Shown: piece by piece, positions 1 through 33,511 of the stretch
Layout: each line of letters opens with the position of its first letter
How positions within the stretch are numbered: the stretch's first letter is position 1
Source: Candidatus Micrarchaeota archaeon CG10_big_fil_rev_8_21_14_0_10_45_29
Lineage (GTDB): Archaea; Micrarchaeota; Micrarchaeia; Anstonellales; Anstonellaceae
Direction: 5' to 3'
DNA length: 33,511 bases
NCBI GenBank assembly: GCA_002778455.1
Contig: PFCD01000001.1
Location: 120,125-153,635, forward strand
Notes under the pieces: generated by a model
What the model saw: the letters and a program-made list of their open reading frames with translations, nothing else
Told to the model about the DNA's origin: nothing
Database searches by the model: none
Made by a program: the position numbers and the translations under genes

Positions 1-1207
1 TTGCAAACCTTCCCAATGCCGGGAATTCGGAGAATTTCTCAACAACCACAGGCCTTAATGGCTTTATTTTCAGGATTGCGATGTCCCCTGTCTTGATAAA
101 GTCAGGGTTTTTCTCCATTGTCTGCCCGGTCTTTGGGTCCTTTTTCTCAAGGATTTCAACAACCGTGCATGCAATCTGCGCTGTGTGCAAGTGAAACACC
201 GGAGTGTATCCCTTTGCAATCGCAGTGGGGTGGTCAAGCACAACAACTTGTGCCTTGAATTCCTCTGCAACTGTGGGGGGCACATCCGCAGGCCCGATTA
301 CATTGCCTCTTTGCACATCCTTTTTGTCAACACCTTTGATGTTAAAGCCCACGTTGTCGCCAGGAATTGCTTCCTTTAGCTCTTTGTGGTGCATTTCAAT
401 TTTCTTCACATCCGTCTTTACGCCGGAAGGCATAATGCAAATATTCATGCCAGGCTTTAGCACTCCAGACTCTACTCGCCCCACAGGCACGGTTCCATGC
501 CCTGTGATTGTGAATACGTCCTGGATAGGCATTCTCAAAGGCTTGTCCTTTGGCTTTGCCGGCACCGTAAATTTGTCAAAGCATTCCAAAAGGGTCGGCC
601 CCTTATACCACGGGCTTTTCTCGCTTCTTGATGCGATGTTTCCCCCTGTAAACGCAGAATATGGCACGTATGGAATCTCATCCACCTTGTAGCCTACATT
701 TTTTAGCAATCCCTTAAGCTCGGCAACTACTGTGTTGTAAGCATCCTCTTTCCACTCAACCGCGTCCATTTTGTTAATTCCAATCACGAACTGGCTGATT
801 CCAAGCACTTTTGCCAAGAATGCATGCTCTTTTGTCTGCGCCTGCACTCCGTCCTTTGCAGAGCACACGATAACTGCGGCGTCCGCCTGGGACGCGCCTG
901 TAATCATGTTTTTCACAAAATCCCTGTGCCCCGGCGCGTCAATTATTGTAAAGTCATATTTGGCTGTGTTGAATTCCTTGTGTGACAAGTCAATTGTTAC
1001 TCCCCTCTCACGCTCCTCTTTGAGGGTGTCCATAGTGAATGCGAATTCAAATGTTGCTTTTCCAACTTTTTCTGCCTCCTCTTTTAGTTTTCGCAGCTGC
1101 TGCTCGCTGAGCGCGCCTGTCTCATACAGAATGCGCCCTACTGTGGTTGACTTTCCATGGTCAACATGCCCGATAAAAATCAGGTTCAAATGTTCTTTGC
1201 TTGCCAT
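1..1207 (-). CDS. tuf: Translation elongation factor EF-1alpha, C-terminus cut by window edge
   Basis: Reverse-strand reading from ATG at 1207 gives [27 protein letters not shown] (P-loop GHVDHGKST), open to the window edge; absent from ORF track because it is truncated. Confidence 0.95.
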
Positions 1208-1476
1208 TTTATTGCACCTCTCAACTTTTTAAAAAATATTTTTAGCTTACCCAATAACGCATTTTGCGCACTTCAGATTAAGCCGAAGTAAAATAGTTTG
1301 GGCTGTTCTTATTTATAAACATATTGTCCCCGCAACTTTTCCGGCTTTTCTTATTTTACCCTGATTTTTCTGCACCTCATTATTCTCCTCTTTTTGCGCC
1401 TCTCCCGAACCATCAGAATTATTTTTTCTTCTTTTTGCCGTCCGCTTATTCTTACGAATAAGTCCGGCAAAAAAAT

Positions 1477-1947
1477 TCATTTCTTCTTTTTTTTGCCGTA
1501 ATTCCCCCTAGGCTTTGCAACTTTTAAATTCGGATAAACCTTTTGCAATATTTCGGGCGTGGGGTATGCGAAATACCCTACCTTCTCAATAACGCATCTT
1601 ACAAAGCAAAATTCTGCAACAGGATACTGCTCCGGCGCTTTGCATGCGGGGAGAAGCTGCTCCTTTAATTTCGGGCCTTTAATTTTTGCAAAAATTTCCG
1701 ACAATGATATCATATTTTTCCTTGCGCCCGCGCAATACTCTGCTGCAACTTCCTCAACTTTCTCCACATCCACCCCTGCGTATTCAAAAGAGCGCCCGTT
1801 AATTGTCTTTTGTATCTGCGAGAGAATTAATGAAACATCCTCATTTTTTACATGCTGGTCTACGAGAAGTTTTTTTACAGACACCCATTCCTTGTTTTTT
1901 GCGATAAACACTATTTGGTCCAATTCCATGTCAAACATAAATTCCAC
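1477..1947 (-). CDS. Conserved archaeal hypothetical protein (possibly DUF2666-like)
   Basis: 156-aa ORF with Lys-rich C-terminus; family assignment from memory only. Confidence 0.6.
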   Translation of the reverse strand: MEFMFDMELDQIVFIAKNKEWVSVKKLLVDQHVKNEDVSLILSQIQKTINGRSFEYAGVDVEKVEEVAAEYCAGARKNMISLSEIFAKIKGPKLKEQLLPACKAPEQYPVAEFCFVRCVIEKVGYFAYPTPEILQKVYPNLKVAKPRGNYGKKKKK

Positions 1948-2022
1948 CTTTCCTTTTGCAATTTTTTTGCTTAAAGTTTCCCCTCTCTTTGTGTTTATTA
2001 TTTTGCTTATATAAATAGGTTG

Positions 2023-2301
2023 CTATTGCAATTTTATTTTCATGGCGCAAAAATAAATTTCCGCCTTGTTTCTTTTTTTGCCTACCATGCTAAAGAGCGC
2101 AAACCCCTCATTCTTCTCAAAGTCGCTGTATTCTCCCACTTCATAATTATCTTTTATGCTTTGCGAAATTTCAATTTTTTGCGCATACTTCTCCTTAGCA
2201 AGCCGCTCGCACTCTGCCAGCGCATCCTCTTTTTTCAAATAAGCCCAAAGCGGGGTTATTATGTTAAACTCCTTTTCTATCACAAGATAAATTTCCTGCA
2301 T
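2023..2301 (-). CDS. Small hypothetical protein (MQEIYLVIEKEF...)
   Basis: ORF; likely ATG at 2301, shares 24-nt start region with the next upstream gene. Confidence 0.5.
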   Translation of the reverse strand: MQEIYLVIEKEFNIITPLWAYLKKEDALAECERLAKEKYAQKIEISQSIKDNYEVGEYSDFEKNEGFALFSMVGKKRNKAEIYFCAMKIKLQ

Positions 2302-2340
2302 ATATAACAACTCTTTATTTTATGTTTGATTTTTTCCCCG

Positions 2341-3075
2341 CTAACCCATTATGTCAACAATTACTTTTATTACCATCACAAGCGCTACCGAGACCATCGC
2401 TTTTCTGATAAACTCATTTCCGTGCTTTACTGCCAAATGCGAGCCAATCCACGCCCCGATAAAGCTTGAAACAAACATTGTCGCCAGTGCAAATGCCGAG
2501 ACGGTTGACGCCCCAATAAGAATCGCGGAGGAAACCAGCGTTTCCGGAATTGCGGCGGCAATGTCTGTGCTTCTTGCCTGCAAAAATGTTTTATTGAAAA
2601 AATACACAAGAACCAAAACCGCAAAAGTCGCCCCTGCCATCGCAAGCGCCCCGCTCCATACTCCCACAATAAGCATCAAGCCAAGCCCAATCCAGCTGAG
2701 CCTGTTTCCCTGCGCCGCTTTTGGCTTGGCTTTTCGGAGAAGGAAAAATATTCCCACCCCAATCCCTGCGATAATAACATACCTTAGGGTTTCCTCCGGG
2801 AGCCGTATCACCGCGCTTGCGCCAATAAACGAGCCAATTGCCATGGGAACCGCAATTATTGCGGCAAGCCGCCAGTCAATTCCTTTTGAGGCATGGTATT
2901 TTCTCAATGCCCCGAAAACAGTGCCCACATCAGACACCCTGTTCAGGGCAAGCACGTTAACCGGCGGAAGCCCGAAGGCAAGCATTATGGGAATCCCAAA
3001 GACGCCAGCGCCTCCGGAAATCGAGGTAACAATGCCCATTGCAAGCCCCAATATAAAAATCAAAACTTCCTGCAT
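2341..3075 (-). CDS. TauE/SafE (TSUP) family membrane transporter
   Basis: Multi-TM, N-terminal GLAMGIVTSISGGAGVFGIPIML typical of TSUP; likely ATG at 3075. Confidence 0.8.
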   Translation of the reverse strand: MQEVLIFILGLAMGIVTSISGGAGVFGIPIMLAFGLPPVNVLALNRVSDVGTVFGALRKYHASKGIDWRLAAIIAVPMAIGSFIGASAVIRLPEETLRYVIIAGIGVGIFFLLRKAKPKAAQGNRLSWIGLGLMLIVGVWSGALAMAGATFAVLVLVYFFNKTFLQARSTDIAAAIPETLVSSAILIGASTVSAFALATMFVSSFIGAWIGSHLAVKHGNEFIRKAMVSVALVMVIKVIVDIMG

Positions 3076-3090
3076 ATATAACAACTCTTT

Positions 3091-3175
3091 TTATGCAGGG
3101 GGAGGGTGCAGCCATTGCTTCGCAATGTCGCAGCTCAAACTTCTTCGAAGTTTGACCATTTGAACCCTTGCATTA
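3091..3175 (-). repeat. tRNA-Leu 3'-flanking hairpin element with duplicated tRNA tail
   Basis: TTATGCAGGGGG at 3091-3102 repeats 3173-3184; hairpins CATTGC-TTC-GCAATG (3113-3127) and CAAACTTC-TTC-GAAGTTTG (3136-3154). Confidence 0.75.
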
Positions 3176-3261
3176 TGCAGGGGGTGAGATTTGAACTCAC
3201 GAACTCGCTAGGAGACAGGGTCCTAAGCCCTGCGCATTTGACCAGACTTTGCTACCCCTGC
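3176..3261 (-). tRNA. tRNA-Leu (anticodon TAG)
   Basis: GCAGGGG/CCCCTGC acceptor, anticodon loop CTTAGGA, long variable arm, GTTCAAATC T-loop. Confidence 0.93.
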
Positions 3262-3373
3262 AAAAAGTTTATTGCCTCATGAGGTAAAAAACCTTTGCAA
3301 AAGAAAAACCCCTTCTTTTTGCAATAAAATATGTATGTGTTAGCATGAATAACAATATGTTTTTATACCCGCA

Positions 3374-4189
3374 TTGCCAAATACATGCATGCAAAAACAG
3401 ACAAACAAGGCGCGCTCAGTGCAGGTTTCCATACTAAGGGCAGACGGAAAGGCCTCTCTAATACTGAGGCGGGGCGAGTTAGTAAAATACCGCAAATTTG
3501 CGGGAAGCAAAAACCGGATTATACAAGGCACTGAGGAGGAAAAACTCAAAGCAGGCCTGCATTTTGCAAAAGCCGACCTTGAGCGCATGAGCGCAATCAG
3601 GGAAAAAGAGAGGCACAAGTTGGGCAAATCCCATTTCAGCCAAACCCGCCCTCTTCTTGAAGAATACTGCAAGTCAATATCTGAAAACTGCAAGAAAATG
3701 CAAAATACCCTCGAGCAGGTAAAAAAATCAAAAGTATTTGAAGAAAAATTCAAAACAGGGATGATGCACATGCACCAATTCTCTTCCATGGGCTTTTTGC
3801 ATTCCCTCTGGATATTCAACGCCCAAAACGCAGTCTCCCTCCTTGAAGAAACTGATTTTTCGGGAGAAAAGGGGGGAAAGAACCTGCAGTCCCTGGACGG
3901 GCTTGAAAAAAAGCTTTTCGGATTAATCGGCGAATCAAGAAAAATTTCTGAAAAAATTTCTTTTGGACAGGGCTTGGATCTTTATTTCTCATCCGACTTC
4001 CGGCTAAAGCAGTCCTTTTCCCAAAACCTTTCAATTGCCCTCAGATGTGCCTCCTCGCATCTGCAGCAAAAAGAAACAGAGGGGAAATTCTATGCATCCA
4101 AGCTGGCGGGAGCCGATCGGGCAATAAGATGGCTTGAGGCGGCAAAAAAATTAATAGAAAAAAGATTAACCCAGATTGAGGAAAAGTAA
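3374..4189 (+). CDS. Hypothetical helical protein
   Basis: 271-aa ORF, Lys/Glu-rich, no recognised motif. Confidence 0.6.
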   Translation: MPNTCMQKQTNKARSVQVSILRADGKASLILRRGELVKYRKFAGSKNRIIQGTEEEKLKAGLHFAKADLERMSAIREKERHKLGKSHFSQTRPLLEEYCKSISENCKKMQNTLEQVKKSKVFEEKFKTGMMHMHQFSSMGFLHSLWIFNAQNAVSLLEETDFSGEKGGKNLQSLDGLEKKLFGLIGESRKISEKISFGQGLDLYFSSDFRLKQSFSQNLSIALRCASSHLQQKETEGKFYASKLAGADRAIRWLEAAKKLIEKRLTQIEEK

Positions 4190-4202
4190 AAATAAAAAGA
4201 AA

Positions 4203-4355
4203 CTACTTCTTGGCGCGAATGTCCTTTCTCTTCGGCCTGAACGACTTGTAGCCGCATTTTCTGCAGTGCTTGGCTCCCTTCTTGTTGCGCGCTTTGCACT
4301 TCTTGCAAATCACTATCAATGATATTATTGCGTCGGCTTCTGCGAATTTTCCCAT
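4203..4355 (-). CDS. rpl40e: 50S ribosomal protein L40e
   Basis: Reverse frame: MGKFAEADAIISLIVICKKCKARNKKGAKHCRKCGYKSFRPKRKDIRAKK*, two CxxC; 50 aa, below ORF-track cutoff. Confidence 0.92.
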   Translation of the reverse strand: MGKFAEADAIISLIVICKKCKARNKKGAKHCRKCGYKSFRPKRKDIRAKK

Positions 4356-4451
4356 TTAATTGCACCTTACACTAATGTTAGTTTTACTGAAAACTAGTTT
4401 GAATGCCCACCTATATAAATATAGTGCCTGCAAAAACTATTTTGCATAAAT

Positions 4452-4523
4452 GCCCCTGTAGCTCAGCGGTAGAGCGTTCGCCTTGTAAGCGAAAGGTCAC
4501 GAGTTCAATCCTCGTCGGGGGCT
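4452..4523 (+). tRNA. tRNA-Thr (anticodon TGT)
   Basis: GCCCCTG/CGGGGGC acceptor, loop CTTGTAA, GTTCAATCC T-loop, discriminator T. Confidence 0.95.
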
Positions 4524-4618
4524 TAGATGCCTGTTCCAGATTATCAACAGGGAATAAACCATAATCCATACTACGACATTTATTAACATTTATTTCCATA
4601 ATATAAATTGTGATTAAA

Positions 4619-5167
4619 ATGGCAGATGCAACACAAATGAAAAAAGAGATTAAAGTTATCCCTCAAAATGATTTGGGGAAAAAAATCAACTCTTTAGCTT
4701 TTTACTCAAGGCAATTTGAAAAAGATTTTCCAAAAATTTTCAATTTGGGTTATCATGAATTTAGGGCAACACTTTCGGATGCAAAGCAGGATGGGCAACG
4801 TCTCAAATTCCTGCAAAACATTGACAGTATGCAATCAGAAATCACAAAGCTGCTTGAAACAGGCATCCCCGCAAACCCGCAGGCAAAGGGCATGCAATAT
4901 TCTGTAGGAATAAACCGCCACATAGGGGATGCTTTTTACAACTCAGTAATTCCTGGAGCCAACATCGTGGTCATGGTAAATTTGGCGGAAAATATTGCCA
5001 GCGTAATCCAATTCCCCGATAATTCAAAAAGAAACTATCTTATTGAAAACATGCACTATGCCCTTGGAGAATTGATGGCAGACATCGAAACCTACCCTGA
5101 GAAGTTTGTAACAGATGCTCAAAGCAAAATGCTGCCAAAGACGGTACCCCGAGCGGCAGGAGTTTGA
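4619..5167 (+). CDS. Hypothetical protein
   Basis: ORF from ATG 4619, MADATQMKKEIKVIPQND... Confidence 0.6.
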   Translation: MADATQMKKEIKVIPQNDLGKKINSLAFYSRQFEKDFPKIFNLGYHEFRATLSDAKQDGQRLKFLQNIDSMQSEITKLLETGIPANPQAKGMQYSVGINRHIGDAFYNSVIPGANIVVMVNLAENIASVIQFPDNSKRNYLIENMHYALGELMADIETYPEKFVTDAQSKMLPKTVPRAAGV

Positions 5168-5253
5168 GCCGAAAAATAATCAAATCCTGCCCGTTGTTAA
5201 GCCGTTAGCGCAATCCTTTTAAATTCCTTCTCAGTTTCCTTATCGGTAATAAA

Positions 5254-6426
5254 ATGCGCCGCATCCTGCTAATCCTATTAATAACCGCATCGCTTGCATT
5301 ATTCGGATGCATAGACAACACCCCAAAAACAGGGGGCAAAATACTTATTCCTGAACCGGAAGAAAAAGACAACACAACTCTGATGCCACTGCTTCCGGAG
5401 CCATGCACAGGATATGAAAACATCTTAAAAGCCGACGAGTGCTACCTTAATTTGGCGGCAGCAAGCCAAAATTTCTCAATATGCGATAAAATATACTCAA
5501 TTTCCACAAGAGATGATTGCCTTATTCCTTTCAGCAAAACAGACGCGTCATTATGCGGGCAGCTCTCCTCCCCTTCAAAGAAAAACGACTGCTATGAAAT
5601 TGCCGCCCTTACGCTTAACAGCACCGACTATTGCGTAAAAATATCAGATTCCAAGAGAAAGCAAAGCTGCCTTGAGAGCATCTCCCCTCCCTGCTCATTT
5701 GAGCCAAGCGAGGCAGATACCAACCTCTGCCTTGCAAACCTTAACAACGACTCCTCATTTTGCAGAAGCAATGAATGTGTTTTTGACATGGCAGTAAAAA
5801 ATTCCAATTTGGGCGCCTGCGAGCAAATCCCCCAAAACGAGAGGGCACTATACCTTGCATGCAAGGCATTGGTAGCAAACGACACAGGCATCTGCGAGCA
5901 ATTCAACCTCTCAATAGTTGCGGATTACTGCTACCAGATAGCCGCATACAAGGCAAACAACTCCGACTGGTGCTCTTTGGCAGAAGATGGCTCCCCATAC
6001 GCAAACTCATGCTATGCGCATTTTGCATATTTGCAGGGCTCGCCATTTCTTTGCAGGTATGCCTCTCCCGAAGTGGAGCGGGACAATTGCTATATGAATT
6101 ACTCAATTTCCACAGGCAACTACTCCGAATGCAAGAGAGTAATAAACAGCCTTCTTCGCAGCCAGTGCTATTTTGAAGTTGCATTTGACAACGGAGATTT
6201 GCGCTCATGCAACGCGCTTACCAGCGCGCGCACAAACTGCTACAACCTTGTGATAACCGGCACAGTGCCTATAAAAAGCATAGAATCCTGCCACGAGGTA
6301 ATGGACGTGCAGCCATGGCAATACAGGTGCTATATGCGCTTTGCCTCCGAGCAAAACAACCGCTCAATCTGCGACTTCATAACGGATGCAAAATACCGCG
6401 ATGACTGCAACTTCAAATTCTCCTAG
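5254..6426 (+). CDS. Cys-rich tandem-repeat lipoprotein
   Basis: Signal/lipobox LALFGC; about ten repeats of the type NxSxCxxI(x5-8)RDxCYxxxA. Confidence 0.75.
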   Translation: MRRILLILLITASLALFGCIDNTPKTGGKILIPEPEEKDNTTLMPLLPEPCTGYENILKADECYLNLAAASQNFSICDKIYSISTRDDCLIPFSKTDASLCGQLSSPSKKNDCYEIAALTLNSTDYCVKISDSKRKQSCLESISPPCSFEPSEADTNLCLANLNNDSSFCRSNECVFDMAVKNSNLGACEQIPQNERALYLACKALVANDTGICEQFNLSIVADYCYQIAAYKANNSDWCSLAEDGSPYANSCYAHFAYLQGSPFLCRYASPEVERDNCYMNYSISTGNYSECKRVINSLLRSQCYFEVAFDNGDLRSCNALTSARTNCYNLVITGTVPIKSIESCHEVMDVQPWQYRCYMRFASEQNNRSICDFITDAKYRDDCNFKFS

Positions 6427-6615
6427 CCGCCTTTTTTATAGCTGTCTGCTTTTCAGCCGCCGAAAAAATGCAGGCTTGCCAAAAAACGTTTTAGCACTAG
6501 TTTTTTCAGGTGAAAATATAATGTGTTTATAAATATTCTCATCATATTTTTTCTTAGCGACCAAAAATAAGAAAATTTTTCCAACGCTTGGCGGCGCGGG
6601 AAAAAAGTTGGGGGG

Positions 6616-6996
6616 ATGGGCATGAACAGGTTTGGTGAATTGGAACAAGTGCGGGTACCTGAGGTCATAGAAAACTATAGGCCTTCTTTTGAAAAAGTAA
6701 GCTCACCCTTAGCAGAGCAAAAGCTTGCGCAGCAGGTGCAAAAACCAGCATCCGAGCGCTTTAGCCAGATATTATATGAATTTCGCTCGGCGCGCCGCGA
6801 GCTTGAGGAGAGCATAGAACGCCTTGAGAGGCTTGCGCGCATAGGCATGATGGTAAACAAATTAAAGGCAAAGAATCAGGCGCGCCCCGGTGATGATTCC
6901 GGCTCCGGCAATTCAGGCTCGGATGATGATTCGGGCAAAGGGGGAGAGAAAACAATTATCTCCTCTTCCACAAAAAGAAAAAATAAGAAAGAATAA
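6616..6996 (+). CDS. Hypothetical protein with Asp/Ser/Gly-rich low-complexity C-terminus
   Basis: ORF, start 6616 or 6622. Confidence 0.5.
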   Translation: MGMNRFGELEQVRVPEVIENYRPSFEKVSSPLAEQKLAQQVQKPASERFSQILYEFRSARRELEESIERLERLARIGMMVNKLKAKNQARPGDDSGSGNSGSDDDSGKGGEKTIISSSTKRKNKKE

Positions 6997-7049
6997 AAAA
7001 TTCGGGGCATTTTTGCCCCGCATTCTCTTTTTAGTTTTATGCTGTTTTT

Positions 7050-7877
7050 CTAAAGGTTTTTTGGCATTATCCAGTAATATATTGCCCCTGCAACTATAAG
7101 CGCAAGTGCAACAAGCATATACATCTTGTCCCTTGCCTCATCCTCGGGGGATTTCTCCTCCTTTATTTTTGGCAGCGGCTCCTCTTTTATGTAAACGCTT
7201 TTTATCTGCTCGCTTACAACTTCTTTTGAGTCCATATTCTGCTCATCTGCAATTCCTGCTTCCTGCGTTTGCTCTGCCTGCGCCTTCTGCTCCTCAGTTA
7301 TTGTTTCCTCTGCAATCTCTTTTTGAGCATCCAAAACATCTGCCGCGCCCTCAGATACTGTTTCCTGCGCCTCTTCTATCACAAGTGTTGGCTCTGCTTC
7401 TTTCTGCTCTTCAATTATTGCCACCGGTGTTTCTTCCTCTATGCTAGAAGTTTTTGGCAAATATGTTTCAGGCGCAACCTGCCCCTCTTCCGCGCTTTTT
7501 ACGGCCGCGGGAGCCGCAGGCGCACTCGTCTTCTCCCCTGTCCTTTGCTTGTAAATAGGATTCTCAACATATGCAATCGGATTCACGCCGTATGCGTCAA
7601 ACGGGCTTCCTGAAATAAAATACAAATCCCCCACAAGGGAACTCTCGCTCTTCTTTATGCACGTTGTTTTTGCAACATTTGGCACCATCCCTTCCGGGCA
7701 TCCGCACATGTCAATATTGTTTTCCAAATTAAGCCCCACCGTGCAATATTTGGGCTTTTCATAAGCGCATTTGCCGGCGGGCGTTCCGTCTATGCATGTA
7801 TTTGCATCATGCTGGGCAAAGGCAAATCCGCCCAAGATTACAAAAGAAAATATTATGGCAAAGAAGAGGTTTTTCAT
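7050..7877 (-). CDS. Secreted Cys-rich protein with C-terminal TM anchor
   Basis: Signal peptide MKNLFFAIIFSFVILGGFAFA, CIDGTPAGKCAYEKPKYC...CGCPEG module, Glu/Ala linker, terminal TM. Confidence 0.75.
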   Translation of the reverse strand: MKNLFFAIIFSFVILGGFAFAQHDANTCIDGTPAGKCAYEKPKYCTVGLNLENNIDMCGCPEGMVPNVAKTTCIKKSESSLVGDLYFISGSPFDAYGVNPIAYVENPIYKQRTGEKTSAPAAPAAVKSAEEGQVAPETYLPKTSSIEEETPVAIIEEQKEAEPTLVIEEAQETVSEGAADVLDAQKEIAEETITEEQKAQAEQTQEAGIADEQNMDSKEVVSEQIKSVYIKEEPLPKIKEEKSPEDEARDKMYMLVALALIVAGAIYYWIMPKNL

Positions 7878-8141
7878 ATATATCACGCACTCTCTTTGCG
7901 CTAATGAAAATAATAAAGGTTTGCGGGGAAAAGGGCTTATAACTCTTCGCCTCAACCCGGGTTTGAGAGAAAAACGCCGGTGGCGGAGTCTAACCTTTTG
8001 AACCGTTGGCACAACTAGCGAGCAGGCTTGATAATGGAGTTGTTTATGAAAATAGTATCTCTAACTTTGGGAGAACGTGATTTTGGGTGAGCGTAAGCCT
8101 TTTCACGTTCGTGGATTTGAGTTAAGTTAAAAGGCTTCGAA

Positions 8142-8216
8142 CGCCTCAGATCGGATTTGAACCGATGACCTACTGGTTAACAGCCAGTCGCTCTAACCAA
8201 GCTGAGCTACTGAGGC
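8142..8216 (-). tRNA. tRNA-Asn (anticodon GTT)
   Basis: GCCTCAG/CTGAGGC acceptor, loop CTGTTAA, GGTTCAAATCC T-loop. Confidence 0.95.
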
Positions 8217-8329
8217 ATAAGCTAGATGCTTAACAGGTTAAACTTAGATAAACTAATATTTAAATGCCATGTGCCTACCCCTCGCAAGAAGCATTTGCCT
8301 TATAAACAATATTTTTCATAATTTTAGCT

Positions 8330-9574
8330 ATGGCAATAGAAGAGGCAGTGGTATTGGCGGCAGGCGAGGGAAAGCGGCTTCGCCCCCTAACATATACTCG
8401 CCCAAAATGCATGATAAATTTGGCAGGAAAGCCTATTTTGCACCATGTGCTCGACGCTTTGCGCGATGCCGGCGCAAAAAAGGCATTTGTAATAGTAAAA
8501 TACAAAGAAGATGTTGTAAAAGAATATTTCAAAAACAAAAAGCTCGGCATAAATATAAAATTCATAACTCAGGGGGAAAAATACGGCACCGCCGCCGCAT
8601 TTGCAGAAGCCAAAAAGCAAGTTACCTCAACATTTTTCGCCGTTGCGGGAGACGTGATAACAACCCCTGCCGCCCTCAAGCAATTGGCGCAGGGGCATGA
8701 GGGAAAAATATCCGCCCTTTTAACAGAGGTGCAAAACCCGCAAGGATACGGAATAGCCTCAATAAAAAACGGATTTATCCACTCATTTGAGGAAAAGCCC
8801 AAAGCCCCCCCAAAAACCGGATTTGTAAACTGCTCTCTCTACATTATGGAGCCGTCCATTTTCAGCGCATTAAACGAGGTGCCCCGCTCAACCCGCGGCG
8901 AATACGAAATGACGGATGTGCTAAAAAAAGAAAAAGTAAAGGCAATAAAAACTTCAGAATACTGGCTTGACATGGGAATGCCTTGGCAATTATTCAACGC
9001 AAACGAATTTCTTCTCTCAAAGCTAAATGAGAAAAAGGGAAAAATAGAAAATTGCACCATAAAGGGGAAACTAATAATGGAGGAGGGCGCGAAAATAATA
9101 AACTCTTACGTGGAGGGGGTAGTATACATAGGAAAAAACAGCACTATCGGCCCGCACGCATACATTAGGGGCACAACCGCGATAGGGGATAACTGCTCAA
9201 TAGGGGATTCTACAACAGTGAAAAATTCCATAATATTTGACAACGTGAACGCAAAGCACCTTGCATACATAGGCGACTCAATAATAGGTGAGGGGTGCAA
9301 CTTCGGAGCCGCGGCGCAAATAGCAAATTACCGCTTTGATGAGAATTCCATAAAAGCAAAAGTAAATGAAGTGGTGATAGACACCCAGAGAAAAAAGCTT
9401 GGCGCCATAATAGGCGACAAAGTGAAAATGGGCGTCCTCTCCTCAGTAATGCCGGGGCGGATGATAGGGGACAACTGCTGGATTGGCGCGGGTGTAATAG
9501 TAAGTGAGAATGTCGAGCGCTCAACTCATTTGCAGCTAAAGCAGGATTTGAAAAAAGGAAAAGTAAAGGGCTGA
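8330..9574 (+). CDS. Bifunctional sugar-1-phosphate nucleotidylyltransferase/hexapeptide acyltransferase, GlmU-like
   Basis: AVVLAAGEGKRLRPLTYTRPKCMINLAGKPI plus C-terminal left-handed beta-helix hexapeptides. Confidence 0.88.
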   Translation: MAIEEAVVLAAGEGKRLRPLTYTRPKCMINLAGKPILHHVLDALRDAGAKKAFVIVKYKEDVVKEYFKNKKLGINIKFITQGEKYGTAAAFAEAKKQVTSTFFAVAGDVITTPAALKQLAQGHEGKISALLTEVQNPQGYGIASIKNGFIHSFEEKPKAPPKTGFVNCSLYIMEPSIFSALNEVPRSTRGEYEMTDVLKKEKVKAIKTSEYWLDMGMPWQLFNANEFLLSKLNEKKGKIENCTIKGKLIMEEGAKIINSYVEGVVYIGKNSTIGPHAYIRGTTAIGDNCSIGDSTTVKNSIIFDNVNAKHLAYIGDSIIGEGCNFGAAAQIANYRFDENSIKAKVNEVVIDTQRKKLGAIIGDKVKMGVLSSVMPGRMIGDNCWIGAGVIVSENVERSTHLQLKQDLKKGKVKG

Positions 9575-9579
9575 ATTTT

Positions 9580-10641
9580 TTGCAGGAGAGGTTTCTAATT
9601 ATAGGCGCGGACCCCGGGCACACAATAGGGCTTTGCGCCCTTGATTTTGAAGGAAAAGTTTTGCACCTTGCTCATCTTGAGGGAAAAGGAATAGAGGGCG
9701 CAGTCTCAATAATAGAGGGGTGGGGCACACCATCCCTAATTGCATGCGATGTCTCGCCTGCGCCAGAATTTATCACAAAGCTTGCCTCCTACTTTAATGT
9801 AAAATTTTATTGCCCCAAAAAAGTTTTGCGAGAGGAGGAGAAAAAGAAAATAGCAAAAAAATATGCAAATGTGCAAAATGCGCATGAGAGGGACGCCCTC
9901 TCTGCAGCAATTTTTGCATGGCGCGCAAACCAAAACACGCTTCGCTCGGCTTTGGCTTCAAATATAGATGAAAAGATAAAGCAAAAATTATGCCACCTTG
10001 TTTTGCACGGCTATAATAGAAACATTGCGCTTGAAATTTTGCAGCAAACGCCGGAAAATCAAAAAAGCGTTTCCCGCCCCCCTGCGCAGGAAAATGGCGC
10101 AAATTCTCGCAGTACTGATTTTTCAGGCGCAAAAAAAGAGAATTTGCTAAAATTGAAGGAGAAAAATGAAACTTTAAGCGAATTGGCAAGAATAAATTCC
10201 TCTTTGCAAAAAAGAATCCTCTCTCTTGAGAATGAGAATTTGCTTCTAAAGCAGCGCGCCGCCTCCCTTAAGGGGGGCGCTTGGGGAATGCTTATGCGCG
10301 AGGGGGAATACCGCAAACTAAAGGCAAAAAACGAGCGCCTTGAGGCAAGAATCCGCGAGCTTGCAAAAAAGGCGCAAATACTCTCAAACAAATTTTCCAG
10401 CGCAAATAAAAAAGAGAAAGCGCAGTTTGCTGAAAAAGAAAATATGCAAATAAAAAAAGAAAAATTAAAAAAAGGCGAAAAACCGCATCAAAAAAACACA
10501 GAAGAGAAAAAAAAGCAATTGCAGGAAAAGGAAAAAGATGGAAGCAAAACCACCAAGAATTTAAAAAGTTTGAATCCCTCTGATATGCTGCAAAGAATGG
10601 TGGAGCAATACAGAAAAAGCCGCTCTTTGCAAGAGAAATAA
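9580..10641 (+). CDS. DUF460-type RNase H-fold protein with coiled-coil C-terminus
   Basis: LIIGADPGHTIGLCALDFEGK and ERDALSAAIFAW motifs; Lys/Glu-rich coiled coil; TTG start. Confidence 0.75.
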   Translation: MQERFLIIGADPGHTIGLCALDFEGKVLHLAHLEGKGIEGAVSIIEGWGTPSLIACDVSPAPEFITKLASYFNVKFYCPKKVLREEEKKKIAKKYANVQNAHERDALSAAIFAWRANQNTLRSALASNIDEKIKQKLCHLVLHGYNRNIALEILQQTPENQKSVSRPPAQENGANSRSTDFSGAKKENLLKLKEKNETLSELARINSSLQKRILSLENENLLLKQRAASLKGGAWGMLMREGEYRKLKAKNERLEARIRELAKKAQILSNKFSSANKKEKAQFAEKENMQIKKEKLKKGEKPHQKNTEEKKKQLQEKEKDGSKTTKNLKSLNPSDMLQRMVEQYRKSRSLQEK

Positions 10642-10672
10642 ATTCACAAACAGCGCATGAGGTGAAACAACT

Positions 10673-11218
10673 ATGAGCGACGAACAAACTGCAACCCAAC
10701 AAGAAAAAATAAACGAGGCAACAGAGCAGGCAACTTCCAAAGAAGAAATTTCACAAGAGGCGCCTGTAGAAAAAGCGCAAGAAGCTCCGGCAGAACAGCC
10801 ACAAGAGGCAAGCCCAACGGAGGAAGACGCGCCAGCAGAGCCACAAGAAGCCCCTGCAGGGCAGGCAGAAGCCATATCCCAAGCGCCTCCGGCAAAAGCG
10901 CAAGAGCCAAAAGCATTTGCGCCACGCCCTCAGCAAGCACGCTCCCCGCGCGACGAGAACACAATTTTCATAGGAAGAAAAAGCACAATGGGCTATGTTT
11001 TGGCAGTTGTCACCCAATTTAACAGCGGCGCAAAAGAAGTGAAAATAAAAGCAAGGGGAAAGCTTATCTCAAAAGCCGTGGATGTTGCCGAAATCGCAAA
11101 GGGCAGGTTTCTTCCCGGCGCAAAATCCGACGCAATAAGCATAACCACCGAGGAAGTGCAAAACGAGGACGGCTCGAAATCCAAAGTTTCATCAATAGAG
11201 ATTAAGATGCAAAAATAA
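10673..11218 (+). CDS. albA: Alba family DNA/RNA-binding protein with long N-terminal extension
   Basis: C-terminal NTIFIGRKSTMGYVLAVVTQFNSGAKEVKIKARGKLISKAVDVAEI...FLPG matches Alba. Confidence 0.85.
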   Translation: MSDEQTATQQEKINEATEQATSKEEISQEAPVEKAQEAPAEQPQEASPTEEDAPAEPQEAPAGQAEAISQAPPAKAQEPKAFAPRPQQARSPRDENTIFIGRKSTMGYVLAVVTQFNSGAKEVKIKARGKLISKAVDVAEIAKGRFLPGAKSDAISITTEEVQNEDGSKSKVSSIEIKMQK

Positions 11219-11265
11219 GCATCTCTCTTTCCCATTTTATTTTTTTCTTTTAAGGAGGTGTTTTC

Positions 11266-11763
11266 GTGAACTGTCCCATATGCAAAAGATGCGCCTGGGC
11301 AACTGATTTGTGCCCCCAGTGCAGCCACCTCAAAAAAACCGGGACACTTAGCGATTCTGACGTGGAAGTCTCGCGCATTTTGCACAGAATAAATGAGACT
11401 CACAACATAAGCGAGGCGCACCTCTCGCGCACCATTCCTTTTGAGGGCACCATGCTTCTTCTCACAAGAAGCGAGCCTGGCATATTAATAGGAAAAGGGG
11501 GAAAAGTAGTGGCAGCCATTTCCGCCGCCACAGGAAAAAAAGTGAGAATAATAAGGGAAGGGCGGGATGAGAAGCGCATGATAACTGATTTGATTCTTCC
11601 AGCGCGCCTGCTTGGAATAAACACCCGCTTTCATGAGGGGGGGCAGTCGCTTGTGCTAAGGGTCGCAAAAGGGGATCGGCACAAGCTTTTTGTTGACGCG
11701 CTCATGATTAAATCTCTTATTAAAGATTGGCTAAAAAAAGATATTGACATTGTTTTTGAATAA
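11266..11763 (+). CDS. KH-domain (NusA-like) protein with N-terminal zinc ribbon
   Basis: MNCPICKRCAWATDLCPQC and GILIGKGGKVVAAISAATGKKVRIIRE; GTG start. Confidence 0.8.
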   Translation: MNCPICKRCAWATDLCPQCSHLKKTGTLSDSDVEVSRILHRINETHNISEAHLSRTIPFEGTMLLLTRSEPGILIGKGGKVVAAISAATGKKVRIIREGRDEKRMITDLILPARLLGINTRFHEGGQSLVLRVAKGDRHKLFVDALMIKSLIKDWLKKDIDIVFE

Positions 11764-11776
11764 CCGGTGGTATAAG

Positions 11777-13069
11777 ATGCTAAGGACCCATTATATAAAA
11801 GATGCAAAGGACGCGATAGGAAAAAGCGTAACAATAGCCGGCTGGGCGCACGAAGTGCGGGACAAGGGAAAAATGAAATTTCTTCTTTTGCGCGATAAAA
11901 CCGGAATTGTGCAAATATTTGCAAAGCAGGGTGATGTGCCTGAAGAGGTTTTCTCCGCTCTCTCATGCCCAAAAGAAACCGTATTGCTAATAGAGGGGCA
12001 GGTAAAAGAATCCAAAATAGCAAAGTCAGGAATTGAAATAATTCCCTCAAAAGTGCAGGTGCTCGCGGAATTATCAGCAAAAGTGCCCTTCGACATCACA
12101 GAGAAAGTCCCTGCAGAGCTTGACACGCGCCTTGACCACCGCTATGTTGATTTGAGAAAGCCGGAAGTTAACGCAATATTCAAAATAAAATCTCACGCGA
12201 TAGGCGCATTTAGAAATTACCTCTCATCACAAGGCTTTGATGAGATTCACCCCACCTGCATAGTATCTGCCGCCACAGAAGGCGGTGCCGAGCTTTTTGA
12301 ATTGCAATATTTTGAGAAAAAGGCGTATTTGGCGCAGTCTCCCCAGCTTTACAAGCAAATGGCAGTAATTGGTGGCATGGACAAGGTATTTATGACTTCT
12401 CCTGTATTTCGCGCCGAGAAGCATAATACAACTACCCACTTAAATGAAGTTTTGCAAATGGATGTTGAGATGGGCTTTTGCGTTGAAAATGATGCTTTGG
12501 ATGCGCTTGAGAAAACCTTTCTCTCAATTTTGGGTGAGATTTCCAAAAATTGCGCAAGCGAGCTTGAAATTTTGGGCGCAAAATTAAATGTCCCCAAAAA
12601 AATCCCGCGCCACACCTACTCCTCTCTTGTGGATAAATTAAATTCAGACGGCATGAAAATGCAGTGGGGGGAGGATTTCTCGCGCGAGCATGAGGCGCGC
12701 GTTTGCGAAATTCTTGATGAAGAGGCATACCTGATAACAGGGTGGCCCACAAAAATCCGCGCCTTTTACTCTATGCCTGATGAGAAAAACCCTCAAATTT
12801 GCAAAGCATATGATTTGGTGTATAAGGGGCTTGAAATTTCCTCCGGGGCGCAGCGAATTCATATTCCTGAATTGCTTGAAAAGCAGCTTAAATTTCACAA
12901 CTGCAACCCCGCCGACTTCAAATTTTACATAGACGCGTTTCGGGTGGGCGCCCCCCCGCACGCCGGCTGGTCCATCGGGCTTGAGCGCCTTGTGATGAAA
13001 ATTTGCGGCCTTTCCAACATCCGCGAGGCAACACTTTTCCCCCGCGACAGGCACAGGATAAGCCCGTAG
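11777..13069 (+). CDS. aspS: Aspartyl-tRNA synthetase, archaeal type
   Basis: OB-fold N-terminus GWAHEVRDKGKMKFLLLRDKTGIVQ, class II motifs FRAEKHNTTTHLNE and GWSIGLERLVMKI. Confidence 0.95.
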   Translation: MLRTHYIKDAKDAIGKSVTIAGWAHEVRDKGKMKFLLLRDKTGIVQIFAKQGDVPEEVFSALSCPKETVLLIEGQVKESKIAKSGIEIIPSKVQVLAELSAKVPFDITEKVPAELDTRLDHRYVDLRKPEVNAIFKIKSHAIGAFRNYLSSQGFDEIHPTCIVSAATEGGAELFELQYFEKKAYLAQSPQLYKQMAVIGGMDKVFMTSPVFRAEKHNTTTHLNEVLQMDVEMGFCVENDALDALEKTFLSILGEISKNCASELEILGAKLNVPKKIPRHTYSSLVDKLNSDGMKMQWGEDFSREHEARVCEILDEEAYLITGWPTKIRAFYSMPDEKNPQICKAYDLVYKGLEISSGAQRIHIPELLEKQLKFHNCNPADFKFYIDAFRVGAPPHAGWSIGLERLVMKICGLSNIREATLFPRDRHRISP

Positions 13070-13072
13070 ATT

Positions 13073-13642
13073 CTACGAGTTAATCTTGTATTTTATATAT
13101 TTTGGCGTGTTGCTAAGCCATACATTTGTGTATTCAAAATACAAGTCTCCTCTCTGCTCGGATTTCGGAACCTCTATAGCAACCCATCCAGACATTTTCG
13201 TTCCCGGGGTCAATTTTTTGAAGAAATCTAGAGTTTTATCATAAGTGTTATCGTCAATTCCAATAGCAATGGTTTTATCATATTTCTCCCCATCTTGCCC
13301 TACAAAATAAATATCTGGAGAGAAATAGTCACTGCTGTCTCCTGTGTTTTTTATTTCAAAGTATGCCATCAAATATTCTTTATTCCAATAATAGGCATAT
13401 GCTGTTTCAACTTTGTTAAGTCTTACTTCATATCTGGAACCCAGATACTCTATCGTATACGGCAACCCTATTTCCCCATCCTCAATTTTAGCAGAGATTT
13501 TTTCTGTTTGGGTTGTAGCATATGCCGAGGTTCCTTGCTGAAACGTATTCTTGCCAGTAGCCTGTACTTTCCCTGTCTGTGCACAGCATCCTGAAAGCAG
13601 CAAAACAGAACCTATAATCACAACTAACACAATACTTTTCAT
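13073..13642 (-). CDS. Lipoprotein, DUF4352-like
   Basis: Lipobox LLLSGC; YLMAYFEIKNTGD beta-sandwich-like region. Confidence 0.65.
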   Translation of the reverse strand: MKSIVLVVIIGSVLLLSGCCAQTGKVQATGKNTFQQGTSAYATTQTEKISAKIEDGEIGLPYTIEYLGSRYEVRLNKVETAYAYYWNKEYLMAYFEIKNTGDSSDYFSPDIYFVGQDGEKYDKTIAIGIDDNTYDKTLDFFKKLTPGTKMSGWVAIEVPKSEQRGDLYFEYTNVWLSNTPKYIKYKINS

Positions 13643-13890
13643 TTGTTCTCACCCTCTTTTTCATCATTCTTTCTTTTGGATTTCATCTTGGATATGTCAT
13701 ATAATACAAAAACAATCCCAATACCTCCAAAAACGATGGCTGCTAAAATTGCACAAACAGAGTTGCCCAAAGTCCAAATAAAACCAGCGAACCCACCGAG
13801 CCCTACAGCAAACAAGAGCACAAGAATTCTGGATGCTATAAACGATATTATCTCTTGGTTTGTCATTTTTTCTTTATCCATTATTTGCAC
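13639..13890 (-). CDS. Small membrane protein, paralog of next ORF
   Basis: Two TM segments; similar layout to 13881..14129. Confidence 0.5.
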   Translation of the reverse strand: MQIMDKEKMTNQEIISFIASRILVLLFAVGLGGFAGFIWTLGNSVCAILAAIVFGGIGIVFVLYDISKMKSKRKNDEKEGENK

Positions 13891-14129
13891 CCCTTATTTG
13901 CCCAATATTCCATCACGCATTTCAGCAATCCATACCCAGTTGTGATGATCCCAAGCAAAATCCAGAAAGATAAGCAGAGGAGAGAACCTATGGCATCGTT
14001 TCCCCCAATAAAACTAAGTGAAGCTATCACAAGCCCCAGAAAGCATATAAATCCAAAAACCAAAATTCGATGCAGTATCTCCGCTACAATCTCTTTTCTA
14101 GTTTTTTTGGATTTTTTATTTCCAGCCAA
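13881..14129 (-). CDS. Small membrane protein
   Basis: KEIVAEILHRILVFGF..., two to three TM segments. Confidence 0.5.
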   Translation of the reverse strand: MAGNKKSKKTRKEIVAEILHRILVFGFICFLGLVIASLSFIGGNDAIGSLLCLSFWILLGIITTGYGLLKCVMEYWANKGCK

Positions 14130-14239
14130 CAGAGCACCTTATCTTGCGCGATTTTTCTGTATTTTACATGATTTTATTATATATAATCTATATAAATTAT
14201 ATAGTTTGTTTAAATCAAGCATATTATATATAATCATTA

Positions 14240-14413
14240 ATGGCACCCGCACAAAAAGCTGTCAAAAAATTAGCAAAGGTTGGCGAGGGCACTGCAGTCT
14301 TTCTTACCTCTGAAATAGGTTTATTGGGCTGGAAGCAAGGCGAATACGTTTCTGTAGAAGTAATTGATGAAAAAGGCGAGAAGAAAATAATTCTCAAGAA
14401 AGTATCTCTCTAG
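14240..14413 (+). CDS. AbrB/SpoVT-like small protein (tentative)
   Basis: 57 aa MAPAQKAVKKLAKVGEGTAVFLTSEIGLLGWKQGEYVSVEVIDEKGEKKIILKKVSL*; swapped-hairpin-like spacing. Confidence 0.55.
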   Translation: MAPAQKAVKKLAKVGEGTAVFLTSEIGLLGWKQGEYVSVEVIDEKGEKKIILKKVSL

Positions 14414-14463
14414 GGCGCCGAAGCCTTTATAAGAATTTCTTATAATATTCTTATAGTGGTAAA

Positions 14464-14700
14464 ATGGGCAACATAAACTTTGAAATAAGTGGATACATGG
14501 AAACAGTCCTAAACTCAATGATTGCAAAGGGCTACGCAAAGACCAAAACAGAAGCCCTTCGCCTCACCGTTTTTGAGTTTGACAAAAGCAACCATATAAG
14601 CGAAGACGAACTCTTTGAGGCGGCAGCCGGCAAAATCCTAAAAAACGTCAAATCAGGCAAAGAGAAAACATCCAAATTTTCTTTCAAAGAGCTTGAGTAG
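14464..14700 (+). CDS. Putative antitoxin
   Basis: 78 aa, directly abuts RelE-like ORF (TAG then ATG). Confidence 0.65.
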   Translation: MGNINFEISGYMETVLNSMIAKGYAKTKTEALRLTVFEFDKSNHISEDELFEAAAGKILKNVKSGKEKTSKFSFKELE

Positions 14701-15027
14701 ATGATTGTTGAGAAAACCAACGCATTCTCAAAAGACATAACGCATCTTGGCAAGACGGAAAAGAAACTTCTCAAAGGGCGCATAAAGGACATAATAAGCG
14801 AGCCGGAGAGATTCAAGCCCCTTCTGCACTATAAAAACGTCAGAACCGCCAAAATCGGGGGAAAGCGCCTTCTTTACCAATATCTCAAAGAAGAGGGCAA
14901 AATAATCCTTCTAATGTTCAAAAGCCGCGATGCAGTGTATGCCTATCTCAAAGGCGCCCTTTATCTTTACGGGATAAAAAGGCTTTTGGAAGAAGGGGAA
15001 GATGCAGAGAAGCTCTTTGAGATTTGA
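14701..15027 (+). CDS. RelE/ParE-like toxin
   Basis: KDITHLGKTEKKLLKGRIKDII...LLHYKNVRTAKIGGKRLLYQYLKEEGKIILLMFKSRDAVY. Confidence 0.7.
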   Translation: MIVEKTNAFSKDITHLGKTEKKLLKGRIKDIISEPERFKPLLHYKNVRTAKIGGKRLLYQYLKEEGKIILLMFKSRDAVYAYLKGALYLYGIKRLLEEGEDAEKLFEI

Positions 15028-15107
15028 TTAGAGTTTATTTTTTCGCGGAAAAACACCCTCTCAAAAGCGGCTTATTATTCACCTTGCTTCTTTTACTTGG
15101 TGATTAA

Positions 15108-15542
15108 ATGAATGTGTTTTTATGCAAATACCATGTGCTTCGCTGCCCCAAATGCGGGCATGTGAAAACAGGCACCGCGCGCTCAAAGACCTGCTGCCCC
15201 TCATGCGCCCATTCATGGGAAATTTCAAAAGGCGGGCACACTTTCGGAGTATTAAAATCCTTCTGGACACCGGCGGAAGCATCCGCATTTGCACAGCAAT
15301 TCAAAATGCAAAGAGAGCAGGCGCGCGCTAAGGCAATAGGGGAAGAGCTTGAGGTAAAAACAGCATTTAATATGCTTGGGCTCTCACAAGGGTGCTCGCG
15401 CGAGGATTTTGTAAAAGAATACCGCAAAAGAGCATTAATGCACCACCCAGACACAAATGAGGAAAATCCTGCCGCCCAGGAAAATTTTAAGCAAATAACA
15501 AATGCGGCGCAGCAAATAAGAAGCGCCATGGGCTGGCAGTAG
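15108..15542 (+). CDS. J-domain protein with N-terminal zinc-ribbon
   Basis: CPKCGH...CCPSC then FNMLGLSQGCSREDFVKEYRKRALMHHPDTNEENPAAQENFKQI (HPD motif). Confidence 0.8.
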   Translation: MNVFLCKYHVLRCPKCGHVKTGTARSKTCCPSCAHSWEISKGGHTFGVLKSFWTPAEASAFAQQFKMQREQARAKAIGEELEVKTAFNMLGLSQGCSREDFVKEYRKRALMHHPDTNEENPAAQENFKQITNAAQQIRSAMGWQ

Positions 15543-16820
15543 CTAATTTTTAATTCCGCCTATTATGGTATGGGTTTTTACGGTGCTTACTTTCTTTGCC
15601 GGCACCCCTTTCTTTTCAAACGCCACTTTATAATCCTGCAAATTTTCCGGCAATTTTATTTTCTCTGCCGTCTCCTCTTCTTTCGCGTAGCTTCCCCTGT
15701 ATTGCTGCACCTTATTCTTCCAATTAACATCAAATTCTCCCGCCAAATCAAGCTTTTCCCATATAATGTAGCGGCTTCTCATAAATTCCTCCACCATCTT
15801 CTCTCCCCACCGGGGATTTTTCACCCTCTCCTCGCAAAAAAACCATGCCTCCATGCTTTTGCAGGTGGCAAGAGCCCTCACGGCTCCAACCTGCACAGCC
15901 GAGCCGCTTTTTCCCTCTTTTTGAATTTCTGATACAAAAGCATGCTCAATAATCTGCGCATAATCATTGTCTGGCAAATTATACTTCTCAAGCGCGCGAA
16001 TAATCGCAATCCGGCATTTCTCCCCTTCCGCCCGCTTCAGGGCGCGAAAAAGCCCGTGGACGCACCTGCTATCCCGGGTTTCCTCCAATATTTTTGCTAT
16101 CGCGATTAATTCCTCATCGCTTTTTGCCTTCTCTGCCGACTTGTTAAGGTATGGCACCAGCCCGCTTGAGGGGTTTCTCATATGCCATTGCAAATACCCT
16201 ATTTTTCTTATCGCTTTGTCCGCAACCCCGCGCAAAAGCTCCTTCTCCCTGTCCGTGTCTGCCTCTTTTGCAATTTTGAGCATTGCCTCAATATTGATAA
16301 AATTGGGCAACCCGCAGGAATAAGTGGTGCACGCCTCAAGAACTGCAAGCGCGTCATCCCTGTTTTTCACGCTTCTGTCATTTATAGCCATCCATCCAAT
16401 CGCGCCAATCATATTTACCCTGCTTTTTCTAATATATTGCATGATGGCTTTCATGGATGCAAGCGCCTGCCGCCTTACTCCCGCGTCCGAATGGCTTGCA
16501 TATCCGCGCAAAAATTCCCCTACCTCGTCAATTTCGCGCCTTACCTCGCAAACCTGCATATTCTCAAAGCCCTTCCTAAGGTTTTCCACACGAATGGATG
16601 TCCTCTCCGCAATCCTGCCAGGAGGAGAATGCGAGAGGAGAATGGGAAATATAAGCCCAAGCTTTCGCAGGGCTTCCTTTGTTTCCCTTACTTTTTCTTC
16701 CCGGCTTTTTTTCATGTCCGAGCTTTTTTCAAAAGAAGTTTTTTCCCTCATTTCCTCAATGGCGCGCATTACTTCTGGGTATCTGGAGCTGAATTGATTT
16801 ATTTTTCCCCCAACGCCCAT
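15543..16820 (-). CDS. HEAT-like helical repeat protein
   Basis: Repeated helical pairs (SDAGVRRQALASMKAIM, KSDEELIAIAKILEETRDSRCVHGLFRALKRA). Confidence 0.55.
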   Translation of the reverse strand: MGVGGKINQFSSRYPEVMRAIEEMREKTSFEKSSDMKKSREEKVRETKEALRKLGLIFPILLSHSPPGRIAERTSIRVENLRKGFENMQVCEVRREIDEVGEFLRGYASHSDAGVRRQALASMKAIMQYIRKSRVNMIGAIGWMAINDRSVKNRDDALAVLEACTTYSCGLPNFINIEAMLKIAKEADTDREKELLRGVADKAIRKIGYLQWHMRNPSSGLVPYLNKSAEKAKSDEELIAIAKILEETRDSRCVHGLFRALKRAEGEKCRIAIIRALEKYNLPDNDYAQIIEHAFVSEIQKEGKSGSAVQVGAVRALATCKSMEAWFFCEERVKNPRWGEKMVEEFMRSRYIIWEKLDLAGEFDVNWKNKVQQYRGSYAKEEETAEKIKLPENLQDYKVAFEKKGVPAKKVSTVKTHTIIGGIKN

Positions 16821-16985
16821 TGCACCATCCGTCTATTGCCTGCAATAACAGGGATAACATTAAAATAGGTTTAGCCCGAAAGCGCCTGAAAAAAATAAAT
16901 GCAAGGAAATAGAAAACAGGTAAAAATAAGGGAAAATAATAAATAAAAAAGGGAAAAAACAGGAAAAAGAATTCTCCTCCCAAAT

Positions 16986-17246
16986 CTACTTTATGTATTC
17001 CTTCATTATTCTGGGCTTTCTGAGCGCCTCATTGTAGGCGTCCACTGCCGCAATAATCGCCCATGCAAGCGGCACAAAATACATCGGCACGCACAGCCCA
17101 ATGGTTACAACAAGCACAATTGTAGTTAAAATCCAGGCAACTACGCATCCAACAAAATAATGCATCGCATATTTGCTTTTTATATAAAACTGCCCCAATC
17201 CGGGAATAACAAAAGAGAGTATTGCTGCAATAATTTCCTTGCTCAT
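16986..17246 (-). CDS. Small TM protein (TM2/DUF5683-like)
   Basis: MSKEIIAAILSFVIPGLGQFYIKSKYAMHYFVG. Confidence 0.6.
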   Translation of the reverse strand: MSKEIIAAILSFVIPGLGQFYIKSKYAMHYFVGCVVAWILTTIVLVVTIGLCVPMYFVPLAWAIIAAVDAYNEALRKPRIMKEYIK

Positions 17247-17363
17247 AAATCTCACCGCCTATAAAACTTTAAAGAGATTTATAAATCCCATCCCTTTTTC
17301 TTAACAGAGGGAAAAATAAAGCGCTTTCAACTGGGCCCCAAAAAGAAACAATGCCCGAACTAC

Positions 17364-17561
17364 TCATATGCCTGAACAACCGCCGTCAGAGCAGCTTTCC
17401 AACAAGTTGCACACCTTGCAATGTCCCTTCCTTTCCATGCAAAAAGAGCGGTTTTTGCAGTTGGGGCATACCATAAATCTCTCACCCATGTCAATTTCCA
17501 TAAAAACCATAAGAAGGGAGAAAATGTAAGCTTTTGCCTTGCCTTCCAAAATCCTTAGCAT
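17364..17561 (-). CDS. Small Cys-rich (zinc-ribbon-like) protein
   Basis: VCPNCKNRSFCMERKGHCKVCNLLESC. Confidence 0.4.
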   Translation of the reverse strand: MLRILEGKAKAYIFSLLMVFMEIDMGERFMVCPNCKNRSFCMERKGHCKVCNLLESCSDGGCSGI

Positions 17562-17569
17562 AACAAAAT

Positions 17570-17698
17570 ATGGCTATGGATATTTCAACAAAAGAGAAGC
17601 TAAAGCCGCTTGGCATCAAGGGGCAGACCTACGGTGGCATAATAAAGCCTGGTGAAAATCGCCAAATTGCACTCTTTTTTTACAAAAGCAAAAAATAG
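17570..17698 (+). CDS. Possible small protein MAMDISTKEKLKPLGIKGQTYGGIIKPGENRQIALFFYKSKK
   Basis: 42-codon ORF, below track cutoff; no homology evidence. Confidence 0.3.
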   Translation: MAMDISTKEKLKPLGIKGQTYGGIIKPGENRQIALFFYKSKK

Positions 17699-17759
17699 GC
17701 GGTTGAACGGCTCTTTTTGCGAAGCAAAAAGTAGTTGGGGCGAGAATAATAATGAGCGC
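17699..17759 (-). repeat. tRNA-Glu 3'-flanking hairpin element
   Basis: CTTTTTGC-GAA-GCAAAAAG hairpin (17713-17731) and inverted copy of the tRNA tail (GTTGGGGCG). Confidence 0.65.
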
Positions 17760-17832
17760 TCCCAACGGGATTTGAACCCGTGCTTCAGCCTTGAGAGGGC
17801 TGCGTCCTTGACCGGGCTAGACGATGGGAGCA
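17760..17832 (-). tRNA. tRNA-Glu (anticodon CTC); ends approximate by 1-2 nt
   Basis: GCTCCCA/TGGGAGC acceptor, loop CTCTCAA, GGGTTCAAATCCC T-arm. Confidence 0.92.
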
Positions 17833-17874
17833 CGTGGAATATATATTCGCCTTACTACCTTTTATTATTGTTGA

Positions 17875-17947
17875 TGGGCCCGCCCGGGATCGAACCGGGA
17901 ATCTTTCGCGTGTGAGGCGAACGTGTTAACCATTCCACCACGGGCCC
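17875..17947 (-). tRNA. tRNA-Val (anticodon CAC)
   Basis: GGGCCCG/CGGGCCC acceptor, loop CTCACAC, GGTTCGATCC T-arm. Confidence 0.94.
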
Positions 17948-17956
17948 CCGAACCGC

Positions 17957-18076
17957 GGAGGGGAACACATAATAATCAGAAGTCCCCTCCCCAGTTTGAG
18001 GTCGCTCAAATTGCTTGCGGCAATTTGGCGTGCCTTTTTGCCCAAAGGCAAAAAGCGCATCATCCTGACCCTCCCC
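17957..18076. repeat. Intergenic tandem hairpin cluster
   Basis: Stems 17957-17964/17983-17990, 17995-18000/18005-18010, 18008-18014/18020-18026, 18034-18042/18047-18055. Confidence 0.6.
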
Positions 18077-18211
18077 TACGCAATACGAAGTTATTTTCTT
18101 GCAGCAATTAATATATCCACAAGGATACTATATGGCATAGTTTTGTTTTTAAACAATAATATGCATCTCTATAAGATTATATTAATTAATTTCCTCTAAA
18201 AAGTGTATATT

Positions 18212-20848
18212 ATGGCAGACAAGGCGCAGCTAAGGGAGCAATTCTCAAAAGAGTGGCAAAAGCACTACGAGCTTGACATCCTAAAGCAAAAGGGCTTTAG
18301 CAGGAAAAAATGCAAATCCTGCGGCTACCACTTCTGGTCAAAGGACGAGCGGGAAGTGTGCGCCGATTCCTCATGCATAGGATACGAATTCATAGGCAAC
18401 GCGCCTTCCAACAAAAAGCTCTCCTACACAGGCACATGGAAGGAAATAAGCAAATATTTCACAAAGCACAAGCACACAGAAATAAAGCCATATCCCACGG
18501 TCGCAAGGTGGCGCGATGACTTATATTTCACAATCGCCTCCATAAACGACTTTCAGCCCTATGTGGTAAACGGCGAGATGCCCCCTCCGGCAAATCCGCT
18601 GATAGTGCCCCAGCCATGCATACGCTTCTCTGACTTGACCAACGTGGGCGTCACAGGAAGGCATTACACCAACTTTGTGATGTTCGGGCAGTGCGCCTTT
18701 AACAGCAAAAAAACAGGGCTCTTTTACTGGAAAGAGGAGGCAATAACCCATGATATCGAATACCTCAAGGCATTGGGCCTGCCCGAAGATGAACTGGTTT
18801 TCAAAGAAGATGTGTGGATGGGAGGGGGCAACTTCGGCCCCTCAATGGAATATTTTTGCCGCGGCATAGAGCTTGGCAACTGCGTATTTATGCAATATGA
18901 AAATTTGCCTGATGGAAATTCACGCGAGCTTGAGACAAAAGTAATAGACATGGGCGCTGGTCTGGCGCGCCTTAGCTGGATAACCCACGGCTCGCCAACT
19001 TCATATGATTTGGTGTTTGGAGACGTAATTGAAAAAATGAAGAAAAAAACCGGGGTAAGCGTGGATGAAAAACTGCATGAAGGGTATGCAAAGCTCTCCG
19101 GAGTCGTGGATGCGGAGGAAGGGCATTCCCTCGCGTCTGAGGAGGAAGCAATAGCAAGAAAGCTTGGGGTTGACAAAAATGAGCTTTTCTCACAGCTAAA
19201 CCCCCTCTTTTCCCTCTACTCTGTGGCAGACCACACCTCTACCCTTCTCTTTGCAATCACAGACGGCCAGCTTCCCTCCAACATGGGGGGCGGGTACAAT
19301 TTGCGCCTAATATTAAGGCGCGCCTTCGGCTTTAACGACGAATTTGGCTGGGGGCTTGACTGGCCCCAAATAATAGAGGGGCACGCAAAGCACCTAAAGC
19401 CGCTTTTTCCGCATTTGCAGGAAGGTGTTTGCACCACAATAGATGTGGTGGCAGAAGAGCTTGAAAAATACAAAAACACCCAGAAAAAGGCAAAAGGAAA
19501 AGTGGCGTCCATAGTGCAGAGGGCATCGCGCGAAAACCGGGCAATAGCGCTTGAGGAGCTTACCACTCTCTATGTGAGCGACGGGATACCTCCGGAAACC
19601 GTGCAAAGCGTCGCAAAACAGCAGGGGCTTGAGGTAAAAATACCTGATGACTTTTACTCAAAAGTAAGGCAGGCGGATGAGGGGGAGGCAAAAAAACCCA
19701 TAATAGATGTTTTAGGGCTGCCAAAGACAGAGATGCTTTGCTATAATGATGATGCGGCTTTTACTGCCCGCGTGCTTGCAATAAAGGACGGCTGGGTGAT
19801 ACTTGACAAAACCGGCTTTTACGCAGAATCCGGCGGGCAGGTCTCTGATGAGGGAACCCTGAACTTGCAAGAAGTGCTGGAAGTGAAAAAAGAGGCAGGG
19901 GTAATATTGCACAAGGTGGCAATGCCGCAAAAATTCATAGTGGGGGATAATGCGCAAGGGGAAATAAAGATGGACAAGCGCAGGCAAATAATGGCGCACC
20001 ACACAGGCGCCCACATCCTCAACGCCGCCGCGCGAGACGTATTGGGGATGCATGTGTGGCAGTGCGGCTCCCACAAGGACGAATTCAAGGCCCACCTTGA
20101 TTTGACCCATTATAAACGAATCAGCGAGGAGCAGCTTGATGCAATAGAGATGAGGGCAAACGAAATAATAGGCGCGAACTTGCCTGTCACACAGAAAATT
20201 TATCCCCGCGAGGAGGCGGAAGGAAATTTTGGCTTTCGCATCTACCAGGGGGGCGCGGTGCCTGGCCTTAATCTTCGCATAATTTCCATCTCAGACATAG
20301 ACCACCAGGCATGCGGAGGCACCCACATAAGCCGCACCGGGGACGCCGGGCTTTTCAAAATAATAAAAAGGGAATCTGTGCAGGACGGGGTGGAGAGGGT
20401 AACATTCAAATGCTATTTGGCGGCGGTAAAATATGTGCAGGAAAGGGAGAAAATAATCTCCTCTTTGGCAAATTCGCTCTCAATCCCGCAAAAACAGCTT
20501 GTTCCATCTGTAATGCGCTTTTTTGAGGAATGGAAAGAGAGGGGCAAAAAGCTCTCAAAGCTTGAGGCCCAGCTTGCCTCCTCCATAGTAAAAGGGCACA
20601 TAGAAAAGGCGAAAAAAGAGGGAAAAGGGGCTGTGGAGCTATCCAATTTGTGCTGGGAGAGCGGGCAGGTGGATTTAGCAGCCAAGCAAATAAGCGATGA
20701 GGGGCTAATAGCAATCCTCTCAAACAAGGAAAAATTCATCGTTGTAGCCGTGCCAGAAGGCAAAAATGAAAGCGCGCTTGAGCTTCTCAAAGAAAAGGGG
20801 GCAAAAGGGGGCGGCAGCGAAAAATTGGCAAGAGGAAAGCTTGCCTAA
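18212..20848 (+). CDS. alaS: Alanyl-tRNA synthetase, archaeal type
   Basis: Class II core WMGGGNFGPSMEYFCRGIELGN, editing domain AHHTGAHILNAAARDVLG and DHQACGGTHISRTGD. Confidence 0.96.
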   Translation: MADKAQLREQFSKEWQKHYELDILKQKGFSRKKCKSCGYHFWSKDEREVCADSSCIGYEFIGNAPSNKKLSYTGTWKEISKYFTKHKHTEIKPYPTVARWRDDLYFTIASINDFQPYVVNGEMPPPANPLIVPQPCIRFSDLTNVGVTGRHYTNFVMFGQCAFNSKKTGLFYWKEEAITHDIEYLKALGLPEDELVFKEDVWMGGGNFGPSMEYFCRGIELGNCVFMQYENLPDGNSRELETKVIDMGAGLARLSWITHGSPTSYDLVFGDVIEKMKKKTGVSVDEKLHEGYAKLSGVVDAEEGHSLASEEEAIARKLGVDKNELFSQLNPLFSLYSVADHTSTLLFAITDGQLPSNMGGGYNLRLILRRAFGFNDEFGWGLDWPQIIEGHAKHLKPLFPHLQEGVCTTIDVVAEELEKYKNTQKKAKGKVASIVQRASRENRAIALEELTTLYVSDGIPPETVQSVAKQQGLEVKIPDDFYSKVRQADEGEAKKPIIDVLGLPKTEMLCYNDDAAFTARVLAIKDGWVILDKTGFYAESGGQVSDEGTLNLQEVLEVKKEAGVILHKVAMPQKFIVGDNAQGEIKMDKRRQIMAHHTGAHILNAAARDVLGMHVWQCGSHKDEFKAHLDLTHYKRISEEQLDAIEMRANEIIGANLPVTQKIYPREEAEGNFGFRIYQGGAVPGLNLRIISISDIDHQACGGTHISRTGDAGLFKIIKRESVQDGVERVTFKCYLAAVKYVQEREKIISSLANSLSIPQKQLVPSVMRFFEEWKERGKKLSKLEAQLASSIVKGHIEKAKKEGKGAVELSNLCWESGQVDLAAKQISDEGLIAILSNKEKFIVVAVPEGKNESALELLKEKGAKGGGSEKLARGKLA

Positions 20849-20856
20849 TCTTTTAT

Positions 20857-20980
20857 CGCCAAGTCGGCAGAGAAACCGCCCGCTTTAGCGGGCGGAGTGA
20901 ATGCCGATGGCCGACTTGGCGAGAATTCGCCGAATGAGCTACAAACCCAGCCCTTCAGGGCTGGATGCTCTTCGGCGAAT
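20857..20980. repeat. Two tandem nested palindromes (candidate IS200/IS605-type or PATE remnant)
   Basis: 12-bp outer stem with CCGCCCGC-TTTA-GCGGGCGG inside; 10-bp outer stem with CCAGCCC-TTCA-GGGCTGG inside. Confidence 0.65.
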
Positions 20981-21043
20981 CTGATAAAAAATTCCAAGCT
21001 TGCAGCTATTTTTCACAAAAAAATAAGAAAAATAAAAAATAAA

Positions 21044-21895
21044 TTATTCCCTCTTTTTCACAATAACAATTCCTGCAAGCCCTGCCATCGCAAGCACTGG
21101 GGCGCAGCAGCAGGTGGCTACAAAGTCATCAGAAACTGCCGCTCCTGCGGTTGATGCGCTTCCAATTTCATCCGCGCTTTCCCCTGCCTCGCAAACACCT
21201 GTGGCAGAATTGCATGTTTCCCCTGCATGGCACGGCGGGTTCAAATACTGGCACCCTTCCCTCGTGGTGCACACCCCGTTAGAATCTCCTGAAGTGTCGC
21301 AATACTGCATGCTTGTGCATGTTACCGTATTATACGCGCACCCCTGCTTTGCAACGCAGTGCCCCTCATCCTTTGCTGATTCCACATATTTGCATTCCTG
21401 ATTTGGCTGGCACGGGGGGTTTCCCCACCTGCATCCAACCGCCCGAACGCATGTTTTTGAGTCGCTTGCCACTTGCTTTCCTTCAGGGCATCCGCATGCC
21501 AGTGAATTCTCAACAAGATTTCCGTCAATGCACCTATTCGGCTTTGTAACAGAGCAGGCGCCGCTTTCCAAGGTTTTTCCGTTGGTGTCTGTGCAAGTGG
21601 TTTTCACGCATTTGCCGTCCTTCTCCATATATCCCGGAAAATTCGCGCACGCGCATTTTGGCTGGCTTGTGCCGTCAGTTGTTTTTACTATTTTGCTTTC
21701 AACATCATTTTGAAGGCTTACCCCGTTTCCGGAAGTGGAATCAGGAAGGCAGGCATAACCGGGCGTGCCTTGTGAGCACTGAAAATATTTTGTGCCATCC
21801 GAGCATGACTGCTCATATATATTTATCGCGCTTGCAATTCCTGCAAACGCCAGCAATAAAACTAAGCTTGCCGCCAAAAAGCCATTTACTTTCAT
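21044..21895 (-). CDS. Secreted Cys-rich protein with C-terminal TM
   Basis: Signal peptide; CSDGTKYFQCSQGTPGYACLPDS; several Cys-rich modules; TM AGLAGIVIVKKRE. Confidence 0.75.
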   Translation of the reverse strand: MKVNGFLAASLVLLLAFAGIASAINIYEQSCSDGTKYFQCSQGTPGYACLPDSTSGNGVSLQNDVESKIVKTTDGTSQPKCACANFPGYMEKDGKCVKTTCTDTNGKTLESGACSVTKPNRCIDGNLVENSLACGCPEGKQVASDSKTCVRAVGCRWGNPPCQPNQECKYVESAKDEGHCVAKQGCAYNTVTCTSMQYCDTSGDSNGVCTTREGCQYLNPPCHAGETCNSATGVCEAGESADEIGSASTAGAAVSDDFVATCCCAPVLAMAGLAGIVIVKKRE

Positions 21896-22071
21896 CCGAT
21901 CGCCTCTTATATGTTATTTGCCTATGCTAAAGCTTTGTCATAAATAAATATAAACTTTTTGCCATAACTGCCAAAAAATGCGGCTTTTCCCAAAAAATCC
22001 CCCTTTCGCGCCCATGGCAAAGCCGGCACTAAAGCTTTAACAAGCAAAATCCGCCGAAAAACTAAAGCACC

Positions 22072-23448
22072 TTATAGCTTTCTTGAGAAATAATCCGAGG
22101 CAATAGAGCGCACCCTCTTATCCGAGAGAGCCGAATATGCAAAAAGCCACTCCCGCCTCTTCAATGCCTTTGCAAAAGAGGGCGGAATCCCTATTCTGCC
22201 GGCGTCTTTCAAAAGCTTATCCACAAACTTTTTTGCATCTCTTGCCCCCCTTCTCTCGATGGCGACTATTCTCTCATGCTCAATATGGAGGTTAAGCGCG
22301 TTTTTATGTTCTTTTTCAAACGCCTGCACATGCGACTCATGCCAAATATATGGCCCCATCACATGGCGCACGGAAGGAAGCGTCTCCTCCATAAGCTCGA
22401 TAAGAATAAACGAATCTTTCGCATCAGCATAAAAATAATGCCCAAACACCCGAAATTCCGCCCCCTTAAGCTGTGAGAGAATGGCATGCGCGCTTTTCTT
22501 TAGCTGGGGCCACAAAATATCTTCAACAACCTTTGGGGAAGGGCATTTTAGCAAAAGAAGCGCCGTGCCCCTCTCTTTCATCATTTTTGCAAGCTTTTGC
22601 CTTGAGTGCACCTCTTTTTTGGAGAAAAAATGCATTTCTGAAGGATTTTTCAAAAATTCGCGGGACGCGTAAATAAAGCGGGATAAAGAGGTTTGCGACA
22701 CCACGGCAGAGACGTTTCTTTTTTTATCTGTGGGGTCTATCACAACCACCGCGGCGGCAGGGAAAAGCTCCCTTGCCCCCTCTCCTGAGTAATGCCCCTC
22801 AATATCAATCACAGGCCTCTGCCACGCGCCCGCCTCTTTTAGCAATCTCTCAAAAGAGCCGTAATTTATCACAAGAAGCTCGCACAAATACCCTGAGAAA
22901 CCCTCAACCCTTGCCTGCGCGCCATACACGCCTATATTTTTCAAAAACTGCTTTAACAGCCTAATATCGTCCCTTTTTTTCTCATCAAGGCGGGCGTTTG
23001 CCCAAATTTTATGAAGCTGGGAGCGGTCAACGGCTGTAACAAGCCCCTCTCCCTCCTTTATTTTAAACGAGGGCACAATGTCAATTTTCACCCCCCTCTC
23101 ATAAACTTTCAAATAAGGGTGCTGCGCATAATTCACTTCCCATTTTTTGCCTCTCATAGCTTTTTTTGCAAATTCAAGCCCCTTTTTCTTTACCTGCGCG
23201 GCATCGTATTTTTTTCCAAAAAGCAAAAATATGTCAATTTCATTATTTAGCGCAAGGGCGGTTCCCTTCGCAACCGAGCCCATAACCCCCACATCCACGT
23301 CTGTTGGCAGCACATCTCTCAGCCTGCCAACCGCCCACTTTTGCACATTTTGCAAATTCTCAATTTCCTTTTTTGAGGGCCTTATCCTTGTCGCAACCCT
23401 TTTTAGCAGCTTTCCCCCCTTTCCCATACTTTTTGCTTGTGAAGGCAA
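22072..23448 (-). CDS. cca: CCA tRNA nucleotidyltransferase, archaeal class I
   Basis: GVMGSVAKGTALALNNEIDIFLLF catalytic motif, archaeal CCA architecture; true start may be internal Met. Confidence 0.92.
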   Translation of the reverse strand: MPSQAKSMGKGGKLLKRVATRIRPSKKEIENLQNVQKWAVGRLRDVLPTDVDVGVMGSVAKGTALALNNEIDIFLLFGKKYDAAQVKKKGLEFAKKAMRGKKWEVNYAQHPYLKVYERGVKIDIVPSFKIKEGEGLVTAVDRSQLHKIWANARLDEKKRDDIRLLKQFLKNIGVYGAQARVEGFSGYLCELLVINYGSFERLLKEAGAWQRPVIDIEGHYSGEGARELFPAAAVVVIDPTDKKRNVSAVVSQTSLSRFIYASREFLKNPSEMHFFSKKEVHSRQKLAKMMKERGTALLLLKCPSPKVVEDILWPQLKKSAHAILSQLKGAEFRVFGHYFYADAKDSFILIELMEETLPSVRHVMGPYIWHESHVQAFEKEHKNALNLHIEHERIVAIERRGARDAKKFVDKLLKDAGRIGIPPSFAKALKRREWLFAYSALSDKRVRSIASDYFSRKL

Positions 23449-23480
23449 TATTTATAACCATTTGAATATCTTATCATTTC

Positions 23481-24296
23481 ATGAGATGCAAACTTTTGCT
23501 TATTTTGCCCGCGCTTGCACTATGTTCCATCCTATTTGGCGTCTCGCTGCAGCTTCTTGAGCCGGCGGCAACCATCTCGGGCGGGGAAATCGCGGAATAC
23601 GGCAACGTGGGGCCTGGGCAGACATTCACCGTGCAAATAAACCCCATAGTGCGCTCTGGCAACAAAAGCTTTTTGGGGCAATGGGACAGGGCTTACGCGA
23701 TAAATCTGCCTGAAGGGTGGATAGCGCGCGAGAGCAAAATATACGGCAACCCCCTTATCGTGGAAATAACTTCTGACAAGATGGCTCCTGAAGGCGACTA
23801 TTATTTTGACATTTTTGTGGAGGATGAGAAGGGGCAGGAGAATATCGGCGGGCAGGTGGTGTTTAATGTGCATGCAAAAGTGCTTCATGACATATTTGAG
23901 ATGCAAATAGAGCCGAATGAAATACGCGCAACCGCATACGAGAGGGCAAAATTTAGCATCACCCTCATAAACAAGGGCTCTGCAAAAGATGTTTTCACGG
24001 TAACTTCCACGGGTGCAAAGGGGTGGGAATTTAAGAGGGAAGTGTATCTTATGCCCGGCGCCTCCAAAACATTCAGCTATGAGCTTGAGGGACAGGATGA
24101 GGCAACCTATAACATGCGCCTATCCGCGCAATCCAAATCCTCCCCCCTTGTGCATGATGAGGGGGAGCTTAATTTGCAGGTGCGCTCAAACCTTGAATCA
24201 GATTTTAAGTCAACCTCTTACGGCGTGCTTCTTTTTCCCATACAGCTTCTGCCAATGTATTCAATAGCAGGGCTTATCGCGCTTCTTTTACAATAA
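23481..24296 (+). CDS. Secreted/membrane-anchored beta-sandwich protein
   Basis: Signal peptide, EPNEIRATAYERAKFSITLINKGSAKDVFTVT (NEW3/CARDB-like), terminal TM. Confidence 0.6.
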   Translation: MRCKLLLILPALALCSILFGVSLQLLEPAATISGGEIAEYGNVGPGQTFTVQINPIVRSGNKSFLGQWDRAYAINLPEGWIARESKIYGNPLIVEITSDKMAPEGDYYFDIFVEDEKGQENIGGQVVFNVHAKVLHDIFEMQIEPNEIRATAYERAKFSITLINKGSAKDVFTVTSTGAKGWEFKREVYLMPGASKTFSYELEGQDEATYNMRLSAQSKSSPLVHDEGELNLQVRSNLESDFKSTSYGVLLFPIQLLPMYSIAGLIALLLQ

Positions 24297-24318
24297 TTTT
24301 TTCCCAAAGGTAAGCTTT

Positions 24319-25932
24319 ATGCAGGATATGGCGATAAAAAAATTCTCAATTGAGGCGGCGGAGGCGATAATAAAAAACCCCTCCCTCGACATAGAGGCGC
24401 TCAAAAACTCTTTGGGCGCAAAATACAAAATAAGCACAATAAAAAACGCGCTCATACTCGCCTCGCTTCCAAAAAAATTTCGCACCCCCCTAATGGTGCA
24501 AAAGCTAAAAACACGCACCACCCGCACAGGTTCTGGCGTAACTCCCATAGCTTTGATGCCAAAGCCCTTTCCCTGCCCGGGAAAATGCACCTATTGCCCC
24601 ACCTCCATGAAAGAAACAATTGATGCCTCAGGCAAAAAAAAATTAACAATGACTGCCCCGAAGTCATACACCGGCTTTGAGCCGGCGACAATGCGCGCCA
24701 TACAAAACAAATTTGACGCAAAAAAGCAAATCCTTATGCGCCTCTCCCAATATGAGGCGCTGGGGCAGCCGAGCGAGAAATGCGAGCTTATAATAATGGG
24801 GGGCACTTTTCTCGCAATCCCGAAAAATTACGCGGATAAATTTATCTTGCAATGCTTCAACGCCCTTAATAAAAAAAATTCCCCCTCCCTCCCAATTGCC
24901 CAAAAATTAAACGAAAAATCCGCCCATCGCGCCATAGGGCTCACAATAGAGACACGCCCTGACTGGTGCAAGCAATTTCATATAGACAGGATGCTTGCCT
25001 ACGGCGCAACGCGCGTGGAATTGGGGGTGCAGTCCCTTGATGAGAAGGTGCTCAAAAAAGTGAAAAGAGGGCATGATGTAAGCGAGACAATTCGCGCCAC
25101 CCGCGAATTAAAAGACGCGGGCTTTAAGGTGTGCTACCACTTTATGCCAGGGCTTTATTCCTCTTATAAAAAAGACGTCAAAATGCTTCGCGAGCTTTTC
25201 TCAAACCCTGACTTTTGCCCAGACATGCTAAAAATTTATCCCTGCCTTGTGATGGAGGGCACCCCTCTTCACGAGGAATATTTGAGGGGGGAATTCACCC
25301 CCATAACTTCCGAGGAAGCGGTAAGGCGAATATCCATCGCCTCAAAATATTTCCCCCCATGGGTGCGCATAATGCGCATGCAGAGGGACATCCCCGCGCA
25401 CAAAATAACGGCAGGCGTAAAACACGGCAATCTGCACCAGATGGCATCCGCCTCCCTTGCAAAAAAAGGAAAAACATTGGGCGACATACGCTCGCGCGAA
25501 ATATTCTCAATGCAGAGGGATGGCAAAACGCAGGCGCAAAAGCCGAATTTCAGGCAATACTGCCAAAAATACCGCGCCTCCGGCGGAATGGAATATTTTC
25601 TCTCATTTGAGGATAAAAAGCAAAAACTTTTGGCAGGCTTTTTGCGCCTCCGCCTCCCCGGCAACTCGCACCGAAAAGAGATAACCCCTTCAACCGCGAT
25701 AGTGCGCGAGCTTCATGTATATGGAAGCGAAATTGAAATAGGCAAAAAAGCATCCTCCTCCTCTTCCCAGCACTCCGGCTTTGGCAAAGCCCTTCTTGAG
25801 CGCGCCGAAAAAATAGCCAAAGCAAATAAGAAAAACAAAATGATAATAATTTCAGGGGTAGGCACGCGCGAATATTACCGAAAAACCGGCTACTCTTTGG
25901 AAGGGCCTTACATGGCAAAAAAATTAAATTAG
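24319..25932 (+). CDS. elp3: Elp3 radical SAM/GNAT tRNA U34 modification enzyme
   Basis: PFPCPGKCTYCP cluster motif, IIMGGTFLA, TIETRPDWC, C-terminal acetyltransferase HSGFGKALLERAEKIA. Confidence 0.95.
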   Translation: MQDMAIKKFSIEAAEAIIKNPSLDIEALKNSLGAKYKISTIKNALILASLPKKFRTPLMVQKLKTRTTRTGSGVTPIALMPKPFPCPGKCTYCPTSMKETIDASGKKKLTMTAPKSYTGFEPATMRAIQNKFDAKKQILMRLSQYEALGQPSEKCELIIMGGTFLAIPKNYADKFILQCFNALNKKNSPSLPIAQKLNEKSAHRAIGLTIETRPDWCKQFHIDRMLAYGATRVELGVQSLDEKVLKKVKRGHDVSETIRATRELKDAGFKVCYHFMPGLYSSYKKDVKMLRELFSNPDFCPDMLKIYPCLVMEGTPLHEEYLRGEFTPITSEEAVRRISIASKYFPPWVRIMRMQRDIPAHKITAGVKHGNLHQMASASLAKKGKTLGDIRSREIFSMQRDGKTQAQKPNFRQYCQKYRASGGMEYFLSFEDKKQKLLAGFLRLRLPGNSHRKEITPSTAIVRELHVYGSEIEIGKKASSSSSQHSGFGKALLERAEKIAKANKKNKMIIISGVGTREYYRKTGYSLEGPYMAKKLN

Positions 25933-25962
25933 CTTAAAACAGGCATTGCCGAAGTTATCCAA

Positions 25963-26085
25963 TTTTTCCAAGGTTTTTGCGCCTCCGGCAAAAAAGCTTA
26001 CCTAAATCCCCTCACGAGTCCTAGAACGGGAACTGCAAGGCGTAAACAGTTTTTCCAAGGTTTTTGCGCCTCAAGCGCAAAAAGC
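25963..26085. repeat. Two 23-nt direct repeats with hairpins
   Basis: TTTTTCCAAGGTTTTTGCGCCTC at 25963-25985 and 26050-26072, each followed by a GCAAAAA arm. Confidence 0.65.
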
Positions 26086-26138
26086 TTTCCGAACGATAAC
26101 CGAACAATATTTAAGCCCCTTTTTTGCATAAATATTAT

Positions 26139-26999
26139 ATGAAATTCGCAATTTTTCTTCCTGCATTGCTGTTGCTTGCTTTTTGCTTTGCGCAAAACAC
26201 AACTTTGCAGGAAAACTGCACATTTGGGGAAAATGCCACAAACGCAAGCGAATGCGAAAACATAACAATAATGCCTTTGCCAGAATACGCCCCTCCGAAG
26301 CCGGCCTATGCGCCGGAAGGGGGGGCATCAGCGCAAGGCGGAGTTGAAGACGCTTTCCTTGTGGTGCCTGGGCAAATTCCATCAGATTATCCCGAAACAT
26401 TGCAAGCCATCCCTGCTCTTAATGAAGGCGGCTCTCCAGATGAATCCGCCTCCCAAACAGGCGAAAACTTTGGAGAAGATTCTTTCCAAACCCAAATCGC
26501 TTCAGACGCAATGCAAAAAGATGAGCCCGCGCCGCCGCAAAATCCCCCTGCCGCCATCCCAGCCCATGAGCAATCCTTTGAAAACCTTGCATTAGCGCAA
26601 AAGGGGGCAGAATCCCCTGCCCAAGAAAACCTTTTGGGTGAATTTTTGCAAAAAAACCCGCAAGAAATGGCTTTTTTCGCCCTTGGCGCCCTATCTATAA
26701 TAGCTTTGGCAATATTCGCATTTTACTTCAGGCATCCCTCCCCGCCCCCCTACCCGCAGGAGCTCTCAATAGGGGAGACGCAGATGCAAATAATAAACGA
26801 GCTTTCCGAAGTTGAGAAAATACCCACAGACATCTCGCGAAGCGTGCAAAAAAGCAAATCCACCGTAGTCGAGCACCTTGATTCCTTGTGCAAAATGGGG
26901 CTTGTTGAGAGAATCGCCCTTCCTTCAAAAAAATTCGTATATTACCGGCTTACGCGGGAGGGAAGGCTTCTTCTTCTAAAAAGGCAAAGGGCGGCATAA
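26139..26999 (+). CDS. Membrane-anchored winged-HTH regulator
   Basis: Signal/TM, long Pro/Ala/Glu-rich segment, TM MAFFALGALSIIALAIFAFYF, wHTH VEKIPTDISRSVQKSKSTVVEHLDSLCKMGLVERIALPSKKFVYYRLTREG. Confidence 0.72.
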   Translation: MKFAIFLPALLLLAFCFAQNTTLQENCTFGENATNASECENITIMPLPEYAPPKPAYAPEGGASAQGGVEDAFLVVPGQIPSDYPETLQAIPALNEGGSPDESASQTGENFGEDSFQTQIASDAMQKDEPAPPQNPPAAIPAHEQSFENLALAQKGAESPAQENLLGEFLQKNPQEMAFFALGALSIIALAIFAFYFRHPSPPPYPQELSIGETQMQIINELSEVEKIPTDISRSVQKSKSTVVEHLDSLCKMGLVERIALPSKKFVYYRLTREGRLLLLKRQRAA

Positions 27000-27159
27000 A
27001 ACCCTGTTTGGGCGCAAAAAACAGCATCCAAAAACTGCAAATCCAATGGCGCAAAACAAAAATCCAAGGGCATGTTTTTGCAGCCAATCAATTTTGCAAA
27101 AAAAGCGGGTGTAAAATAAAACGGAATATATAAAAGCTTGGTTTATACAATACTATCCA

Positions 27160-27285
27160 CCCGCGATAGCTCAATGGTAGAGCGTCCGGCTGTAGAACCG
27201 GCATGCGACAATCGCGCCGCATCGTGGCATTTAAAATATATTTGCAGCCACCGGAAGGTTGTGTGTTCAAATCACACTCGCGGGA
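27160..27285 (+). tRNA. tRNA-Tyr (anticodon GTA) with 54-nt intron at 27196-27249
   Basis: CCCGCGA/TCGCGGG acceptor (C1-G72), CTGTAG|intron|A loop, TCCGG/CCGGA stem; TATA-like AATATATAAAAG just upstream. Confidence 0.9.
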
Positions 27286-27311
27286 AACTTTTTTCAAAAG
27301 CGTTGGCAATT

Positions 27312-28004
27312 ATGGCTATTTCAACAAAATATTCCATTCTTCTTCCAACCCTCAACGAGGGCGACGCATTAGCCCCGCTTTTAGAGCGGCTTCTTGCCCT
27401 CCCCTTTTGCAAAGAGAGTGAAATCCTTATCCTTGACAGCGGAAGCTGGGACAACACCCGCGACACCTATACGCATTTTTCCCAAAATCACAAAAACATA
27501 AAATGGGTAGGCGCGCCGCATGGCAAATCGGCCGCATTGCGCGTGGGCTTTGCAAAGGCAAAAGGGGAATTAATATTTTTCATGGACTCTGATTTGCAGT
27601 ATATGCCTGAGGAATTAACCGCATTAAAAAACGCTATTGATGCCGGCGCGGATGTGGTATGCACAAAAAGGCAAGTAGTATCAGCAAACGGGCATGTAAG
27701 GCGCGCCCTCTCCCTCTTTTTCTCGCAATTAGTAGGAAAGAAATTGCTTAATTTGCCTGTCTCTGACCCGCAAAGCGGCATGAAGGCAATCCGCGCCTCT
27801 TTATTGAAAAAAATGAAACTAAGCGCCAAATACTGGGATTTGGATTTGCAGCTTATTATGCAGGCAGGCGCTTTGGGCGCCAAAATAGCTGAGGTGCCCA
27901 TAACCTTTGAATCTCGCGAAGGCGGGCAGGCAAAGGCAGACATCTTCTTTACTGGGGGAAACTTGCTTGCTGCGGCGGGGAGAGAAATTTTTAAGGGAAG
28001 GTAG
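27312..28004 (+). CDS. GT2 family glycosyltransferase (dolichyl-phosphate sugar synthase-like)
   Basis: YSILLPTLNEGDALAPLLERL, FFMDSDLQYMPEEL, DPQSGMKAIR. Confidence 0.87.
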   Translation: MAISTKYSILLPTLNEGDALAPLLERLLALPFCKESEILILDSGSWDNTRDTYTHFSQNHKNIKWVGAPHGKSAALRVGFAKAKGELIFFMDSDLQYMPEELTALKNAIDAGADVVCTKRQVVSANGHVRRALSLFFSQLVGKKLLNLPVSDPQSGMKAIRASLLKKMKLSAKYWDLDLQLIMQAGALGAKIAEVPITFESREGGQAKADIFFTGGNLLAAAGREIFKGR

Positions 28005-28043
28005 GTTTATATTAAACAAAACTATCAGTTTAACGGTGTGGCT

Positions 28044-29123
28044 ATGCGTTTGCTTGTTTTTGGAGTAGTGGCTTTATTCTTATTTTCATTTGGTTGCCTT
28101 GGTTCTGTTGATGATACAGCCTCTGATAATTCTTCAATAACACAAACATATATTTGCCCTGATGGAAACAATGTTTCTAATTTGGCTGATTGCAACAAAT
28201 GCCAAGTTTCTTGTAATGATGGCAACCCCTGCACCAAAGATTTCTGTGGGGAAGAAACCGATTATACCTGCAAGCATGAAAACCTTGACGGAGAGCATGC
28301 AGGATGCTATGGCGGCACAGAGGTTTGCAAAAGCAGCATTTGTTCTCTAGGCGAGTGTATCCAGAAAGAAGAATCTCCATGCTGTGGAAATTCCATATGT
28401 GAGGATGGTGAAGATTGTTCAACCTGCAATAAAGATTGTGGCTGCGGAGAAAATGAAGCATGTGTCTTCGGGGTATGCAAAGTAAGTGAGTGTATAACTG
28501 ATTCTGATTGCGATGATGGAAATACTACTACAAATGATAGTTGTGTAAGAAATGAAACTGGAACATCTTGTCAGCATACCAAAATAAATCAATGCATGGC
28601 TGATGGTATTTGTGAAAAAGTATGTCCCAAAAAACTTGAATGCGTTATAAAATGCGGGGTAGATCGTTCGTGTCAAATTGGCTGTAACAAATATACTGAT
28701 CCTGACTGTATCCCTTGTGATTTAACTTTAAATGACTCATTTTGTCCAGATAATTGTACTGCTCTTACCGATATCAATTGCCAAGTATTTAGTACTCTTA
28801 ATGGGGGGTACGGGGAATCTAAAGACGGAAAAATCAAAATGTCAGTATCTTCATCATGTTCTAGCGGAGTAACAAAAATAAAATATAATATCTATAACGC
28901 AGGAGAAACAGACATATATGTTTCAACCGATATGCTGGCATATTTTTATCGTTCTAATAGCAAATCTCTACGTAATACGTCTGCCTTTTATTATAAAATA
29001 ATTCCAGGTTATGAATACTCGAGCATATATTCGATATTTGGAGTTTATGAAGATGGTCGTTTTGTTTATTATCCTTCTTCTGACGACAAAGACATTGTCG
29101 TTTATGATGTCGGTTGTAAATGA
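28044..29123 (+). CDS. Cys-rich lipoprotein
   Basis: Lipobox LFSFGC; many Cys; CNDGNPCTKDFC. Confidence 0.7.
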   Translation: MRLLVFGVVALFLFSFGCLGSVDDTASDNSSITQTYICPDGNNVSNLADCNKCQVSCNDGNPCTKDFCGEETDYTCKHENLDGEHAGCYGGTEVCKSSICSLGECIQKEESPCCGNSICEDGEDCSTCNKDCGCGENEACVFGVCKVSECITDSDCDDGNTTTNDSCVRNETGTSCQHTKINQCMADGICEKVCPKKLECVIKCGVDRSCQIGCNKYTDPDCIPCDLTLNDSFCPDNCTALTDINCQVFSTLNGGYGESKDGKIKMSVSSSCSSGVTKIKYNIYNAGETDIYVSTDMLAYFYRSNSKSLRNTSAFYYKIIPGYEYSSIYSIFGVYEDGRFVYYPSSDDKDIVVYDVGCK

Positions 29124-29189
29124 TGCTTATAATTAATTTTTGAATTTGAAAAAAGCTTTATACAAAGGGTGATAGAAAAAGGTTTGGTT

Positions 29190-29453
29190 CTATTTAATTT
29201 GTTTCCATTGTTTACTATGTTTCCACAACGCAATACTCATCGTCGTAATCATTATTAGATAAATTGTCAATAACCCCATAATCCACCAAGACCGCTCGCC
29301 CTCGAAGGCATAAGAAAATATTTGCACGGTTGCCATAATATTTGTTAGTATGAAAATAAATAATGTGCATATAAACATGCTTTTACTTATCTCGATCATG
29401 TTTTCGCTGATTCTGAGCATTTCTTTTTCTATTTTTGTTGTTTTTCGTACCAT
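29190..29453 (-). CDS. Small membrane protein
   Basis: 87-aa ORF, two TM segments. Confidence 0.5.
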   Translation of the reverse strand: MVRKTTKIEKEMLRISENMIEISKSMFICTLFIFILTNIMATVQIFSYAFEGERSWWIMGLLTIYLIMITTMSIALWKHSKQWKQIK

Positions 29454-29463
29454 GATCTAAACC

Positions 29464-29682
29464 TCAGAAAACCTTAGACAAATCAAAAGTCATCTGCAGT
29501 ATATCCTTCATCCAAAATCTTATGTGGGTGAGAAAAACAATGCCTTTATCCAGTTTGGATTCTTCTATAAGTTTGTTCAAAGTCGCAGTATCTGCCGGTT
29601 CATTATTTCCTACCCATAACTGGAGTTTTTCAGTTAAGGTAAAATTGTCCTCTATGCGTGCAGGCTCATCGTTATTCCTCAT
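29464..29682 (-). CDS. Small hypothetical protein
   Basis: 72-aa ORF only. Confidence 0.4.
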   Translation of the reverse strand: MRNNDEPARIEDNFTLTEKLQLWVGNNEPADTATLNKLIEESKLDKGIVFLTHIRFWMKDILQMTFDLSKVF

Positions 29683-29754
29683 TTCATCACTCTTTATCTA
29701 TGTGGAACACTTCCCATTTTCCATATTGAACAGCAAGCCCGTTCTTAAACTAAG

Positions 29755-29839
29755 CGCCTAGACGGGGTGGACAGATGCGAAGCATCTGGACAACTTTTTT
29801 TGCTAAAGCAAAAAATAGTCTTGGCGTGAGCAAAGCGAA
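29755..29839 (-). repeat. tRNA-Asp 3'-flanking hairpin element with duplicated tRNA tail
   Basis: CGCCTAGACGGGG at 29755-29767 repeats 29840-29852; hairpins 29772-29788, 29796-29815, 29823-29843. Confidence 0.82.
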
Positions 29840-29912
29840 CGCCTAGACGGGGATTCGAACCCCGGTCGCCGGAGTGACAGTCCGGAATGCTAGACCACTA
29901 CACTATCTAGGC
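29840..29912 (-). tRNA. tRNA-Asp (anticodon GTC)
   Basis: GCCTAGA/TCTAGGC acceptor, loop CTGTCAC, GGGGTTCGAATCCCC. Confidence 0.95.
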
Positions 29913-29960
29913 AAAAAGCATTACAATTATGGATAATCTCATTTTTAAATAAATCCCTGT

Positions 29961-30587
29961 TCATACTCCGCCAAGCCCGTCGCCTTTGCGCCCAAGCTTG
30001 AATAAGGAAACTCCTGCAATAACAAGCACAACTCCTACAAAGCCCGCGCCTATTACAGAGATAACAAGCACCCAGCCAAACATTCCAAGAATCCCGCCAT
30101 CTGCAGGAGGCTCAGCTTTTTTCTCCTCCTCTTTCGGCGCATTCAAAAGAATTACTCCGTCTCCCTGCGCAGAATTTACGGCTTGCCCAGAATCCGAGGC
30201 ATTTTGTGTTAAAGTGGAATTTTGGGCGGCAGGAGCGCTCGAATTTAAGGCGCTTGCGTTTGCCGCAGGCTCATCAAAAGTGGAAGGATCCGAAGGATTC
30301 ACGCACTTGTTGTTTTGCTCCTCATACCCCTCAAAATTCGCGCACGCGCATTTAACAGCCAAATCAGTAAGCTCGCCCTGCTTTGGGTGCCCGTCCGGAT
30401 TCACCTGGTCAAGAACTTTTTGCAAACTCAGCCCGCTCAATGCCGCAGAATCAGGCAGGCAGGCATACCCCGGGCTCAAAGAAGAGCATTGGAAATACCC
30501 TGTGCCATCAGAGCATTTCTCCTCCCATATCTCCCCGAATGAAATCCCTGCAAAAAGAATGGCAAGCAAAAGAATTATTTTTTTCAT
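29961..30587 (-). CDS. Secreted Cys-rich protein with C-terminal TM, paralog of 21044..21895
   Basis: CSDGTGYFQCSSLSPGYACLPDS...CACANFEGYEEQNNKCV. Confidence 0.75.
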   Translation of the reverse strand: MKKIILLLAILFAGISFGEIWEEKCSDGTGYFQCSSLSPGYACLPDSAALSGLSLQKVLDQVNPDGHPKQGELTDLAVKCACANFEGYEEQNNKCVNPSDPSTFDEPAANASALNSSAPAAQNSTLTQNASDSGQAVNSAQGDGVILLNAPKEEEKKAEPPADGGILGMFGWVLVISVIGAGFVGVVLVIAGVSLFKLGRKGDGLGGV

Positions 30588-30638
30588 GCTTTTTTTAGCG
30601 CATCTATATTTTTAATATTTGGCAATTCAATTCTTTCA

Positions 30639-30941
30639 ATGGACTCAAGAACACGCCTTCTTTACTGGCTTCTTAGCGCCTCAAGGGGGGGCCCTACAAG
30701 GGCAAAGATTTTGGCAAAACTTAAAAAGCAGCCTCTTAACATGAGAAAGCTATCCCTTGATTTGGGCTATGATTACAAGACTGTGCAGGGGCATGTGGAG
30801 CTTCTCTCAGAAAACGGGATATTGGATGTGCAGGGAAAAAAGTATGGGGCAATATATTTTATTTCTCCGGAATGGGAAGGCAACGATTATTTAAAGGAGC
30901 TTATAGGTGATAATAATGGTGGCAGGAAAAAAAGAAAATAA
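30639..30941 (+). CDS. ArsR-like winged-HTH regulator
   Basis: RAKILAKLKKQPLNMRKLSLDLGYDYKTVQGHVELLSENGILDV. Confidence 0.75.
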   Translation: MDSRTRLLYWLLSASRGGPTRAKILAKLKKQPLNMRKLSLDLGYDYKTVQGHVELLSENGILDVQGKKYGAIYFISPEWEGNDYLKELIGDNNGGRKKRK

Positions 30942-31338
30942 TTATTCATATATGGCAGGCGCCTGCACTATAGTTCTAATAGCCGCGGCAATTGCTTTGC
31001 CTGTAATAGTGAATTATTTCTTCCCTTTCAAGGGAATGCCCATGAGCTTAGAATTTGAAATATACGAATACCTGCGCGCAGGCATGACCTTGCTTATCCT
31101 CGGCTTTTCAACATTTCTAATATTTACTTATTTGCGCGACTATTTTGAGCTAAAATGCAAATTTACATTAGGGCTTTTGCTTGCATTAATCTCATTTATG
31201 CTTTTTGCAATAACCTCAAACCCCATATTGCATACTGCAATGGGCTTTAATGGACCCATCTCGGGCATCCTCTCCATATTGCCCCTCTTTTTTGCCACTT
31301 TGGCGCTTGCAATATTGGCGTGGGTAAGCTCAAAGTAA
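30919..31338 (+). CDS. Four-TM membrane protein overlapping the HTH gene
   Basis: MVAGKKENNYSYMAGACTIVLIAAAIALPVIV...; overlaps preceding ORF in another frame. Confidence 0.65.
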   Translation: MAGKKENNYSYMAGACTIVLIAAAIALPVIVNYFFPFKGMPMSLEFEIYEYLRAGMTLLILGFSTFLIFTYLRDYFELKCKFTLGLLLALISFMLFAITSNPILHTAMGFNGPISGILSILPLFFATLALAILAWVSSK

Positions 31339-31431
31339 TTTTTTTCCTTTTTTCAATTCTTTTTGCATAACGTCTTATTTATAAATTTTCAACTATTTTA
31401 TAAGTGTATAAATAATACAGGTGTATATATA

Positions 31432-32523
31432 ATGGGAAAAATAAAAGTTGCCGTAGTAGGCGTTGGAAATTGCTTTGCAGGTTTATACCAGGGGCTTGAA
31501 TATTACAGGCACCATGAAATAACAGAGGCGGCCGGGCTAATGCACCCTGTCCTGGGCGGATACACGCTAGATGATATTGAATTTGTTGCAGCATTTGACG
31601 TATCCGAGGAGAAAGTGGGGAAAAATTTGGTAGAGGCAACATATGCGCACCCAAATGAAGTAAGATGGATAAAAAAGGAAGAAATGCCAAAAAGCGAAGT
31701 AATAGTGCAGGAATCCCCTATTTTAGACGGGCTTGGAATTTACATACTTGAGAGGGTAAAGCCAATAAAAAATAAGCCAAAAGATGTTCTTGACAAGCAA
31801 ATAAAAGAGCAAATAAAAAATTCCGGCGCAAGAATAATTCTCTCATATTTGCCTGTGGGAAGCGCGGATGCGACCCGCTACTGGGCGCAGATGGCAATAG
31901 ACACCAATTGCGCATTTGTAAACTGCATCCCTGAATTTATTGCATCCGATGAGAAATGGGCTCAAAAATTCACGGACGCAAAGCTTCCCATATTAGGAGA
32001 TGACATAAAGGCGCAGGTTGGCTCCACAATAGTGCACCGCACTCTGGCGCGCCTTGTGGATGAGAGGGGCGCGCTAATTGAGAGCACATACCAAATTAAT
32101 GTTGGCGGAAACACCGACTTTCTTAACATGAAAGAGCAGTCCCGCCTAAAAAGCAAGCGCATCTCAAAAACAGAATCCGTGCAGTCGCAACTGAAAAAGC
32201 GGCTTCCCGACGACCAAATCTATGTCGGCCCATCCGATTTTATCCCCTTTCTTTCAAACACAAAATTAGGCTTTATGCGCATAGAGGGCAAGATGTGGGC
32301 AGATGTGCCCTTTAATATGGAAATACGGCTTGAAGTGGATGACAAAGCAAATTCGGGCGGCATATCAGTGGATGCAATAAGATGCGCCCAAATAGCCCTT
32401 GACAGAGGGCTTGCAGGATATATAGAAGGGCCTTCCGCCTATTTCATGAAGCATCCGCCTGTGCAGCACTCAGACCCTGTTGCAAGGCAGATGGTAGAGG
32501 ACTTTATTTCGCAAGCGAAATAA
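31432..32523 (+). CDS. ino1: Myo-inositol-1-phosphate synthase
   Basis: KVAVVGVGNCFAGLYQGLEYY, GDDIKAQVGSTIVHRTL, NVGGNTDFLNM. Confidence 0.93.
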   Translation: MGKIKVAVVGVGNCFAGLYQGLEYYRHHEITEAAGLMHPVLGGYTLDDIEFVAAFDVSEEKVGKNLVEATYAHPNEVRWIKKEEMPKSEVIVQESPILDGLGIYILERVKPIKNKPKDVLDKQIKEQIKNSGARIILSYLPVGSADATRYWAQMAIDTNCAFVNCIPEFIASDEKWAQKFTDAKLPILGDDIKAQVGSTIVHRTLARLVDERGALIESTYQINVGGNTDFLNMKEQSRLKSKRISKTESVQSQLKKRLPDDQIYVGPSDFIPFLSNTKLGFMRIEGKMWADVPFNMEIRLEVDDKANSGGISVDAIRCAQIALDRGLAGYIEGPSAYFMKHPPVQHSDPVARQMVEDFISQAK

Positions 32524-32590
32524 GACCCCCAACTTAGTTGAGGGCTTTATTGCTGAAAAGAAATAAAACTTCTCTCTCCCTCTCTCTTTT

Positions 32591-33202
32591 ATGAGAATTT
32601 TTATCGCAATCCCTTTGCCTGAAGAAATAAAGGCGCATCTTCTCTCTTTGCAGCAAAAGCTCTCCTCTTCTTACACTGCCCCCAAAATAGGCGATTCGCG
32701 CCCCTATAACCCAAAAGGCTATTTGCAAAACCCAAAAAGCCCCTGGCGCCCCTCAAAAGAGGAACATATGCACCTTACTTTGCAATTTTTGGGAGATGAG
32801 GCAACTCTTCACCAAACCGAGAGAATAAAGGAGAAAATGAGGGAAATCTCCTCAAGTGCCTCTCCTTTTCAAATAGAATGCACAAATGTTGGCGCTTTTC
32901 CAAATGCAAAAAATGCGCGGGTTTTATGGGTTGGCGCAAAAGGGGAAGGATTAGTTCAATTGGCAAAAAAAGTAAGGGAAGAGTGCGCAAAAGAGGGATT
33001 TTCAGAAGGCAAGCCATTTAGCGCGCATTTAACATTTGCAAGAAGCAAATTTTCCCAAGACGCTTCAAAATTTTTAGAGGAAACAAACAAAACTCCCCTA
33101 TCACTTTCATGGATTGCAAATTCATTTTGCCTTATGCAAAGCGATGAAATATTAGGCGGGCATGAGCACAATTTGCTTGAGAAATTTGAGTTGAAAAAAT
33201 AG
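32591..33202 (+). CDS. thpR: RNA 2',3'-cyclic phosphodiesterase (2'-5' RNA ligase family)
   Basis: MRIFIAIPLPEEIK, HLTLQFLG and HLTFAR (two HxTx motifs). Confidence 0.93.
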   Translation: MRIFIAIPLPEEIKAHLLSLQQKLSSSYTAPKIGDSRPYNPKGYLQNPKSPWRPSKEEHMHLTLQFLGDEATLHQTERIKEKMREISSSASPFQIECTNVGAFPNAKNARVLWVGAKGEGLVQLAKKVREECAKEGFSEGKPFSAHLTFARSKFSQDASKFLEETNKTPLSLSWIANSFCLMQSDEILGGHEHNLLEKFELKK

Positions 33203-33204
33203 AA

Positions 33205-33390
33205 CGCCGGCGGCACGGATCTCCAGCTTGCTGGAGAGACTGCCGTAAGGCGGAGCAAAGCGACGCCGGCGGCAGGATGGGCAACCGATGCGTCGGTTGA
33301 ACAGCTTGCCGACAAGCGAGCAAGAGCGAGCGCCGGCGGCAGGACAGATAGCCGAAGGCTGTCGGCCTGCCGACAAGCGAACGAAGTGAG
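33205..33390 (-). repeat. tRNA-Ser 3'-flanking tandem hairpin array with three extra tRNA-tail copies
   Basis: CGCCGGCGGCA at 33205, 33264, 33331 plus the genuine tail at 33391; paired stems in every unit. Confidence 0.9.
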
Positions 33391-33511
33391 CGCCGGCGGC
33401 AGGATTTGAACCTACAATCCCGTAAGGGACTGGTTTTCTTGACCCCTTTTTGGGGTGAAGCCCTTTTTTCTAAAAAGGGCTCTTCAAGACCAGCGCACTA
33501 CCAGATTATGC
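33391..33511 (-). tRNA. tRNA-Ser (anticodon TGA), 47-nt intron at about 33436-33482, 5' end beyond window
   Basis: Stem CTGGT/ACCAG, loop CTTGAA|intron|A, variable arm TCCC-TTAC-GGGA, T-arm GTAGG-TTCAAAT-CCTGC, discriminator G. Confidence 0.85.

Follow-up and report, generated by a model that had tools for sequence, protein, structure and literature searches.

tRNA genes rank with the most frequent docking sites for mobile DNA, and in archaea they are unusually split and intron-broken, a state whose origin is disputed. Palindromic repeats of the REP and MITE kind are short and gene-less and occur in many copies, and the E. coli tyrT gene is reportedly followed by distal repeats (rtT RNA), a tandem series in which each repeat carries the tRNA 3' end. 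Our literature search found no paper on the tyrT/rtT repeats and, with subscription journals mostly outside the search, none on archaeal repeat arrays at tRNA ends. The closest idea in print is the disruption of tRNAs by mobile elements in Caldiarchaeum (PMC3293823). Archaeal integrative elements leave attL/attR fragments, direct repeats of a tRNA end beside an intact tRNA, as at the Caldiarchaeum tRNA-Thr (PMC3293823) and among the Thermococcaceae fragments (PMC9897764). The A. boonei casposase makes a 14-15 bp duplication that starts 8 bp downstream of TCAAATC (PMC6614799). Integron attC arrays and CALINs are made of tandem palindromic sites, variable inside, in which one strand is preferred via its folded shape (PMC8946536). 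Archaeal BHB tRNA introns at noncanonical positions combine a boundary at nt 59/60 with chains of hairpins.

We analysed 33,511 nt (the window), bases 120125-153635 of contig C6 in a 1.15-Mb MAG (G000, 84.65% complete) of an uncultured dwarf archaeon; a radical-SAM protein of the window matches a named Candidatus Micrarchaeota MAG. Like REP- and MITE-like repeats, the modules found here are short gene-less palindromes, but they are bound to tRNA ends and carry direct and inverted copies of their target. The E. coli repeats are said to occupy one locus and to have longer units, whereas here many tRNAs are involved, with an inverted tail copy and variable hairpins. As with att scars, a direct repeat of the tRNA end accompanies a restored tRNA; attL/attR fragments, however, flank kilobases of DNA with genes, whereas no element gene, integrase included, lay between the repeats here, which enclose tandem hairpins of 46-113 nt per cleaned unit (about 200 nt at one other locus, L069) plus the inverted end copy. 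Casposons share duplications of 14-15 bp near tRNA 3' ends, but the modules have neither genes nor terminal inverted repeats (none at the ends of the cleaned units, both ends compared by eye), and the casposon assignment was rejected because the duplication here starts at nt 59-61, inside the T-loop motif, and is a different stretch (PMC6614799). The likeness to attC, a structured site with a strand preference, is one of shape and not of recombination: unlike integron cassettes the modules are gene-less, their palindrome arms copy the local tRNA, and membership of attC was rejected, RYYYAAC/GTTRRRY core pairs being present in 2 of 28 units. BHB introns share the boundary and the hairpin chains, but the tRNA here is already complete.

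The modules suggest a repeat, or a mini mobile element, of a kind not described before, which accumulates on tRNA genes and leaves them intact. A gene-less module that folds on one strand and copies the tRNA end with a boundary at nt 59/60 would offer a testable route to tRNA fragments, partial copies and possibly introns, and would be a case of archaeal single-strand hairpin recombination. Such modules are also expected to confuse tRNA annotation and assembly in these genomes.

Tail copies behind tRNA-Ser(UGA) and other tRNA genes

The tRNA-Ser(UGA) gene at the right end of the window adjoins an array of three units (Table 1). At full length the repeat measures 14 nt and is the complement of tRNA nt 60-73, which comprise the last T-loop base, the 3' sides of the T-stem and the acceptor, and the discriminator; the copy farthest from the gene is an 11-nt match. 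A first-pass annotation had claimed four copies at these starts, spaced 59, 67 and 60 nt, with outer stems, GA/GA hairpins and second hairpins between them, and all were found in the sequence as given. A run of N just past the window edge cuts the 5' end of the gene, and for this reason ARAGORN misses it and the tRNA covariance model scores it weakly. A 48-nt stretch at its intron shares 90% identity with the corresponding region of tRNA-Gly(UCC) (L003 1500-1550), a near-identity that suggests a recent intron transfer.

Table 1 Features of the tRNA-Ser(UGA) and tRNA-Asp units in the window
Feature	Position	Strand	Sequence or remark
Distal tRNA-Asp tail copy, second instance in window	29755-29767	+	CGCCTAGACGGGG
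tRNA-Asp unit	29768-29839	+	hairpin 1, then a T-tract hairpin 2, an inverted tail and a GA cap (TGAGCAAAGCGAA)
T-rich stretch past array	33196-33204	-	putative original tRNA trailer/terminator
Distal degenerate tRNA-Ser tail copy	33205-33219	+	CGCCGGCGGCACGGA
Unit 1 hairpin 1	33220-33237	+	TCTCCAG-CTTG-CTGGAGA, then GA
Unit 1 inverted tail copy	33240-33245	+	CTGCCG
Unit 1 cap	33246-33263	+	GGCG-GA-GC-AAA-GC-GA, tandem GA mismatches; CGCC of next tail copy completes stem
Tail copy 2	33264-33277	+	CGCCGGCGGCAGGA
Unit 2 hairpin 1	33278-33303	+	TGGGCAACCGATGCGTCGGTTGAACA; one mismatch to copy at second tRNA-Ser
Unit 2 inverted tail copy	33305-33311	+	CTTGCCG, one G-T wobble
Unit 2 cap	33312-33330	+	ACAAGCGAGCAAGAGCGAG (GC-GA-GC-AAGA-GC-GA-GC)
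Tail copy 3	33331-33344	+	CGCCGGCGGCAGGA
Unit 3 hairpin 1	33345-33365	+	AGCC-GAA-GGCT core; identical unit at second tRNA-Ser
Unit 3 inverted tail copy	33366-33372	+	CCTGCCG
Unit 3 cap	33373-33390	+	ACAAGCGAACGAAGTGAG (GC-GA-AC-GAA-GT-GA-GC)
tRNA-Ser(UGA)	33391-33511	-	5' end beyond window; tail nt 73-60 = 33391-33404
Canonical tRNA-Ser(UGA) intron	33436-33482	-	between nt 37 and 38; BHB helix CUUG/CAAG, read by eye

A genome search revealed a second array, of three units, at tRNA-Ser(CGA) on contig C1, with two units common to the window array. The DNA between this second array and a Cdc48-like gene contains a large inverted repeat (L002 1325-1420) that reads CCTAAAC...GTTTTAGG and includes a GGGGGG/CCCCCC hairpin.

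Recurrence of tails was scored across the genome with 12-mers of each tRNA's own tail, allowing at most one mismatch within 300 nt; 39 readable tRNA genes were examined, 38 of which were testable. The own tail recurred downstream of 12 of these 38 genes and upstream of none (0/38), internal tRNA 12-mers did not recur (0/114), and tails of other tRNAs did so in 5 of 1326 comparisons, from which it follows that the recurrence is not due to chance. One to three modules follow nearly one third of the examined tRNA genes, each module closing with an exact repeat of the final 13-14 nt of its tRNA. Among the 12 is tRNA-Asp (29840-29912) in the same window, and both its unit and the genome-wide spread had been missed by the first-pass annotation, which had named the absence of such units from other tRNA genes and related genomes as grounds for refutation; units are present at both.

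Two further tRNA genes of the window have degenerate relatives of the units behind them: a decayed tail copy at tRNA-Leu (3094-3262), and an inverted tail with a T-tract hairpin, without the distal tail, at tRNA-Glu (17710-17831). Upstream of intact genes, partial copies of 5' or internal tRNA segments (nt 1-21, 21-35, 1-26) occur with hairpins at L068, L072, L081 and L102 of this genome and at L107 and L135 of the relative G002, their junctions lying in D-loops and anticodon loops.

An artefact of assembly or binning, for which the N gap beside a tRNA in a MAG might speak, is hardly credible, since arrays with different sequences stand on two contigs, at many tRNAs and in several independent MAGs. 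The second contig shares two of its three units with the window and the independent MAGs differ in tails and hairpins, which argues that the arrays are not an obvious product of assembly.

Unit architecture and strand preference

The architecture was directly visible in 28 cleaned units, whose hairpin boundaries were set partly by eye and which include two units of G010 C18 and the G009 unit entered by hand. On the strand complementary to the tRNA, and in the direction of the gene, the plan is R - hairpin 1 - (hairpin 2) - R' - cap - R(tRNA); R denotes nt 73-60 of the tRNA concerned, and R' an inverted copy of R. Hairpin 1 begins at the base right after R in 27 of the 28 units and is often followed by GA and a T-tract/A-tract hairpin 2. 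R' ends about 20-30 nt from the tRNA gene (up to about 40 in G010 C130), and the cap is often GYGA-stem-GAA-stem-GARC or a piece of the native trailer. In the tail type the duplicated piece starts at nt 59-61 every time; its far end varies, falling at nt 73 or about 10-20 nt into the trailer (L089, G002 C2:106546, G010 C130), so the duplication is not a clean target-site duplication.

R' is specific to the local tail. When scored by DNA duplex energies on the tRNA-complementary strand, the fit of R' to its own tail ranked first at 10 of 14 loci (permutation p=5e-5), and tRNAs without duplicates had no own-tail fit of this kind. The match was weak in G008 C29 and G028. An ungapped antitail score understates matches with central mismatches.

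The first-pass annotation had proposed selection on structure from changing sequence with kept pairing, and larger numbers bear this out. Hairpin 1 next to tail copies took 27 distinct sequences, and covariation was addressed with arm-swap and shuffle tests in place of R-scape; MAFFT could not align hairpin 1. The summed hairpin 1 score was 402 compared to 144 +/- 17 in shuffles, a null in which single units are shuffled, and 136 of 162 basal pairs were formed compared to at most 99 in 20,000 arm swaps, with the hairpins picked by best pairing.

That the structure is favoured on the strand complementary to the tRNA, as had also been proposed, holds beyond the tRNA-Ser locus. On this strand the non-Watson-Crick positions of hairpin 1 were A-G (21), G-T (11), A-A (5), G-G (4), A-C (3) and C-T (3), and GA flanked both sides of the stem in 14 of 27. 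Purine-purine mismatches outnumbered pyrimidine-pyrimidine ones 30 to 3 (p=1e-6), G-T outnumbered A-C 11 to 3 (p=0.057), and the DNA folding energy was lower on this strand in 24 of 28 units (Wilcoxon p=5e-5) compared to only 18 of 28 with RNA parameters (p=0.07); the units are partly homologous and not fully independent, so these p values are optimistic, although their direction is consistent.

The strand evidence does not separate single-stranded DNA from antisense RNA. Transcription of the array from the + strand could yield structured RNAs that each include 14 nt complementary to the 3' end of the tRNA and that might serve, for instance, as decoys or to regulate tRNA processing. We regard this as unlikely. 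In its favour, the structure lies on the strand that complements the tRNA, the loops are GNA/GNRA-like, and the upstream neighbour in the window, a LigT-like gene on the + strand, makes read-through possible; the strand bias, however, is weaker with RNA than with DNA parameters, no common promoter was seen by eye next to the arrays, and arrays also occur on a degenerate tRNA remnant and away from tRNAs. An Rfam scan of eight loci, both Ser arrays among them, matched tRNA only, which also counts against such RNAs, and a known Rfam family was dropped as a candidate on this result.

The boundary at nt 59/60 raises another alternative, in which the unit and the proximal tail would be removed as a tRNA intron by splicing at the T-loop, leaving the distal tail as the true 3' exon. 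A broad specificity has been reported for a Micrarchaeota splicing endonuclease (PMC12397907), two tRNAs of G001, another member of the family, have true 59/60 insertions able to pair their ends with the T-loop in a BHB helix, and a 4-bp BHB helix is possible in 6 of the 28 units, all from G000, compared to about 0.4 expected. The other 22 units, including all 16 outside G000 (0/16), are unable to form the helix; moreover, the tRNA is complete before the array and the conserved structure lies on the strand other than that of the pre-tRNA. Introns of this kind are therefore quite improbable as an account of the arrays, and a general BHB intron at 59/60 was rejected because T-loop nt 54-57 can form the 4-bp helix with the insert 3' end in those six only, while some G000 units may also be spliceable. 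The insertions at nt 59/60 in G001 (C7:32116 and C7:11701) end in TGAA-NN, and one has an internal tandem repeat.

Arrays in relatives and sharing of hairpins

At least six genera of the order have similar arrays, and one such array lies away from any tRNA. The sampled genomes are MAGs, none of the others belonging to the same genus as G000, and further arrays were sought by cap-motif search and DNA search of 84 genomes of the order. The tail recurrence test was positive for 2 of 40 tRNAs in G002, 2 of 17 in G008 and 2 of 26 in G050, and for none in G001 (36 tRNAs), G004 (18) or G006 (10 examined). G010 carries tRNA arrays of three and two units, one array on a degenerate tRNA-Ser remnant, and one with five Ser tails that is flanked by unrelated genes and has no tRNA gene nearby. 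In G028, from another family, two identical 81-nt units were found, and G009 also has an array. G006 has an array-free tRNA-Ser beside the same ferredoxin-like sequence. An exact cap search across the phylum gave matches in this order only. Scans of viral contigs for arrays gave coding or unrelated matches only, and virus-borne arrays were dropped as a candidate.

Parts of the units are shared between loci. Three G010 arrays whose tails differ have the hairpin 1 TCGGCAAC-NGCN-GTTGCCGA in common, and G028 has it in a slightly altered form. In G008 the array behind one tRNA (C23) holds, at a non-proximal position, the last 11 nt of the tail of another tRNA (C29) together with 15 nt from that tRNA's unit. 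Of 26 cap-motif matches in the order, 10 show the R/R' plan, compared to 1.6% of random positions, and some of these matches sit with the same geometry at tRNA gene 5' ends, which argues for a process at the level of DNA rather than of transcripts. The sharing of hairpins and caps across loci implies that hairpins and caps travel and that R and R' are local.

Two tyrosine recombinases of G000 (PF00589; C3:43962-44453 and C12:2636-3118) are candidate enzymes. Both adjoin tRNA genes, and one reading frame runs into a tRNA 3' end, as in integrated archaeal elements; in the incomplete genome G028 an array is present and no PF00589 match was found. Integrase genes beside tRNAs are also what remnants of conventional integrative elements or casposons might leave, the att site or target-site duplication being the tRNA 3' end. 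Such remnants have a precedent in Caldiarchaeum (PMC3293823) and in the 14-15 bp duplicated by casposase near tRNA 3' ends (PMC6614799). They are nevertheless very improbable here: the A. boonei duplication starts 8 bp after TCAAATC and the present one inside that motif, terminal inverted repeats were not seen, the intervening DNA is gene-less and measures 46-113 nt in the cleaned units (up to about 200 nt at one other locus), and the far boundary of the duplication varies. RVT_1 had no match in G000, G010, G028 or G001 and one in G008, most of these genomes being incomplete, and copying of the tRNA by reverse transcriptase was dropped on this basis.

Origin of the modules and other elements at tRNA ends

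We favour, with a probability of roughly 0.45, the reading that the modules are a non-autonomous palindromic family gained repeatedly at tRNA ends via a step on folded single-stranded DNA. Module gain would be a recombination or copying step on the folded single-stranded template strand of the tRNA, resembling the use of integron attC sites or HUH-processed palindromes, and the recombinase, from the host or a mobile element, would probably act in trans. Every gain would leave a complete nt 60-73 beside the tRNA body, so that the tRNA would stay functional, gains would be tolerated, arrays would build up and the process would be repeatable. The local R may serve as template for R' in fold-back synthesis, which would explain the origin of R', with hairpin 1 and the cap carried between loci. 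Counting for insertion are the genome-wide duplication of the own tail, the fixed start at nt 59-61, the fit of R' to its own tail, the flush position of hairpin 1, the shared hairpins, the mixed array of G008, the G010 array away from tRNA genes, the cap-motif matches with the R/R' plan, the array-free tRNA-Ser of G006, the two tyrosine recombinases next to tRNA genes and the strand bias. Against it, the modules have been tied to no recombinase, nick site or excised circle, and a strand bias would also follow from antisense RNA. The varying far end of the duplication, the weak R' match in G008 C29 and G028, and the array in the incomplete G028 with no PF00589 match speak against it as well.

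Fold-back (snap-back) synthesis could also act without a dedicated enzyme. The modules would then be scars of replication or repair, in which template switching at hairpin-rich trailers and restart in the T-loop make the inverted tail and copy nearby hairpins, and selection merely removes events that break the tRNA. R' does repeat the local R in inverted form, the duplication takes in the trailer along with the tail at L089, G002 C2:106546 and G010 C130, and upstream of tRNAs there are also hairpin-bearing partial copies of 5' and internal tRNA segments. We consider scars somewhat unlikely, however, as the restart point is always nt 59-61, the cap and hairpin 1 are common to different loci, genera and families, and the strand-biased mismatches suggest lasting selection.

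A wider claim can be put forward tentatively: the modules may be an undescribed class of mobile or self-amplifying single-stranded DNA hairpin modules that harmlessly parasitise tRNA gene ends, each insertion writing a direct and an inverted copy of the target and thereby giving tandem arrays, in a CRISPR- or integron-like layout, at many tRNAs of a whole archaeal order.

Other insertions and elements were encountered at tRNA genes. The D-loop of a tRNA-Ser in G070 (C61, L040) holds an insertion. A conserved element, CCCATATGGGGAACAC-N13-GTCCCCCTGAGGGTTTCACCCCCT, is present in G000 (L190, L193, L173, L198), G002 (L176), G012 (L177, L187), G014 (L175) and G008 (L174), and in several genomes it comes immediately after tRNA nt 73. 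It had no Rfam match, also stands alone after AT-rich, promoter-like DNA (at L187 in two copies on opposite strands), and may be a small RNA gene or a repeat. A relative of this element is tandemly repeated directly behind tRNA genes in G001 (C7:50000-57000, L262).
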